NCBI RefSeq assembly: GCF_002157855.1
Contig: NZ_CP020880.1
Location: 1,302,001 to 1,366,000 of the forward strand
DNA from: Sutcliffiella horikoshii
GTDB taxonomy: Bacteria > Bacillota > Bacilli > Bacillales > Bacillaceae_I
Reading direction: 5' to 3'
DNA length: 64,000 nt
The notes under the pieces were generated by a model, which did not search any database, was not told the origin of the DNA, and saw only the letters and a program-made list of their open reading frames with translations. The translations under genes and the position numbers were made by a program. Of the stretch, positions 1 through 64,000 are shown one piece after another (within the stretch, counting starts at the first letter, position 1; each line of letters opens with the position of its first letter).

Positions 1-68
1 AGCGGGTGATAATTATTGGCGCCGAATTTTTCTGTCATACTGATGATATCGTGTGTTTTAGTAGTCAT
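1..68 (-). CDS. rocD: Ornithine aminotransferase RocD, N-terminal fragment
   Basis: Only the first 22 codons are inside the window; the gene continues past the left edge. The translation begins MTTKTHDIISMTEKFGANNY and goes on HPL. The segment GANNYHPL is the characteristic N-terminus of Bacillus ornithine aminotransferase, which moves the delta-amino group of ornithine to 2-oxoglutarate in arginine breakdown. A GGAGGTAC ribosome site at 76-83 sits seven bases before the ATG. The gene diverges from yisL; a TGATATAAT-like extended -10 on the minus strand lies near 112-120. The identification rests on a short match. Confidence 0.75.
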   Translation of the reverse strand, partial: MTTKTHDIISMTEKFGANNYHP

Positions 69-224
69 AAATAAAGTACCTCCATTATTGAATGTAATGG
101 TTTACAAAGGTATTATATCATTGTTAATATTCAAAATCTTATATTAAGGTAATTTACTTAGTTTTTTTCCGTCTCTATGGTATGATACTAGTAGTTTTGA
201 GTGAATTGAAGGAGGTTAGTAGAA

Positions 225-569
225 ATGACACACGCGCATATTTCAACATGGGCAATCGCACTTATTCTGTTTGTCGTGGTACTATTTTTAACAAAAGCAG
301 GTAAAGAAAAAGGTGCTAAGATAACAGCGATGATCCTTAGAGTGTTTTACATCTTAATCGTTGTGACAGGCTTGCAGCTTGGCTGGACATTGATAACAAA
401 CGGGCAATACGCATTGAAGATGGTATTAGGTATTGTCGTTATCGGCTTGATGGAAATGATTGCAGTCCGCACTAGAAAAGGAAAATCCACTGTGGTGGTT
501 TGGGTTCTTTTCGTTGTGGTATTTGCATATATTCTCCACTTAGGTTTCAGTCTTCCGATGGGTATGTAA
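225..569 (+). CDS. yisL: YisL family small membrane protein (UPF0344/DUF1516)
   Basis: A 114-residue integral membrane protein with about four hydrophobic segments separated by short basic loops (KAGKEKG near residue 25, RTRKGKS near residue 83). Size and pattern fit the YisL/UPF0344 family, whose function is unknown. GGAGGT at 211-216 lies eight bases before the ATG. It is monocistronic: rocD diverges upstream and a strong terminator follows. The identification is also supported by its place before asnO, as in B. subtilis. Confidence 0.8.
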   Translation: MTHAHISTWAIALILFVVVLFLTKAGKEKGAKITAMILRVFYILIVVTGLQLGWTLITNGQYALKMVLGIVVIGLMEMIAVRTRKGKSTVVVWVLFVVVFAYILHLGFSLPMGM

Positions 570-582
570 TCTATATAAAACC

Positions 583-624
583 AAAAGCTTGAATCTCTAT
601 TTAATAAGAGATTCAAGCTTTTTT
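583..624 (+). terminator. Rho-independent terminator of yisL
   Basis: A 16-bp perfect stem (AAAAGCTTGAATCTCT at 583-598 with its complement at 607-622) has an 8-base loop and ends in a T run. Confidence 0.9.
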
Positions 625-755
625 ATGTTTTTGTAAATGTTTTGATGATAGTCATGTATTCTCTCGTTATATATGATAAAGTAAAATTAGTGAATAAATT
701 GTAAAAATTACACTTGTTTTGTAAAAAGATGAAGAATATATAGGAGTATATACTT

Positions 756-2513
756 ATGAAAACAGAAGGAAACATACCATATTACCCCGATAAAACAAGT
801 GCTAGAGATATAGTTAAGCTAAACCGGATGATGAAAACTTCGGACCAACAATATAAATCACTATTTGAACACAATGGTGACATCGCTTTTTCAGTGGATT
901 TGCTTGGCAGAATTATAAGTGTAAACCCAAAATTCAAAGAGATATTTGGATTTGCAGAAAAGAAGATGCTTCGTAAAAGTGCACTTAATTTCATAAAAGC
1001 AAAGGACATTGAAAGAGTAACTGATCATTTTTTCAAAGCCTTAAATGGGATGGAACAGACATATGAAATTGAATTGATCGGGAGGGATGGGGTAGAAAGT
1101 ACATACCTCATTAAACATATTCCCATTGTCATTGACGGGGTTCGGACAGGTGTTTTTGGAATAGGAAGAGATATTACGGCACAGAAAAAGGCTGAGGAAA
1201 AAGTGGCTTATCTCGCTTACTATGACCCTGCCACTGCTCTGCCAAATAGACAAAACTTTCATGAAAGTTTAAAAGTGAAGCTGGAAGAATCGAAGAAAAG
1301 TAAGGAAAAGTTAGCAGTGCTTTTTATTGATTTTGACCGTTTTAAATTGATTAATGACAGCCTGGGTCATCTTGTTGGCGATGAATTGCTAAAGTGGGAA
1401 ATTGAACGGATTTCAGCCTTATTACCTGCGAATTGTTACCTTGCCAGATTTGGTGGGGATAAGTTTTCATTATCTTATACGGGTTTTGAGAGCATAGATG
1501 AAGTGATCACAATGGCTAAAGCTATTTTGACCACTATTAAACAACCTATTAGGTATTTAGAGAAAGAATTCTATGTGACAGCAAGTATTGGAGTCAGTTT
1601 GTACCCTAATGACGGGATAACGGCAGAGAGTTTATTGAAGAATGCTGATGCAGCAATGAATCAAGCAAAAAAGCTTGGGGGAAACAGAATAAAGTTTTAT
1701 TCCGATGAAATGAATAGTCAGGCATTATACCGGATTGAACTGGAAAGCTATCTACGTAAAGCGCTTGAGAAAAATGAGTTCTTCCTATGTTACCAACCGT
1801 TTATCGATATAGATTCAGACACTGTCATTGGAGCAGAGGCATTAATACGCTGGAATCATCCGAAGCTGGGACTTGTCCCTCCCGCAGATTTCATTCCTCT
1901 GGCTGAAGAAACTGGATTAATTATAGAGATTGGGGGTTGGGTGCTGGAAACTGCTTGCGTACATACAAAAAATTGGCAACAGGTTGAGGGTTATCAAGAG
2001 CTGAATATTTCAGTAAACGTTTCTGCCCAACAGTTCCAGCAACCAAGCTTTGTATCAGAGGTGAAACATGCATTAACAACTTCCGGACTTTCTGCTTGTC
2101 ACCTGCATCTGGAATTGACGGAAAGTGCTATGTTAAAGAATGCCTCCTATAGTATTGAGGTGATGAAAGAGTTACAGGGATTGGGTGTTAAAATTTCCGT
2201 GGATGATTTCGGGACAGGTTATTCTTCTTTAAGTTATTTACGGGACCTTCCTATCAATAATTTAAAAATTGACCGCTCGTTTATTAAAAATTTGCGTGCC
2301 GAGTCAAAAGACCTTGCGATTGTTCATGCTATTATCACCATGGGCAAAGGACTTAACTTGAATGTCATTGCAGAGGGAATTGAGACGGAGGAGCAGCTAA
2401 GTATTCTTAGGCAGTTAACGTGCAATGTTGCACAAGGGTATTATCTTTCTAAGCCGAAGGAACAAACTGAATTCGAGAAATTTATGAATGATAGTCAACC
2501 CAGCTTGGTGTGA
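756..2513 (+). CDS. PAS-GGDEF-EAL cyclic-di-GMP protein, probably a phosphodiesterase
   Basis: A 585-residue protein without membrane segments. A PAS sensor domain spans about residues 28-142, ending in the usual GIGRDIT. A GGDEF domain spans about 150-315 and an EAL domain about 330-575. The cyclase signature is GGDKF (233-237), so the catalytic Glu is Lys and cyclase activity is doubtful. The EAL domain keeps its expected residues: EALIRW (361), NVSAQQF, ELTES, DDFGTGYSS, LKIDRSF and AEGIET. The likely role is c-di-GMP hydrolysis, possibly tuned by ligand binding to PAS or GTP binding to the degenerate GGDEF domain (inference). An AGGAG site lies nine bases before the ATG. It is monocistronic with its own terminator. 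Confidence 0.9.
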   Translation: MKTEGNIPYYPDKTSARDIVKLNRMMKTSDQQYKSLFEHNGDIAFSVDLLGRIISVNPKFKEIFGFAEKKMLRKSALNFIKAKDIERVTDHFFKALNGMEQTYEIELIGRDGVESTYLIKHIPIVIDGVRTGVFGIGRDITAQKKAEEKVAYLAYYDPATALPNRQNFHESLKVKLEESKKSKEKLAVLFIDFDRFKLINDSLGHLVGDELLKWEIERISALLPANCYLARFGGDKFSLSYTGFESIDEVITMAKAILTTIKQPIRYLEKEFYVTASIGVSLYPNDGITAESLLKNADAAMNQAKKLGGNRIKFYSDEMNSQALYRIELESYLRKALEKNEFFLCYQPFIDIDSDTVIGAEALIRWNHPKLGLVPPADFIPLAEETGLIIEIGGWVLETACVHTKNWQQVEGYQELNISVNVSAQQFQQPSFVSEVKHALTTSGLSACHLHLELTESAMLKNASYSIEVMKELQGLGVKISVDDFGTGYSSLSYLRDLPINNLKIDRSFIKNLRAESKDLAIVHAIITMGKGLNLNVIAEGIETEEQLSILRQLTCNVAQGYYLSKPKEQTEFEKFMNDSQPSLV

Positions 2514-2521
2514 CACAAGGA

Positions 2522-2557
2522 AAACCGCGATTCATATAAATGAGCCGCGGTTTTTTT
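2522..2557 (+). terminator. Terminator of the PAS-GGDEF-EAL gene
   Basis: AAACCGCG (2522-2529) pairs with CGCGGTTT (2546-2553), followed by seven T residues. A 160-bp repeat begins just beyond it. Confidence 0.85.
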
Positions 2558-2564
2558 ATAGAGT

Positions 2565-2724
2565 TGAGAATATATATAACCGTTGATTTCCGTTCTAGGC
2601 GCTTCGCTTGCCTGCGGGCGGTCCGTGAGCCTCCTCAGGCTTCGCCTTCCGGGGTCTCCCCTGTCCCTTCCTCCCGCGGGCGTCTACGCGCCTTCCACTA
2701 CAATCAACATGGTGACTTCATTCA
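2565..2724 (+). repeat. Dispersed ~160-bp G+C-rich repeat, copy A
   Basis: The core at 2582-2708 runs from GTTGATTTCCGTTC to CCACTACAATCAAC, so the two ends are an imperfect inverted repeat (GTTGAT/ATCAAC). Conserved A+T-rich flanks add about 17 bases on each side, the right one ending TGACTTCATTCA. The same element recurs near 9780, 16049, 27401, 46074 and, reversed, 55988. An open frame through it is an artefact. Much richer in G+C than the surroundings; no transposase or known function. Confidence 0.9.
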
Positions 2725-2792
2725 ACTTAGGTTTTATAAAACGCTTAATCGAATTATCTTAAAAAGTATTAACATATCTAACGTAATTTCTA

Positions 2793-2920
2793 GCTGTGAA
2801 TTGGAGCAAATGGCGGAGACTCCAGCGGGGGAGTAACGGTAGCTTGAGACCCCACAGCGCAGCGAGGAGGCTCAAGCACCGTCCCGCGGAAAGCGAAGCC
2901 ATTTGCGGAAAAGGAACAGC
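2793..2920 (-). repeat. 128-bp inverted partner repeat, copy 1
   Basis: It runs from GCTGTGAATTGG to GGAACAGC and has nested inverted ends: GCTGT/ACAGC, and GCAAATGG/CCATTTGC further in. A near-identical copy of the same length lies at 16280-16407. Blocks such as AGACTCC, GAGACCCC, GAGGAGGCT and CCCGCGGAAAGCGAAGC match the reverse complement of the 160-bp repeat, so it is a diverged relative in the opposite sense. It follows copy A after an 84-base A+T-rich spacer. Confidence 0.85.
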
Positions 2921-2954
2921 GGCGGTTAACCAATCAATTATAGTTTTTAATCGT

Positions 2955-3533
2955 TCATTCAGCTTTTCTGCGCTCCATGTTGGTGAACATGTATCTTTTG
3001 CCGGTTTGAAGGGTGTATTCGAAACGGTCGGTTACCGTTTTGCCTCTTGAGAAGTGGTGTTGCACCGAACAGATAAATGTTTCATTATCATAAACGAGGA
3101 AATTCACCCCTGATGGTTCTTTTATATGATCCATGAACTGCATGGTGTTATAGCAATAAATACAATCATAGATGGATATATTGGAGTTGTTCAACAGGGT
3201 GGTGAACTTTGTGAAAGCTTCTTCCGACAATTCTTCAAGCCACTCCATATATGGCTGAGGAAGTCTTTTACGTACACGCACGGCATCTCCATTGTTTAAT
3301 TCATATAAATGCTTGGTATGTAACACAACTTGACCTGTTTCTAATAACACTCCAGGTACCCATTCGTTTGAAAAAAGAATTTCAATACCTTCTTCTGAAA
3401 TCTCCTCCAAAAGAAATGCTTCATCGTCCTCGGCTTCAAAGAAAATCCATTGTTCGTTTATATTTTCAATTGTCCCGCATGTATAGGAGCGTTTCTGTTC
3501 GTAAATAATGTTTTTCCTTTTTTGAAGATTCAC
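2955..3533 (-). CDS. Hypothetical protein upstream of asnO (possibly YisN/DUF2777)
   Basis: 192 residues, soluble, acidic at the N-terminus (EAEDDEAFLLEEISEEG, residues 34-50). The start is GTG, supported by GGAGG eight bases upstream (3541-3545). It contains a CIYCYN stretch (about residues 123-128) that could bind metal as a lone pair of cysteines, but no catalytic motif I recognise. Its position between a yisL-like and an asnO-like gene, divergent from asnO, matches B. subtilis yisN; that link is based on position, not on remembered sequence. Function unknown. Confidence 0.65.
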   Translation of the reverse strand: MNLQKRKNIIYEQKRSYTCGTIENINEQWIFFEAEDDEAFLLEEISEEGIEILFSNEWVPGVLLETGQVVLHTKHLYELNNGDAVRVRKRLPQPYMEWLEELSEEAFTKFTTLLNNSNISIYDCIYCYNTMQFMDHIKEPSGVNFLVYDNETFICSVQHHFSRGKTVTDRFEYTLQTGKRYMFTNMERRKAE

Positions 3534-3705
3534 AGTCGTTTCCTCCAGTAGTCAACAAGTTTTGTAGGTGTAAACCTTTGTGTCTGCCATTCTTCCCTAG
3601 TTGAGATGCCTTTAAACTTGATGCTTTTTTATTACTTTACCCACTTTTCAGATGAATATTGGGAGGAAGACTAACAAGGAAAAAAAGTGAAAGTGTTTCT
3701 GGAAT

Positions 3706-3734
3706 TCATGGTATAAGCACTCCCGGCATAGTAT
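3706..3734 (+). promoter_or_regulatory. Possible sigma-E-type promoter of asnO
   Basis: TCATGGT, 14 bases, then CATAGTAT approximates the mother-cell sigma-E pattern. B. subtilis asnO is known to be expressed in sporulation under sigma-E. No good sigma-A promoter is seen in the 246-base gap. Confidence 0.3.
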
Positions 3735-3779
3735 AGAACACCCGTAGTTTGCTTGAAGCAAAAGGAGTGGATGGACAAT

Positions 3780-5630
3780 ATGTGCGGTATTGCTGGATGG
3801 ATAGATTGGAAGAAGGATATTAAGGATCAGAAGGATATAGTAAAAAAGATGGCGGAAACCTTATCTTTACGTGGACCGGATGATACAAACATTTGGATGG
3901 ACCTTCATGTGGGGTTTGGCCATAAACGGCTGGCTGTTGTTGACCTTGAAGGCGGGAAACAGCCAATGACAAGAAATAAAGCAGAGAATGACTATACAAT
4001 CTGCTATAACGGTGAGCTTTATAATACAGAAGATATTAGAAAAGAATTGATGAAGAGAGGCTATGGTTTTAAAGGTCACTCTGACACAGAAGTCTTACTG
4101 ACAGCCTATATGGAATGGAAAGAAGAGTGTGTACATCATTTAAATGGCATTTTTGCTTTTGCTATTTGGGATGAAGAAGAAGAAAAGTTATTCATTGCTA
4201 GAGATAGACTTGGGGTGAAACCTTTATTTTATCATCAAGGGGAGGGGACGTTACTTTTTGGATCCGAACTAAAGGCACTGCTAGCCCATCCGGAAGTTTC
4301 GAGTGCAGTTGGGTATGATGGATTGGCAGAAATTTTTGGGCTTGGACCTTCTCGCTCTCCCGGTCATGGTCTATTTCATGATATCAAGGAGCTTCGTCCG
4401 GCACATTTAATGATAATGAGTAAAAAGGATGGACTGAAAATCAAGCGATACTGGAATGTGGAGAGCAGGCCGCATACCGATAGCTTCGAGGAAACGGTGG
4501 AGAAAGTGCGCTATTTGTTCACGGATGCTGTTACAAGACAACTAGTTTCAGATGTGCCGGTATGTACGTTTCTTTCCGGCGGCTTGGATTCAAGTGCTAT
4601 TACGGCAATCGCTGCAAATGCTTTTAAAAATGAAGGAAAGCCTCCACTAAATACCTATTCCATTGATTATGAGGAAAATGATAAGTACTTCAAAGCAAAT
4701 GAATTTCAGCCAAATTCCGATGAGAAGTGGATAAGAAAAATGACGGAAACATTTGGTACCGTTCATCATCAATCCATTATTTCACAAACCAATCTTGCCG
4801 CCTATTTAAAAGAAGCGGTGCTTGTAAGGGACCAACCAGGCATGGCGGATATTGACTCCTCTTTATTATGGTTTTGCAGAGAAATCAAACAGAATTATGT
4901 AGTAAGTCTTTCTGGGGAATGTGCGGATGAAATTTTTGGAGGTTACCCTTGGTTTCACCGACCAGAAGACCTTGCATCAAGTAACTTTCCTTGGATGCGT
5001 TCCACCCAAGCCAGAATGGAGTTGCTTCGACCAGAATGGAGTAGGAAACTGAAACTAGATGAATATATAACTTCCAAATTTGAAGAAACAGTAGCGGAGA
5101 CGCCTAGACTTGAAGGAGAGAGTCTGATTGAAGCGCGCAGACGCGAATTGTTCTATTTAAATATGATTTGGTTCATGACAACACTATTAGATCGTAAGGA
5201 CAGAATGAGTATGGGTGCAAGCTTGGAAGTTCGCGTTCCTTTTGCGGATCACCGTCTGGTAGAGTATGTCTGGAATATCCCTTGGGAAATGAAAATGCAC
5301 GGCAACAGGGAAAAGGGAATTTTGAGAAAAGCTTTAGAAGGAATACTTCCAGATGAAGTACTTTACAGGAAAAAGAGTCCCTATCCAAAGACCCATCATC
5401 CAGTTTATACGAAATTGGTTAGAAACTGGCTAGAAGAAATACTTGAAGATTCACATAGTCCATTACTTGAATTTATGGATAAGAAGAAGCTGCAAGAGAT
5501 CGTTTCTTCAGAAGGAAAAGCCTTTCAAGTCCCATGGTTTGGTCAACTGATGACAGGCCCTCAACTGTTAGCCCATCTCGCACAAATTCATGTATGGTTT
5601 ACTCACTATGGTGTAACAATAAAGGAATAA
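3780..5630 (+). CDS. asnO: Asparagine synthase, glutamine-hydrolysing (AsnO type)
   Basis: Makes asparagine from aspartate, ATP and glutamine in the cytoplasm. The ATG at 3780 is chosen because it puts Cys at residue 2 (MCGIAGW), the class II amidotransferase nucleophile; an upstream TTG frame would bury it. The product is 616 residues, the usual AsnO length. The glutaminase domain (about 1-210) carries RGPDD; the synthetase domain carries the ATP-binding SGGLDSS loop. AAGGAG lies 12 bases upstream, rather far. It is monocistronic with a terminator. In B. subtilis, AsnO is the sporulation-linked paralogue. Confidence 0.93.
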   Translation: MCGIAGWIDWKKDIKDQKDIVKKMAETLSLRGPDDTNIWMDLHVGFGHKRLAVVDLEGGKQPMTRNKAENDYTICYNGELYNTEDIRKELMKRGYGFKGHSDTEVLLTAYMEWKEECVHHLNGIFAFAIWDEEEEKLFIARDRLGVKPLFYHQGEGTLLFGSELKALLAHPEVSSAVGYDGLAEIFGLGPSRSPGHGLFHDIKELRPAHLMIMSKKDGLKIKRYWNVESRPHTDSFEETVEKVRYLFTDAVTRQLVSDVPVCTFLSGGLDSSAITAIAANAFKNEGKPPLNTYSIDYEENDKYFKANEFQPNSDEKWIRKMTETFGTVHHQSIISQTNLAAYLKEAVLVRDQPGMADIDSSLLWFCREIKQNYVVSLSGECADEIFGGYPWFHRPEDLASSNFPWMRSTQARMELLRPEWSRKLKLDEYITSKFEETVAETPRLEGESLIEARRRELFYLNMIWFMTTLLDRKDRMSMGASLEVRVPFADHRLVEYVWNIPWEMKMHGNREKGILRKALEGILPDEVLYRKKSPYPKTHHPVYTKLVRNWLEEILEDSHSPLLEFMDKKKLQEIVSSEGKAFQVPWFGQLMTGPQLLAHLAQIHVWFTHYGVTIKE

Positions 5631-5691
5631 ATTGCTAAGAATGATTAAATGTGTTTTGATTAAAGTGCAGAAGGTCTTTAACGTATTAAAG

Positions 5692-5724
5692 AAATAAAAA
5701 CTCCTGAATAGGAGTTTTTATTTC
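5692..5724. terminator. Terminator after asnO
   Basis: AAATAAAAACTCCT (5692-5705) pairs with AGGAGTTTTTATTT (5710-5723) around a four-base loop. The A and T tracts on both sides would let it work in either direction. Confidence 0.8.
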
Positions 5725-5826
5725 TACCATAGTTGGTACAAGCCTCTTACTTCTGTGGCAGTCTACGAAGAAAATCATCATCCCAAAACCGTCTCACCCG
5801 TTTTTACATAGAAAGAGTGTTATTGA

Positions 5827-5855
5827 TTGTAAGAGTTAATGCTATTATGTATAAT
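5827..5855 (+). promoter_or_regulatory. Sigma-A promoter of the plus-strand carotenoid operon
   Basis: TTGTAA (5827-5832), 17 bases, TATAAT (5850-5855), about 60 bases before the first start codon. Confidence 0.6.
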
Positions 5856-5915
5856 GTTTGTATAATCTTTGTTTAATCAATGAGCGGTTTTTTGGAATGA
5901 GGAGGCGTACTAAAA

Positions 5916-7442
5916 ATGAGCAAAAAAATTGTAGTGGTTGGTGCAGGACCAGGTGGTTTGGCAGCTGCCATGATGCTCTCGGCAAATGGCTATGAAGTGA
6001 CCGTAATGGAAAAACAACCTTATGTTGGAGGGAGAAACTCTGCTATAAAATTGGGAGATTTCACTTTCGATATGGGGCCGACCTTTTTAAGTATGCCTCA
6101 GATTGCAGAAGAGATTTTTGAGGAATCCAGAAGAAACATGCATGACTACATGGAAATGAAAGAATTAAGAGACATGTATGAACTTGTTTTCCCTGATAAG
6201 TCTTTTATGGTAACTCGCAATAAGGAGAAAATGAAAGAAACCATTGAGCGGTATTTTCCGGGAGATGGTGAGGGGTATGATCGATTTATGTCCGAGACGG
6301 AGAAACGCATGGACGCCCTTACTCCGATTCTTCAGGGGAAAATGGATCGTTTCTATCATTATTTTCAATGGAAAGTTATTAAAGCGTTGCCGCAGCTCAG
6401 CCTTGGCAGCAGTTTGTATGATCAATTAAGTAAATATTTCCGTGAAGAACAACTCAAGCTTGCCTTCACTTTTCAATCCAAATATTTAGGAATGTCGCCT
6501 TGGGAATGCCCTGGTGCGTTCTCCATTCTTTCTTGGATGGAGCATGCATATGGAATCTATCATCCTATTGGAGGGGTTAATCAGCTTTCCGAGAGCATGG
6601 CTAAAGTGGTGATAGAATATTGTGGGACGATTAACCTTGGTACAGGTGTTAAAAAGCTTTGGCTAGAAGGTCGCAAGGTGAAAGGTGTCATACTGGAGAA
6701 TGGATCAAAAGTGGAAGCGGATGAAGTGGTGGTTAACGGTGATTTTGCCCATGTGATGACAAATTTAGTCGATGAAGATGTATTACAAAAGTACAGCAAA
6801 CGCAAGCTTGAAAAGAAAAAGTACTCCTGTTCCACTTTCATGATCTACCTTGGACTGGACACTGTTTATGATCTTCCACACCATAGCATTATTTTTGCAG
6901 AAGACTATAAAAAGAATGTAGAAGAAATCACTAAAACAAAAAAACTTTCAAGTGACCCATCCATCTATGTACAGAATGCATCTGTTACAGACCCTACATT
7001 GGCTCCAACAGGAAAATCTGCTCTTTATATTCTTGCGCCAGTTCCTAACAACTTCAGTGAGATAGATTGGCAGGAGAATAAAGATAAATTCAGAGAATTA
7101 GTATTCGAAACACTCGAAAAGAAGAGCGGATTTAGAGGGCTGAGAGATCACATTGAAGTTGAAAAAATTATCACACCAGCTGATTGGGAAAAAGAAGTGC
7201 TTGTATATAAAGGGGCAACTTTCAATCTTGGTCATCAACTGACACAAATGATGGTCTTGCGCCCGCATAATAAATTCGAAGAACTTGATAACTGTTGGCT
7301 TGTTGGTGGCGGCACACATCCAGGAAGTGGGTTGCCGACCATTCTCGAATCAGCAAGAATCACCACCCGGTTATTGCGGGAAAAGCACGAAACACATGCT
7401 CAAAAAAACTTTCAAGTGCAAAGATTGGAGAAAGCTCAATGA
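5916..7442 (+). CDS. crtNc: CrtN/CrtI-family carotenoid desaturase or hydroxylase (CrtNc-like)
   Basis: A 508-residue FAD flavoprotein of the phytoene/diapophytoene desaturase family. The N-terminal dinucleotide fold reads VVGAGPGGLAAA (6-17) followed by GGR. The C-terminal FAD signature is GGGTHPGSGLPTILESARI. Of the three paralogues here, this one looks most like the CrtI-type group called CrtNc in Bacillus carotenoid clusters, which further oxidises the end groups of the C30 chain; the assignment is by resemblance only. GGAGGC at 5901-5906 fits the ATG. It is first in a three-gene operon and overlaps the next gene by four bases (ATGA). The enzyme probably acts at the membrane on its lipid substrate. 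Confidence 0.8.
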   Translation: MSKKIVVVGAGPGGLAAAMMLSANGYEVTVMEKQPYVGGRNSAIKLGDFTFDMGPTFLSMPQIAEEIFEESRRNMHDYMEMKELRDMYELVFPDKSFMVTRNKEKMKETIERYFPGDGEGYDRFMSETEKRMDALTPILQGKMDRFYHYFQWKVIKALPQLSLGSSLYDQLSKYFREEQLKLAFTFQSKYLGMSPWECPGAFSILSWMEHAYGIYHPIGGVNQLSESMAKVVIEYCGTINLGTGVKKLWLEGRKVKGVILENGSKVEADEVVVNGDFAHVMTNLVDEDVLQKYSKRKLEKKKYSCSTFMIYLGLDTVYDLPHHSIIFAEDYKKNVEEITKTKKLSSDPSIYVQNASVTDPTLAPTGKSALYILAPVPNNFSEIDWQENKDKFRELVFETLEKKSGFRGLRDHIEVEKIITPADWEKEVLVYKGATFNLGHQLTQMMVLRPHNKFEELDNCWLVGGGTHPGSGLPTILESARITTRLLREKHETHAQKNFQVQRLEKAQ

Positions 7443-8941
7443 GTAAACATATTGCAATAGCAGGCGCAGGTATCGGTGGTATGATAACAGCCCTTCTTCT
7501 AAAGAAGCAAGGGTTTCAAGTTAGCTTATATGAGAAAGAAAAACAAGCAGGAGGTAGGCTTGCTTTTGTCGAAAGGGAAGGGTACCGGATTGATCAAGGT
7601 CCAACTATCGTGCTGCTACCGGATATGCTTAAAGAAATTTTGGCAGAAGCCGGTGTTTCTAAAGATGCTTGGGAACTACTTGGCCTTGATACCCTCTATA
7701 CTATTCATTTTAAGGATGGAAAGAAATATACGAAGTATAAAGATAAAAATACGCAATTACATGAGTTATCAAAACAATTTCCTGGTGAAGAAGAAGGTTT
7801 TAAGCAATATATGACGGACATGAAGAAGAGTTTTGAAGTAGGGAAAGCCTCCTTCTTGGAGAAATCATTTACGAGAAAACGAGATTTCTGGACGGGGAAA
7901 AATCTTAAGACCTTGCTTAGATTAAAAGCTTATCATTCCACCAAAAAATTCGCAGGATCCTATTTCAAGGACGAACGTCTCCGAGAAGCGTATTCTCTCC
8001 AAACATTATATATTGGAGGAAATCCACAAACGGCACCTGCCATGTATAGTTTAATTCCATACAGTGAGCATGAACATGGCATCCATTATGTAAAAGGTGG
8101 CTATGCCTCTCTCGTTGATGTACTGATGGATACCCTGAAAGCCAACGGAATTCCACTGCATTTATCCAGTAAGGTGGAAAAAATCCACAAGAAAGATGGA
8201 CGCGTTACATCCATTAAGGTTAGTGATGAGACTATTAAAGTGGATGGACTCGTGTGGAATGGTGATTTTCCTGCCTCAGCTGAACACTTCGACATGAAGA
8301 AAAACTATGAACCATCTTCAGGATGTGTTTTATTATATTTTGGATTGGATGGAACCTACCAGGATTCGGATGTTCACCAATTTTTTATGGGTGGAAATTT
8401 CGAACAGCATATGAAAGAAGTGTTTCAAGAGAAGAAGGTCCCATCAGATCCTTCGTTCTACACGTTTAATCCAAGCGTAATCGATTCCACATTGGCACCA
8501 GTTGGAAAAAGCGTCCTTTATGTCCTTATTCCGGTACCTTCTGGCAGTCACATAGATTGGAGCAACGAAAAGTCATTTATAGACAGGATGATTAAAAGTA
8601 TTGAAAGTAGAGCTTTTCCGGAATTGACTAAAAGAATGGAATGGATGGAAGTAAGAACACCAAATGATGCAGAGCTTGACGGACTGTTTCAAGGTGGCAG
8701 CTTCGGCATCGCTCCGAATCTGTTTCAGTCTGGTGTATTCCGTCCCCAGGCAAAACCGTCTCCTGCTCTGGCTAATGTTTATGCCACGGGTGCTTCCATA
8801 CACCCTGGAGGTGGAATTCCAATTGTTATGCAAAGCGCAAAGCTTGCAGCAAACCAGATTATCCATGATTTTGCCCATCATTCATCTGCAAAGGATGTGA
8901 ATCTCAATGAACGACTTAATGAAAGCATATCATCATTGTGA
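7439..8941 (+). CDS. crtN: Dehydrosqualene (diapophytoene) desaturase CrtN
   Basis: 500 residues, starting at the ATG that overlaps the previous stop codon (ATGA); GGAG at 7427-7430 supports it, while longer open-frame starts lack support. It has FAD motifs AGAGIGGM and GGR near the N-terminus and the C-terminal signature GASIHPGGGIPIVMQSAK. It resembles Staphylococcus aureus CrtN more than CrtP: LQTLYIG, MYSLIP, GIHYVKGG and the FGIAPNLFQS region line up. CrtN inserts the conjugated double bases of the C30 chain, turning dehydrosqualene into diaponeurosporene or diapolycopene. It is translationally coupled on both sides. Confidence 0.85.
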   Translation: MSKHIAIAGAGIGGMITALLLKKQGFQVSLYEKEKQAGGRLAFVEREGYRIDQGPTIVLLPDMLKEILAEAGVSKDAWELLGLDTLYTIHFKDGKKYTKYKDKNTQLHELSKQFPGEEEGFKQYMTDMKKSFEVGKASFLEKSFTRKRDFWTGKNLKTLLRLKAYHSTKKFAGSYFKDERLREAYSLQTLYIGGNPQTAPAMYSLIPYSEHEHGIHYVKGGYASLVDVLMDTLKANGIPLHLSSKVEKIHKKDGRVTSIKVSDETIKVDGLVWNGDFPASAEHFDMKKNYEPSSGCVLLYFGLDGTYQDSDVHQFFMGGNFEQHMKEVFQEKKVPSDPSFYTFNPSVIDSTLAPVGKSVLYVLIPVPSGSHIDWSNEKSFIDRMIKSIESRAFPELTKRMEWMEVRTPNDAELDGLFQGGSFGIAPNLFQSGVFRPQAKPSPALANVYATGASIHPGGGIPIVMQSAKLAANQIIHDFAHHSSAKDVNLNERLNESISSL

Positions 8942-9740
8942 ATCCATAATTAAAGAACATTCCAAAACATTTTATAAAGCCTTTATGCTCCTGCCAAAAG
9001 AGAAGAAGCAGGCTGTCTGGGCTGTATACGCGTTTTGCCGACAGGTGGACGATATAGTGGATGACGGAATGAATCCAAAAGAAGAACTTTTTGCATTTAA
9101 GGCGATGTTCGCTGATTTTCTAGAGGGGAAATTGCCCTCTGAAGATCCAATGTGGTTAGCTCTTCAGGATGTGTTCAATCGATATGAGATGGATGTTCAA
9201 TCTTTTCATGACATGATAGTTGGGCAAGAAATGGACTTATATAAAAAGTTGTATAATTCGGAGGAGGAAGTACTGCATTATTCCTACCATGTAGCAAGTA
9301 CCGTTGGATTGATGCTCCTTCCGATTCTTGCTCCAACAAATAAAGATATATTGCGAGAGGATGCGATTGCGCTAGGACAGGCGATGCAGATAACTAATAT
9401 TCTTCGGGATATTGGAGAGGATCTTGAGCGTGATAGAATCTACATTCCTATTGAAATGTTGGAAAAAGCCGGCTACTCATTGGATGACTTGAATAAACAT
9501 ATCGTGAATAACAAGTTCATATCGGTGTGGGAAGAGATGGCGAACAAAGCGGAAAGTCTTTATGAACAGGCGTTGAGTACGATTCATCTGTATCCGATGC
9601 ATTCGAGAACTCCTGTTAAGGGAGCGGCCTATTTATATCGGGCGATACTAGGTTCGATCCGCAAAAAGGGGTATTCCGTGTTCAAGACGAAGCACTATGT
9701 TACAAGTGAAGAAAAGCACCAGATCATTTCACAAATGTAA
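8907..9740 (+). CDS. crtM: Dehydrosqualene synthase CrtM (squalene/phytoene synthase family)
   Basis: 277 residues. It has both Asp-rich motifs of head-to-head prenyl synthases: DDIVDD near residue 47, and NILRDIGEDLERDR in the second half. It condenses two farnesyl diphosphates to dehydrosqualene, the first committed C30 carotenoid step. The start at 8907 overlaps crtN by 35 bases, with GGATGTG just upstream; an ATG four codons later is possible. B. subtilis has the lone homologue yisP at this map position, so the locus looks like a fuller version of that site. It is last in the operon. Confidence 0.9.
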   Translation: MNDLMKAYHHCESIIKEHSKTFYKAFMLLPKEKKQAVWAVYAFCRQVDDIVDDGMNPKEELFAFKAMFADFLEGKLPSEDPMWLALQDVFNRYEMDVQSFHDMIVGQEMDLYKKLYNSEEEVLHYSYHVASTVGLMLLPILAPTNKDILREDAIALGQAMQITNILRDIGEDLERDRIYIPIEMLEKAGYSLDDLNKHIVNNKFISVWEEMANKAESLYEQALSTIHLYPMHSRTPVKGAAYLYRAILGSIRKKGYSVFKTKHYVTSEEKHQIISQM

Positions 9741-9770
9741 AAACCACAGTCAAAGGGCTGTGGTTTTATT
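9741..9770 (+). terminator. Terminator of the crtNc-crtN-crtM operon
   Basis: AAACCACAG (9741-9749) pairs with CTGTGGTTT (9758-9766), followed by T-rich sequence. Confidence 0.8.
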
Positions 9771-9779
9771 TTGAGGATT

Positions 9780-9928
9780 AGAAAGTATATAGTTCGGTTG
9801 ATTTCCGTTCCAGGCGCTTCGCTTGCCTGCGGGCGGTCCGTGAGCCTCCTCAGGCAAGCCTTCTGGGGTCTCACCTGTCCCTTCCTCCCGCGGGCGTCTA
9901 CTACAATCAACAAAATGACTTCATTCAT
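9780..9928 (+). repeat. Dispersed ~160-bp repeat, copy B (internally deleted)
   Basis: The core begins at GTTGATTTCCGTTCC (about 9797) and ends at CAATCAAC (about 9912). About 12-14 bases around CGCGCCTTCCA, present in the other copies, are missing. It fills the gap between the convergent ends of crtM and the crtP-type gene. It is oriented like copies A, C, D and E. Confidence 0.9.
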
Positions 9929-9937
9929 TAACAGGCT

Positions 9938-11404
9938 TTATTTGTTTGCTTTACTTATGGCGTTGGCAACGTTTAGGCCGGATAGGGTAACCATTGGTGA
10001 GCCGCCGCCGGGGTGGGTGGAACCTCCGACAAAGTACAGATTGGCAATATCAGCGGATTTGTTCCTTGGACGGAAAAACGCATCTGTCTTACGATTGGAT
10101 GCCATCCCATATAAAGCTCCTCTAAAAGCGCCAAAAGAAGTCTTAATATCTTTTGGAGTAATAACCTTCTCAGCGAGAACATTCTCTTTCAACGATAACC
10201 CTCTTTTTGCCAGTGTTTCATATATAAGTTCCTTATAATCGATAGCATTTTCGTTATGAGGAGATGTTGCAGGTGCATTCACCAAAATGAACAGGTTGTC
10301 CCCATTTGGACTTTTCTCCTTTTCTGTAAAAGAAGAATTACTCAAGTAGATCGTGGGATCATTTGCATACGCTTTGTCCTGAAATAAACTGTTGAACTCT
10401 TGCTTGTAATCGCTAGAAAAATAGACAGTATGATGTAATAGTTCAGTATGTCTCTTATTCATTTCTGCAAGGACAACATAAGCAGAGATGGATGGTTCGA
10501 ATTTTGCCGCCTTTTTATCTGAAAAATGCGGCCTGTCTACTTCTTTAATCAGTTCTGGATATGCGACAAGTAGATCTGCATTCATGACAACCGTATCTGC
10601 AGGATACTTTTCTCCGTCTTCTGTTGATACAGAGACAGCCTGTTTGTTTTTCACTTCAATGCTGGTAACTTTGCAATTAGTATGGATTTTGACCCCAAGC
10701 TTTCTTGCAAGCTTCTCGAATCCTTCTGCAATCTTTGTGTTACCGCCTTTTGTATAATAGACTCCTTCGACAAGCTCCAAATAAGCGATGAGGCCAAATG
10801 TCGCAGGAGAGACATAGGGAGAGGAGCCGATATAGGTGGCATATCGGTCGAGTGCTTGGATAACAAAAGGGTTAGTGAAATACTTCCGGTGAAATCGATG
10901 CAAGGACTGTAACGGTCGCACTTTGCTGAAGGAATATCCTAAACCCGGGGAGAGATAATCCCCAGTTGAGGTAAAGGTCCTTCGGAAAAACTGACTTTCT
11001 CCCATCTTATACAAGCGTGTGACTTCCTCTAAATATGCAGGATAATTCTTGGCACCCACAGGATCAATCGTTGCGAGCTGCTCTACCATTTTCTCTTGAT
11101 CAGAACTGAAGTCAAAAACGGCCCCATCTGGTGAAAAATTACGAGTATGTGAATTAAGTTTAATAAATTCAACATACGAATCGGGATTTTCGCCTGTTTG
11201 AGAAATTACTTCCTTGAATACATCTGGCATTGTAATCGTATTTGGACCAAAATCAAAAGATGCCTCTCCTAATTGAACAGGCATCAGCTTTCCACCTAGG
11301 TGGTTGTTCTTTTCCAATAATGTAACATGGTAGCCTTTAGTAGCCAGGCTGATTGCTGCAGACAAACCACCAAGGCCTCCACCTATGACAACGACATTTT
11401 TCAT
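9938..11404 (-). CDS. crtP: Carotenoid oxidase of the CrtP/CrtNb type
   Basis: A 488-residue FAD oxidoreductase. It begins with VVIGGGLGGLSAA and has EKNNHLGGK at about residue 31; near the C-terminus it has RGALYG, YFVGGSTHPGGGSPMV and TLSG. These segments resemble S. aureus CrtP (diaponeurosporene oxidase), called CrtNb in bacilli, which oxidises a terminal methyl group to the aldehyde level. It is last in the minus-strand operon; its ATG overlaps the glycosyltransferase stop (ATGA), so the two are probably translationally coupled. It converges on crtM across repeat copy B. Confidence 0.82.
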   Translation of the reverse strand: MKNVVVIGGGLGGLSAAISLATKGYHVTLLEKNNHLGGKLMPVQLGEASFDFGPNTITMPDVFKEVISQTGENPDSYVEFIKLNSHTRNFSPDGAVFDFSSDQEKMVEQLATIDPVGAKNYPAYLEEVTRLYKMGESQFFRRTFTSTGDYLSPGLGYSFSKVRPLQSLHRFHRKYFTNPFVIQALDRYATYIGSSPYVSPATFGLIAYLELVEGVYYTKGGNTKIAEGFEKLARKLGVKIHTNCKVTSIEVKNKQAVSVSTEDGEKYPADTVVMNADLLVAYPELIKEVDRPHFSDKKAAKFEPSISAYVVLAEMNKRHTELLHHTVYFSSDYKQEFNSLFQDKAYANDPTIYLSNSSFTEKEKSPNGDNLFILVNAPATSPHNENAIDYKELIYETLAKRGLSLKENVLAEKVITPKDIKTSFGAFRGALYGMASNRKTDAFFRPRNKSADIANLYFVGGSTHPGGGSPMVTLSGLNVANAISKANK

Positions 11405-12510
11405 TTATAGGCACGACCCTTCCAAATATAATGTTGTTTTCTCCAAGATTTCCACATGGAAGCGTGCAGAATGACCAAGAATGCCAAGGCGCTTATGGGC
11501 ATAAAAAGAAATAAGTATGCTAGCTGTCCCGTCCGAAGATCAATATATAGCTTTTGCATCCATACTAGAAGCAGAGGCACCAAAAACCAAACTCCATAAA
11601 AAGGAGAGAGAAGTGCCAAGAAAAGAGGAGCAATATAAAACAAGCTGTAAAATAAAGTTAATCCCATTGCCATTAGAGGAGACTTTCCGATTCCAATATA
11701 AATATTTTTCAAAAAGCCATTCCAAACTTCTTGATTCGTTTCATACATATGACAGGTAACAAAAGGAGTGGCATTGATTAATTTCACTTGAAATCCGTGT
11801 TCTTTCATCACCCTTGCAAGATGAACATCTTCCACGATACTAGATTTAACCGAAAAATGACCTTCTATAAAATCATAGGCGCTTCTTTCAAAAAACATGA
11901 ATGCTCCGTGAGCGGCACTAGCAGGCTTATAGGAGCTGTAATTGGCCAGTGCAAGGGGAAGATGAAGCCAGATAACAAAATGTTGCATTGGTACCACTAG
12001 CTTACTTAACCAACTTGTAACTGGGAACCGCGGAAAACCCGTTACCAATCCAACTTTCTCATTCTGGAAAAAAGGAAGCATGCTTTCAATGGTATTCTTT
12101 TTCAATCTTGCATCGGCATCTAAAAATAACAAATAATCGCCGTTCGCTGCATGGGAAAGTTGATAGCAGGCATGCACTTTTCCTGCCCAGCCCTTTTTTA
12201 AGGGAGCGCCTTGCAGGATAGAGAAACGGCTATCTTTTTTAGTGGAATCTACCGCCAAGGAATATGTGGAGTCTGAAGAATGATCATCCAATAAGATAAA
12301 TTCTAAATTTGAGTATGTGAGTTTCTTGAAATTTTCTATTAACTGGAGGACGTTCCGTTCTTCATCCCGCATTGGTACAAGAATGGATACAAGCGGTGGT
12401 ATTGCGGATTTCATTGGTTTTGGATAGGCCGGATAAAACAAACCATTGATAATAATCCAGAGGAAAGACAAGAATAACCCGCCAGATAGGATGATAGTTA
12501 ATGACTCCAT
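11401..12510 (-). CDS. crtQ: Glycosyltransferase family 2, CrtQ-like
   Basis: 369 residues. There is an N-terminal membrane segment (2-22), then a GT-A domain (SILVPMRDEERNV, LLDDHSSDST and the DXD-like LFLDADARL), then about two to three C-terminal membrane helices (280-355). This is the layout of S. aureus CrtQ, which attaches glucose to the carotenoid carboxyl or hydroxyl end at the membrane. AAGGAGG eight bases before the ATG is an excellent ribosome site. It lies between the acyltransferase and the oxidase in one operon. The sugar and acceptor cannot be read from sequence. Confidence 0.85.
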   Translation of the reverse strand: MESLTIILSGGLFLSFLWIIINGLFYPAYPKPMKSAIPPLVSILVPMRDEERNVLQLIENFKKLTYSNLEFILLDDHSSDSTYSLAVDSTKKDSRFSILQGAPLKKGWAGKVHACYQLSHAANGDYLLFLDADARLKKNTIESMLPFFQNEKVGLVTGFPRFPVTSWLSKLVVPMQHFVIWLHLPLALANYSSYKPASAAHGAFMFFERSAYDFIEGHFSVKSSIVEDVHLARVMKEHGFQVKLINATPFVTCHMYETNQEVWNGFLKNIYIGIGKSPLMAMGLTLFYSLFYIAPLFLALLSPFYGVWFLVPLLLVWMQKLYIDLRTGQLAYLFLFMPISALAFLVILHASMWKSWRKQHYIWKGRAYK

Positions 12511-12538
12511 TACTGTTTTCCTCCTTCAAAGTCCAAAC

Positions 12539-13204
12539 TTATAGTAAAGATTGATAATGGCTTGTTGTTTGTTGTATTACATCCTGCTTCACTTTATCTA
12601 GCAGAATGGTATAGCGATCTTCTAATGATTGGTTTTTCTCTTTTGAAGAATTGCCTGTCAGTTGAGAAAAATAGACCGGATCTTCTACTTTAATATAAAC
12701 TTCAGGTTTGCGTTCACCAGTGAAAGTATAGTAAAGACAGACAGGTACAATCGGAATAGCGGTATTCTTAGTGATGTGCACGGCTCCTGGAAGGAAACCA
12801 AGCGGACGAATCTCGAGGTGTCGCTCATCTCCTTGTGGGAACAGCCACAAAGTTTTGCCGTCTTTTAATCTTTCTTTTGCATAATTCATAGAACGGACAA
12901 TGTCCTTAGGGTTGTCTCTGTTCACCGAAAATGCCCCGATTTTTCTAAAGAAGGGGAACTCTCGAATTCCTTTTTCGTGCATCATCACATAGCTCTCCTG
13001 TTTGGTGACAACTTGATTCAAATGGAAAACAACCAATGCGTCCCACCATGTGCTGTGATTGACAATATACAGGGCAGGGGACGGGGGAAGGCTTGCGTGC
13101 TCACCCTTGGCATAATAGATTCCTTTAAAATGAAATCGAAGGAAGCGTTTATTAAATTGGTGAAAAAAATAATCAAACCGTTTGCTTTTTTTTGCTGGAA
13201 TCAT
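12539..13204 (-). CDS. PlsC-type acyltransferase of the carotenoid operon
   Basis: 221 residues. The LPLAT motif I is NHSTWWD (HX4D), followed by FFRKIGAFSV and LFPQGDER, as in 1-acylglycerol-3-phosphate acyltransferases. In pigmented bacilli such a gene in the carotenoid cluster adds a fatty acyl group to the sugar, a job done in S. aureus by the unrelated CrtO. That role is inferred from neighbours; a phospholipid role cannot be excluded. AGGAGT lies seven bases before the ATG. It overlaps the upstream gene by 32 bases. Confidence 0.8.
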   Translation of the reverse strand: MIPAKKSKRFDYFFHQFNKRFLRFHFKGIYYAKGEHASLPPSPALYIVNHSTWWDALVVFHLNQVVTKQESYVMMHEKGIREFPFFRKIGAFSVNRDNPKDIVRSMNYAKERLKDGKTLWLFPQGDERHLEIRPLGFLPGAVHITKNTAIPIVPVCLYYTFTGERKPEVYIKVEDPVYFSQLTGNSSKEKNQSLEDRYTILLDKVKQDVIQQTTSHYQSLL

Positions 13205-13964
13205 GTAGGAACTCCTTTGATCTCAGTGTAGCCAAATATAATAATAGGGTTGGAATAATGGTCACCGTCAAAGCCAGATAAAGTTCGGCAGTTATGGCAA
13301 TCATACAGAACATACCGATCATCAAACCGTACAATACATACATATTCTTCTCCCAGTACTGATTTTCCTTTGGAGAAATATTTTTCGAAAGTAATAAAAT
13401 GACCATATGAAACAGGAAAGAAAGACCGAACCAACTGTAAAAATTAAACATAGGAATGTCGTAATAAAAGCTTGTTCCTTCCCAAATCCAATACTCTTTT
13501 GCAATAAAAGCAACAGGATCGATGATAAGATCGAGCACAACAGTGGCAAGAGCGGCAAGGGTTGCTTTTATGAGGATAGGTGCATTTGGAATCACCCTGT
13601 TTGCCAGGACATGGGACGTGGAAATGACCAATACCCATGCAAAGCCTATTGTGATAGGTACATCAAATAACTTTGGTCCGAAATAGGAATTATAATAATA
13701 GTCGCCAAAAAGAAAGCCGTATTTTACTCCAAAATGCTCAGCAGCCATTGCTGCAAAAAAGACGAGAAAAGTAAAGAAAAATCCAATAGAACGGTAATTT
13801 TTAATGAAATATATGGCTCCGAGGGTTCCGGCGGTAACGAGAAAAACGACATTCGCCCATTCCAGCCAAGGAGGCAAGAGATCAAAAGTCAATAACACAA
13901 CCCCGCATATGTACCATATGATAAAAAAACGGACAATCAATTTTTCCCACATGTTAATCTTCAA
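13173..13964 (-). CDS. cruF: CruF-like carotenoid 1,2-hydratase family membrane protein (DUF422)
   Basis: About 263 residues with roughly seven to eight hydrophobic helices. It contains the family's central EHFGVKYGFLFGDYYY and the following GPKLFDVPITIGFAW. CruF-type proteins add water across the terminal double bond of lycopene-like ends, giving a tertiary hydroxyl that is then glycosylated. It is first in the minus operon (hydratase, acyltransferase, glycosyltransferase, oxidase), which fits making the sugar acceptor. The start is uncertain: GAGGTG at 13971-13976 best serves the TTG at 13964; a GTG at 13973 overlaps that site and an ATG lies at 13952. Family is clear; substrate is inferred. 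Confidence 0.8.
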   Translation of the reverse strand: MKINMWEKLIVRFFIIWYICGVVLLTFDLLPPWLEWANVVFLVTAGTLGAIYFIKNYRSIGFFFTFLVFFAAMAAEHFGVKYGFLFGDYYYNSYFGPKLFDVPITIGFAWVLVISTSHVLANRVIPNAPILIKATLAALATVVLDLIIDPVAFIAKEYWIWEGTSFYYDIPMFNFYSWFGLSFLFHMVILLLSKNISPKENQYWEKNMYVLYGLMIGMFCMIAITAELYLALTVTIIPTLLLYLATLRSKEFLHDSSKKKQTV

Positions 13965-14029
13965 CAATATCACCTCTAGGAGGAATTATAGCATTATAGT
14001 TTAATGATTGTATAGGTTTTGTATACACG

Positions 14030-14068
14030 AAAAAGCGATTCAGTGGGCTTAGCCATGAATCGCTTTTT
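14030..14068 (-). terminator. Terminator of glnK-amt
   Basis: A 13-bp stem, AAAAAGCGATTCA (14030-14042) with TGAATCGCTTTTT (14056-14068). On the minus strand a U run follows the stem, downstream of amt. Confidence 0.8.
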
Positions 14069-14105
14069 GCTTTCTATTTATCATGATAGGCGAAGAAGGG
14101 ACGGT

Positions 14106-15485
14106 TTAAACTTCCTTGGCTTTACGTTTTTGTGTAGATCCGCCTAAATTGTTCAAGCGATGAACTAAACCGGTACCGAATTCTGGTGCAGAGCTATTAT
14201 CAGAAAAAACGGACTCTCTGAGTTCATATGCAGAAGAACCGTGTTCTGCAAAATCAAGCCCTGAAATCTCTTCTTCCTTCGTAACACGAATGCTAGTAAA
14301 GCGTGTAACAATGAAAAGGAATAAGCCAACAGAACCGATTGTCCATGCACTAACAGCAAGTATGCCGATTGCTTGAATGCCTAATTGGGAAACTCCGCCG
14401 CCGTAGAATAATCCGCTTGAAGTGGAGAATAAACCAACAGCAAGTGTTCCCCAAATGCCGCATACTCCATGAACCGCGATGGCGCCAACTGGATCATCAA
14501 TCTTTGCTTTACGATCGATGAAGGTAACTGCTTCTACTAGAAGAACCCCTGCAACCAATCCAATAATGATGGCACCAATTGGAGATACATCTCCAGTTCC
14601 TGCTGTAATACCAACTAACCCAGCCAGCGCACCGTTCAGCGTTAAGGAAGCATCAATACGCTGATAACGGAATTGGGTATAAAATGCAGAAGCCAGCACT
14701 CCAGCAGATGCAGATAGTAAGGTGGTCGTGATGACATGTGGAATCAACGAAGGATCTGCAGCCAACGTGCTACCGCCATTAAAACCAAACCAACCGAACC
14801 AAAGGATGAAAACACCAAGTGCTCCAAGTGGGATGTTGTGCCCAGCTATAACATTTACTTTGCCGTTTGTATATTTTCCAAGACGTGCCCCTAAGAATTT
14901 CACCGCAACAATAGCGCCAAGTGCACCAGTTAGATGGACGACTGTAGAGCCTGCAAAATCAGTAAATCCTAGCTCTGATAACCATCCGCCACCCCATACC
15001 CAATGACCGACAATTGGATAGATAAGTGCTGTCATTGCTACTGTTAATAGGATGTAACTAGATAGCTTCATGCGTTCTGCAACAGCACCGGAAATAATAG
15101 TCGCGCATGTTGCTGCGAACATTGCTTGGAATACGAAGAATCCAATTTGATCCTCATGACCAGTCAGGAAAAATCCGTCGAGTCCGGTGAATCCGCCGAT
15201 AGAACTGCCGAACATAAGGGCATAGCCAATAGCCAGATAAAGAACAGATGCAATGGAGATGGTGAGGAAGTTTTTCATTAAGATATTCAGTGCATTTTTA
15301 GAACGGGTAAATCCTGATTCCACCATCGCAAATCCTGCGTGCATAAAAAATACCAAAAGAGCGGCTACCATAATCCAAACCATATCAAGAGAGACGCTTA
15401 AACCTTCGACGGTTGGTGCTTGTGCGTGAGCTGTAGATCCGATCATTAATCCACCTGTAACTAGTAATCCAATTTTTTTCTTCAT
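14106..15485 (-). CDS. amt: Ammonium transporter Amt
   Basis: 459 residues with an N-terminal signal-like stretch (MKKKIGLLVTGGLMIGSTAH) and eleven family helices. Typical Amt segments are FFMHAGFAMVESGF, FQAMFAATCATIISG and the histidine-bearing HLTGALGA and AVHGVCGIWGTLAVG. The start at 15485 is preferred over an ATG three codons earlier, because AAAGG directly abuts the earlier one but lies about seven bases before this one. It carries ammonium across the membrane under nitrogen limitation. It lies 24 bases after glnK; PII regulates the channel. The gene order glnK-amt is the reverse of B. subtilis nrgA-nrgB. Confidence 0.93.
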   Translation of the reverse strand: MKKKIGLLVTGGLMIGSTAHAQAPTVEGLSVSLDMVWIMVAALLVFFMHAGFAMVESGFTRSKNALNILMKNFLTISIASVLYLAIGYALMFGSSIGGFTGLDGFFLTGHEDQIGFFVFQAMFAATCATIISGAVAERMKLSSYILLTVAMTALIYPIVGHWVWGGGWLSELGFTDFAGSTVVHLTGALGAIVAVKFLGARLGKYTNGKVNVIAGHNIPLGALGVFILWFGWFGFNGGSTLAADPSLIPHVITTTLLSASAGVLASAFYTQFRYQRIDASLTLNGALAGLVGITAGTGDVSPIGAIIIGLVAGVLLVEAVTFIDRKAKIDDPVGAIAVHGVCGIWGTLAVGLFSTSSGLFYGGGVSQLGIQAIGILAVSAWTIGSVGLFLFIVTRFTSIRVTKEEEISGLDFAEHGSSAYELRESVFSDNSSAPEFGTGLVHRLNNLGGSTQKRKAKEV

Positions 15486-15509
15486 ATTATTCATCCTTTC
15501 TTATTGAAA

Positions 15510-15854
15510 TTAAATGATGGCGAGCTTACCGTTTTCTCCTGTGCGGATTCGAATGGCATCTTCTACTGGATAGATAAATATTTTTCCATCCCCGACAGTA
15601 TTGGTAGAGCATACTTCTTGAATGATTTGGACAATTTCATCTACATATTCAGATTCCACAACCATTTCTACCTTTACCTTAGGAAGAAGTTTAATTTCGA
15701 ATGTGTTTCCTCTGAAAAGACCTTGTTGTCCCTTTTGTTGTCCACAACCTGCTACTTCTGAGACGGTTAACCCGTTGATTCCGACTTCTTCTAGCTTTTC
15801 GCGAAGCGCACGGAAGGTTTCGGGTCTGACGATGGCTTCCACTTTTTTCATCAT
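15510..15854 (-). CDS. glnK: PII signalling protein GlnK
   Basis: A 114-residue PII protein: the N-terminal KVEAIVRPETF, the T-loop region GCGQQKGQQGLFRG and the signature PVEDAIRIRTGENG are present. It senses 2-oxoglutarate and ATP/ADP and binds Amt. The positions usually Tyr in the T-loop are Phe (FRG, TF), so it lacks the tyrosine uridylylated in enterics, as expected where GlnD is absent. GGAGAG precedes the ATG. A GlnR/TnrA-type box lies 20 bases upstream. Confidence 0.92.
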   Translation of the reverse strand: MMKKVEAIVRPETFRALREKLEEVGINGLTVSEVAGCGQQKGQQGLFRGNTFEIKLLPKVKVEMVVESEYVDEIVQIIQEVCSTNTVGDGKIFIYPVEDAIRIRTGENGKLAII

Positions 15855-15873
15855 GATCTCTCCTTTAATTTAA

Positions 15874-15890
15874 TGTTATGTTTTCTAACA
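15874..15890 (-). promoter_or_regulatory. GlnR/TnrA box upstream of glnK
   Basis: TGTTA, seven bases, TAACA exactly fits TGTNA-N7-TNACA. It is only about 20 bases before the glnK start, which favours repression (GlnR) or a start site close to the gene; a second, activating box was not identified. Confidence 0.7.
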
Positions 15891-16012
15891 TCTGTAGTTA
15901 TGTTTTATATCATATTCTATAATTATGCAGTGTGCAAGAGGAATTATCAAAAAATTCAGTCGAAAGCGCTTACTAGTTTGTAAGGAAATCTTACATAGGA
16001 AAAAGGCATAAC

Positions 16013-16042
16013 AAAAAAGCCCTTCAAGTGAAGGACTTTTTA
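16013..16042 (-). terminator. Probable terminator of the MATE gene
   Basis: AAAAAAGCCCTTCA pairs with TGAAGGACTTTTT, with one mismatched position. On the minus strand it lies about 400 bases past the yisQ stop, so both repeats at 16049-16407 would be in the 3' untranslated region. Confidence 0.6.
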
Positions 16043-16048
16043 AAGACC

Positions 16049-16208
16049 AGAAAGCATATAACTCGGTTGATTTCCGTTCCAGGCGCTTCGCTTGCCTGCG
16101 GGCGGTCCGTGAGCCTCCTCGGCTGCGCCTCCGGGGTCTCACCTGTCCCTTCCTCCCGCGGGCGTCTGCGCGCCTTCCACTCCAATCAACAATGTGACCT
16201 CATTCATT
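16049..16208 (+). repeat. Dispersed ~160-bp repeat, copy C
   Basis: A full-length copy: AGAAAGCATATAACTCGG flank, core 16067-16190 and right flank TGACCTCATTCA. It is paired with the 128-bp inverted relative 72 bases to the right, the same arrangement as at 2565-2920. Confidence 0.9.
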
Positions 16209-16279
16209 GAAGGGATTTGGAAAAGAAATCTGACTGAGTTAACTGAAAAAGCATGAACATATGGTTTATGTAATTTTCA

Positions 16280-16407
16280 GCTGTGGATTGGAGCAAATGG
16301 CGAAGACTCCTGCGGGGGAGTAACGGTAGCTTGAGACCCCTGAAGCGTTGTGAGGAGGCTTAAGCACCGTCCCGCGGAAAGCGAAGCCATTTGCGGAAAG
16401 GAACAGC
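16280..16407 (-). repeat. 128-bp inverted partner repeat, copy 2
   Basis: The same length as the copy at 2793, with the same nested inverted ends (GCTGT/ACAGC and GCAAATGG/CCATTTGC). The spacer before it is also partly conserved (GAACATAT and GTAATTTT resemble the first locus), so the pair spread or arose as a unit. Confidence 0.85.
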
Positions 16408-16444
16408 AGCGCTAACCAATTACTTAATTTTTGATAAAGAAAAC

Positions 16445-17797
16445 TTATGATGCCTTATCGTGGACGAAGGATTTGGTTACCCATATGCGGGATTTCCAGC
16501 GATATAGCATGATAATGCCGCGCAACCACTCATCTAAAATCATCGCAATCCACACCCCGACTAAACCAAATCCAAAATGAATGCCAAGCACATAGGAAAC
16601 AGTAACACTAACACCCCACATAGATAAAATCCCGATATAAACAGGGAACCTGACATCCCCAGCAGCACGCAAAGCATTGATTACGACCAGGTTGAATGAA
16701 CGCCCCGGTTCCAATATCACGGTAAATAAAATCAGCGTACCTCCGAGTGCGATGATATCAGGGTTATCTGTAAAGAATCCCAAAAGAGTATCAGAGAAAA
16801 ACGCGATCGGAATAGCGGTCAAAATAGAAATCAAGATGGCGAGGCGTAAACTTTTAATACAGCGTTTATATGCTTCTTCTACTTTTCCAGCACCAATCTG
16901 ATGACCTATCATTATTTGCGTACCCTGACTGATAGCAACACTGAATAAGAAGATAAACATCATCAAACTTTGAGCATACACCTTAGTTGTCAATGCTTCT
17001 GTACCTATCATGACAATGAAATAGGTAATAACAATTTGGGAAGTATTATAGGATAAATGCTCTCCAGCTGATGGAATGCCTATTTTTAATAAATTTTTCA
17101 AATGGCTAACAGGCAGGCGGAACATCTTCTTAAATGGCAACGGTTCTTCAATTCTTTTAAATAGAAGAATAGTAATGACGATTAACCCTAAAGCCCGGCT
17201 TGTTACGGTGGATATCGCTACACCTTCCACGCCTAGGACAGGGATGCCGAACGGACCAAATATAAATAAATAGTTTCCGATAACATTAATGATATTCATT
17301 CCAATGGTTACATACATGGCATCTCTTGTGAACCCATAGCTTCTGATGGTGGCGCCCATCGTAATGACGAGAGCCTGAACAAAAGAGAAAATACCGACTA
17401 TTTTCAGATAAGAATCTGCCTCTGTTAAGAGTTCAGGAGGGAGGTCCATCAATAATAAAAGCTTGGAACTGAAAAGGAAAACCAACATACTGATGGCGAC
17501 GCTGAAAATGAGGTTTGCTCCGATAGAGACAACCGTAACTTCTGCCGCAATTTCTCTGTTCTTTGATCCAAGATACTGTGCAACAAGAATAGTCGTACCT
17601 GTTGCGATGAAACCAAACATGACAATCAGCATAAACAAGATTTGATTAGCAACACCGACGGCTGCGACGGAGTCATCAGAATATTGACTCAGCATTAATA
17701 TATCTGCATTCCCCATTAGCATGTGAAGAAGTACTTCAATAAATATTGGCCATGTTAAGGCAAAGAGGGTGAGTTTCTTTGTATTTGTTTCTTTCAT
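16445..17797 (-). CDS. yisQ: MATE family multidrug exporter (YisQ)
   Basis: 450 residues and twelve predicted helices in two related halves, as in MATE (MatE/MatE) proteins. The N-terminus LTLFALTWPIFIEVLLHMLMG and the middle IGIPSAGEHLSYN are typical. It exports cationic drugs or metabolites by sodium or proton antiport; the substrate is unknown. AAGGAGT lies six bases before the ATG. It diverges from an AraC regulator, as yisQ and yisR do in B. subtilis. Confidence 0.88.
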   Translation of the reverse strand: MKETNTKKLTLFALTWPIFIEVLLHMLMGNADILMLSQYSDDSVAAVGVANQILFMLIVMFGFIATGTTILVAQYLGSKNREIAAEVTVVSIGANLIFSVAISMLVFLFSSKLLLLMDLPPELLTEADSYLKIVGIFSFVQALVITMGATIRSYGFTRDAMYVTIGMNIINVIGNYLFIFGPFGIPVLGVEGVAISTVTSRALGLIVITILLFKRIEEPLPFKKMFRLPVSHLKNLLKIGIPSAGEHLSYNTSQIVITYFIVMIGTEALTTKVYAQSLMMFIFLFSVAISQGTQIMIGHQIGAGKVEEAYKRCIKSLRLAILISILTAIPIAFFSDTLLGFFTDNPDIIALGGTLILFTVILEPGRSFNLVVINALRAAGDVRFPVYIGILSMWGVSVTVSYVLGIHFGFGLVGVWIAMILDEWLRGIIMLYRWKSRIWVTKSFVHDKAS

Positions 17798-17915
17798 TTA
17801 ATTACTCCTTTTGATGATTCCGACATAAAACCATTCCTAGTTTAAACGCATTTGATTATAATAGAAAGAGATGATTTCGATACTTATTGGATTTTTACGA
17901 CTTGAGGTGTAAGGA

Positions 17916-18788
17916 ATGTCAATGATAGCTATGTCCATTCCGCCGTTTCCCACTTTTATAAGAGGCGGAGAATATACATTTCATAAAGGAGAACGGCATT
18001 TTTCCAGAGTGTTTACCGTTTTTGATCTTTTATATGTTAAAAAAGGTACCTTGTATATGCAAGAGGGCGAGAAGAAGTTTGTGGTGAAAGAAGGTCAATA
18101 TGTCATATTGGTTCCAGGTGAAAGACACGAGGGCTATGATGATTGCAAAGAACAAACCGACTATTTCTGGTTGCATTTTGTCATCCCAGGAAATGAATTT
18201 CAGATAGTAGAGGATAAGGATCTTGATTGGTCCTTTGTATATAAAAAAGAACCAACATTTACAGAAGTAGGTTACTATCAGTTTCATATTCCGCAATGGG
18301 GTGAGGTGAAAAGACGGGAAATCGTTGAACAGCAATTGGAAACGCTACTTACTACAAGAGATGGGGATGCACATGTCCCAGATGATTACTTGAAGCAACA
18401 AATTCAATTCTCTGAGTTCATCGTGCAGTTGCAAAAAGAGGCATTCTCGATTCCCAGTGCGACCGAGAAGGTGTGCGAGAGTGCCATGAAGTATATTCAA
18501 GAGAACTATAAAAAGCTTGTTAATATGAGTGTGTTAAAAGAGGAATTGAATTTTCACCCCGATTATTTGACACGTTGTATGCAAAAAACAATAGGAATAA
18601 GTCCCATGCAGTATTTAACCCATTACCGTTTGCATCATGCGAAAAAGCTTTTGGCGGAAACGGAGTACAAGGTATCAGCAATTTCCCGAGAGGTGGGAAT
18701 CGATGATGTTACCTATTTCTCTAAGTTGTTTAAGAAGGTGGAGGGCACAACACCGATGGAGTATAGAAGATTGGTGCATAGGAAGTGA
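17916..18788 (+). CDS. yisR: AraC family transcriptional regulator (YisR)
   Basis: 290 residues. An N-terminal cupin-like sensing region (about 15-150, with VLVPGERHEG) precedes two helix-turn-helix motifs (about 185-288) ending in SPMQYLTHYRLHHAKKLL, VTYFSKLFKK and TPMEYRR. GAGGTG is six bases before the ATG; a second ATG two codons on is also served by AAGGA. It diverges from the MATE gene with 118 bases between starts, so it may control it (inference). The ligand is unknown. Confidence 0.85.
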   Translation: MSMIAMSIPPFPTFIRGGEYTFHKGERHFSRVFTVFDLLYVKKGTLYMQEGEKKFVVKEGQYVILVPGERHEGYDDCKEQTDYFWLHFVIPGNEFQIVEDKDLDWSFVYKKEPTFTEVGYYQFHIPQWGEVKRREIVEQQLETLLTTRDGDAHVPDDYLKQQIQFSEFIVQLQKEAFSIPSATEKVCESAMKYIQENYKKLVNMSVLKEELNFHPDYLTRCMQKTIGISPMQYLTHYRLHHAKKLLAETEYKVSAISREVGIDDVTYFSKLFKKVEGTTPMEYRRLVHRK

Positions 18789-18802
18789 GTTCGTTAAATA
18801 AG

Positions 18803-18833
18803 AAATGCCCGCTACTTTCCATAGCGGGCATTT
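18803..18833. terminator. Bidirectional terminator between yisR and the GH13 gene
   Basis: AAATGCCCGCTA (18803-18814) pairs perfectly with TAGCGGGCATTT (18822-18833) between convergent genes. Confidence 0.85.
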
Positions 18834-18850
18834 CCATTTTACTATATAAA

Positions 18851-20698
<1,848 letters not shown>

Positions 20699-20907
20699 TT
20701 ATTCAACATAAGGGTATGTCAAAAAAGAAACAATGTCAATGAAAAGAGAAAGGATCATGGAGAAAAGAAGGTGATGAAAAAAACTTCGTAATGCAAAAGT
20801 CCTGAAGTAAGATTGATAAACTCATATATACCAAGGATTTTGGAAGGTAGGTATTATCATGAAGACGTTGAAACTATCAGTAAATTAAAGTTTTTTTAAA
20901 AAACAGG

Positions 20908-20935
20908 TTGTCAATTGGGCGAATACATGTATAAT
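20908..20935 (+). promoter_or_regulatory. Sigma-A promoter of the maltodextrin operon
   Basis: TTGTCA, 16 bases, TATAAT. The operators at 20951-21018 lie just downstream, where bound repressor would block transcription. Confidence 0.7.
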
Positions 20936-20950
20936 AAAAAGTGAAAGTTG

Positions 20951-21018
20951 TGCAATCGTTTTCATGAAAAATGTAAGCGTTATATGTTTTCGCTTACATT
21001 TATGCAATCGTTTGTGCA
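20951..21018 (+). promoter_or_regulatory. Operator cluster upstream of mdxE, including a cre site
   Basis: Two TGCAATCGTTT-type sites (20951-20964 and 21003-21018) flank a 10-bp inverted repeat (AATGTAAGCG at 20970-20979, CGCTTACATT at 20991-21000). Bases 20984-20999 read on the minus strand (ATGTAAGCGAAAACAT) match the CcpA cre consensus fully. The layout implies LacI-type repression plus glucose repression. Confidence 0.65.
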
Positions 21019-21057
21019 ATTTAGTAGAAAGATTATTCAAATGACGGAGGGGTCAAA

Positions 21058-22353
21058 ATGAAAAAGTTTTTAGCAATGCTTATGGTTGCTGTCCTTACAT
21101 TAGGCGTACTTGCAGCTTGTGGTCCACAACGTGACACAGGTAACAACGCAGGCGGAAACGGTGGATCAGCAGAAGGCGAAGGCACTACAACTGAAGGTGC
21201 TGATAAGCCTGAAAAGTTAACAGTTTGGGTAAACGATGACGAGAAACAAAGAGCGGCATTAGATGAAATCTTTGCAGCTTATACAGAAGAAACTGGTATT
21301 GAAGTAGAAGCTACTGGTATTTCTATGTTGGATCAAGTTGAAGCGCTTGCTCTTGACGGTCCAGCTGGTAACGGCCCAGACGTATTCTTCGGTCCACATG
21401 ACCGTCTTGGTGATATTGTTCTTCGTGGTCTAGCTGACCCAATCGACTTAGGGGAAGATGCTTCTCTTTACAGTGAAACTGCTATGAATGCAGTAACAGT
21501 TGATGGTGAAGCTTATGGAGTACCTCAAGTTATTGAAACTTACGGTATGTTCTACAATAAAGATCTTGTATCTGCAGAAGAAATCGCAACAATGGAAGGC
21601 CTTATGAAAGTTGCTGAAGAGCAAACTGACGCTGGTTCAGACAAATACGGATTCTTAATGGAAGCAACTAACTTCTATTTCATCTATCCTTTCTTCGCTG
21701 GTAACGGCGGATATGTATTCAACAATGATGGTTCTGGTTTCGATGCTTCTGATATCGGTCTTGCTAACGAAGGCGCTGTACAAGGTGGAGAACTTGTTCA
21801 ATCTTGGTTCGACAACGGTTACATCCCTAAAGAAATCAATGGCGATATCATGAGTGGTCTTTTCACAGAAGGTAAGGTTGCAACTGTACTTACAGGTCCT
21901 TGGAACATCGCTACTTACAGAGATGCTTTAGGTGACAAATTAGGTACAGCTACATTACCGAAGCTTGAGAATGGAGACGTTCCTAAGTCTTTCGTTGGTG
22001 TAAAAGCTTGGATGTTAAGTTCTTTCTCTGAAAACAAAGAGTGGTCTATTGACTTAATGAAATTCATCACTAACTATGACAACGCAATGAAGTATTATGA
22101 AGTTGCTGGTGAAATGCCTGCATTACAAGAAGCTTTAGATAGTGATGAAATCGCTAATGACGAGCTTATCGGTGCATTCGCTGAGCAAACTCAATATGGT
22201 GAGCCAATGCCAAACATTCCACAAATGCAACAAGTTTGGGACCCAATGGGTAGCGCTCTTCAGTTCATCGCTAACGGAGACGATGTTGGTGAAGTATTAG
22301 AAGAAGCGGTTAAAACAATCGAAGATAATATTGCGGCTAGTGGAGCTGAATAA
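21058..22353 (+). CDS. mdxE: Maltodextrin-binding lipoprotein (MdxE/MalE family)
   Basis: 431 residues. The lipoprotein signal ends LAACG (Cys near residue 21), followed by a Gly/Asn/Glu-rich linker and a family 1 solute-binding domain (LTVWVNDDEK, GPDVFFGPHDRLG, VATVLTGPWN). Anchored outside the membrane, it captures maltodextrins for MdxFG. GGAGG precedes the ATG. It is first in the operon. Confidence 0.9.
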   Translation: MKKFLAMLMVAVLTLGVLAACGPQRDTGNNAGGNGGSAEGEGTTTEGADKPEKLTVWVNDDEKQRAALDEIFAAYTEETGIEVEATGISMLDQVEALALDGPAGNGPDVFFGPHDRLGDIVLRGLADPIDLGEDASLYSETAMNAVTVDGEAYGVPQVIETYGMFYNKDLVSAEEIATMEGLMKVAEEQTDAGSDKYGFLMEATNFYFIYPFFAGNGGYVFNNDGSGFDASDIGLANEGAVQGGELVQSWFDNGYIPKEINGDIMSGLFTEGKVATVLTGPWNIATYRDALGDKLGTATLPKLENGDVPKSFVGVKAWMLSSFSENKEWSIDLMKFITNYDNAMKYYEVAGEMPALQEALDSDEIANDELIGAFAEQTQYGEPMPNIPQMQQVWDPMGSALQFIANGDDVGEVLEEAVKTIEDNIAASGAE

Positions 22354-22372
22354 TTACTAACGATTAAACCTG

Positions 22373-22407
22373 GTGGGTAGACTAAGCTGCAACGCTAGTC
22401 TACCCAC
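22373..22407 (+). terminator. Intercistronic hairpin between mdxE and mdxF
   Basis: A 12-bp perfect stem (GTGGGTAGACTA and its complement) with only a weak T run. Such a hairpin after the binding-protein gene usually raises that gene's transcript over the permease genes by attenuation or 3'-end protection. Confidence 0.65.
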
Positions 22408-22434
22408 TATATTTCTTTAAGAGGAGGATCTGCT

Positions 22435-23727
22435 ATGTCCGGCACAGCAACTGAAAAAATGCGCTCACACAATCCAACCTTAGCGATGGTCCTTTCCATT
22501 ATTTTTGCTGGGTTAGGTCAACTCTATAACCGCAGATATGCGAAAGGTATTACATTCATTATCATTGAAGCTGCATTTTTGATTACGTTTTTCGAGTTTC
22601 TTAACATTGGTTATTGGGGCCTATTCACACTTGGAGAAATTCCTCGAGTAGACCACTCCATCTTTTTATTAATACAAGGACTAATTTCTGTTATTATCAC
22701 TGTTTTTGCAGTGGCCATATACTACCTGAACGTAGTGGATGCAAGAAACAATGCAATCGACTTGAAGTTGGGAAAAGAAAAGCCGACTGTAAAAGAAGCG
22801 CTTAAAAACTTCTATGACAATGGATTTCCATACTTCATGGTTATTCCTGGCTTAATCCTGCTTTTATTCATTGTAGTACTACCTTTAATGTTCATGGTTT
22901 CCTTGGCATTTACCGACTACAACTTGTATAACACACCACCAAGAGCATTATTAAGTTGGGTAGGTTTTGAGAACTTTACAAGTCTGGTATCGATTCCACT
23001 TTGGAAATCAACTTTTGTAAGTGTATTCGCCTGGACGATTGTTTGGACAGTTTGTGCAACCACTGGCCAGATCGCATTAGGACTATTCTTAGCATTGTTA
23101 GTAAATGACCCCCGCATTAAATATAAACGCTTTATCCGTACGATTTTGATTTTACCTTGGGCAGTACCTGCTTTCGTAACGATTTTGATTTTTGCTGCAA
23201 TGTTTAATGACCGTTTTGGTGCCATTAACCGGGACATCTTAAGTACTATTGGTGTTGCGCTTCCTTGGTTGACCGATCCGTTCTATACAAAAATCGCGAT
23301 TATCATGATTCAAACATGGTTAGGATTCCCGTTCGTTTTCGCATTGTTCACTGGGGTACTTCAAAGTATTTCCAAGGACTGGTACGAAGCGGCAGATGTA
23401 GATGGCGGAACACGATTCCAGAAATTCCGTTTTATCACGATGCCACATCTATTATTTGCAACTGCACCACTATTGATTATGCAATACGCAGGAAACTTCA
23501 ATAACTTTAACATCATCTATCTATTTAACCAGGGTGGCCCTGCTGTGCGTGGACAAAATGCCGGCGGATCGGACATCTTGATTTCATGGGTATATAAACT
23601 GACATTCGACACGAGTAACTACAACATGGCAGCAGCTATATCAATTATACTCGGACTAATTGTAGCCGGATTTGCCTTCTTCCAATTCCGTCGTACTCGT
23701 TCGTTTAAAGAGGAGGGTAATATTTAA
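22435..23727 (+). CDS. mdxF: Maltodextrin ABC transporter permease MdxF
   Basis: 430 residues, about eight helices. The extended N-terminal part (YNRRYAKGI and two early helices) is as in B. subtilis MdxF. The ABC coupling loop reads YEAADVDGG followed by FITMP near residue 325. It forms the membrane channel with MdxG. Its stop overlaps the next start (TAATG). No ATPase gene is present here; in bacilli a shared MsmX-type ATPase elsewhere usually serves this transporter. Confidence 0.9.
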   Translation: MSGTATEKMRSHNPTLAMVLSIIFAGLGQLYNRRYAKGITFIIIEAAFLITFFEFLNIGYWGLFTLGEIPRVDHSIFLLIQGLISVIITVFAVAIYYLNVVDARNNAIDLKLGKEKPTVKEALKNFYDNGFPYFMVIPGLILLLFIVVLPLMFMVSLAFTDYNLYNTPPRALLSWVGFENFTSLVSIPLWKSTFVSVFAWTIVWTVCATTGQIALGLFLALLVNDPRIKYKRFIRTILILPWAVPAFVTILIFAAMFNDRFGAINRDILSTIGVALPWLTDPFYTKIAIIMIQTWLGFPFVFALFTGVLQSISKDWYEAADVDGGTRFQKFRFITMPHLLFATAPLLIMQYAGNFNNFNIIYLFNQGGPAVRGQNAGGSDILISWVYKLTFDTSNYNMAAAISIILGLIVAGFAFFQFRRTRSFKEEGNI

Positions 23728-24569
23728 TGAACCTTAAAACGAAATCCAAGATCGAAGTATCATTGATCTACTTATTCCTAGGCTTCATGTTCATCATTAT
23801 TGCCTACCCACTTTTATGGACAATCGGCTTATCACTGAATCCTGGAACAAGTCTTTATTCCGCTTCCATGATTCCGGAAAACTGGTCACTTGAACATTAT
23901 GTTTGGTTATTTACAGATCCTCAGAGTGACTACTTGATATGGTATAAAAACAGTATCATTGTGGCTATTGCCAACTCGTTCTTTTCAGTAATGATTACGG
24001 CGTTTGTTGCTTACGCATTCTCTCGTTACCGTTTCAAAGGTAGAACGTATGGACTATACGCATTCTTATTATTGCAAATGTTCCCAGCGTTAATGGCAAT
24101 GGTAGCCATTTATATCTTATTGAACATGGTAGGTTTATTAGATTCCCTTGTAGGTTTAACAATCGTGTATATCGGTGGACAGATTCCATTTAATGCATGG
24201 CTTGTAAAAGGGTATTTCGATACGATTCCAAAAGAGTTGGATGAAGCGGCTAGAATGGACGGAGCAGGACATTTTGGAGTATTCTTTAAAATCATGCTTC
24301 CACTAGCGAAGCCAATCTTAGCGGTTGTAGCGCTATTTAACTTCATGGCGCCATTTACAGACTTTATCTTGCCACGAATTGTATTGAGAAGCCCAGAGAA
24401 TTTCACGTTGGCACTTGGACTGTTCAACTTTATCAATGACCAATTTGCTAACAACTTCACTCGTTTTGCGGCAGGTTCCATCCTAATTGCCATTCCAATA
24501 GCATTGTTATTCCTGTTCTTACAACGCTATTTGATTGCTGGACTAACTGCAGGTGGAACAAAAGGATAA
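23727..24569 (+). CDS. mdxG: Maltodextrin ABC transporter permease MdxG
   Basis: 280 residues, six helices, with the coupling loop DEAARMDGAGHFGVFFKIMLP and the MalG-type ending GLTAGGTKG. It is coupled to mdxF by TAATG. The 8-bp inverted repeat AATCGTTT/AAACGATT lies between it and the amylase gene (24581-24637), either a hairpin or half-operators. Confidence 0.9.
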   Translation: MNLKTKSKIEVSLIYLFLGFMFIIIAYPLLWTIGLSLNPGTSLYSASMIPENWSLEHYVWLFTDPQSDYLIWYKNSIIVAIANSFFSVMITAFVAYAFSRYRFKGRTYGLYAFLLLQMFPALMAMVAIYILLNMVGLLDSLVGLTIVYIGGQIPFNAWLVKGYFDTIPKELDEAARMDGAGHFGVFFKIMLPLAKPILAVVALFNFMAPFTDFILPRIVLRSPENFTLALGLFNFINDQFANNFTRFAAGSILIAIPIALLFLFLQRYLIAGLTAGGTKG

Positions 24570-24658
24570 GAATAGTATATAATCGTTTATGGAAAGCAAG
24601 GGTTCAGGTAACCGTAAGCTGAAATACTAAAACGATTTAAGGGAGGGAAGCGGAATTG

Positions 24659-26209
24659 ATGAAAAGAGTGATGGGGCTCATTCTCGTTCCGTTTCTTCTT
24701 TTTTCTGCATGGTTCGTTCCATCCGTTCAACCTGTAAACGCTGAAAAAGAAGAACACGCATGGCAAGATGAGATAATTTATTTTATCATGATTGACCGAT
24801 TTAATAATGGCGACACCTCAAATGACTTTGAGGTAAACCGAGATGATCCAAAATCATATCACGGCGGAGATTTCCGTGGAATTACAGAAAAGCTAGATTA
24901 CTTAAAGGATATGGGATTCACTGCCCTTTGGCTGACCCCAATCGTTCAAAATGAAGAAAAAGGGTACCATGGCTATTGGACGGAAGACTTCTATAATACA
25001 GAAGAACATTTCGGTAGCATTGAAGAATTTAAGGAACTAGTGAAAGAAGCACACAAAAGAGACATGAAAATTATCGTGGACCTTGTTGTCAACCACACTG
25101 GTTACCAGCACGCATGGCTAAATGAAACTGACAAACAGAACTGGTTTCACCCTAATGAACCTATCCGTAACTGGGATGACCAAGAACAAGTGGAAAACGG
25201 CTGGATTTACGGTCTTCCAGATTTAAATCAAGACAATCCAGAGACCAGAAAATACCTCATTGACATGGCTAAATGGTGGATTGAAGAGACAGACATTGAC
25301 GGCTACAGATTAGACACTGTAAAACATGTTCCGAAAGATTTCTGGAAAGAGTTTTCAGAAGAAATGAAATCGGTTAAAGAAGACTTTTTCCTAATCGGGG
25401 AAGTATGGCATGATGACCCGAACTATGTGGCAGGTTATCAAGAAACAGGGATAGATTCGTTCGTTGATTTTCCGACATACAATGAAATTACGCGTGTATT
25501 TTCCGGACCGGATGAATCATTGACTCGCTTGGATTCATTGTTCCAAAGTAAGCAAAAACTCTATGAAAATCCGTATGTCCTTGGAACGTTTTTGGACAAT
25601 CATGATGTAGAGCGCTTTACAAGAGCAGCCATTAAAAAGAAACAGCATCCTCCAACACGGTTGAAGCTAGCATTGGCCTATATGTACACCACACCAGGTA
25701 TACCGATCATGTATTATGGGACGGAAATAGCGCTTGATGGGGGAGAAGACCCAGATAACCGAAGAGATATGAACTTTAGAGCGGACAAGGAACTAATCGA
25801 TTATATTACAAAGCTCGCAGAACTTCGTAAAACCATGCCAAGCCTTACACACGGGTCGTATGAGATGGTGTATGACGATAATGCCATGACCGTTATTAAA
25901 CGGGAGTACGAAGAAGAAACCACCTTTGTCGCAATCAATAATTCCAGTGAAACGCAAGTTGCTCCTATCGACGCTGAACTTGTAGGTGAAGATCTTGAAC
26001 TGCGTGGCACTTTGGGAGATGAATTGGTTCGTAATTCTGACGGCAAGTACACAATCGGACTGGATAGAGAAACGGCAGAGATCTATACCGTGAAAGAGGA
26101 TTCCGGTATTAATGTAGGGTTTGTCAGTGCGATGGCATTGATTTACGGTGGCTTTATTGCATTTATCGCAGCTGCTGTAATGAGAAGAAAGAAAAAGAAT
26201 AAACAATAA
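24659..26209 (+). CDS. Membrane-anchored alpha-amylase (GH13)
   Basis: 516 residues: signal peptide (about 1-30, ending VNA), GH13 barrel, C-terminal beta domain, then one membrane helix (about 485-507) and a basic tail RRKKKNKQ. The catalytic triad is Asp219 (GYRLDTVKH), Glu248 (IGEVWHD) and Asp316 (LDNHD). It is predicted to cut starch or maltodextrins at the outer face of the membrane and feed MdxEFG. The start is ATG 24659 or the TTG just before it; GGGAGG fits the TTG slightly better (9 versus 12 bases). It follows mdxG in the same operon. Confidence 0.88.
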   Translation: MKRVMGLILVPFLLFSAWFVPSVQPVNAEKEEHAWQDEIIYFIMIDRFNNGDTSNDFEVNRDDPKSYHGGDFRGITEKLDYLKDMGFTALWLTPIVQNEEKGYHGYWTEDFYNTEEHFGSIEEFKELVKEAHKRDMKIIVDLVVNHTGYQHAWLNETDKQNWFHPNEPIRNWDDQEQVENGWIYGLPDLNQDNPETRKYLIDMAKWWIEETDIDGYRLDTVKHVPKDFWKEFSEEMKSVKEDFFLIGEVWHDDPNYVAGYQETGIDSFVDFPTYNEITRVFSGPDESLTRLDSLFQSKQKLYENPYVLGTFLDNHDVERFTRAAIKKKQHPPTRLKLALAYMYTTPGIPIMYYGTEIALDGGEDPDNRRDMNFRADKELIDYITKLAELRKTMPSLTHGSYEMVYDDNAMTVIKREYEEETTFVAINNSSETQVAPIDAELVGEDLELRGTLGDELVRNSDGKYTIGLDRETAEIYTVKEDSGINVGFVSAMALIYGGFIAFIAAAVMRRKKKNKQ

Positions 26210-26292
26210 ATGTGCCTAGCTCCTCCTTTATGGGGGAAGGTACAGTTCATTTTGTATACGTTTCCAATTAATGAAGGGGGAGGGAAAGGTGC

Positions 26293-27318
26293 ATGGCAGT
26301 TACTATAAAAGATGTCGCAAAGATTGCCAATGTGGCACCTTCCACAGTTTCTCGGGTAATCGCGAACAATCCACGCATAAGTGAAAAAACAAAAAAGCGC
26401 GTGAGAGAAGCAATGGAAGAGCTTGGATACCATCCAAACTTTATTGCCAGAAGCCTGGCTAATCAATCCACACAAGTAATCGGACTTGTGATGCCGGCAT
26501 CAGCAGATAAAACGTTTCAAAACCCATTTTTCCCAGAGGTGCTAAGGGGAATTAGCACAGCTGCACACGAAAAACAATATGCCCTTCAAATGTCAACCGG
26601 AGTAACCGGCAACGAGATCTTAGAAGGTGTCATGCAGATGGTTCAAGGACGCCGTGTTGATGGCATCATCCTTCTGTATTCGGCTGTCGAAGATAAAATC
26701 ATCAAGTATTTGCAAAAAGAGTGCTTCCCATTTGTCGTCATTGGTAAACCGTTTGAACAGGTAGAAGAGATTACTCATGTGGATAATGACAATTACCGTG
26801 CCGCAAAAGAAGCGACACAGCATCTTATCGGACTTGGACATAAGCGAGTGGCATTTGTCGGAGGAAGCATTCAATTGGTGGTAACCATTGACCGATTGCT
26901 GGGCTATGAAAAAGCGATCAGGGACGCAGGAATTCCTTACAAAGATGAATACATCATTCATGAGGAATTTTTGAAAGAAGGGGGACAAGAAGCGATTTCT
27001 GAACTTCTTTCTCTTGATGAGCCCCCTACAGCTCTGGTTGTATCTGATGACCTGATGTCACTCGGTATCCTCAATACCTTGCATGACATGGGAATTTCCG
27101 TACCGGACCAGATGTCCATTGTAAGCTTTAATAATGTGTTGCTTGCAGAAGTGGCAAGGCCGCCATTGACTTCTGTTGACATCAACATCTTTCAACTAGG
27201 CTTTCAGGCTGCCAAGACATTAATCCAAAAGGTAAAAGATCCGTCTGAGCCGACAAAGCGGATCATCATCCCACATACGATGGTGAAGCGCCAGACATGT
27301 AAGGATATGACGAAGTGA
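26293..27318 (+). CDS. LacI family repressor of the maltodextrin locus
   Basis: 341 residues. The N-terminal helix-turn-helix is TIKDVAKIANVAPSTVSRV, with the hinge helix ARSLANQ; the rest is a periplasmic-binding-protein fold for an inducer, likely a maltodextrin. It is comparable to MalR or MdxR (YvdE). Its probable targets are the TGCAATCG-type palindromes at 20643-20656 and 20951-21018. It is last in the operon. Confidence 0.87.
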   Translation: MAVTIKDVAKIANVAPSTVSRVIANNPRISEKTKKRVREAMEELGYHPNFIARSLANQSTQVIGLVMPASADKTFQNPFFPEVLRGISTAAHEKQYALQMSTGVTGNEILEGVMQMVQGRRVDGIILLYSAVEDKIIKYLQKECFPFVVIGKPFEQVEEITHVDNDNYRAAKEATQHLIGLGHKRVAFVGGSIQLVVTIDRLLGYEKAIRDAGIPYKDEYIIHEEFLKEGGQEAISELLSLDEPPTALVVSDDLMSLGILNTLHDMGISVPDQMSIVSFNNVLLAEVARPPLTSVDINIFQLGFQAAKTLIQKVKDPSEPTKRIIIPHTMVKRQTCKDMTK

Positions 27319-27358
27319 AGACTATGTTTTAAATAATCTTATAGTGAATGTGTGACGG

Positions 27359-27392
27359 AAGCCGGCCTCTGAAAGATGGGGTTGGCTTTTTT
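27359..27392 (+). terminator. Terminator of the maltodextrin operon
   Basis: AAGCCGGCCTC pairs with GGGGTTGGCTT (three G-T pairs), followed by a T run. Confidence 0.75.
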
Positions 27393-27400
27393 CTAAAATA

Positions 27401-27564
27401 AGAAAGTATATAATCCGGTTGATTTCCGTTCCAGGCGCTTCGCTTGCCTGCGGGCGGTCCGTGAGCCTCCTCAGGCTTCGCGGCCTTCCGGGGTCTCACC
27501 TGTCCCTTCCTCCCGCGGGCCTCTGCGCGCCTTCCACTTCAATCATCAAGATGACTTCATTCAA
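27401..27564 (+). repeat. Dispersed ~160-bp repeat, copy D
   Basis: A full copy with the AGAAAGTATATAATCCGG flank and right flank TGACTTCATTCA. It starts nine bases after the preceding terminator. The inner region has a few extra bases (CGGCC), and CAATCAAC has become CAATCATC. Confidence 0.9.
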
Positions 27565-27630
27565 TACTAACCTATTAAAACTCGCTAGATTTTTGGTGAT
27601 TTCTTGCGATTTTAGTGGGGTGAAAAAGGG

Positions 27631-27723
27631 TTCGGTCAATTATCCCAAAACTTCGGTCAACTTTTCAAAATCTTCGGTCAAAAATCCGGAAACTTCGGCC
27701 AACTTTTGAAAACCTTCGGACAT
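27631..27723 (+). repeat. 21-bp tandem repeat, 4.4 units
   Basis: Units start with TTCGGTCAA (or TTCGGCCAA) at 27631, 27652, 27673, 27694 and 27715, exactly 21 bases apart, with more variable second halves. In one plus frame each unit encodes seven residues (SVNYPKT, SVNFSKS, SVKNPET), but no ribosome site or credible gene surrounds it. Confidence 0.85.
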
Positions 27724-27760
27724 TTACACAAGATGACCCCCTTCCCGAAGAAGAACACCC

Positions 27761-27793
27761 AAAAAAGCGCTCTTCTATTATGTAAAGAGCGCC
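27761..27793 (-). terminator. Terminator of the SDR gene
   Basis: AGCGCTCTT (27766-27774) pairs with AAGAGCGCC (27785-27793); the A run at its left is the U run of the minus transcript. Confidence 0.8.
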
Positions 27794-27814
27794 ATGTATC
27801 ATCTATTTTCCCTA

Positions 27815-28678
27815 TTAACCGTTCACAATCTTCCCACCGTTCACATGCAGCATCTGTCCGGTCATGTAAGAGGCGTCATCACTTGCTAAAAACACGTAGC
27901 TTGGTGCGACCTCTTCAGGCTGCCCAGGCCGCTTCATAGGCGTATTTGCTCCAAAGCTAGCAACCTTGCCGCTTGAAAACGTTGACGGTATTAATGGCGT
28001 CCAGATCGGTCCTGGAGCCACTCCGTTAACGCGTATCCCTTTTCCAACCAATTGAAGAGCCAAAGAACGCGTAAATGCCACGATGGCACCTTTGGTAGCC
28101 GAATAATCCACCAGCAATTCATTACCAGCATAAGCTGTCACAGATGCGGTATTGATAATGCAACTCCCGCTTGCCAAATAAGGTAGCGCAGCCTTCGTTA
28201 AATAGAAAAAGGAAAAAATGTTCGTCCGGAATGTTTTCTCCAGCTGTGCAGCAGTTATATCTTCAATACTTTCCTGTGGATGTTGTTCCGCTGCATTATT
28301 GACAAGGATGTCTATTTTACTAAAGTTGGCCATTGTTTCATCCACGACTTGCTTGCAGAATGTCTCTTCACCAATATCGCCTGAAATAAGGTGGCACTTC
28401 CGACCTTCCGCCTCTACCTGTCTTTGTGTTTCCTTTGCATCCTCGTGTTCATTTAAATAGACGATTGCAATGTCTGCCCCTTCTTTTGCATAATAAATAG
28501 CGACAGCTCTACCGATCCCGCTGTCTCCGCCAGTAAGGATGGCCACTTTGTCCTTTAACTTTCCACTGCCTTTATATGTTGAGTCCTCAGACTTAGGTTT
28601 AGGTGTCATCTCGGACTCTATGCCAGGCTGCTGGTTTTGATGCTGTGGGGGAAGCGTTTGTTTCTGCTGTTTTGTCAT
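27815..28678 (-). CDS. Short-chain dehydrogenase/reductase
   Basis: 287 residues. A 40-residue Gln/Pro-rich N-terminal extension (QPGIESEM) precedes the Rossmann domain. The nucleotide motif is TGGDSGIGRA, the structural motif NNAA, and the active site pairs Ser in TASVTAY with YSATKGA. The extension and the C-terminal MTGQMLHVNGG are typical of general-stress SDRs such as B. subtilis YdaD and YhxC. The ATG at 28678 has GGAGGTG eight bases upstream. The substrate is unknown. Confidence 0.88.
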   Translation of the reverse strand: MTKQQKQTLPPQHQNQQPGIESEMTPKPKSEDSTYKGSGKLKDKVAILTGGDSGIGRAVAIYYAKEGADIAIVYLNEHEDAKETQRQVEAEGRKCHLISGDIGEETFCKQVVDETMANFSKIDILVNNAAEQHPQESIEDITAAQLEKTFRTNIFSFFYLTKAALPYLASGSCIINTASVTAYAGNELLVDYSATKGAIVAFTRSLALQLVGKGIRVNGVAPGPIWTPLIPSTFSSGKVASFGANTPMKRPGQPEEVAPSYVFLASDDASYMTGQMLHVNGGKIVNG

Positions 28679-28760
28679 AATTAGCACCTCCAATTATCTT
28701 TCCTATTATGAGAAAAGCGCCTATAATTTATCCAATGGGAGAAAAAAGGGGAGAGATACG

Positions 28761-29261
28761 ATGATAATAAGAGAAGCAAGAATAGAAGATGCTGAAGCAC
28801 TTTTAAAGCATGCCAAAAAAGTATACGGAGAAGGTCGCAACCTTTTAACCTCACCGGAAGAATTCAACGTCACCGTAGAACAGGAAGTACAATGGCTGAA
28901 AGATAATATGGAAAAAGGACACCTTACCCTTGTGGCAGAACAAGCCTCCAATATTGTTGGTATGCTTAATGCCACAAAAGGCTCTAGAAAAAGAGTAAAG
29001 CATATCTGCATGTTTGGCATCAGTATACAAGAAGAGTTCTGTAACAATGGATTAGGAAGCAAGATGATACATAGACTGCTTGATTGGGCAAAAGAGGATA
29101 AAGATATAGAAAAAGTGTGCTTGGAAGTGTTTGCCCACAATGAACGTGCCATTCATGTATATGAAAAGCTTGGATTTAAAGTGGAAGGAAGAAAAGAACG
29201 GCATGTGAGATTTGAGGACGGAACATATTCGGACGAACTATTGATGGGACAATTTATTTAA
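28761..29261 (+). CDS. GNAT family N-acetyltransferase
   Basis: 166 residues. It has the N-terminal IIREARIEDAEALL, the acetyl-CoA segment CNNGLGSKMI in place of the usual Q/RxxGxG/A, and the C-terminal NERAIHVYEKLGFKVEGR. It resembles RimI-like or small-molecule acetyltransferases. GGAGAG is near the ATG. It is divergent from the SDR gene and has its own terminator. Confidence 0.85.
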   Translation: MIIREARIEDAEALLKHAKKVYGEGRNLLTSPEEFNVTVEQEVQWLKDNMEKGHLTLVAEQASNIVGMLNATKGSRKRVKHICMFGISIQEEFCNNGLGSKMIHRLLDWAKEDKDIEKVCLEVFAHNERAIHVYEKLGFKVEGRKERHVRFEDGTYSDELLMGQFI

Positions 29262-29267
29262 AATAAA

Positions 29268-29297
29268 ATACCCCCGTCATGTTTTGGACGGGGGTAT
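29268..29297. terminator. Bidirectional terminator between the GNAT gene and yitK
   Basis: ATACCCCCGTC (29268-29278) pairs with GACGGGGGTAT (29287-29297) between convergent genes. Confidence 0.8.
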
Positions 29298-29314
29298 ATA
29301 TGTATGGGTGCAGC

Positions 29315-29806
29315 TTAACGGTAGTTTACAAATTGCAGGTCGATATCCAAGTCAGCTTCACGAAGAGCAGCAATCACCTGTTGAAGATCATCACGGTTCT
29401 TTCCTGTTACACGTACCTGGTCATCCTGAATTTGCGTTTTCACTTTTAATCCGGAGTTTTTGATGATGGTGTTAATTTTTTTCGTATTGTCTTTATCAAT
29501 GCCTTGAACAAGCTTTCCGCGTTGACGAACGGCTCCTTTAGAAGCATCTTCAATTTTACCGTATTGAATATTTTTCGTTGGAACATTTCGCTTAATCATT
29601 TTACTAACCATTACATCTTTCAATTGATCCAATTTAAATTCACTGTCGGAAAGAAGGACAATTTCTTCTTTTTCTAACTTAATGTCACTAACAGAACCTT
29701 TAAAGTCAAATCGATTCTGAATTTCTTTTAACGCAATATTAATAGCGTTTGTCACTTCAGATAAATCTACTTTTGAAACAATATCAAAAGAACTCTCTTT
29801 TGCCAT
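29315..29806 (-). CDS. yitK: YajQ family nucleotide-binding protein (UPF0234)
   Basis: 163 residues with the conserved start [24 protein letters not shown], and the ending [16 protein letters not shown], all hallmarks of YajQ. Family members bind nucleotides, including c-di-GMP in some proteobacteria; the role in bacilli is not established. GGAGGG lies six bases before the ATG. Confidence 0.92.
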
Positions 29807-30008
29807 GGAAATCCCTCCATCATAGGTTTAAAAATTTTACCAAATGGTAATTGTAAGAAAAATATCGCTTTCTGTTCCTAATTATAGTAGAATAAAGCGA
29901 TTTGGACAACTTAATCAAAGTCATGTACACTTTACATAACAAACTCCCGTATTCATAAGGTAAGTGAATGTGGATGATAATATTCGGCAAAAAGGAAGGT
30001 ATAACGAA

Positions 30009-30866
30009 ATGATGCAAACAGGTACGGTATTAGAATTAACGGTTGATCGCGAGACGCCGCTTGGATATATGCTAACAGATGGAGAAGAGACTATCCTTCT
30101 TCATAAAAATGAAGCAACAAGAGATTTAGGGGAAGATGAAACGGTGGAAGTATTCTTATACGCTGACCAAAAGAGCCGTATCACAGCTACCATGACCATC
30201 CCCAAAGGTCTAAATGGGCATGAATGGATGGAAGTAGTGGAAGTGCTGCCAGGACTTGGCACTTTTATTAACATCGGTATTGCCAAGGATGCACTTATTC
30301 CTGCAGACGACCTTCCAGTGTTTGAAGAGATTTGGCCTCAAGTTGGCGACCATTTGCTGTGCCGTATAAAAACGGACCGCCGTGGAAAATTGATTGGAAA
30401 ACTTGCTACACAAGATGTAATGTTAGACAGATCCATTAATGCACCATCCAATATTCTTAATCAAAATATTCAAGGGACTATCTACCGCCTTTTAAAAGTA
30501 GGAAGCTACATGATTTCAAATGAAGGCTATGTAGGCTTCATTCATAACTCAGAACGTAAGGATGAGCCAAGATTGGGCCAGGTAGTGGAAGGAAGAGTCA
30601 TTGATGTAAAGGATGACGGAACCATTAATGTCTCTCTATTGCCACGCAAACAAGAAGCAATGGATGAAGATGCCCAAGTTATCATGGACTATCTTGAGCT
30701 AAGAGGGGGAGCGATGCCTTATAGTGATAAAAGTGCCCCTGAGGATATCAAGGAGCAGTTCAATATCAGCAAAGCCGCATTTAAGCGTGCAATGGGCAAA
30801 CTCTTGAAACAAGGATTGATTCGTCAGTCCGAGGGTTGGACGTATAAAAAGGAAGAAGAAAAATAA
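30009..30866 (+). CDS. cvfB: S1 RNA-binding protein CvfB (YitL)
   Basis: 285 residues. Successive S1-like OB domains (TGTVLELTVDRETPLGYML, GLGTFINIGIAKDALIP and VGFIHNSER) end in a winged-helix domain (about 225-285). The ATG at 30009 is preferred because GGAAGGT is eight bases upstream; the GTG 45 bases earlier is not supported. In S. aureus CvfB affects virulence gene expression and binds RNA. It diverges from yitK, as in B. subtilis. Confidence 0.9.
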   Translation: MMQTGTVLELTVDRETPLGYMLTDGEETILLHKNEATRDLGEDETVEVFLYADQKSRITATMTIPKGLNGHEWMEVVEVLPGLGTFINIGIAKDALIPADDLPVFEEIWPQVGDHLLCRIKTDRRGKLIGKLATQDVMLDRSINAPSNILNQNIQGTIYRLLKVGSYMISNEGYVGFIHNSERKDEPRLGQVVEGRVIDVKDDGTINVSLLPRKQEAMDEDAQVIMDYLELRGGAMPYSDKSAPEDIKEQFNISKAAFKRAMGKLLKQGLIRQSEGWTYKKEEEK

Positions 30867-30892
30867 AAATGTGTTCGGCTACGCCGGTTTTG

Positions 30893-30925
30893 CAGCTCAT
30901 TAGGTGACTAGTGGGCTGTTTTTGT
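30893..30925 (+). terminator. Terminator of cvfB
   Basis: CAGCTCA (30893-30899) pairs with TGGGCTG (30912-30918), followed by TTTTTGTTTT. Confidence 0.7.
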
Positions 30926-30944
30926 TTTCTCAAGGCCTGAAGCT

Positions 30945-31178
30945 GTAGGTGGAGTGGGAAAACTGTAAGAGAGGGGGCGTGTCAAAGCCCGAAAGGAGAG
31001 TTGAAGTAGGAAAACGGTAAGAGAGGGGGCGTGTCAAAGCCCGAAAGGAGAGTTGAAGTAGGAAAACTGTAAGAGAGGGGGCGTGTCAAAGCCCGAAAGG
31101 AGAGTTGAAGTAGGAAAACGGTAAGAGAGAGGGCGTCTCAAAGCTCGAAACGAGAGTTGAAGTAGGAAAATGGTCACT
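30945..31178 (+). repeat. 52-bp tandem repeat array, about 4.4 units
   Basis: GTAAGAGAGGG recurs at 30965, 31017, 31069 and 31121, exactly 52 bases apart. Each unit contains CCCGAAAGGAG (or CTCGAAACGAG in the last) and ends GTAGGAAAAC. Units 1-3 are nearly identical; unit 4 is diverged. The 31180-31235 stretch holds a decayed unit (CTATACGCCCGAAC, TCTAATAGAAC) matching the array at 63047. Since 52 is not a multiple of three, it does not encode a repeat protein. Confidence 0.9.
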
Positions 31179-31246
31179 TAGACTTGATCTATACGCCCGA
31201 ACTAACGACTAACGCAATCGAAATGTCTAATAGAACATTCCCTACA

Positions 31247-31278
31247 CAAAAAAGTCGCCCCCAATAAAAGAAGCGACT
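31247..31278 (-). terminator. Terminator of the DUF3941 gene
   Basis: AGTCGC (31253-31258) pairs with GCGACT (31273-31278); the A run at 31247-31253 gives the U run on the minus strand. Confidence 0.7.
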
Positions 31279-31290
31279 CTCCAATATATC

Positions 31291-31422
31291 CTACAAATGA
31301 TCCGTCGTCTTAGAATACTGACGTTCACCTTTTTGTGCATTCTTCTCACGCTGCATATTCTTTTCATGGCGTTTCGCGTTGTTGTCTTTTGCTTTTTTGT
31401 CGTTATCGCTTGTGTGTGGCAT
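31291..31422 (-). CDS. DUF3941 family small protein
   Basis: A 43-residue, very hydrophilic protein: MPHTSDNDKKAKDNNAKRHE, followed by KNMQREKNAQKGERQY and the end SKTTDHL. The NDKKAKDNNAKRHEKN pattern is what I recall of the DUF3941 family of Bacillaceae; function unknown. An AAAGGGGTAG site lies about eight bases before the ATG. It is tail-adjacent to the DegV gene on the same strand, 65 bases after it. Confidence 0.75.
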   Translation of the reverse strand: MPHTSDNDKKAKDNNAKRHEKNMQREKNAQKGERQYSKTTDHL

Positions 31423-31486
31423 AGAAAAACCTACCCCTTTCTGAAAAAGATAGGAATAGGTTGTCCTGCTTGCATGAAGTTATGTG

Positions 31487-32350
31487 TTACGCTTTTTTCC
31501 CGTTGAGGAAGAATAAGGCGATGGTTCCTGGACCAGAATGAGCACCTACTGCTGAACCGATAGATGTAATCGTGAAGTCATCACAATCACATGACTCTTT
31601 TATCATTTCTTTTAACGCTTCTGCAGTAGCAAGGTCGTCTCCATGGCTGATTCCGATTCGTTGTTCCGAAGTGTCAAAACCATTGCGCTCCCGCATCACT
31701 TCCACCATCCGGCGCAACACTTTCTTGCGACCACGAATTTTCTCAAGTGGGACCAATTTGCCATCTTCCATATGAAGTAAAGGCTTGATATTCAAAAGCC
31801 CTCCGACAAATGCGGATGCTTTACTTACGCGCCCGCCACGAGCTAAATAATCCAAATTATCCACTGTGAAAACATGTTCCATATGACTAATATCATGATT
31901 CACGGAAGACAACAATTCTTCTTTGGATGCTCCTCCACTCGCCATTTCAACTGCACGCTTCACGACTAGTCCATATCCAAGTGAGGCGCATTTTGAATCG
32001 ATGATTGTCAGGTCAAGATCAGGATATTCCTCCAATACTTCTTTTTGCATAAGTACTGCGGTTTGATATGTACCAGATAATTCTGAAGAGAATGCTACAT
32101 AAATAGCGGTTTCACCTTTTTTAGCTACCTCAGTAAATAAATCTTTCATAAAAACAGGGGAAGCTTGTGAGGTTTTAACTACTTCACCACTGCGCATGGC
32201 ATCATAAACCTGTGAAGAATCAATAGTGACCATGTCCTCATATTCTGTTTCACCAAACAGTACTTTTAAAGGAATAAGGTCTACCATATCACGTGCAAAA
32301 AAATCTTTTGGTAAGTCGCTGGCACTATCTGCGATAATTCTTATTGTCAT
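31487..32350 (-). CDS. yitS: DegV family fatty-acid-binding protein (YitS)
   Basis: 287 residues, starting MTIRIIADSASDLPKDF. Conserved DegV segments include TSQASP, YVAFSSELSGTYQTA, IDSKCASLGYG, YLARGGRVSKA and the C-terminal GAHSGPGTIALFF. DegV/FakB proteins hold a fatty acid for phosphorylation by FakA; whether this one does so is inferred. The ATG at 32350 has AAGGTGAC upstream; a longer open frame lacks support. Confidence 0.9.
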   Translation of the reverse strand: MTIRIIADSASDLPKDFFARDMVDLIPLKVLFGETEYEDMVTIDSSQVYDAMRSGEVVKTSQASPVFMKDLFTEVAKKGETAIYVAFSSELSGTYQTAVLMQKEVLEEYPDLDLTIIDSKCASLGYGLVVKRAVEMASGGASKEELLSSVNHDISHMEHVFTVDNLDYLARGGRVSKASAFVGGLLNIKPLLHMEDGKLVPLEKIRGRKKVLRRMVEVMRERNGFDTSEQRIGISHGDDLATAEALKEMIKESCDCDDFTITSIGSAVGAHSGPGTIALFFLNGKKA

Positions 32351-32564
32351 AAGGTCACCTTCTTTACTATACTTACAAGCATGGGTTAAGCTATATGAAA
32401 AAATTAACGTTCCTTCCATTAGAGGAATATTGCTCCTTTTTTCAAGTTTACCTATTAATGAACCACTCTTCAAGAAAAGAAAATCCAGATTTTCGTTTCA
32501 GGAGGGTAAAAAGAGGAAAAATACATAAAATAAGGCAGCAGGCTGTTAGGAGGTTTTTGGCCAT

Positions 32565-33410
32565 ATGGATGTGCAACAACATGTAAAAAAGGTGCTAATT
32601 GTACTAGTGGGAGCATTTTTAAACGCGATTGCGATGAATTTCTTCCTCATACCGGCGGATGTTTATGCTAGTGGGTTTACAGGTGTATCCCAGCTGATCT
32701 TCCGTATTTCTGAAGATTTTCTTCCTTTTACGGTATCTACAGGTATAACGTTATTGCTTCTTAATATACCGGTTACCATATTGGCGTGGAAGAAGGTAGG
32801 ACGCTCTTTTACTATTTATAGTTTTTTAAGTGTTTTCTTAATGTCGTTTTTTCTAGAAGTGGTTCCGATTTACAGCTTTAACGACGACATTCTACTTAAT
32901 GCTGTTTTTGGTGGTGTCATTGCTGCGGTGGGTGTCGGGTTGACACTTAAGTGGGGGGCATCCACTGGTGGGTTGGATATCATCGCGATGATTTTATCCC
33001 GGATGAAGGACAAGCCTGTTGGGACGTATTTCTTTGCGCTAAATGCGGTAATTATCGTCACAGCGGGTCTTGTGTTTGGTTGGGAAAAAGCTTTATACAC
33101 ACTTGTGACCCTTTATGCTTCTACTCGTGTTATTGATGCGATCCATACTAGACATGAGAAATTGACTGCGATGATTGTGACGAAGAAAGGTCAGGCGGTA
33201 AAAGAAGCGATACATGCAAAAATGGTTCGCGGTATTACGTCGGTTCCGGCACGCGGGGCTTTTACTGGGGAAGATAAGGAAATGTTGATGATTGTTATAA
33301 CTCGTTATGAGATGTATGATTTGGAGCGGATTTTAAAGGAAGCAGATCCGAATGCTTTTACTAATATCGTACAGACTACTGGTATCTTCGGGTTCTTTAG
33401 AAAAGATTAA
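32565..33410 (+). CDS. yitT: YitT family membrane protein (DUF161 + DUF2179)
   Basis: 281 residues. Five to six helices in the first 180 residues (FLIPADVYASGFTGVSQL is family-typical) precede a cytoplasmic DUF2179 domain (about 195-280, ITSVPARGAFTG). Transport substrate unknown. AGGAGG lies 11 bases before the ATG. It is divergent from the DegV gene, as yitT and yitS are neighbours in B. subtilis. Confidence 0.88.
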   Translation: MDVQQHVKKVLIVLVGAFLNAIAMNFFLIPADVYASGFTGVSQLIFRISEDFLPFTVSTGITLLLLNIPVTILAWKKVGRSFTIYSFLSVFLMSFFLEVVPIYSFNDDILLNAVFGGVIAAVGVGLTLKWGASTGGLDIIAMILSRMKDKPVGTYFFALNAVIIVTAGLVFGWEKALYTLVTLYASTRVIDAIHTRHEKLTAMIVTKKGQAVKEAIHAKMVRGITSVPARGAFTGEDKEMLMIVITRYEMYDLERILKEADPNAFTNIVQTTGIFGFFRKD

Positions 33411-33411
33411 A

Positions 33412-33453
33412 AAAACAGCGCACAAGCTCTAGATATGGCTTGTGCGCTGTTTT
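33412..33453. terminator. Bidirectional terminator between yitT and the DUF3813 gene
   Basis: A 16-bp perfect stem (AAAACAGCGCACAAGC and its complement at 33438-33453) with a 10-base loop between convergent genes. Confidence 0.9.
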
Positions 33454-33458
33454 GTTTG

Positions 33459-33695
33459 TTACTTGTCTTGTTGACTGTTGAAAAGTTCTTCCTGCAATTC
33501 GCGAAGCTGTGCTTTTTCAGCGTCGTTTGAATTTGCATAAGCGGAGGATAATGCGTTTTTGGCAACACTCATCGAATTCGAATCGATTTCAGATGAATAA
33601 TCATGTTTATGGTTATGTTCAGGTGCAGACTCATGTTTGCCTTTTACCACATTCATCACTGCTTCCCGAGCGGATTGGAATAATTGGTTTCCCAT
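33459..33695 (-). CDS. Small hydrophilic protein, DUF3813-like
   Basis: 78 residues: MGNQLFQSAREAVMNVV, a His-rich spot (EHNHKHDY, about 26-33), then an Ala/Ser/Glu-rich helical C-terminus. I associate this with DUF3813 of bacilli, from memory and position beside yitT. GGAGGAATATAATT precedes the ATG; that site lies inside the last codons of the upstream gene, so the two are probably co-translated. Confidence 0.7.
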   Translation of the reverse strand: MGNQLFQSAREAVMNVVKGKHESAPEHNHKHDYSSEIDSNSMSVAKNALSSAYANSNDAEKAQLRELQEELFNSQQDK

Positions 33696-33697
33696 AA

Positions 33698-33850
33698 TTA
33701 TATTCCTCCAAGAGAGTTGCGTTCGGCTTGATGAGCTTTGCGCTCTTCTGCTTGTTCCATCGTCAGGTGATAAGGGATTTGTTGGTCATGAAGCTGTACA
33801 GAATTTTTACCCTGCTGAACAAAACGTTTTGATTTGCTGCTTCTACCCAT
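33698..33850 (-). CDS. Small basic hypothetical protein
   Basis: 50 residues from the ATG at 33850 (MGRSSKSKRFVQQGKNSVQL and on to RNSLGGI), preceded by AAGGGGGG. It is basic at the N-terminus and rich in Gln, Glu and Lys. Its stop lies two bases before the next start, and its last codons hold that gene's ribosome site. Family not recognised; an upstream in-frame ATG ten codons earlier is less likely. Confidence 0.65.
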   Translation of the reverse strand: MGRSSKSKRFVQQGKNSVQLHDQQIPYHLTMEQAEERKAHQAERNSLGGI

Positions 33851-33939
33851 TATGAAAGCCCCCCTTTTCATATCGGACAATCACTTGCCCACTATGTAGT
33901 CTAAGTAAAAATAGTGCTTTCTATTAGGCCAAATATTGG

Positions 33940-34749
33940 TCAGAGTTGCAGTTTTTTTTCTAAAAATACAGCAATCCCATCTTCTTCGTTACTTAATGTA
34001 ATTTCGTTGGCTTTTTCTTTCAGTCCGTCAATGGCATTGCCCATTGCAACACCAGTTCCTGCATACTCAATCATTTCGTAATCATTGTCTTCGTCGCCAA
34101 ATGCAATGATGTTTTCTTGTGGAATATTGTAATGTGCGGCCACTCTTTGTAATCCCACCGCTTTGTTCATGCCGGTTCGTACAAGCTCAATAACATGCCA
34201 TGGTGCTGCCCATCGCCTGTGGTCAATCACTTCTGCGTGTACTTCCGATAAGTATTCCCTTATTTTAGGTACTTCGTCTTCACTTGCATGAATGAGGATA
34301 CATGTAGGGTCCTTCTTCAAGACCTTTCTCAAGTCACCTGTCTCAATCTTTGGATTGCCAAACCCGAAGATATCCAACAATTTTTCATCATGGAAGTGAA
34401 AATAAACATCATCCATTACTTCTGCCAAAATATTATGTATGTTATATTTTTCGCTTACTTCCACTATTTCTTTTACCGTATCAATGGAAAGTGGCTCATG
34501 ATAAATGCCCCATTCATCGTTGCCAGGGTAATGAACAAATGCACCGTTAAAGTTGACGATAGGTGAAGTAAGATTCATTTCTTCATAATACATGATGCTT
34601 GCTCTGTATGGTCTTCCGGTTGCAATGACGACTTCATGCCCCTGCTCCATCGCTTTTTGAAGGGCGATTTTATTTCGTTTGGAAATTTTTTTGTCGTCTG
34701 TCAATAATGTTCCGTCCAGGTCAACTGCAATTAAATGTTTTTCCACCAT
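33940..34749 (-). CDS. yitU: Cof-type HAD family phosphatase (YitU)
   Basis: 269 residues. HAD motif I is AVDLDGTLL (about 8-16), motif II VIATGRP, then a Cof-type cap domain, and motif IV AFGDEDNDYEMI. Such enzymes dephosphorylate small sugar or nucleotide phosphates, including FMN precursors and pyridoxal phosphate; B. subtilis YitU is reported to act in riboflavin synthesis. AAGGAG supports the ATG at 34749. Confidence 0.88.
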   Translation of the reverse strand: MVEKHLIAVDLDGTLLTDDKKISKRNKIALQKAMEQGHEVVIATGRPYRASIMYYEEMNLTSPIVNFNGAFVHYPGNDEWGIYHEPLSIDTVKEIVEVSEKYNIHNILAEVMDDVYFHFHDEKLLDIFGFGNPKIETGDLRKVLKKDPTCILIHASEDEVPKIREYLSEVHAEVIDHRRWAAPWHVIELVRTGMNKAVGLQRVAAHYNIPQENIIAFGDEDNDYEMIEYAGTGVAMGNAIDGLKEKANEITLSNEEDGIAVFLEKKLQL

Positions 34750-34887
34750 ATCATACTCCTTTTTTGTACATAAAAAATATTTCTGATTCAAGTGTAACCT
34801 TTTTCAAATTTGATTGTCTACATGTTAAACTAGACAAGAGTATATTAAATAGGAAAAATGCGGTAAAAATGGACTGGGGGATGTAAG

Positions 34888-35700
34888 ATGATTAATGTCG
34901 TCAAGCAGAAGACAGGTGCTGTTTCCTTTCTACATGTATGTGAAGCAGAATCCTTTTCAAATATGAAGCCTACTGTTATCTTTGTACATGGGTTTCAAAG
35001 TGTTAAGGAAAATAACCTGCATTATGCCTACCTTTTAGCTGAAAAAGGTTTCCGCGTAATACTTCCTGATTGCATCCATCATGGAGACAGGGACAGCGGT
35101 TTGAAGAGTCAACAAATGATGCAGGCATTCTGGGAAATAGTAATCCAAACGATTCATGAAATAGATATTTTAAAGAAACACCTCACCGAATTAGGGTTCG
35201 CTAATGAAACGGAAATTGGGGTTGCAGGAACATCCATGGGTGGCATCGTAACATTTGGGGCATTAAGAAAGTATCCTTGGATTAATGCAGCAGTCAGTTT
35301 AATGGGTTGTCCAAGCTATCAAGATTTTGCTCGCTACAAAGTGGACAAGTTCCTTGAGGCAGGCTTTGCATTGCCATTTACTGAAGAACAATTGGAATCA
35401 TACTACGCGAAATTGGAACCATATGACCTGGCAAGCGCTCCATCATCCCTTAACGCGCGGCCGTTGTTATGCTGGCATGGAAAGCGGGACACAGAGGTAC
35501 CGATTGATCCACTATTGACGTTTGTAAAAGCTAATAAAGGTTATTATAAAAATAAGCCAAACAATATAAAGGTCATCGTGGATGAATATGCAGATCATAA
35601 AGTAAGCAGAGAAGGTGTGTTGGCAACAGTGGATTGGTTTGCCGAGCACTTAACACAAAACATAAAGGAGCGATATCATGCAGGAAGCATTAAAAGATAA
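34888..35700 (+). CDS. yitV: Alpha/beta hydrolase (YitV-like esterase)
   Basis: 270 residues. It has FVHGFQSVKENN (oxyanion HG), the nucleophile elbow GTSMGG (Ser about 117) and a C-terminal His in EYADHKVS; an acid Asp is likely in HGKRDTEVP. It resembles B. subtilis YitV and dienelactone-hydrolase-like esterases; the substrate is unknown. GGGGGAT precedes the ATG. It overlaps the next gene by 23 bases. Confidence 0.88.
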   Translation: MINVVKQKTGAVSFLHVCEAESFSNMKPTVIFVHGFQSVKENNLHYAYLLAEKGFRVILPDCIHHGDRDSGLKSQQMMQAFWEIVIQTIHEIDILKKHLTELGFANETEIGVAGTSMGGIVTFGALRKYPWINAAVSLMGCPSYQDFARYKVDKFLEAGFALPFTEEQLESYYAKLEPYDLASAPSSLNARPLLCWHGKRDTEVPIDPLLTFVKANKGYYKNKPNNIKVIVDEYADHKVSREGVLATVDWFAEHLTQNIKERYHAGSIKR

Positions 35701-35989
35701 AGTAATGGAGATTTTGGAGGAAGTAGAAGACCCAGAACTAGGTGTTGACATTGTTAACCTTGGACTAGTGTATGACGTAGAGATCGATGGATCCAATAAT
35801 GTGGATATTACCATGACATTAACATCCATCGGCTGCCCGCTTGCAGGGGAGATCGTGGAAGATGTCAAAAAGAAGCTAGCACCGGTGGAGGAAATTAATG
35901 AAGTAGACGTAAACATTACATTTAACCCGCCTTGGAGCAAGGACCGAATGTCTCGTTTAGCAAAAATAGCATTAAACGTCACAGACTAA
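35678..35989 (+). CDS. yitW: DUF59/MIP18 family iron-sulfur assembly protein (YitW)
   Basis: 103 residues. The family pattern DPELGVDIVNLGLVYDV, then TSIGCPLAGEI and NITFNPPWSKDRMS with the family Cys in IGCP, identifies a SufT/PaaD-like DUF59 protein that assists Fe-S cluster assembly. AAAGGAG is eight bases before the ATG, inside yitV, so the two are co-translated. Confidence 0.9.
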   Translation: MQEALKDKVMEILEEVEDPELGVDIVNLGLVYDVEIDGSNNVDITMTLTSIGCPLAGEIVEDVKKKLAPVEEINEVDVNITFNPPWSKDRMSRLAKIALNVTD

Positions 35990-36023
35990 AAAAATATTTT
36001 AGAGTGGAAGAGGAGAAATGGTC

Positions 36024-36362
36024 ATGAAAAACAAAGTGATACTTGTCAGTTCCAATCAATTAGGTAAAGGTGATGAAGCGTTAGGAGAAGGAGTCCTTGA
36101 GACCTTTTTTACGATCCTAAAGCAACGCGAAGATAAACCAGAGGCAATTTTCCTAATGAATACAGGGGTTTACACATTAACAGAGAATTCTCTGGTTTCT
36201 GTTCACTTAAAAGAAATTCATGAATCTGGTGTGCCAGTATATGCTTGTAAAACTTGTGTCGACCATTATGAAGTGGAACAGAAGCTCATTAGTGGCGAAA
36301 TCAGTGGCATGGGACATTTTATTGACCTTGCCTCTAAGCATGAAGTTCTGACGATTGCTTAA
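36024..36362 (+). CDS. DsrE/YedF-like small protein
   Basis: 112 residues. VILVSSNQLGKGDEALGEGV and FFTILKQ, then IFLMNTGVYTL, and YACKTCVDHYEVEQ with a CxxC pair, resemble the C-terminal DsrE-like half of YedF sulfur-handling proteins. A sulfurtransferase-related role is inferred and would fit the Fe-S assembly neighbour. The ATG at 36024 is preferred: AGGAG lies eight bases away, versus two for the earlier ATG. Confidence 0.75.
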   Translation: MKNKVILVSSNQLGKGDEALGEGVLETFFTILKQREDKPEAIFLMNTGVYTLTENSLVSVHLKEIHESGVPVYACKTCVDHYEVEQKLISGEISGMGHFIDLASKHEVLTIA

Positions 36363-36502
36363 TAATGGATGACTTGACCTTCTATGGATTGAGACATGAA
36401 ACAAGACAACTTGGGAACGATAAAAGGGAGATAGTTTCATCTCATTTTAGGTTTCAAGTACAGTCTTAGAATTTTCATGATCTGACTATAGGAGGTAATC
36501 GT

Positions 36503-36682
36503 ATGGGACAGAATCAACAATTCAGACCGGGTCAAAAAGCGCCCAATAACGGCATTTATCTTGAAATCGGGGAGACCGGAAGCGGAGTGAAAAATCCTCA
36601 GAAAGTAAACCTAAAAGCTGGGGACACTTTTCCCGAAACTTCCAACCACAATCGCCTCTGGGCGAAAAAGCGCCGTCCGTAA
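36503..36682 (+). CDS. yjzC: YjzC family small protein
   Basis: A 59-residue basic protein: MGQNQQFRPGQKAPNNGIYL, then EIGETGSGVKNPQKV and the end NHNRLWAKKRRP. This matches YjzC of bacilli closely; function unknown. GGAGG lies seven bases before the ATG. It is followed by a strong terminator. Confidence 0.9.
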   Translation: MGQNQQFRPGQKAPNNGIYLEIGETGSGVKNPQKVNLKAGDTFPETSNHNRLWAKKRRP

Positions 36683-36688
36683 TTATTA

Positions 36689-36722
36689 AGTCATCCTCTT
36701 TTTATGAGAGGGTGGCTTTTTT
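36689..36722 (+). terminator. Terminator of yjzC
   Basis: AGTCATCCTCT (36689-36699) pairs with AGAGGGTGGCT (36707-36717, two G-T pairs) and runs into six T residues. Confidence 0.85.
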
Positions 36723-36796
36723 GGATAGTAATTAGGGAAACTTTTTCCTGACAACTTCGTAAAAAGTATATGTGGATATTTATTTTGAGTGAAGTT

Positions 36797-37078
36797 CAGA
36801 TTTGGGGTAATCTGATGCCCTAAAACAAAAGAAATGAGTGGTTAGAGGTCACCAAAGAGCTATTCTGATGCCCTCAAATAAAAGAAATGGGTAGTTAGGG
36901 GGAACCAAAGAGGAGTTTTGATGCCCCCAAACAAAAGAAATGAGTGGTTAGAGGTCACCAAAGAGCTATTCTGATGCCCTCAAACAAAAGAAATGAGTAG
37001 ATAGGGGTAATCAAAGAGGAGTTTTGATGCCCCCAAACAAAAGAAATGAGTGGTTAGGGGTAACCAAAGAGCCAAAAC
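36797..37078 (+). repeat. 53-bp tandem repeat array with alternating unit types
   Basis: TGATGCCC occurs at 36813, 36866, 36919, 36972 and 37025, exactly 53 bases apart. Units alternate between a form preceded by GAGCTATTC and one preceded by GAGGAGTTT, so a 106-bp higher-order period exists. Shared segments are AAACAAAAGAAATGAGT and GGTTAGGGG/GAGGTCACC. It ends about 38 bases before the clpB start, so any clpB promoter must be in or before it. Confidence 0.9.
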
Positions 37079-37116
37079 AACTCACACTTATCTAAATCAA
37101 AGGAGTAATCTCAAAT

Positions 37117-39711
37117 ATGAACATCAACCAAATGACCACCAAGCTACAAGAAGCCATTGTGATGGCCAAGAGTATGGCGGAAAAGATGAATCATCAGCAA
37201 ATTGAACATGAACACCTACTTCTTGCGTTGCTTCAACAGTATGAAGGGCTGACAGAAAGAGTCCTCCAAAAGCTGAAAATAGATACTCAAGCGTTCCAAC
37301 TCGACCTTAAGACCCTACTTAAATCAAAAACTGAAGTATCCGGTGCAACTAGCGACGCCTATATAAGCTATCAACTGAACCAAACGTTCAAAAAAGCCGA
37401 TGAGTGGAAATCTGAATGGGAAGATGATTATCTCTCCATCGAACATATACTTCTTGCTCTATTCCACCAGAAAAGCACAACTTATCAGTTGAAAAAGTTA
37501 AGCGATACCTACTCTCTCAATGAAGCACGCTTAAAACAAGCCATCCAAGAAATAAGGGGGAATCAACGAGTGACTTCCAAAGAACCAGAGTCTACATATG
37601 AAGCGTTAAGAAAATATGGAAGAGATTTAATTGAAGAAGTAAAAAGCGGGAAACTGGATCCTGTAATTGGACGTGATCAAGAAATACGCAGGGTCATCAG
37701 AATTCTTTCCAGAAAAACAAAAAATAACCCGGTCCTTATCGGAGAACCGGGTGTGGGGAAAACAGCAATAGTGGAAGGCCTCGCGCAGCGTATCGTGAGA
37801 AAAGACGTTCCAGATGGCTTGAAGGATAAAACCATATTCTCCTTGGACCTTAGCTCACTTGTTGCGGGCGCTAAATACAGAGGGGAGTTTGAAGAACGCC
37901 TCAAAGCGGTACTCCATGAAATCAAAAAGAGCGACGGGCAGATTCTGCTTTTTATCGATGAACTGCACACGATAGTTGGTGCCGGTAAAACGGAAGGTTC
38001 CATGGATGCCGGCAATATGCTAAAACCGATGCTAGCCCGGGGTGAATTACATTGTATAGGTGCCACCACCTTAAATGAGCATCGCCAATATATTGAAAAG
38101 GACCCAGCGTTAGAGCGCCGTTTTCAACAGGTTCTTGTCCAAGAACCTACAGTGGAGGACACCATCTCCATTTTACGTGGACTTAAAGAACGTTTTGAAA
38201 TACATCATGGGGTCAATATCCACGACAGGGCCATCGTTTCCGCGGCAGTATTATCAAATCGTTATATATCTGAACGCTTTTTACCAGACAAGGCAATTGA
38301 CCTGGTGGATGAAGCTTGTGCCATGATTCGGACTGAAATAGACTCCATGCCATCTGAACTTGATGAAGTGACGAGAAGGGTCATGCAACTTGAAATTGAG
38401 GAAGCGGCCCTAAAGCAAGAAAAGGACCAGGCGAGCATGGAGAGGCTCACCCAACTTCAGCAGGAATTAGCAAACTTAAAAGAGAGTGCTTCGGCAATGA
38501 AAGCACAATGGCAGCTGGAGAAGGATGATATCCAGTTAGTCAGAGTCAAACGAGAAGAACTGGAGAAATCCAAACGCGACTTGGAGACCGCTGAAAATAA
38601 TTATGATCTGAACAAAGCTGCAGAACTGAGACATGGAAAAATACCTAGTCTGGAAAAAGAACTGCTGCAACTAGAGGAAAAAGCCAAACAGAAGAAGGAA
38701 TCAAACCAACTTCTTAGAGAAGAAGTGACTGAAGAAGAGATAGCCGGTATTGTGGCTAAGTGGACAGGCATTCCTGTTACCAGGCTTGTGGAAGGGGAAA
38801 GAGAAAAATTATTAAAATTGGAGGAAATCCTTCATGAACGGGTAGTCGGTCAAGAAGAAGCTGTCCAGCTTGTATCGGAAGCTGTCATTCGGGCAAGAGC
38901 TGGAATTAAGGATCCAAACCGTCCCATTGGCTCTTTCATATTCCTTGGTCCTACTGGGGTAGGGAAGACGGAGCTTGCCAGAGCACTTGCACAATCGCTA
39001 TTTGATAGTGAAGAGCAAATTATCCGCATTGATATGTCAGAGTATATGGAAAAACATGCGGTTTCAAGATTAATCGGCGCACCTCCAGGCTATGTGGGCT
39101 ATGAAGAAGGTGGCCAATTGACAGAAGCAGTCAGAAGGAAGCCTTATTCTGTCGTCCTTCTAGACGAAGTAGAAAAAGCTCACCCTGAAGTTTTCAATAT
39201 TCTGCTGCAAATGTTGGATGACGGACGGATTACAGATTCACAAGGAAAAACAGTTGATTTCAAAAACACAGTCATCATCATGACCTCAAATATCGGTTCT
39301 CATATTTTGTTGGAACATGCAGGGGAAGTGCTGACAGAGGATACCAAGGAAAAAGTTATTCAGCAACTCCGGAGCCACTTCAGACCTGAATTGTTAAACC
39401 GAATCGATGACACGGTCATCTTTTCTCCTTTATCCAAAAATGAAATTGGATTAATTGTAGAAAAGTTGATAAAAGATCTGCAAAAGCGACTGGAGGATAA
39501 GCATTTAACATTAGCCCTGTCAGAAGAAGCAAAGCGCTTCATTGCCGACAGTGCCTATGATCCGGTTTTCGGAGCAAGACCATTAAAAAGGTTTATCCAA
39601 AAACATATCGAGACTTTAATTGCGAAAGAAATAATAAAAGGGAGCATCCAAGATTTTCAAGAAATATTTATTGAAGTAGAAGAAGGAAAACTCGTTATCA
39701 ATGACAAATAA
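37117..39711 (+). CDS. clpB: Chaperone ClpB (AAA+ disaggregase)
   Basis: 864 residues, normal for ClpB. An N-terminal repeat domain (1-145) is followed by AAA-1 with [12 protein letters not shown] and [10 protein letters not shown], a coiled-coil middle domain (about 405-520, heptads rich in Glu and Lys) and AAA-2 with [12 protein letters not shown] and [10 protein letters not shown]. The pore loop is YRGEFEERL. It resolves protein aggregates with DnaK. B. subtilis lacks ClpB, though several other bacilli have it near yjzC and fabH. AAGGAG is ten bases before the ATG. I saw no CtsR or CIRCE site. Confidence 0.96.
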
Positions 39712-39721
39712 TATTAAGGAC

Positions 39722-39759
39722 AAAAAAAGAACTTGTCTCTGGGAGCAAGTTCTTTTTTT
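39722..39759. terminator. Bidirectional terminator between clpB and yjzD
   Basis: A 14-bp stem (AAAAAAAGAACTTG and its complement at 39746-39759) between convergent genes. Confidence 0.9.
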
Positions 39760-39766
39760 ACAGCTA

Positions 39767-39949
39767 TTAGTGCTTTTCTACCGGTTCGTTTGGTAACGCT
39801 TCCCCGATTAGCATCACTAATACAGCGAAAACGACCGCAATGATTGAAGCTAATACGTAGTTATATGTATCACCCTGCATGTTAGCTACAACATAAGAAA
39901 CCATGTTTATAAGAAGAAGTGACCAGAAAATAGTCCAAAATGCGCGCAT
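39767..39949 (-). CDS. yjzD: YjzD family membrane protein (DUF2929)
   Basis: 60 residues with two hydrophobic helices (about 4-23 and 31-50) and an acidic tail. The start MRAFWTIFWSLLLINMVSYVV and the ending IGEALPNEP fit YjzD/DUF2929. Function unknown. Its place between clpB/yjzC and the yjaU-like gene supports the name. Confidence 0.85.
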   Translation of the reverse strand: MRAFWTIFWSLLLINMVSYVVANMQGDTYNYVLASIIAVVFAVLVMLIGEALPNEPVEKH

Positions 39950-40063
39950 TGTGACTCCCCCTCCATTTCATTATTTCAAAGCTCATTCAGAGGATATTTT
40001 ACCACAAACGCGGCATATAATAAATGTAAATATGTTTAACTTAGTCGAAAAAGGGGTTGTTAA

Positions 40064-40201
40064 ATGGTGAATAGTAATGAAAAACTTCTTGAACTGAAAT
40101 TGTTGTTAGATCAAGAGGGGAGTAATTTAACGGAGTTGGGTCAACGTACTTTGGAGAATTTAAGAGAAGAGCTTCAATATGATGAAGTGGGAAGGGATTA
40201 G
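40064..40201 (+). CDS. Small hypothetical protein
   Basis: 45 residues, MVNSNEKLLELKLLLDQEGS followed by a second predicted helix; Leu and Glu rich, so probably a helical hairpin. AAGGGG lies about eight bases before the ATG. It has no family I recognise and no clear terminator. An opposite-strand open frame over it is considered spurious. Confidence 0.5.
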   Translation: MVNSNEKLLELKLLLDQEGSNLTELGQRTLENLREELQYDEVGRD

Positions 40202-40339
40202 GTTTTAGCACCTTCCTTTTTCTTTTTTTTAGGTTGCGTTTTATCATTTTTATCTTTGAAAAGTGGCCTTTTGACTCTGTCATAACAGAACTTTTCTACA
40301 TAGCATACGATATATAAGTTTGGGATGAGTGGGGGGTAG

Positions 40340-41086
40340 ATGAGTCGGATGAGCTTAAATCAACGTTTCTTTCAAATGGGCGGTCAATGGAATGCAGTAC
40401 ATGTGCCAGAAAAACCGAACGGTTTCGGCTGTCTAATCATTGGAGATACCAACCATTTTGTTGATGAACATAATAGCCTGTGGTTGCAGCATATCGGGCG
40501 TAATAAAATTGTGGAAGAAATACTGAAATGTGGATACACCTTGTTTTATTCCAACCTTTATGGGGCTCATTGGGGTAGCGGTCAATCTGTGCTTCAAGCT
40601 AAACAGCTATATCATATCATCATGAAACAGGAAATCCTAAATGATAAGATTCATATCATAGCAGAAGGGATGGGTGCGTTAACAGCTTTGCAACTAATGG
40701 AAGAGTTAAAGGAACAAATCCGATCTGTTGCACTCATTAATCCATGCATGGACTTAAAAGCACAACTCGCACAGGAAAAAGACAGAAAGTTTTTCTATAA
40801 AAAGGTGAAAAACGAAATCGCTAAGGCCTATAACGTACCGGTTAATGAACTTGATGCATATCAAGATCTTCCTGAACTAGCCCAGTTTCAACAATGTTCC
40901 ATACCGGTGAAAATCTGGCAAACCACCACCAATTTTACGTTCGATCCCAATCTTCACTGCAAGAAATATGAGGAGTTGCGCTCAGATCATTCACCAATCA
41001 CAGTTGCCTATCATCTTGTTGAAAAACGATATTCATACGGTCCATCCATATGCCAGTTCTTCAAGAAATATGAACAAGAATTATAA
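40340..41086 (+). CDS. yjaU: YjaU-like alpha/beta-hydrolase fold protein, nucleophile apparently lost
   Basis: 248 residues, soluble. The overall pattern is an alpha/beta hydrolase (GFGCLIIGDTNH, the HG-like segment missing; IHIIAEGMGALTALQL at about residues 104-119). At the nucleophile elbow the G-x-S-x-G sequence reads AEGMGA, so Ser is Gly. Catalysis by the usual triad is therefore unlikely, and a binding role is possible. The name follows position before the yjaV-like gene and med. GGGGGG lies just before the ATG. Confidence 0.6.
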   Translation: MSRMSLNQRFFQMGGQWNAVHVPEKPNGFGCLIIGDTNHFVDEHNSLWLQHIGRNKIVEEILKCGYTLFYSNLYGAHWGSGQSVLQAKQLYHIIMKQEILNDKIHIIAEGMGALTALQLMEELKEQIRSVALINPCMDLKAQLAQEKDRKFFYKKVKNEIAKAYNVPVNELDAYQDLPELAQFQQCSIPVKIWQTTTNFTFDPNLHCKKYEELRSDHSPITVAYHLVEKRYSYGPSICQFFKKYEQEL

Positions 41087-41088
41087 AA

Positions 41089-41126
41089 AGTCCCATTCCG
41101 CACATATGGAATCGGGACTATAATTT
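41089..41126 (+). terminator. Probable terminator after the yjaU-like gene
   Basis: AGTCCCATTCC (41089-41099) pairs with GGAATCGGGACT (41108-41119, one bulge), followed by an imperfect T run. Confidence 0.55.
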
Positions 41127-41177
41127 TGTTTTTTTGCATATGGATACAGTATCAATAAAGATGGGTGGAATAATAAA

Positions 41178-41948
41178 ATGATGAAAAATGCAGTGGTCCT
41201 TGGAGCCACCACACAAGTTGGTTTCGCTCTTTGTCAATATCTGATTGATAAAGAAGTAGACGTTACAGGAGTGGTATGGTCGGAGAAAATGGATGGAAAA
41301 TCAGAAGAGATGTTAATGGAGATTGGACGCAACGCTTTTTTTAGTTCTCAATCGGAACGTTTTTTCAACCAAAGCATAGATGCCGTATTTTATTGTCTGG
41401 ACGAGATAGATAACTTGGATGAGACAGAACAAAAACAATATGTCGATCTAGCAGAACATGCAAAGAAACTTGTATTTATCTCTTCTTACCGCAAATTTGG
41501 ATGGAACAGAGAATTTAGACAACAGGTAATGAGTAAATTATCAGGTAGCCAAGACCAAGCCTATTGTGCCATATATTTGCCGATGGTTTATGGTCCATGG
41601 CAGCATGAAGAGGAATCGGTCCACAAAAGGTTACTAGAAGAATTAGAGCAAAAAGAATCTGTTCCGATGGCAATCAAAGAACATGATGTTTTGTTTGTGG
41701 AAGATGTTTCAGAAGCTATCTATAACTTTTTAATCCGTAATGAAGACGTGAAGGAAGTTCTTTTTGAGAATGATAATTCAAAGGCATTGGAAGAATTAAT
41801 AAAAGAGTTAAACTTAACCTGTCTAACTATTGTTGAACCGGAGGAAGTAAAGAAGCTCACAAAATACAAAGTGCCACAACACCATACAATAAAAGAAGGT
41901 ATTCAAGCACAAAGGGATCAGTTGAATCAGAGGTTGAAAATCGATTAA
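41178..41948 (+). CDS. yjaV: NAD(P)-binding epimerase/dehydratase-like protein (YjaV-like)
   Basis: 256 residues. It begins with a Rossmann motif, AVVLGATTQVGFALCQYL (GATxxxG), and resembles extended SDR proteins in VFISSYRKFGW and YLPMVYGPWQ. The YxxxK pair is not clear, so it may be a binding or regulatory SDR. Two tandem ATGs; the first is listed. It precedes med and comZ, as yjaV does in B. subtilis. Confidence 0.7.
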   Translation: MMKNAVVLGATTQVGFALCQYLIDKEVDVTGVVWSEKMDGKSEEMLMEIGRNAFFSSQSERFFNQSIDAVFYCLDEIDNLDETEQKQYVDLAEHAKKLVFISSYRKFGWNREFRQQVMSKLSGSQDQAYCAIYLPMVYGPWQHEEESVHKRLLEELEQKESVPMAIKEHDVLFVEDVSEAIYNFLIRNEDVKEVLFENDNSKALEELIKELNLTCLTIVEPEEVKKLTKYKVPQHHTIKEGIQAQRDQLNQRLKID

Positions 41949-42089
41949 TAGAGAACAGCCCCTCCATTCCATGCATTTTAACAGAATATTAACTTTTCCT
42001 TTATCATTAAAGCATGTACAATATAGGAGGAAGATCTTGAAACAGAAATAGAGGGGCAATCCTTTTAGGCACTAGGGGGTGGTACTTAC

Positions 42090-43043
42090 ATGAAAAAATC
42101 ATTAATGGTAGTCATACTATTTATTCTTTTATTAACTGCATGTGGACAAACTACTCCTGAAAGCGGAGATCAAAAGGTCGGCTTGTTGGTCCCTGATACG
42201 ATAAGTGATCAAGTATGGGGAACAAAAGGCTATAAAGGGCTGTTGCGGATTCAAACGGAATATGACCTGGATGTATATTATAAAGAAGGCATACATACTG
42301 CTACATCGATTAAAGATGCGGTGAAAGAGTTTGATAAAGACGAAGTTACCTTGGTATTTGGGCATGGCAGCGAATATGCTCAGACATTCAATGAGATATC
42401 ATCTGATTATCCTGACATCCATTTTGTATGTTTTAATTCCCAAGTACAAGGGGACAATGTAACAAGTTTGAATTTTGAAGCACATGCCATGGGCTTTTTC
42501 GGTGGAATGGTAGCTGGCCATATGACGGAGACTAATACTATTGGAATTTTAGCCGCATTTGAATGGCAGCCTGAAGTGGACGGATTCTTCGAAGGGGCAT
42601 TATATGAAAATCCCGATGCTGAAATTATAATAGAGTACACTCAAGACTGGAATGATCCTGATAAGGCATTGGAAGTGCTTGACAGTATGATCGATCAAGA
42701 GGTGGATGTTGTGTATCCTGCTGGTGACGGATATAATGTACCTGTCATCAATAGTCTAAAGGAACAAGGGCTCTATGCGGTAGGATTCGTCTCTGATCAG
42801 TCCGACTTAGGAGAGAATACTGTACTTACCAGTACCATACAGCATGTCCCTGCCTTGTATGAATTGGTAGCCAGTCGTTTCTTTGCAGGGGAATTAGAAT
42901 CTGGTAACCTTTCCTTCGATTTTAAAGATGATGTCATATCACTCGGGACATTCAGTCCGCTAGTAAGCGAGGAATACCAGGCTAGCATTAATCAACAAAT
43001 CGAGGATTATAAGTCTACCGGTTTATTACCAAACGAAAAATAG
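42090..43043 (+). CDS. med: Med-like lipoprotein, positive regulator of competence
   Basis: 317 residues. The lipoprotein signal ends LLTACG (Cys about 16). The rest is a BMP/PnrA-type substrate-binding fold (KVGLLVPDTISDQVWG, GHGSEYAQTF, YPAGDGYNVPVI). In B. subtilis Med raises comK expression. GGGGGTGG precedes the ATG. It is followed 15 bases later by comZ, the same operon as in B. subtilis. A short open frame with a strong ribosome site lies upstream (42024-42051). Confidence 0.88.
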   Translation: MKKSLMVVILFILLLTACGQTTPESGDQKVGLLVPDTISDQVWGTKGYKGLLRIQTEYDLDVYYKEGIHTATSIKDAVKEFDKDEVTLVFGHGSEYAQTFNEISSDYPDIHFVCFNSQVQGDNVTSLNFEAHAMGFFGGMVAGHMTETNTIGILAAFEWQPEVDGFFEGALYENPDAEIIIEYTQDWNDPDKALEVLDSMIDQEVDVVYPAGDGYNVPVINSLKEQGLYAVGFVSDQSDLGENTVLTSTIQHVPALYELVASRFFAGELESGNLSFDFKDDVISLGTFSPLVSEEYQASINQQIEDYKSTGLLPNEK

Positions 43044-43058
43044 AAAGTAGGTTCGAAT

Positions 43059-43247
43059 ATGGAACAAGATAGAACGATGCAATATATGGCCATAGCCATG
43101 AAATATTTACCAGAAGCAAAACAAATGCTTGATGAAACAGGATTAGAGTTAGAGCCTCAACATATTCAACCACTTGTCTCGTTACTGACAAAAGTGATGG
43201 ATGAAGCATATGAGCTCGGAAAACAAAATGCGTTAGATTTAGAATAA
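43059..43247 (+). CDS. comZ: Competence regulator ComZ
   Basis: 62 residues. MQYMAIAMKYLPEAKQMLDE and the C-terminal VMDEAYELGKQNA with a leucine-rich middle match ComZ, which in B. subtilis represses the comG operon. It is cotranscribed with med and ends at a strong terminator. Confidence 0.9.
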   Translation: MEQDRTMQYMAIAMKYLPEAKQMLDETGLELEPQHIQPLVSLLTKVMDEAYELGKQNALDLE

Positions 43248-43250
43248 AAT

Positions 43251-43290
43251 AAGGACTATCCAGGGGAGATTTGCTGGATAGTCCTTTTTA
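43251..43290 (+). terminator. Terminator of med-comZ
   Basis: AAGGACTATCCAG (43251-43263) pairs perfectly with 43274-43286 and is followed by T residues. Confidence 0.9.
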
Positions 43291-43307
43291 TGTTCATCTT
43301 GAATGGA

Positions 43308-43550
43308 TTACTTCTTGAAATAATCCAATATTGGAGAAAATTCCTTAATCATCGGTTTCAGTTTATTGACTGATTCCATAATGGAGTCTACCTGCTCCAT
43401 AAGTGCGTAATATTCATCTCCAACCTTTTTTTCAGAAGCACTTTCTGTTTTATCTTCGGCTGGTTGTCTTCTAGGTTGAACTCCAAACATCATTCTAGTG
43501 AATGGATCTACTTCCACTTCGTTGTCCACCTTCTTTTGTTCTTCACTCAT
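43308..43550 (-). CDS. Small hypothetical protein (YjzB position)
   Basis: 80 residues from the ATG at 43550 (MSEEQKKVDNEVEVDPFTRM, then MFGVQPRRQ). Charged, ending in a predicted amphipathic helix (MESVNKLKPMIKEFSPILDYFKK region). GAGGTGA lies about seven bases upstream. It lies between comZ and fabH, on the opposite strand, where B. subtilis has yjzB; homology is assumed from position only. Confidence 0.65.
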   Translation of the reverse strand: MSEEQKKVDNEVEVDPFTRMMFGVQPRRQPAEDKTESASEKKVGDEYYALMEQVDSIMESVNKLKPMIKEFSPILDYFKK

Positions 43551-43669
43551 GATTTTCACCTCACCTAATCAGCATTTATCCCCTCTGAAAATATAGTATG
43601 CCGTCTAATTTAAATGGGATAGGCATTGGTCCAAATGCTTCCCTTCCATGCAAAATAGGCATTTATGTA

Positions 43670-43698
43670 TTGTCAATCCGGATAGAATACGTTAAAAT
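43670..43698 (+). promoter_or_regulatory. Sigma-A promoter of fabH-fabF
   Basis: TTGTCA (43670-43675), 17 bases, TAAAAT (43693-43698). Confidence 0.7.
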
Positions 43699-43715
43699 TA
43701 GTACCAAGTCATAAT
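43696..43715 (+). promoter_or_regulatory. FapR operator of fabH-fabF
   Basis: AATTAGTACCAAGTCATAAT contains the conserved half-site TTAGTACC and a degenerate second arm, as in known FapR boxes. It overlaps the -10 and start site, so FapR would repress until malonyl-CoA rises. Confidence 0.75.
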
Positions 43716-43758
43716 AATTGATAATAAAAGTCCAATAAGAGAGTTAGGTGTTTTATCG

Positions 43759-44691
43759 GTGAATGCAGGGATACTAGGAATCGGTAGATATGTACCTGAA
43801 AAAATATTAACCAATGCAGATTTAGAAAAAATGGTCGATACGACAGATGAATGGATAAAAACAAGAACAGGTATAGAAGAACGAAGAATTGCAACAGACG
43901 ATGTAGATACATCTCACATGGCATATTATGCAGCAGAAAAAGCACTGAAAGATGCAGGAATTACAGCAGAAGAACTTGACATGATCATCGTCGCTACTGT
44001 AACACCTGATAATCCTTTCCCAAGCGTTGCTTGCATGATTCAGGAACGACTAGGTGCCAAAAAGGCATGCGCCTTTGATATGAGTGCAGCATGTGCAGGA
44101 TTTATGTACGGAATCATCACAGCAAAACAATTTGTAGAAGCAGGAACATATAAGCATGTTCTAGTAGTAGGTGTAGAAAAACTGTCCAAGATTGTGGACT
44201 GGGAAGACCGTAACACGGCAGTCTTATTTGGTGACGGGGCAGGAGCGACTGTAATTGGACCGGTTTCAGAAGGTAGAGGAATTTTATCTTTCGAACTTGG
44301 CGCAGACGGTACGGGATCGAAACATTTATATCAAGATGAAACCATTGTAATGAATGGCCGCGAAGTATTTAAATTTGCGGTTCGTCAAATGGGTGAATCA
44401 GCTGTAAATGTATTAGAAAAAGCCGGTTTATCAAAAGAAGATGTGGATTTTCTTATTCCTCATCAAGCAAACATTCGAATCATGGAAGCAGCAAGGGAAA
44501 GACTGGGCCTTCCACTGGAAAAGATGTCAATGACCGTGCAGAAATACGGAAACACATCGGCTGCCTCTATACCGATCTCCATAGTGGAAGAAATAGAAAA
44601 AGGAAATATACATGACGATGATTTAGTGGTTATGGTAGGATTTGGTGGAGGATTAACTTGGGGAGCAATCGCCATTAGATGGGGAAGATAA
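43759..44691 (+). CDS. fabHA: 3-oxoacyl-ACP synthase III FabH
   Basis: 310 residues, near-identical in length and pattern to B. subtilis FabHA. The start is GTG ([19 protein letters not shown]), with AGGTG eight bases upstream. Catalytic residues are Cys in SAACAGF, His in IPHQANIRI and Asn in YGNTSAAS. It condenses a CoA primer with malonyl-ACP to begin fatty acid synthesis. FapR box and promoter lie upstream; fabF follows. Confidence 0.96.
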
Positions 44692-44733
44692 TAAATAATA
44701 ATAGGATACAACGGTGGAAGGAGCAGGACAATT

Positions 44734-45978
44734 ATGCAAATGCCTAAAAAACGAGTAGTAGTAACTGGCCTTGGAGCAGTGACTCCAATTGGATTAAATG
44801 TAAATGAGGCGTGGGAAAATGCCATTAAGGGAGTTTCTGGTGTAGGACCGCTTACAAGAGTGGATAGTGAAAAATTCCCGGCAAAAGTGGCTGCAGAAAT
44901 CACAAACTTTAATCCAGAAGATTATATGGATAAAAAAGAAGCGAGAAGAATGGATCGCTTTACTCAATACGCTATCGCAGCTTCTTTTATGGCTGTTAAG
45001 GATGCAAATTTGGACATTACAGATGAAATGGCTCCTAGAGTTGGTGTTTGGGTAGGTTCCGGAATTGGTGGAATGGAGACCTTTGAACAACAATATAAAA
45101 CGTTTTTGGAAAAAGGCGCACGTCGTGTAAGCCCGTTTTTCGTTCCAATGATGATTCCAGATATGGCTACAGGTCAAATCAGTATCGCACTTGGGGCAAA
45201 AGGTGTGAACTCTTGTACGGTAACAGCCTGTGCGACAGGTACAAACTCCATTGGAGATGCATTCAAAGTCATCCAACGCGGTGATGCAGACGTTATGATT
45301 TCAGGAGGAACCGAAGCGCCACTGACTGAAATGTCCTTTGCAGGATTCAGTTCAGCAAAAGCATTATCCATGAATCCAGATCCAAAAACGGCGAGCAGAC
45401 CATTTGATGCAAACCGCGACGGCTTTGTCATGGGTGAAGGAGCAGGGATTGTCGTATTGGAAGAGCTTGAACATGCTTTGGCACGCGGCGCTCGCATTTA
45501 TGCTGAAATTGTTGGATACGGCGCAACAGGTGATGCCCACCACATCACAGCACCTGCCCCAGGCGGTGAAGGCGGTGTTCGTGCGATGAGAATGGCGATT
45601 GAAGATGCCGGCCTTCAACCAGGTGATATTGATTATATTAATGCGCATGGAACAAGCACAGAATATAATGACAAGTTTGAAACACTTGCTATTAAAGAAG
45701 TGCTTGGCGCACATGCGAGCGATGTAGCTATTAGCTCGACAAAATCCATGACAGGTCACTTGCTTGGAGCGGCAGGTGGGGTGGAAGCGATTTTCACAAT
45801 TAAAGCCATTGAAAACGCCGTTATACCGCCAACCATCAATCTAGATACACCAGATCCAGAATGTGATCTTGATTATGTACCGAACGAAGCAAGGCACAAA
45901 GAAGTCAAAGCTGCAATGAGCAACTCACTTGGCTTTGGCGGACACAACGCAACGATCGTGTTTAAGAAATACGAATAA
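44734..45978 (+). CDS. fabF: 3-oxoacyl-ACP synthase II FabF
   Basis: 414 residues. The active-site Cys is in TACATGTNS, and the two histidines are in NAHGTST and [11 protein letters not shown]; the end is [19 protein letters not shown]. It elongates acyl-ACP chains. AAGGAG is ten bases before the [13 protein letters not shown] two codons later is a possible alternative start. Confidence 0.96.
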
Positions 45979-45986
45979 TTCATATG

Positions 45987-46025
45987 AGCCGTAAGAAGTG
46001 TATTATGCTTCTTGCGGCTTTTTGC
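45987..46025 (+). terminator. Terminator of fabH-fabF
   Basis: AGCCGTAAGAAG (45987-45998) pairs with CTTCTTGCGGCT (46008-46019) with one G-T pair; TTTTT follows. Confidence 0.85.
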
Positions 46026-46073
46026 GTTTTTAAAGATACTTTGATTTGAGGATTTTTTGAAAATATAGGAATA

Positions 46074-46229
46074 AGAAAGTCTGTAATTCGGTTGATTTCC
46101 GTTCCAAGCGCTTCGCTTGCCTGCGGGCAGTACGGGAGCCTCCTCGGCTCGCCTGCGGGGTCTCCCCTGTCCCTTCCTCCCGCGGGCGTCTGCGCGCCTT
46201 CCACTTCAATCAACAAGATTACTTCATTC
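46074..46229 (+). repeat. Dispersed ~160-bp repeat, copy E
   Basis: A full copy with the AGAAAGTCTGTAATTCGG flank and right flank TTACTTCATTCT. It is slightly more diverged (AAGCGC, GGCAGTACGGG). It lies about 50 bases after the fabF terminator. Confidence 0.9.
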
Positions 46230-46291
46230 TAGTAAGGGGTTATGAAAATCATTAAGTTTAGAATTTAGTAGCTGCTTTGTATATTGGGGTA

Positions 46292-46386
46292 TAAAGACAT
46301 GCTGGAGTGAAGAAGCTGTTCAGCGAGGTCTTTACATGGTGTATTAAGACATGCTGGAGTGAAAAAGCCGTCCAGCAAGGTCTTAA
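46292..46386 (+). repeat. Two 52-bp-spaced hairpin units
   Basis: Hairpin 1 (46292-46334): TAAAGAC/GTCTTTA outside, GCTGGA/TTCAGC inside. Hairpin 2 (46344-46386): TTAAGAC/GTCTTAA outside, GCTGGA/TCCAGC inside. Starts are 52 bases apart, and the differing stem bases change on both sides, keeping the pairs. Confidence 0.85.
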
Positions 46387-46512
46387 AACATTCTAGGTCA
46401 GGCATCTAAATTCTAAATTCAACTCAATCCTACTTCCCATCCGACCCACCTCACCAATCCCTCCTCCTCATCATACAATGACATCAAAAAGCAAAGAAAA
46501 GGGCTGTAGAAC

Positions 46513-47295
46513 ATGAGTATTATTCATACGGATAGATGGTTGGAAGAGGACTATCACCAGCCATTGAACATTTCCAAGAAATTGCTGAAGTACTTTGAGG
46601 ACGTAACTGCAGCGGAACTTTATGACTATCTGATTATGCATGGGATGTATCGACCGGTTAGGGATGGAAAGGGTACGGTTGAAAAACTGAAGACATTGGA
46701 TTGCTGGAATATTGTCTTGGCGGAATGGAAACGGCTAAAGAAACTTTGGAATGGACCAGACATCCCAATTTTCATCTTTCCTTCTGACAAATACAATAAC
46801 CAAATAAAAAGGGATTTCAAAGGAAAAGCAGGGGTAGCATTCAAAGATAAATTGTTTTTATTTCTACCTGAGGATATTGAAGTAAATGAAATGAAAGCGT
46901 TGCTGACTCATGAATATAACCATATTTGTGTACTCTCCAAAAACAACAGAAAAGATGATCAGTATACGCTTTTAGATTCTGTACTAATTGAAGGGCTTGC
47001 CGAAAGTGCGGTAAAAAGCGTAGTAGGAAAGGAATATACCTCTAGCTGGACTTCTTACTACACAGATAAAGAACTTGAAACCTTCCTAAACAATTTTATA
47101 ATCCCGAATAAAGAGGTGAAAAAGAGCGAAAAGGATCATATGAAACTGCTATATGGAAAAGGATTTTACCCCAAAATGCTTGGTTATTGTGTGGGATATT
47201 ACCTTATTCAGAAAATATTAAAAGAGAAGAAAATTACCTATCGAGCATTAATGTCAAAGAGCCTTTCTGAGATAGCAAAGCTATCATTTGAATAA
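46513..47295 (+). CDS. yjaZ: YjaZ-like DUF2268 putative zinc metalloprotease
   Basis: 260 residues, no signal peptide. The zinc motif is HEYNH (about residue 136, in ALLTHEYNHICV), followed by EGLAESAV, whose Glu is the likely third ligand. This is the DUF2268 arrangement; its substrate is unknown. It is monocistronic, between fabF and the app operon, as in B. subtilis. Confidence 0.85.
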   Translation: MSIIHTDRWLEEDYHQPLNISKKLLKYFEDVTAAELYDYLIMHGMYRPVRDGKGTVEKLKTLDCWNIVLAEWKRLKKLWNGPDIPIFIFPSDKYNNQIKRDFKGKAGVAFKDKLFLFLPEDIEVNEMKALLTHEYNHICVLSKNNRKDDQYTLLDSVLIEGLAESAVKSVVGKEYTSSWTSYYTDKELETFLNNFIIPNKEVKKSEKDHMKLLYGKGFYPKMLGYCVGYYLIQKILKEKKITYRALMSKSLSEIAKLSFE

Positions 47296-47330
47296 TTCTT
47301 TGAGGAATAGGAGAAAATTAACAAAAAACA

Positions 47331-47360
47331 AAAAATCTAGCAAAAAAAGCTAGTTTTTTT
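47331..47360 (+). terminator. Terminator of yjaZ
   Basis: CTAGC (47337-47341) and GCTAG (47349-47353) form a short stem with A residues before and a T run after it. Confidence 0.7.
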
Positions 47361-47445
47361 GTTTTTTTTTGTATATAATCAGTTTTTGTAGAAGATTGCT
47401 ACAAGTTTTAATTAAAAAAATTTTTAGTTTATTTTCAAAATAAGC

Positions 47446-47474
47446 TTGAACTTGTAACGGAATTGTAATAATAT
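47446..47474 (+). promoter_or_regulatory. Candidate sigma-A promoter of the app operon
   Basis: TTGAAC, 17 bases, TAATAT. The rest of the 430-base gap before appD is A+T-rich (about 250 bases of leader), with no other feature seen. Confidence 0.45.
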
Positions 47475-47725
47475 ACAAACAGACGATAATTATTTTCCGA
47501 TAATTTAGTTTTTACAGTTAATTTTGAGTAAAAAGACTGAAGATTTTGTAATAAACAGCATGGAAAATCTATAATGGCAATCTTTGAATAGATTAATAGC
47601 TAGTAGTTTTGTAAATTTGTAATATAAAGATTAAGAATTAGTTAAATTTTTCTAGGTTCTCTATATTACATATTTAGACATCATACAGACCATGCATCGA
47701 AAGAAAAAAGGATGGTGAAGGCTAA

Positions 47726-48706
47726 ATGTCAGCTTTATTAGAAGTGAGAAACCTAAAAACTCACTTTTTCAGAAAAAAGCAAGCTATTCCAGCTGTAGAT
47801 GGTGTAGATATCTCCATTAAAAAAGGAGAGACTGTAGCACTCGTTGGAGAATCAGGATCTGGTAAATCTATTACTTCCCTATCTATTATGGGACTTGTTC
47901 CTAGCCCAGGAGGGAAAATCGTTGATGGAGAAATTCTATTCGACGGACAGGATCTTGTGAAACTGACAGAAAACCAATTATGTAAAGTTCGCGGAAATGA
48001 TATTTCCATGATCTTTCAGGAACCAATGACATCATTGAATCCGGTTTTAACAATCGGTGAGCAAATTACAGAAGTATTAATACTTCATCAAAAAATGTCA
48101 AAAACAGCAGCAATGAAAAAAGCGATTGAAATGCTAGAAGTTGTAGGATTTTCAAGAGCGGCTGAAATTGTCAATGATTATCCGCACCGTCTTTCAGGTG
48201 GTATGAGACAAAGGGTAATGATCGCAATGGCGATGAGTTGTAATCCAAAGTTATTAATTGCGGATGAGCCAACAACAGCGCTAGATGTTACCATCCAAGC
48301 TCAAATACTAGATTTAATGAAAGACCTTAGCCATAAATTTGACACTTCCATCTTGTTAATAACGCATGACTTAGGGGTTGTATCAGAAGTAGCTGATAGA
48401 GTAGTAGTTATGTATTGTGGTCAAGTGGTAGAAGAAGCGTCAGTTGACGATTTGTTCGAAGAGCCGCTACACCCATACACAAATGGTTTGATGGGGTCCA
48501 TACCTGATATTGAAGAAGACATTTCTCGACTTCAATCTATCGATGGTAACGTTCCACCGCCAACCAATCTACCACAGGGCTGTCGTTTTGCCCCGCGCTG
48601 TCCAAAAGCATTCGATCGTTGTCACAGCGAAATTCCTGAACTTCTTCAGCGAAGTGGAAATCGCTCCGTTCGATGCTTCTTATACGAAGGCGAGGAGGCG
48701 AAATAA
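47726..48706 (+). CDS. appD: Oligopeptide ABC transporter ATP-binding protein AppD
   Basis: 326 residues. Walker A is GESGSGKS, the signature LSGGMRQR and Walker B LLIADEP. The C-terminal extension carries the Cys motif [15 protein letters not shown] plus a later Cys, which in DppD-type ATPases holds a 4Fe-4S cluster. It powers peptide uptake with AppF. Its stop overlaps the appF start (TAATG). Confidence 0.93.
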
Positions 48707-49728
48707 TGACTGCAACCGAGATTAAATCAGAAAAAATTTTAACGGAAACAAGTTCTGATAATATCCTTGAAGTAAGAGGGTTAAAGAAATATTTCCCAAT
48801 TAAAGCAGGGTTATTACAAAGACATGTAGGGGATGTAAAAGCTGTTGATGACCTAAACTTTTACATTAAAAAAGGTGAAACATTAGGCCTTGTTGGTGAA
48901 TCTGGATGTGGAAAATCCACAACAGGAAGAACCATCATCAGACTATACGAACCTACAGAAGGAAACATCATATTCAAGGGAAGAGATATTGCGACAATGA
49001 GTGAAAGCGAACTAAGAAGGACTGTTCGTAAAGATATTCAAATGGTCTTCCAAGACCCGTTCGCTACTCTAAACCCAAGAAAAACTTTAAGATCAATCCT
49101 AAAAGAACCATATAACACGCACAACTTGTTCACTAAAAAAGAGCGAGAAGAAAAAGTGCAGGAACTACTGGCGAAAGTTGGATTAGATCCAAGTTTTATC
49201 AACCGTTACCCACATGAGTTTTCCGGCGGACAACGTCAACGTATCGGGATTGCCAGAGCACTTGCACTAAACCCGGAATTGATTATTGCGGATGAAGCAG
49301 TATCTGCACTGGATGTATCTATACAAGCCCAAATCATTAACCTTATGCAAGACCTTCAGAAAGAAATGGGACTCTCTTACATCTTCATTTCGCATGATTT
49401 AAGTGTAGTTCGTCATATTAGTGACAGGGTCGGCGTAATGTATTTAGGGCGGATGATGGAACTAGCTACCAAGCAAGATTTATATAGTGAACCTCTACAT
49501 CCTTATACGCAAGCATTACTATCTGCTGTACCTTCCACTCGTCGCAAAGGGCAAGTGAAGAGAGAGCGAATCGTTCTGAAGGGTGAATTACCAAGTCCGG
49601 CTAACCCGCCGACTGGTTGTGTATTCCATACGCGCTGCCCGGCAGCAATGGATGTTTGTAAGCAAATTGTTCCTCAATTCAAAGAGGTTAAACCAGATCA
49701 TTTTGTTGCTTGTCACCTATACGAATAG
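48706..49728 (+). CDS. appF: Oligopeptide ABC transporter ATP-binding protein AppF
   Basis: 340 residues from the ATG that shares a base with the appD stop; GAGGAGG is seven bases before it. Walker A is GESGCGKS, signature FSGGQRQR, Walker B LIIADEA (the usual P replaced by A: ADEAVSALD). The C-terminal motif GCVFHTRC plus two further cysteines matches AppD and suggests the Fe-S site. Confidence 0.93.
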   Translation: MTATEIKSEKILTETSSDNILEVRGLKKYFPIKAGLLQRHVGDVKAVDDLNFYIKKGETLGLVGESGCGKSTTGRTIIRLYEPTEGNIIFKGRDIATMSESELRRTVRKDIQMVFQDPFATLNPRKTLRSILKEPYNTHNLFTKKEREEKVQELLAKVGLDPSFINRYPHEFSGGQRQRIGIARALALNPELIIADEAVSALDVSIQAQIINLMQDLQKEMGLSYIFISHDLSVVRHISDRVGVMYLGRMMELATKQDLYSEPLHPYTQALLSAVPSTRRKGQVKRERIVLKGELPSPANPPTGCVFHTRCPAAMDVCKQIVPQFKEVKPDHFVACHLYE

Positions 49729-49836
49729 GTGGCAAGTACATAAAATATATACCCTTTGAAAGGGGGAGATAATCCAACAGTTAACTTTCTTTACCTTTCA
49801 TTTTCAGAACATTAAAAAATTTTAGGGGGAGTAAAC

Positions 49837-51528
49837 GTGAAACAAAAATCATTACTACTTATCGTTTTGACGTTAGTTCTGTCCTTGTTCCTTGCTGCTT
49901 GTAGCGGATCGAACAATGCAGGTACAAACACTAACAACACAAACAATGCACCAGCTGGGGAAAACAATGAAGAGCCGGCTGAAGAAGATGAGGAAGCTAC
50001 AACTGAACCTGTTCAAGGTGGAGATCTTGTAATTGGTTCTACTGGTAGCCCTACAATGTTCAACCCGCTTTACTCTGCAGATACTGCAAGTTCTGCAATT
50101 GAAGGTTTCATTTTTGACGGATTATTAACTAGTGATACTGCTTTTGAAACTCAATTAAACATGGCTGAAAGCTGGGATATCTCTGAAGATGACCTAGTTC
50201 ACACGCTAAAAATCAAAGACGGCATCAAGTTCCACGATGGTGAAACTTTAAATGCTGATGACGTTGTCTTCACTCTAAGCATTCCTTTAAGCGAAGACTA
50301 TGATGGGCCTCGTGCAGGTTACTTCGAAAAAATCGAGTCTGTTGAGAAAGTTGACGACTTAACTGTAAAAGTAACTCTTAACGCTGTAGATCCAACGATC
50401 CACATCGCTTTAGGTTACCCAATCCTTCCTGAGCACGTTTTAGGAGAAGTTCCAGTTGCTGAACTTGGTGAGTACACTGAATTCAACACGAAAAACCCTA
50501 TCGGAGCTGGTCCATTCAAGTTCGAATCTTGGGAAGATGGACAATTTGTTAAAGTTGTAGCAAATGATGACTACTGGAATGGTCGTCCATACTTAGACTC
50601 TTTAACTTACCGTATTATTCCTGATGCAGATGCATTAATGACTGCATTAGCTGCTGGTGATATTCATTACTACACAGTTCCTGCAACAGATATTGCAACT
50701 GTTAAAGAGTGGGAAGCTAACGGTCAATTAAAAGTAGAATCTGGTTTAGCACTATCTTACACTTACCTAGGATATAACCTACGTAACCCATTATTTGAAG
50801 ACAAAAAAGTACGTCAAGCGTTAACTCACGCTCTTGACCGTGAACTAATCGTTGAGTCTGTAATGAACGGTGACGGTGAAGTTGCTGATGTTCCTGAGTC
50901 TCCACTTAGCTGGGCTTATGACGAAGATGTACCTCGCTTTGAGTACGATGTAGAAAAAGCAAAAGCAATGCTTGAAGAAGCTGGATGGACTCCAGGTGCT
51001 GACGGAACTCTTGAAAAAGACGGTCAGAAATTTGAGTTCACTTTAAAAACAAACCAAGGTAACAAAGTTCGTGAAGATATCGCTGTAGTAGTTCAAGAAC
51101 AGTTCGCTGAACTTGGAATCAAAGTTACTCCAGATATCATGGAATGGTCTGCATTCTTGGCTGACATCGATCCTCCAAAATGGAACTTCGATGCTATCAT
51201 CCTAGGATGGGCTCTATCTACAGATCCAGATCCAAGTGGAATCTTCCACTCTAAAGAAATCGAAGAAGGTTTGAACTTTGTTGGATGGTCTAACCCAGAT
51301 GCTGATAAGCTAATGGACGAAGCTAACCTAACAATGGATCGTGACGAGCGTGCAGCTAAGATCCAAGAAATCAACAGAATCATTGCTGAAGAGCAACCAT
51401 ACACTTTCTTATACTATCCAAATGCACACCATGCAATGCCTACTAACCTAGAAGGCACAGAATTCCATGCAAGAGATGAATTCTACAAAATCAATGAGTG
51501 GTGGTTAAACCCGAACACTGAGAACTAA
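49837..51528 (+). CDS. appA: Oligopeptide-binding lipoprotein AppA
   Basis: 563 residues, GTG start with AGGGGGAG eight bases upstream. The lipobox is LAACS (Cys about 22), followed by an Asn/Thr/Glu-rich linker and a family 5 solute-binding domain (VHTLKIKDGIKFHDGETL, GPFKFESWEDG). Codon use looks like that of a highly expressed gene. In B. subtilis the App system takes up tetra- and pentapeptides. Confidence 0.93.
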   Translation: MKQKSLLLIVLTLVLSLFLAACSGSNNAGTNTNNTNNAPAGENNEEPAEEDEEATTEPVQGGDLVIGSTGSPTMFNPLYSADTASSAIEGFIFDGLLTSDTAFETQLNMAESWDISEDDLVHTLKIKDGIKFHDGETLNADDVVFTLSIPLSEDYDGPRAGYFEKIESVEKVDDLTVKVTLNAVDPTIHIALGYPILPEHVLGEVPVAELGEYTEFNTKNPIGAGPFKFESWEDGQFVKVVANDDYWNGRPYLDSLTYRIIPDADALMTALAAGDIHYYTVPATDIATVKEWEANGQLKVESGLALSYTYLGYNLRNPLFEDKKVRQALTHALDRELIVESVMNGDGEVADVPESPLSWAYDEDVPRFEYDVEKAKAMLEEAGWTPGADGTLEKDGQKFEFTLKTNQGNKVREDIAVVVQEQFAELGIKVTPDIMEWSAFLADIDPPKWNFDAIILGWALSTDPDPSGIFHSKEIEEGLNFVGWSNPDADKLMDEANLTMDRDERAAKIQEINRIIAEEQPYTFLYYPNAHHAMPTNLEGTEFHARDEFYKINEWWLNPNTEN

Positions 51529-51546
51529 TTTAACCTCCGTAAAAGG

Positions 51547-51594
51547 TAGAAGAGAGGGAGGGGAGTTTCCCTTCCTTCTTTTTTACTGAAATGA
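51547..51594 (+). terminator. Intercistronic attenuator after appA
   Basis: An imperfect purine/pyrimidine stem (GAAGAGAGGGAGGGGA against TCCCTTCCTTC) followed by TTTTTT. It probably reduces read-through into appBC, giving excess binding protein. The remaining 170 bases to appB show no other feature. Confidence 0.6.
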
Positions 51595-51767
51595 ATTACT
51601 TTGATACTATTTCCACGGAACGGAAGTATACAGTTTGAACCTATCAAACTTGTATTTCTTTAAACTTGAACACTTTACTGTACAACGTCGCAAAATGTAC
51701 AGTATTAAAATAAAAAAACACGTTTACTTCACCTTCCTAAAGTAAAGACAGAAAAGGAGAATCAGCT

Positions 51768-52718
51768 ATGATCTCATATATCATCCGCCGTTCTTTAATG
51801 GCGATTCCCCTATTATTCGGTATTACAGTATTATCCTTTGCCATTATCCAAATGGCACCAGGTGGTCCTACCTCTCTAATGATGGATCCGAATATTAGCA
51901 GTGAAGATATGAAAAAGTATGAAGAGCGATATGGTTTAAATGATCCAATACACGAGCAATATTTTACATGGGTATCAAACATGGCGACAGGGGATTTTGG
52001 TGAGTCATTAATTCGTCGTGGAGTGCCTGTAAGTGAAATGATTATGAACCGCCTGCCTAATACATTATTATTAATGATTGTTTCAACTGTATTGGCAGTA
52101 ATTGTAGCAATTCCGTTTGGAGTTATTTCCGCTAGAAAACAGTACAGTCTTACTGATTATACTGTTACAGTTACATCCTTCCTTGGTCTGGCAACACCTA
52201 ACTTCTGGATAGGTTTAGTTCTTATCATGGTATTTGCTGTCCAACTCCAATGGCTGCCAACCGGTGGGGTGGCAACCTTGAATGCTGAATTCAGTATTCT
52301 TGATCGAATACATCACTTAATATTGCCTGCATTCGTATTAGCAACTGCCGATATGGCAGGTCTAACGAGATATACACGTTCTAGTATGCTAGAGGTGTTA
52401 AAGCAAGATTATATGCGTACAGCAAGAGCAAAAGGATTAAAAGAAAACAAAGTAACATACAAACACGGTTTACGTAATGGATTAATTCCAGTAATTACGA
52501 TATTTGGTTTAATGCTACCCGGTTTCATTGGGGGATCGGTTATTGTTGAAAAGATTTTTGCTTGGCCTGGTATTGGATTGTTATTCTTTGATTCCGCATT
52601 CCAGCGTGACTATCCAGTAATCATGGCACTAACAGTTATCTCAGCGGTCTTTGTAGTTATCGGAAACTTAGTTGCCGATATCCTATATGCAATTTTTGAC
52701 CCGAGAATTGAGTATTAG
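51768..52718 (+). CDS. appB: Oligopeptide ABC transporter permease AppB
   Basis: 316 residues, six helices. N-terminal [23 protein letters not shown] type; coupling loop [16 protein letters not shown]; ends [13 protein letters not shown]. It forms the channel with AppC. Confidence 0.93.
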
Positions 52719-52732
52719 AAGGGGGAACATCG

Positions 52733-53644
52733 ATGCAAACTCAACCATCAACTCAACCAACTAATCAATCGTTAAACCCCAATATTAAGAAAAAACCTGA
52801 TACATTAACGAAAATAACGATTAGTAAATTCATGAAGAATAAACTTGCTGTTATCGGGGCAGTACTTCTCTTCATAGTTATAACATTAGCACTATTTGCA
52901 CCGCTTATTGCTCAGTTTGAACCGCAAAAGCAGAGCTTATTGAACAAATTACAAACTCCAGGAGGAGAACATTGGCTTGGAACGGACAGATACGGTCGTG
53001 ATGTATTTGCACGTATCCTGTTTGGAGCAAGGGTATCACTACTAGTTGGATTTGCGTCTGTAGCAGGTTCCATTACAATTGGAACAGTTATTGGTGCGGT
53101 TGCCGGTTATTTTGGAGGGAAAATTGATGCTGTTCTAATGCGTATCGTAGACGTTATCATTTCCATTCCAACTATTTTCTTGCTAATAACATTGGTTACA
53201 ATCTTCCAACCAGGTGTGGACAAGCTAATCTTGATTTTCGCTTTAACTGGATGGACGTTTACAGCACGTCTTGTGCGTGGAGAGTTCTTATCACTTCGTA
53301 CACGTGAATTCGTTCTTGCTTCCAAGACAATTGGAACAAGAAGTCATACAATCATCTTCTCTCATATCCTACCAAATGCGATGGGACCCATCATCGTATC
53401 TGCAACATTAGGTGTAGGAGGAGTTATCTTGGCAGAATCCGCTTTAAGTTACTTAGGTTTAGGGATTCAACCGCCAACACCAAGTTGGGGGAACATGCTG
53501 CAGGATGCGCAAAACTTTACTATCATGTTAAAACACTGGTGGTATCCGTTATTTCCTGGGTTAATGATTTTAATAACAGTGTTAAGTTTCAACTTTGTTG
53601 GAGATGGATTACGTGATGCACTTGATCCAAAAACACTTGACTAG
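52733..53644 (+). CDS. appC: Oligopeptide ABC transporter permease AppC
   Basis: 303 residues. A cytoplasmic N-terminal tail rich in Gln and Pro is followed by six helices; [16 protein letters not shown] and the ending [15 protein letters not shown] are typical DppC/OppC segments. It lies 14 bases after appB and ends the operon. Confidence 0.93.
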
Positions 53645-53676
53645 AAAAGCTGAGAGCCGATCTCGGCTTTTCTTTT
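53645..53676 (+). terminator. Terminator of the app operon
   Basis: AAAAGCTGAGA (53645-53655) pairs with TCTCGGCTTTT (53661-53671), then T-rich sequence. Confidence 0.8.
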
Positions 53677-53758
53677 TGCCTATTTTTTGTTGAACTTGTC
53701 ATTATTTTATGGTCATGTCATAAAATGATAATAATAGTTTGGACAAGGAGACATTATT

Positions 53759-53797
53759 ATGCTCATAAATAGAAAATATTTTGTGAGAGAAGGCTGA
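53759..53797 (+). CDS. Possible 12-residue leader peptide
   Basis: ATG with AAGGAG eight bases upstream encodes MLINRKYFVREG and stops at TGA, which overlaps the next gene's ATG (TGATG). The ribosome site is stronger than that of the following gene, so it may start translation that re-initiates downstream. Confidence 0.4.
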   Translation: MLINRKYFVREG

Positions 53798-54024
53798 TGG
53801 TCAAGGGGATTCTTTTTGTCACCGGGTTTGGAATCTCAGTTGTTGGCGGAATTAGTATAGTGGCATACATGAATTTATTTGCAACAGGATTAAGTTTGAT
53901 GGAGTTCTTATTTTTTCTGCTTTCCAGGCCAGAATGCTATCTTTTACCTATCGGTATGATTCTGGTTGCATTCAGCATCTATTTATCTGGCAACCCAAAT
54001 CCCTCCTTTCGGGACAAAGAGTAG
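53797..54024 (+). CDS. Small membrane protein of unknown function
   Basis: 75 residues with two hydrophobic helices (about 4-27 and 35-63) and a polar tail SGNPNPSFRDKE. Its ribosome site is poor (AGAAGG very close to the ATG); coupling to the upstream short frame would explain this. An imperfect inverted repeat (ATTTTATG/CATAAAAT) lies upstream near 53705-53726. Family not recognised. Confidence 0.6.
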   Translation: MVKGILFVTGFGISVVGGISIVAYMNLFATGLSLMEFLFFLLSRPECYLLPIGMILVAFSIYLSGNPNPSFRDKE

Positions 54025-54123
54025 ACTTATGGAAAATTAATTGGGTATTTTGGAATAATTATGCACTTCACTGTTCATACTGTTGGATAAATAAAAGAGT
54101 AGATGTGAAGTGAGGGGTATGAT

Positions 54124-54873
54124 ATGTTGTATCTTCATGACGTATGGGTAAATTGGTTTGAAGGAGAAGAAAACGGTTATAATGTTTGTCATTTTCATGA
54201 GTGGAGGAAGGACGATAGTGTAGAATTATTGGATCAAGTTCCTCTATTGAAAGTAGATTCTGTTTTGTTTCATTATATTGAAAACGACCTCCAAGAGCTG
54301 CCTTCATCTTTGCTAGAAGATATTTTTCAAAAAAGCTACATTCGCAAAAACCATGAGAGAATTCAACTGGACTACTGCTTTGTTGTTACAGATGGACAAG
54401 GAATATTGGCTGTAGATACGATCGGTTATAATATTCCAATTCGCAAAAGCAGACTGATTCCAAGGCAAGAACAATTAGTATATGATATGGTAGAAAACCA
54501 TGATTATGAAAAGTATTCATTCTCGCCAACTAGCAAATCGCAAAAAGATTATCACATTTTATCCCCATCACCAGAAATAATGAACGGTTTGACTAGAAAA
54601 GAAAGACAGTTGAAGCAACTCCTTTTTATGGCATTGGATCAATTAAGGTCTACTTGCAATGTTGCTGAAATTAGATATTGGTATACAGAATGGAATCCTA
54701 TTCATTATCGAGAAATTCAGTCAATGAGTTTTGAGGAAGTGTGGTCACAATTACTTGAGGAGACAAGGGATGGTTGGTCTGAAAAACATCAGACATTTTG
54801 TGAACATTTGGTAAAAGGTCAGCCGTTTTTTGAGAAGTTGTGGGAGTTGGAGCAACACCCGAAAGTTAATTAA
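54124..54873 (+). CDS. yjbA: YjbA family protein (DUF3603)
   Basis: 249 residues, soluble, rich in Trp, His and acidic residues. The start [20 protein letters not shown] and the mid-segment [20 protein letters not shown] match YjbA of bacilli. No catalytic motif; function unknown. It lies between app and trpS as in B. subtilis. Confidence 0.85.
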
Positions 54874-54896
54874 CTGTCGAATATTTCCGAGGAAAG

Positions 54897-54934
54897 AAAA
54901 AAGCTGTCAGAGATTTGCACTGACAGCTTTTTTT
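54897..54934. terminator. Bidirectional terminator between yjbA and trpS
   Basis: AAAAAAGCTGTCAG (54897-54910) pairs with CTGACAGCTTTTTT (54920-54933) between convergent genes. Confidence 0.9.
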
Positions 54935-54942
54935 ATTTGTGA

Positions 54943-56113
<1,171 letters not shown>

Positions 56114-56133
56114 TTAAACTTTAAAGGAAATAC

Positions 56134-56374
56134 AAAAAGGCCCATTCATCCCTAAAAAAGGGACGAATGGACCGTGGTACCACCCTTATTATTTCACACA
56201 AAATTGCAGAAATCACTTAACCTTGTAACGTAAGGATACGTCACAGCCTACTAATAGGTTCAGCCATGAAGCTCAGAAGTCCATTCCTAAACGTTAGCTG
56301 TTTGTTCCCACCAACCACAAACTCTCTAAAAAACTAAGCTGTTTAGTACTATTCTCCATCATTGCTTTTAATAA
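56134..56374 (-). ncRNA. T-box leader of trpS (Trp specifier)
   Basis: On the minus strand the T-box reads AAGGGTGGTACCACGG (56174-56189), followed by a terminator stem (CCATTCGTCCCT with AGGGATGAATGG) and a U run at 56134-56138. Upstream is a stem I with GGTTGGTGGGAAC. The specifier is UGG (complement of 56281-56283, in GAATGGAC), the Trp codon. Uncharged tRNA-Trp would stabilise the antiterminator. Confidence 0.92.
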
Positions 56375-56375
56375 A

Positions 56376-56404
56376 TAAATATTCTTTTATTATAACCATT
56401 TCAA
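56376..56404 (-). promoter_or_regulatory. Candidate promoter of the trpS leader
   Basis: On the minus strand TTGAAA (56404-56399), 17 bases, TATTTA (56381-56376). Confidence 0.5.
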
Positions 56405-56413
56405 TGGAAAATA

Positions 56414-56791
56414 TCAACTATTGTAATACATAAATAACGAAATCAACATACAAAGGAACAACAACATGGACGCTGTAAAAATATGCTGTGTGGATAGTGG
56501 TTGTAATAGTTCCGATGGCGGTCTCATTTCATTTCTAATATCTTGCTCTAACTCCTTGTCAGGTTGCGTGGATGCAAAGATTCTCCTGAAACTATAAGTT
56601 ATACCGTCAAAAAAACCTTTTTGGACCACTAGTGTGAATAAAGAAATAAAAATAAAGATACTGGAAATGGTAAAGGATGTATTAATGAAGTTCAGCAAGT
56701 TAATTCCCCCATAATATATCCAACTTGTGCCGAATGTTGCTAAAAGTAAAATTAAGAAAAAGACGAGTGAAGATTTAATGGAAATATTCAT
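56414..56791 (-). CDS. DUF3899-like membrane protein
   Basis: 125 residues with three hydrophobic helices (about 6-25, 30-52 and 103-122) and a polar, charged central loop (ASTQPDKELEQDIRNEMRP). The GFFDGITYSFRR segment is what I associate with DUF3899 of bacilli. The ATG at 56791 has GGAGG close by; a longer open frame is less likely. Function unknown. Confidence 0.7.
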   Translation of the reverse strand: MNISIKSSLVFFLILLLATFGTSWIYYGGINLLNFINTSFTISSIFIFISLFTLVVQKGFFDGITYSFRRIFASTQPDKELEQDIRNEMRPPSELLQPLSTQHIFTASMLLFLCMLISLFMYYNS

Positions 56792-57049
56792 GCTTCCTCC
56801 TACGTACGAAGTGTAAAGTTTAGTCATCTAAATTGTATTGTAATAAAATGAATAGAATAAGACAAATATAAAGAAACTATAAAAGGAATTACTTGTAAAA
56901 GTACAAAGGAAAAATAGTTGTAACAATTGTAATATATTTGCAATATTGAGTGAGTTGATAATGAAATATTCATAGGACTTTAGAACCATTTTTGTAATGA
57001 ATATGCTTGAAAAATCAGTATTCTGTAAAATTAACGTTAAATTTATGAA

Positions 57050-57077
57050 TGCACAATGTTTAGAAAACTTGTATAAT
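57050..57077 (+). promoter_or_regulatory. Candidate promoter of the opp operon
   Basis: TATAAT at 57072-57077 with a weak -35 (TGCACA) 16 bases upstream. The rest of the 56828-57136 gap is A+T-rich; nothing else is recognised in it. Confidence 0.4.
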
Positions 57078-57136
57078 AAAAATCGTTACCTCGAAACACA
57101 ACAATTTTCGACATAATTTTTTAGGGGGTTAAGTAA

Positions 57137-58825
57137 ATGAAAAAGTCAAAATATTTACTTCTTTTAGCGCTTACACTTGTACTTAGTGCTTTCTTAGCTG
57201 CATGTGGCGGCGGAAATTCAGCGCAAAACAATGGAGGACAAGGGGATACTCCACCAGCAGGTGAAGGAGAACCAACAGGTCCACAAGTACTTAACGTAGT
57301 TGATACTGCAGAGATTCCAACAATGGATTCCGTACAAGGTACTGATGCAGTAGCATTCAACGTTATGAACAACGTTTTTGAAGGGCTTTACAGACTTGGA
57401 GAAAATGATGAAGTAGTAGAGGGTGTTGCGAAAAGTCATGAAGTATCCGAAGACGGTCTTACTTATACTTTCACGTTACGTGAAGATTCCGTATGGTCCA
57501 ATGGTGAGCCTGTAACAGCAAATGACTTCGTTTTTGCTTGGCAGCGTGCTGTAGACCCGAACTCTGGTTCTGAGTATGGTCCATATATGATGAACGGAAA
57601 AATCAAAAATGCTACACAAGTTTCTGCTGGTGAATTACCACTGGAAGAGCTTGGAGTTAAAGCAATTGATGAATATACTCTTGAGGTAACACTTGAGCAA
57701 CCAGTTGCTTACTTCGAATCTTTAATGACATTCCCTACGTTCTTCCCACAAAATCAAAAGTTCTTGGAAGAACAAGGTGACCAATATGCATTAGAAGCTG
57801 ACACTCTAATCTACAACGGTCCATTCACTTTAGACAGCTGGGAGCATGAAGTTGGCTGGACAATGAAGAAAAATGCTGACTATTGGGATGCAGAAACAGT
57901 AAAACTTGATGAAATCAACGTTAAAGTTGTTAAAGAAGTTTCTACTGGTGTTAACTTATACACTGCACAACAAATTGATATCTCTCCTGGTTTAACATCT
58001 GACTTTGTAACTCAGTACAAAGAAGATCCAGACTTGATTTCTTACCTAGAGCCTACTATTTTCTGGTTTAAATTTAACCAAACGAAAAACGAAGCTTTAG
58101 CGAATGTTAACATCCGTAAAGCAATTTCTATGGGCTTCAATAAGCAAGACATGGCTGATTATGTATTGAACAACGGTTCTATTCCGGCAAACTACTCTGT
58201 ACCTGTTGAATTTGTTCAACACCCTGAAACAGGAGAAGACTTCCGTGAAAAGAATGGCGATATAAATGCATTTGATGCAGAAAAAGCTAAAGAGCATTGG
58301 CAAAAAGGTTTAGAAGAATTAGGTATGGACGCTGTTACAATTGAAATCCTTGGTGGAGACACTGAAACAGCGAAAACTATGCAAGAATATCTTCAAAACC
58401 AATTGCAAGAAAATCTTCCAGGTTTAACAATCAAGTTGAAAGAAGTACCATTTGCTCAACGTCTAGATTTAGATGCAGCAATGGACTATGACATGCAGCT
58501 TGCTGGATGGGGTCCAGACTATCTTGATGCGATTTCTTTCTCTAATCTTTGGATTACAGATGGTGGAAACAACAAGATGGGTTACTCCAACGAAGAGTAC
58601 GATAAGCTGTTGAACGACGTAATGACAACGTATGCGAACGATCCTGTAAAACGTTTTGAGGCGATGCAAGAAGCAGAAAGAATTCTTCTTGAAGAAGATG
58701 CTGCAATTGCTCCGATTTACCAACGCGGTACAACAAGACTTTGGAAGCCTTACGTTCAAAACGTATACCGTCACAACTTCGGTCCTGACTTCAGCTACAA
58801 ATGGGCTTACATCAGCGGTAAATAA
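57137..58825 (+). CDS. oppA: Oligopeptide-binding lipoprotein OppA
   Basis: 562 residues. The lipobox is LAACG (Cys about 23), then a Gly/Asn/Gln-rich linker and a family 5 binding domain (TFTLREDSVWSNGEPVTANDF, GPFTLDSWEHE). It binds peptides, including signalling peptides in bacilli, for uptake. AGGGGG precedes the ATG. Confidence 0.93.
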   Translation: MKKSKYLLLLALTLVLSAFLAACGGGNSAQNNGGQGDTPPAGEGEPTGPQVLNVVDTAEIPTMDSVQGTDAVAFNVMNNVFEGLYRLGENDEVVEGVAKSHEVSEDGLTYTFTLREDSVWSNGEPVTANDFVFAWQRAVDPNSGSEYGPYMMNGKIKNATQVSAGELPLEELGVKAIDEYTLEVTLEQPVAYFESLMTFPTFFPQNQKFLEEQGDQYALEADTLIYNGPFTLDSWEHEVGWTMKKNADYWDAETVKLDEINVKVVKEVSTGVNLYTAQQIDISPGLTSDFVTQYKEDPDLISYLEPTIFWFKFNQTKNEALANVNIRKAISMGFNKQDMADYVLNNGSIPANYSVPVEFVQHPETGEDFREKNGDINAFDAEKAKEHWQKGLEELGMDAVTIEILGGDTETAKTMQEYLQNQLQENLPGLTIKLKEVPFAQRLDLDAAMDYDMQLAGWGPDYLDAISFSNLWITDGGNNKMGYSNEEYDKLLNDVMTTYANDPVKRFEAMQEAERILLEEDAAIAPIYQRGTTRLWKPYVQNVYRHNFGPDFSYKWAYISGK

Positions 58826-58863
58826 TATTATACTGATATAAAAATAATTCTTTTAAAATAGAG

Positions 58864-58900
58864 AAAAAGAGAGTATATTTGAAACATATACTCTCTTTTT
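58864..58900 (+). terminator. Intercistronic terminator/attenuator after oppA
   Basis: AAAAAGAGAGTATAT (58864-58878) pairs perfectly with 58886-58900, ending in T residues. It likely makes oppA more abundant than oppBCDF. Confidence 0.85.
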
Positions 58901-58980
58901 CCCTGTAAGTAAATTGTCGAATTTTAGGGAAAATTATAAACAATTAGAATTCGGCGCATTATTTTTTAGGAGGTGCAGAG

Positions 58981-59910
58981 ATGACAAAGTACTTGTTGCA
59001 ACGTATCTTATATATGTTTATCACCTTATTTTTAATTGCCTCATTTACATTCTTCTTGATGAAGATGATGCCAGGTTCCCCATTTACGATGCAAGACAAA
59101 CTGTCAGAAGCACAAAAAGCAATTCTAAATGCCAAATATGGTCTTGATGACCCAATGCCTGTACAATATTTGAAATATCTCGGAAGCCTAGTTCAAGGAG
59201 ATCTTGGTATTTCATTTCAATATGATAACAGAAGCGTTACGAGTTTGATTATGCAGCGTATTGGTCCATCAGCTCAACTTGGGTTCCAAGCAATGTTCTT
59301 TGGTACAATAATCGGAATATTCTTGGGTGTTATCGCTGCATTAAGACAAAACACATGGGTTGACTACGGTTCAACAATTATGGCCGTTCTTGGTAAATCG
59401 ATTCCTTCCTTCGTTTTCGCAGGCTTACTACAATACTGGATCGGCGTAAAGCTCGGCTGGTTTCCAGTTGCGTTCTGGTCAGGATGGGAATTCACGGTAT
59501 TGCCAACGATTGCACTATCCATGTTCCCAATTGCAATTTCCGCACGTTTCATGCGTACAGAAATGATTGAGGTATTAGGCTCAGATTACATTACTCTGGC
59601 ACGTGCTAAAGGTGCTACAAATTTTGATATTGCTGTAAAGCATGCATTAAGAAATGCTTTAATTCCAGTAGTAACGGTTCTTGGACCGTTGGCTGTAAGT
59701 TTGATGACAGGAACACTTGTTATTGAGAAAATCTTCTCAATCCCAGGTCTTGGAGAACAGTTTGTCCGTTCCATTACTACAAACGATTATCCAGTCATCA
59801 TGGGAACGACATTGTTCTTTGCTGCACTTTTCATTGTCATCGTTCTTGTAGTTGATATTCTTTATGGAATTATCGACCCGCGTATTCGCCTGGCAGGAGG
59901 TAAGAAATAA
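58981..59910 (+). CDS. oppB: Oligopeptide ABC transporter permease OppB
   Basis: 309 residues, six helices; coupling loop DYITLARAKGATNFDI and DILYGIIDPRIRLAGG ending. AGGAGGTG lies before the ATG. Its last base is the first of oppC (TAATG). Confidence 0.93.
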   Translation: MTKYLLQRILYMFITLFLIASFTFFLMKMMPGSPFTMQDKLSEAQKAILNAKYGLDDPMPVQYLKYLGSLVQGDLGISFQYDNRSVTSLIMQRIGPSAQLGFQAMFFGTIIGIFLGVIAALRQNTWVDYGSTIMAVLGKSIPSFVFAGLLQYWIGVKLGWFPVAFWSGWEFTVLPTIALSMFPIAISARFMRTEMIEVLGSDYITLARAKGATNFDIAVKHALRNALIPVVTVLGPLAVSLMTGTLVIEKIFSIPGLGEQFVRSITTNDYPVIMGTTLFFAALFIVIVLVVDILYGIIDPRIRLAGGKK

Positions 59911-60920
59911 TGAATAACAACAATTTTGATAAACTGCCTAAGGAATTATTCCAACCGGCGGTACAAGACCCTAGTAAAAGTGAAAAAATAGCTAAACCTA
60001 GTTTGACCTATTGGCAAACTGCCTGGTTGCGCATTAAGAAAAATAAAGCCGCTATTGCTGGAGCTGTTATTCTAATCGTCATTGCATTTCTCGCAATCTT
60101 TGGCCCATTTATGAATAATCACGGTTTTAATACTCAGGATGTAACACAGGGTAATCTCCCTCCTAAAGTTCCTGGTATCGAGAACCTTGGTATCTTGGAT
60201 GGAACAAGAGATGGAGTCGACGTTTACGAGCAACGTGGTATAACAGATTATTATTGGTTCGGTACCGACAGTCTTGGACGTGACTTATGGACACGTGTTT
60301 GGACAGGTACGCGTATTTCCCTATATATTGCTCTTTTAGCAGCATTCATTGATATGGTAATCGGTGTTGCTTATGGTGGAGTTTCAGGTTTTTACGGTGG
60401 ACGTACAGATAACATCATGCAACGTATCATCGAGGTTTTAGTTGGTATTCCAAACTTAGTAATTGTTATCTTAATGATTCTCGTACTTGAACCGGGGATT
60501 ATAGCGATTACCATTGCATTAACCATAACCGGTTGGGTCGGAATGGCCAGGGTCGTCCGGGGGCAGGTTCTTAAGCTCAAGAGCCAAGAATATGTCCTCG
60601 CATCCAAAACGCTCGGTTCAACCAATAACCGAATCATATCGAAACACTTACTGCCGAACGTGGTGGGAGTAGTCATCATTAATACGATGTTCACAATTCC
60701 AAGTGCTATCTTCTTCGAGGCATTTCTAAGCTTCATCGGACTAGGCTTGAAGCCACCTATGGCATCACTTGGTACGTTAATAGACGATGGATTTAAATCC
60801 TTGCAAATCTTCCCGCACATCATGGTTTTCCCGGCAATTATCATCAGTTTATTGATGATTGCTTTCAACCTTGTTGCGGATGGATTCCGTGATGCATTAG
60901 ATCCTAAAATGAAAGACTAG
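59910..60920 (+). CDS. oppC: Oligopeptide ABC transporter permease OppC
   Basis: 336 residues. The N-terminal cytoplasmic tail, six helices, GTDSLGRDLWTRVW and the ending FNLVADGFRDALDPKMKD are typical. It has a longer first outer loop (about 65-110) than AppC. Confidence 0.93.
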   Translation: MNNNNFDKLPKELFQPAVQDPSKSEKIAKPSLTYWQTAWLRIKKNKAAIAGAVILIVIAFLAIFGPFMNNHGFNTQDVTQGNLPPKVPGIENLGILDGTRDGVDVYEQRGITDYYWFGTDSLGRDLWTRVWTGTRISLYIALLAAFIDMVIGVAYGGVSGFYGGRTDNIMQRIIEVLVGIPNLVIVILMILVLEPGIIAITIALTITGWVGMARVVRGQVLKLKSQEYVLASKTLGSTNNRIISKHLLPNVVGVVIINTMFTIPSAIFFEAFLSFIGLGLKPPMASLGTLIDDGFKSLQIFPHIMVFPAIIISLLMIAFNLVADGFRDALDPKMKD

Positions 60921-60936
60921 TTATAAAGGCAGGTGA

Positions 60937-62022
60937 ATGACAGTGGAAAAAATACTTGAAGTGAAAAACTTACATGTTTCTTTTGATACTTTCGGGGGAG
61001 AAGTTAAGGCTATCCGTGGTGTGGATTTTGATTTGAAAAAAGGTGAAACGTTGGCGATTGTGGGTGAATCCGGGTCAGGAAAATCCGTAACCACAAAAAC
61101 TGTTATGCGTTTATTACCTAAGCATAATTCCAATATTAAACACGGTGAAATCTTATTTGACGGTAAAGACTTAGCAAAGCTTTCGGACAAGGAGATGCAG
61201 AACATCCGCGGAAAAGATATCTCAATGATTTTCCAGGATCCAATGACTTCCCTAAATCCGACAATGACTGTTGGTAAACAGATTATGGAAGGAATTATTA
61301 AGCATCAGAAACTTAGCAAAAGCGCCGCTGCAGAAAAAGCAATCGATTTGCTTCGTCTTGTAGGGATTCCAATGCCAGAAGAACGTTTTAAGCAGTATCC
61401 CCACCAATTTTCTGGCGGGATGAGACAAAGGGTTGTTATTGCGATCTCACTTGCATGTAACCCAAAAGTATTGATTGCAGATGAACCTACTACTGCACTG
61501 GATGTTACCATCCAAGCACAGATTCTGGATTTAATGAAAGACCTTCAGAAAAAAATAGATACATCCATCATTTTTATTACACATGACCTTGGCGTTGTAG
61601 CAAACGTTGCAGATCGTGTAGCTGTTATGTATGGTGGCCAAATCATCGAAACGGGAACAGTGGATGAGATCTTCTATGATCCACGCCACCCTTACACTTG
61701 GGGATTATTAAGCTCCATGCCTGATTTGGATCTAGGTGATGAAGATGAGCTTTATGCGATTCCAGGTTCACCACCTGATTTGTCTGATCCACCAAAAGGA
61801 GATGCATTTGCTCCTCGAAACGAATTCGCAATGCAAATTGATTTGGAAATGGAGCCGCCAATGTTCCAAATTTCTAAAACGCACTTTGCGAAAACGTGGT
61901 TATTACATGAAGATGCACCGGCAGTAGAACCACCACTTGCTGTTCAAAAGCGTCAACGTCTCATGCCACAAAACTTCGAAAAGCCTGTTTTGGTAAAGGA
62001 CGGTGGAAACAATGGCAACTAA
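60937..62022 (+). CDS. oppD: Oligopeptide ABC transporter ATP-binding protein OppD
   Basis: 361 residues. Walker A GESGSGKS, signature FSGGMRQR, Walker [12 protein letters not shown]. The C-terminal extension has GDAFAPRNEFAMQ where AppD has [15 protein letters not shown], so the cluster cysteines are absent. It overlaps oppF by 11 bases. Confidence 0.93.
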   Translation: MTVEKILEVKNLHVSFDTFGGEVKAIRGVDFDLKKGETLAIVGESGSGKSVTTKTVMRLLPKHNSNIKHGEILFDGKDLAKLSDKEMQNIRGKDISMIFQDPMTSLNPTMTVGKQIMEGIIKHQKLSKSAAAEKAIDLLRLVGIPMPEERFKQYPHQFSGGMRQRVVIAISLACNPKVLIADEPTTALDVTIQAQILDLMKDLQKKIDTSIIFITHDLGVVANVADRVAVMYGGQIIETGTVDEIFYDPRHPYTWGLLSSMPDLDLGDEDELYAIPGSPPDLSDPPKGDAFAPRNEFAMQIDLEMEPPMFQISKTHFAKTWLLHEDAPAVEPPLAVQKRQRLMPQNFEKPVLVKDGGNNGN

Positions 62023-62956
62023 TGAAAAGTTAGTGGAAATTCGCAACCTAAAGCAATATTTTAATGAAGGAAAGCCGAACATGGTAAAAGCAGTAGACGG
62101 CTTGAATTTCGATATCTATCGCGGTGAAACGCTTGGACTTGTTGGAGAGTCGGGATGTGGGAAGTCCACAACAGGCCGTACCATCATACGCCTTTATGAT
62201 GCAACAGACGGAGAAGTACTCTTTGAGGGCGAAAACGTTCACGGCAAAAAGTCTAAGAAAGACTTGTTGAAATTCAACCGCAAGATGCAAATGATCTTCC
62301 AAGATCCTTCTGCATCCTTGAACCCTCGTATGACGGTTGCCGACTGCATTGCAGAAGGAATCGACATTCACGGATTGGCGAAGTCGAAAAAGGAACGTCT
62401 TGCTCGTGTGCATGAACTACTAGAAACGGTTGGTTTAAATAAAGAGCACGCCAACCGTTATCCACATGAGTTCAGTGGCGGGCAGCGCCAACGTATCGGT
62501 ATCGCTCGTGCATTAGCGGTGGAACCGGATTTCATCATTGCCGATGAGCCGATTTCTGCATTGGACGTTTCCATTCAGGCACAGGTTGTCAACTTGATGA
62601 AAAAGCTTCAAAAGGAAAAAGGGCTAACGTACTTGTTTATCGCCCATGACCTTTCCATGGTGAAATACATCTCCGACCGTATCGGAGTAATGTATTTTGG
62701 TAAGATTGTTGAGCTTGCTGATAGTAACGAGCTTTATAATAATCCAATTCATCCGTACACAAAATCTTTATTGTCCGCGATTCCTCAACCAGATCCGGAT
62801 TCTGAGCGCAGCCGTAAGCGTTTTGCTTACGATCCAGCATCCCATGGCTATGCCAAGGATGAGGAGTTAGAGTTGCGTGAAGTACGACCAGGACACTTTG
62901 TCTTGTGTTCCGAAGCGGAGTTTAAAAAGTATCAAGCTGAGTATGCAGGTAAATAA
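62012..62956 (+). CDS. oppF: Oligopeptide ABC transporter ATP-binding protein OppF
   Basis: 314 residues from the ATG at 62012 (GGTGG five bases upstream; a GTG three codons earlier overlaps that site). Walker A GESGCGKS, signature FSGGQRQR, Walker B FIIADEPISALD. The C-terminal region has a single Cys (FVLCSEAEF) instead of the four in AppF. Last gene of the operon. Confidence 0.93.
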   Translation: MATNEKLVEIRNLKQYFNEGKPNMVKAVDGLNFDIYRGETLGLVGESGCGKSTTGRTIIRLYDATDGEVLFEGENVHGKKSKKDLLKFNRKMQMIFQDPSASLNPRMTVADCIAEGIDIHGLAKSKKERLARVHELLETVGLNKEHANRYPHEFSGGQRQRIGIARALAVEPDFIIADEPISALDVSIQAQVVNLMKKLQKEKGLTYLFIAHDLSMVKYISDRIGVMYFGKIVELADSNELYNNPIHPYTKSLLSAIPQPDPDSERSRKRFAYDPASHGYAKDEELELREVRPGHFVLCSEAEFKKYQAEYAGK

Positions 62957-62966
62957 GTTTTCTAGA

Positions 62967-63000
62967 AACCGATTCCTCGATTGTGGGGGTCGGTTTTTTT
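62967..63000 (+). terminator. Terminator of the opp operon
   Basis: AACCGATTCC (62967-62976) pairs with GGGGTCGGTT (62986-62995, two G-T pairs), then a T run. Confidence 0.85.
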
Positions 63001-63046
63001 GTGGATGAGTCTAAACTCCCAAAGCTTTTACGAAAGAGGCAGAAGT

Positions 63047-63475
63047 GTCTAATAGAACGGTTCTATATGACCGAAGCTCGGTGGGTAGAGGGGGAAAAGT
63101 CTAATGGAAGGTTCTATACGACCGAAGCTCGGTGGGAAGAGGGGGAAAAGTCTAATAGAGCGGTTCTATACGACCGAAGCTCGGTGGGAAGAGGGGGAAA
63201 AGTCTAATAGAGCGGTTCTATACGACCGAAGCTCGGAGAAAAGAGGCAGAAAAGTCTAATAGAATGGCTCTCTATTACCGAAACTCCTCCACCAAAGCCA
63301 AATCGGTAACAGAGAAGCTGTCTCTCCGCCCGAAACTTCTCGGCCAAAGCTAAAACGGTAACAGAGAAGCCGTCTCTCCGCCTGAAACTCCCCCACATAA
63401 GCTAAAACGGTAAAAGAGAAGCCCTCTCAACACCCGAATCCCCTCAACAAGAAACAAAACGGTAACAGAGAACCC
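63047..63475 (+). repeat. 52-bp tandem repeat array, about eight units in two subtypes
   Basis: GTCTAATAG-type starts at 63047, 63099, 63150, 63202 and 63254 are 51-52 bases apart. GGTAACAGAG-type starts at 63305, 63357, 63409 and 63461 are exactly 52 apart. Unit hairpins: ATAGAA/TTCTAT (63052-63066), ATAGAG/TTCTAT, TAATAGA/TCTATTA (63256-63276), AGAGA/TCTCT and GAGA/TCTC. The second subtype aligns with the array at 30945 (GGTAA, AGAG, CGTSTC, CCCGAAA, AAAAC). The rest of the gap before the next gene shows no clear feature. Confidence 0.9.
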
Positions 63476-63621
63476 TTCCTGCAAACTCTCATCACTCTCA
63501 TCACCCACTACCACTCTAGTACTCTCGAATTATTTTGAAGGAAATTGTTGAAAAAGGTAAAAAAACAACGATTTTCCAGTATAATAGAGATAGCATATAA
63601 GAGAAGGGATTTTGAAATGAA

Positions 63622-64000
63622 ATGATGAAAAAAATGATTGGTGGTCTGGTGGCTGCAGTCGGAATTTTCGTATTAGGTGGAACGCTAGTACAAGCAGAAG
63701 GGGAAGAAGTACTTCAAGCGGCACAACATGCAACAAAAAAGGTGGAAATGCAAACACGCGAGCTGCCAATATCGATTGCGAGATTTGCGTTTGACTCAGG
63801 ATATACTTTTACATATCCAGATGCAGTTAGAGGGATCTATGTAACAGGTCATTCAGCAGGTGGGGAAAGATTTCCACGCTTACTAGATCTATTGAACAAA
63901 ACAGACCTTAACGCAATGGTTATTGATATTAAGGATGATCATGGGTATCTGACTTACATACCGGAGGAGGAAGACTCCCCATTCATGGACATTGCACAGC
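63622..64000 (+). CDS. Putative glycoside hydrolase (DUF4015/COG1306), N-terminal part
   Basis: 126 codons before the right edge. A signal peptide (MMKKMIGGLVAAVGIFVLGG, then TLVQAEG) is followed by VRGIYVTGHSAGGERFPRLL and LNAMVIDIKDDHGYLTY, the start of the DUF4015 barrel. The protein is probably exported; the substrate is unknown. AAGGG lies 13 bases upstream of the first ATG, which overlaps a three-codon frame (ATGAAATGA). The gene is truncated by the window, not broken. Confidence 0.8.
   Translation, partial: MMKKMIGGLVAAVGIFVLGGTLVQAEGEEVLQAAQHATKKVEMQTRELPISIARFAFDSGYTFTYPDAVRGIYVTGHSAGGERFPRLLDLLNKTDLNAMVIDIKDDHGYLTYIPEEEDSPFMDIAQ

Follow-up and report, generated by a model that had tools for sequence, protein, structure and literature searches.

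A 52-bp tandem array downstream of oppF in Sutcliffiella horikoshii belongs to a published satellite class and is possibly a helically phased DNA scaffold oriented along replication

The tandem array that lies 3' of oppF in Sutcliffiella horikoshii, within the 64,000-nucleotide stretch of DNA analysed here as a whole (the window), is a member of the published class of 52-nt Bacillus satellites and not a new RNA family. To the reading of this satellite as a phased, dyad-bearing DNA scaffold with a putative bound protein, tied to the direction of replication, we would give an even chance. New in this analysis are the unit length that stays fixed while the spacers diverge, the phasing at 10.4 bp, the polarity along replication and the presence of an array at the opp site in all 7 carriers of the family.

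The array and the class to which it belongs

The array (63047–63475) consists of 8–9 units of 52 bp and begins just 3' of the oppF terminator. Tandem Repeats Finder (TRF) identified a period of 52 at 63047–63286 (4.6 copies, 89% match) and at 63278–63472 (3.8 copies, 79% match), the self-match over 63030–63480 reaches 0.71 for a lag of 52 and 0.58 for one of 104, and the steps between the units located with a profile are 52, 51, 52, 52, 52, 52, 52 and 52, which bears out the initial annotation of about eight tandem units with a 51–52 bp period after opp. As also annotated there, the array holds no reading frame: no ORF of at least 80 aa lies over it, and its neighbours are the oppF-type ORF, which stops at 62956, and an ORF that starts at 63622, about 147 bases beyond the end of the array. 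A stem search recovered the hairpin stems that had been named; stems present in the array are GTCTAATAGAAC/GTTCTATATGAC (12 nt, 83% paired), TAATAGA/TCTATTA (7 nt, 100% paired) and an alternative with a longer loop, TCTCTATTACCGA/TCGGTAACAGAGA (13 nt, 92%). The annotation of the array as lacking spacers did not hold, as the comparison of many arrays divides each unit into a core of ~30 nt, kept between arrays, and a spacer of ~20 nt, which is locus-specific and repeated inside the array. The opp-site array joins two subtypes, A (arms ATAGA/TCTAT) first and B (arms AGAGA/TCTCT) second, with a mixed unit between them:

62967–63000, plus strand: Rho-independent terminator of the opp operon, read from the sequence as a stem-loop followed by seven T, 3' of the ORF end at 62956 and directly before the array
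63003–63046, plus strand: decayed first unit, a weak profile match (9.2 bits, E 0.19) in register
63047–63254, plus strand: four subtype A units with the core GTCTAATAGA...TCTATACGACCGAA, one unit being 51 bp long (TRF, profile steps, core profile)
63255–63306, plus strand: mixed unit with an A-type left arm and a B-like right arm, then a B-type left arm (unit profile and core typing)
63307–63475, plus strand: three subtype B units with the core GTAACAGAGA...TCTCTCCGCCCGAA and a final left half-unit (TRF at 63278–63472, profile steps)
30925–31240, plus strand: second array of the same family, with five B-type units (the first without its left arm), one A-type unit and a left half-unit (TRF, profile)

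The second array sits between convergent ORFs of 300 aa (plus strand) and 328 aa (minus strand).

The 52-nt noncoding tandem repeats of Bacillus have a constant length, a variable sequence and, in the available text of Subirana & Messeguer 2021 (PMC8161180), an unexplained function; a protein polymerising on DNA, or small RNAs, are proposed there as their role. A satellite is defined in that text by at least 4 repeats of 51–53 nt, at least 60% of them of the same length; in the opp-site array seven of the eight steps measure 52 and the remaining one 51. It is noncoding, lying between the two ORFs given above, and the same genome holds several families of the same length, namely a second one of different sequence (family 2) and further repeats of 51–53 bp. 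Thus the likeness to the published satellites, as far as the available text describes them, covers the length of 51–53, the noncoding location, the typical number of 4–10 repeats, the coexistence of several same-length families in one genome and the combination of short constant signals with variable parts. Table 1 of PMC8161180 lists B. horikoshii with the family 22_52_12, which resembles family 2. The initial annotation had not recognised the family, which is true of Rfam and not of the literature, where the class, at least in outline, is published (PMC8161180). In the available text no sequence conservation between species is described, whereas the core found here is common to three genera; species specificity is presented in PMC8161180 as a tendency rather than a criterion, with exceptions allowed for close relatives. 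That text also mentions that a repeat often contains a short signal together with its reverse, while the orientation, the position after terminators, dyads as a general feature and the 10.4-bp phasing have no counterpart in it, the words orientation, terminator, palindrom and hairpin having zero occurrences each in the part available.

Searched with the DNA of the opp-site array, the genome of origin (two contigs, the main one of 4.28 Mb) gave 43 matches, and a covariance model of the core gave at least 150; 37 sites of this family (family 1) were typed jointly from the match lists. A covariance-model search of related genomes, an idea of the initial annotation, found the core to be common to 7 Sutcliffiella genomes, Allobacillus and Neobacillus. 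The 7 carriers among the 16 Sutcliffiella genomes have at least 118 cores each and the other 9 have 0 or 1 match; among 45 further genomes from the same family and order, single matches occur in 3 (E 1.5e-5 to 0.008). A pattern scan located the exact type-A core in 34 stretches of public genomes, from Sutcliffiella horikoshii, Bacillus sp. RO1, RO2 and CHD6a, Allobacillus (three species) and Neobacillus rhizophilus. In Allobacillus and Neobacillus, too, the arrays are spaced at 52 bp, and the core counts per whole genome are 28 in Neobacillus and 10 and 31 in two Allobacillus genomes. No IMG/VR contig carries the exact type-A core pattern (type A being the one scanned), and a phage origin was rejected on this result.

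An earlier paper on these satellites, by Subirana and Messeguer, reportedly appeared in J Bacteriol in 2020; the open-licence literature, which comprises neither that paper nor the supplements, yielded nothing on the orientation, helical phasing or terminators of these repeats.

Family 2 has 45 matches in the genome of origin and is present in 11 of the 16 genus genomes. In 464 kb of this genome (20 sample stretches and the window) 34 tandem repeats were found, including several further ones with units of 51–53 bp or multiples, and of 20–21 or 40–42 bp, so that both published satellite size classes are represented. In the window these comprise a 53-bp tandem repeat at 36811–37072 (106-bp higher order) with a dyad of its own, TGGTTA/TAACCA, class-like and of different sequence, a 52-bp repeat of two copies at 46285–46384 with the long inverted repeat AAGACATGCTGGA / TCCAGCAAGGTCTT, and a 21/42-bp repeat of the other published size class at 27631–27719 (TTCGGTCAAC...). 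Strong dyads are also seen in further arrays of the genome of origin, in the stretches L227 (9541–10157, 52 bp, 11.9 copies) and L215 (16115–16469, 103 bp, i.e. two units of 51–52).

Comparison with other repeat systems revealed partial likenesses. The STAR element of Staphylococcus aureus, as described in the available text of PMC3532100, is likewise made up of direct repeats scattered through intergenic regions, with a short constant core and spacers that are longer and locus-specific, and it too has a variable copy number and an unexplained function. Unlike the repeats studied here, it has the core TNTGTTGNGGCCC with spacers of 40–44 bp, and its loci are, according to the same text, not common to the species, whereas the sites found here are. 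STAR was rejected as a candidate, the exact core TNTGTTGNGGCCC occurring in 0 of 349 loci; in the window it has one match with one mismatch, at 43152, for a chance expectation of 0.82. CRISPR arrays consist of identical repeats with unique spacers. They share with the present array a partly palindromic constant part that alternates with a variable part, and were rejected since the variable part is here repeated within the array and not unique.

Unit length, helical phasing and pairing

Across 90 non-redundant arrays, the step from one core to the next is 52 in 387 of 424 cases, 51 in 14, 53 in 3 and 50 in 2; the remaining 18 steps are scattered, 7 of them near two units. Outliers of 40–43 occur four times, 55, 58 and 114 once each and 44–49 never, which hints at whole-turn steps, yet the outliers are too few. 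Over 69 arrays the identity averages 34% in the spacers vs 75% in the cores.

Published families with a unit of exactly 52 nt were collapsed to 15 unrelated ones, and over these the A/T spectrum tops at the fifth harmonic, i.e. 10.4 bp (z 6.1 for A/T and 7.0 for AA/TT), followed by the eleventh (3.7 and 4.3), while 60 control sets of 15 random 52-mers from the genome of origin gave at the fifth harmonic 0.12 and 0.63 on average and 3.71 and 4.15 at most. For five families of this genome the fifth harmonic reaches z 3.6 for A/T and z 1.4 for AA/TT, the latter below k=8 and k=9. In family 1 alone the GC-type steps peak at 10.4 bp and AA/TT has its maximum at the ninth harmonic (k=9), a test that is not independent because the cores of family 1 are homologous. 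Since the A/T peak at 10.4 bp recurs in unrelated families, the simplest reading is that 52 bp corresponds to five turns of B-DNA, with sequence features phased to the helix, and selection may act on this phasing.

Pairing was analysed in 111 distinct cores with five measures, 500 shuffles and slid-hairpin controls. The tight hairpin is paired in 82.1% of the cells, its slid versions in 13–50%. The number of paired cells, the number of cells changed on both sides and the covariation score exceed all 500 shuffles. The two other measures lie lower than the average shuffle (pairs with changes on both sides, 2 vs 3.9; further pair types, 8 vs 9.9), because the other stem positions are simply conserved and essentially one pair changes on both sides. 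Columns 8/21 (GC in 55, UA in 51) carry all two-sided changes but one, the second pair having a single such cell, so that within the family the pattern amounts mainly to a conserved sequence switching between two subtypes, which are marked by what is essentially the only co-varying pair of the eight (G-C to T-A). Two columns that would lengthen the arms hold mismatches which are themselves conserved, T-C in 405 of 507 cores and A-A in 270 of 507. Both subtypes are found inside one array in 15 of 89 arrays, and the second array site carries, at the same place, type A in two species and mainly type B in three. Within one core the subtype of the two arms agrees in 355 of 369 cases, and a right arm agrees with the left arm that follows it in 366 of 369. 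These values thus do not distinguish the tight from the long-loop dyad; switches counted by hand, leaving out first cores with flank as left arm, number 4 within the core and 3 in the spacer.

Among 27 consensus sequences of published 52-nt families, 13 possess a tight dyad of differing sequence (counted when at most 2% of that family's shuffles reach it) where about 0.5 would be expected, and 14 do not. Judged from these consensus sequences, pairing is often preserved within the 52-nt class although the sequence changes. The initial observation that the stems change and stay paired thus applies across the class and to the subtype switch, and within the family it narrows to the single co-varying pair; the covariation it had wanted assessed over more units is likewise divided, three measures for and two not. 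A homodimeric protein site would produce the same pattern as a hairpin. Of 23 families typed, one was set aside because its arms were unequal; in the remaining 22 a GTC...GAC foot common to the dyads was seen 13 times, a count that none of 5000 null sets reached. With the procedure automated and families collapsed, the foot was seen in 5 of 10 (P 0.05); it is not claimed, because several hairpins were picked by eye and some families are related.

Orientation along replication and retention of sites

The polarity of the arrays was determined by placing family-1 and family-2 sites of two genus genomes against the replication arms. In the genome of origin the GC skew of 20 sampled stretches has one sign up to 1.9 Mb and the other from 2.1 Mb on, apart from a single stretch at 4.0 Mb; in the second genome the terminus was assumed near mid-chromosome. 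According to the search lists for the two genomes, 32/37 and 30/34 sites of family 1 and 29/30 and 39/40 of family 2 point along replication, and for sites with flanking ORFs called by a simple longest-ORF rule the counts are 60/68 for family 1 and 69/71 for family 2. The informative class is that of convergent gene pairs, as transcription gives no preference there: the replication direction is followed in 19 of 20 family-1 and 16 of 17 family-2 sites (35/37 over two related genomes, many sites being orthologous between them; 19/20 in the genome of origin alone). Between two lagging-strand genes 3 of 5 sites run along replication and between divergent genes 5 of 6, and five reversed family-1 arrays lie between leading-strand genes. 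The polarity of the arrays thus tracks the fork better than the upstream gene.

The purine content of the leading strand is 0.60 and 0.63 in the arrays vs 0.54 in the genome; in reversed arrays it is 0.56 for the five of family 1 and 0.38 for the one of family 2. The GC skew of the other, non-reversed family-1 arrays (0.07) is no higher than that of the genome (0.09). Since the leading strand is purine-rich in the reversed family-1 arrays too, the polarity could come from mutation as well as from function. At ~297.5–298.5 kb of the genome of origin (L012 822–1760) two family-1 arrays lie side by side in opposite orientation, and the leading strand of the reversed one is still G-rich. The motif GAGAAGGG, which we take to be the B. 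subtilis SRS, occurs 6 times on the leading and 0 times on the lagging strand (shuffle mean 3.2), and the polar motif GGGNAGGG 3 times and once, respectively (shuffle mean 5.7).

The array 3' of oppF is present in 7 of 7 carriers, with differing unit numbers and spacers (in G012 the contig ends there and shows no more than the start of the array). At the same site the 9 non-carriers exhibit a different 52-bp dyad repeat (one genome, G002), traces of that repeat (two), a 21/42-bp repeat (one, G014) or none by eye (five); the repeat of G014 is GGACGAATGGAAGGGGAAACT (L155 2500–2700, opp orientation). The second array site has arrays in 5 of 7 carriers, a half-unit remnant in one and is empty in one, and none was seen there in the 9 non-carriers. 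The arrays at orthologous sites of the carriers are therefore old and kept in place, while the loss and the remnant imply that single arrays are dispensable. The lone core of the non-carrier G002 (~4.133 Mb) is flanked by ORFs of 438 and 196 aa, and the array at 701.6 kb of the genome of origin similarly by ORFs of 446 and 196 aa; the lone core is perhaps an ancestral or remnant unit.

Proposed role and competing explanations

We propose that the array most likely works as double-stranded DNA, in which each unit would span five helical turns and the dyad core and the A-tracts would recur on the same face of the helix, unit after unit. Such an array would form a phased, probably curved scaffold, with a putative dimeric or oligomeric DNA-binding protein every 52 bp. 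A terminator-like site is located 5' of 50 of 75 family arrays vs 153 of 932 random stretches, and the position of the arrays in gaps after terminators, together with their direction along replication, suggests a likely role in chromosome organisation, replication or segregation rather than in the regulation of a neighbouring gene. The fixed length, the phasing, the polarity and the retention at the opp site favour a DNA-level element, protein-bound or curved, over an RNA. The dyads of differing sequence in published families, the arrays kept at the second site in 5 of 7 carriers and the core shared at 52-bp spacing with Allobacillus and Neobacillus also agree with it, and the dyad may be a cruciform or a dimeric protein site. 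Against the DNA scaffold speak the loss and the half-unit at the second site, the 9 of 16 genus genomes that lack the family apart from 0–1 matches, the AA/TT signal, which in family 1 tops at k=9 rather than at 10.4 bp and in the families of this genome is low at the fifth harmonic, the polarity and purine-rich leading strands, which can come from mutation, and the transcription of satellites in B. coagulans, reported in the available text of a companion paper (PMC8625621).

This transcription, seen in RNA-seq, is one of the reasons to consider a folded RNA, i.e. a read-through transcript with hairpins acting as small RNA, sponge or stabiliser, a role also proposed in print; the pairing of the arms across subtypes and published families agrees with it, and the upstream ORF points at the array in 78 of the 85 arrays for which that ORF is known. 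We nevertheless regard it as quite improbable. The sense strand of the opp-site array folds no better than its shuffles (z -1.03, 15 of 100 as good), and compared with shuffles it folds less well than the antisense strand (z -2.56, 0 of 100), which goes against the folded-RNA half of the initial annotation. The weaker z of the sense strand recurs over 56 family-1 arrays (-1.57 vs -2.33) and 67 family-2 arrays (-2.75 vs -4.30), values that are rough, being based on DNA parameters and 15 mononucleotide shuffles each. G-T mismatches exceed A-C mismatches in the five inner pairs (63 vs 38), a mild excess that an RNA could explain, while over all twelve column pairs they do not (184 vs 494). The location 3' of terminator-like sites and the orientation along replication at convergent genes also count against an RNA, and the search of the window against Rfam 15 gave no match at gathering score over the array. 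Its only match lies elsewhere, a T-box leader (RF00230, 156 bits) on the minus strand at 56156–56371, upstream of the minus-strand ORF at 54943–55938, which is presumably trpS. The evidence is on balance not in favour of a selected transcript.

The main and serious rival, to which we assign a real if minor chance, is a satellite that has no function. On this account the units are expanded and kept alike by replication slippage and recombination, the dyads make slippage more likely, the polarity results from a preference of lagging-strand synthesis for one orientation, and arrays persist only where they are harmless, after terminators. The fast change of unit number and spacers between species at the same site, the homogenised units within an array, the purine-rich leading strand of forward and reversed family-1 arrays and the clean loss and remnant at the second array site are all as expected from such a satellite. 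It leaves without explanation the length held at 52 while spacers randomise, the 10.4-bp phasing common to unrelated published families and the retention at the opp site in all carriers, and the better-folding strand, which is inconsistent in raw energy (24 vs 31 of 56 arrays; 39 vs 28 of 67), also speaks against it. Movement of a palindromic repeat by the Y1 (RAYT-like) transposase of the genus appears very improbable. REP/RAYT systems, the subject of PMC3733652 and PMC3116915, resemble the present case in having intergenic palindromic repeats and a Y1-type gene in the genus, and PF01797 has one or two matches in each of the 16 genus genomes, in the genome of origin as an ORF of 230 aa on the minus strand at ~4.006 Mb (L228 2328–3020). 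Here, in contrast, the repeats form direct 52-bp tandem arrays of one orientation, kept at orthologous sites, and their presence is not tied to the gene, which is found in 16/16 genomes and so also in the 9 non-carriers (one copy, in G006, being broken), while arrays are found in 7/16; the REP/RAYT link was rejected on these counts. The Y1 gene seems settled rather than mobile, as in both the genome of origin and G005 it lies beside an ORF that we take to be a gamma-glutamyltransferase gene (ggt).

Returning to the phased DNA scaffold, a bolder version, which we consider speculative and rather unlikely, holds that the 52-bp satellites of Bacillaceae constitute a replication-polar chromosome-organising system, in which a conserved protein would read the shape and polarity of the array and follow the direction of the fork or of segregation. 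Any sequence with five phased turns and a dyad would then serve, which would account for the coexistence of many unrelated families. What leads some bacilli to carry noncoding arrays by the dozen, all held to a 52-base repeat, is an open question in print, for which five phased helical turns with a dyad offer a physical candidate, and the polarity along replication, even between convergent genes, is newly proposed here. If the scaffold reading is true, bacteria have shape-based chromosome signals that are independent of any one sequence; if it is wrong, the polarity would still be a clear case of replication shaping satellite DNA.
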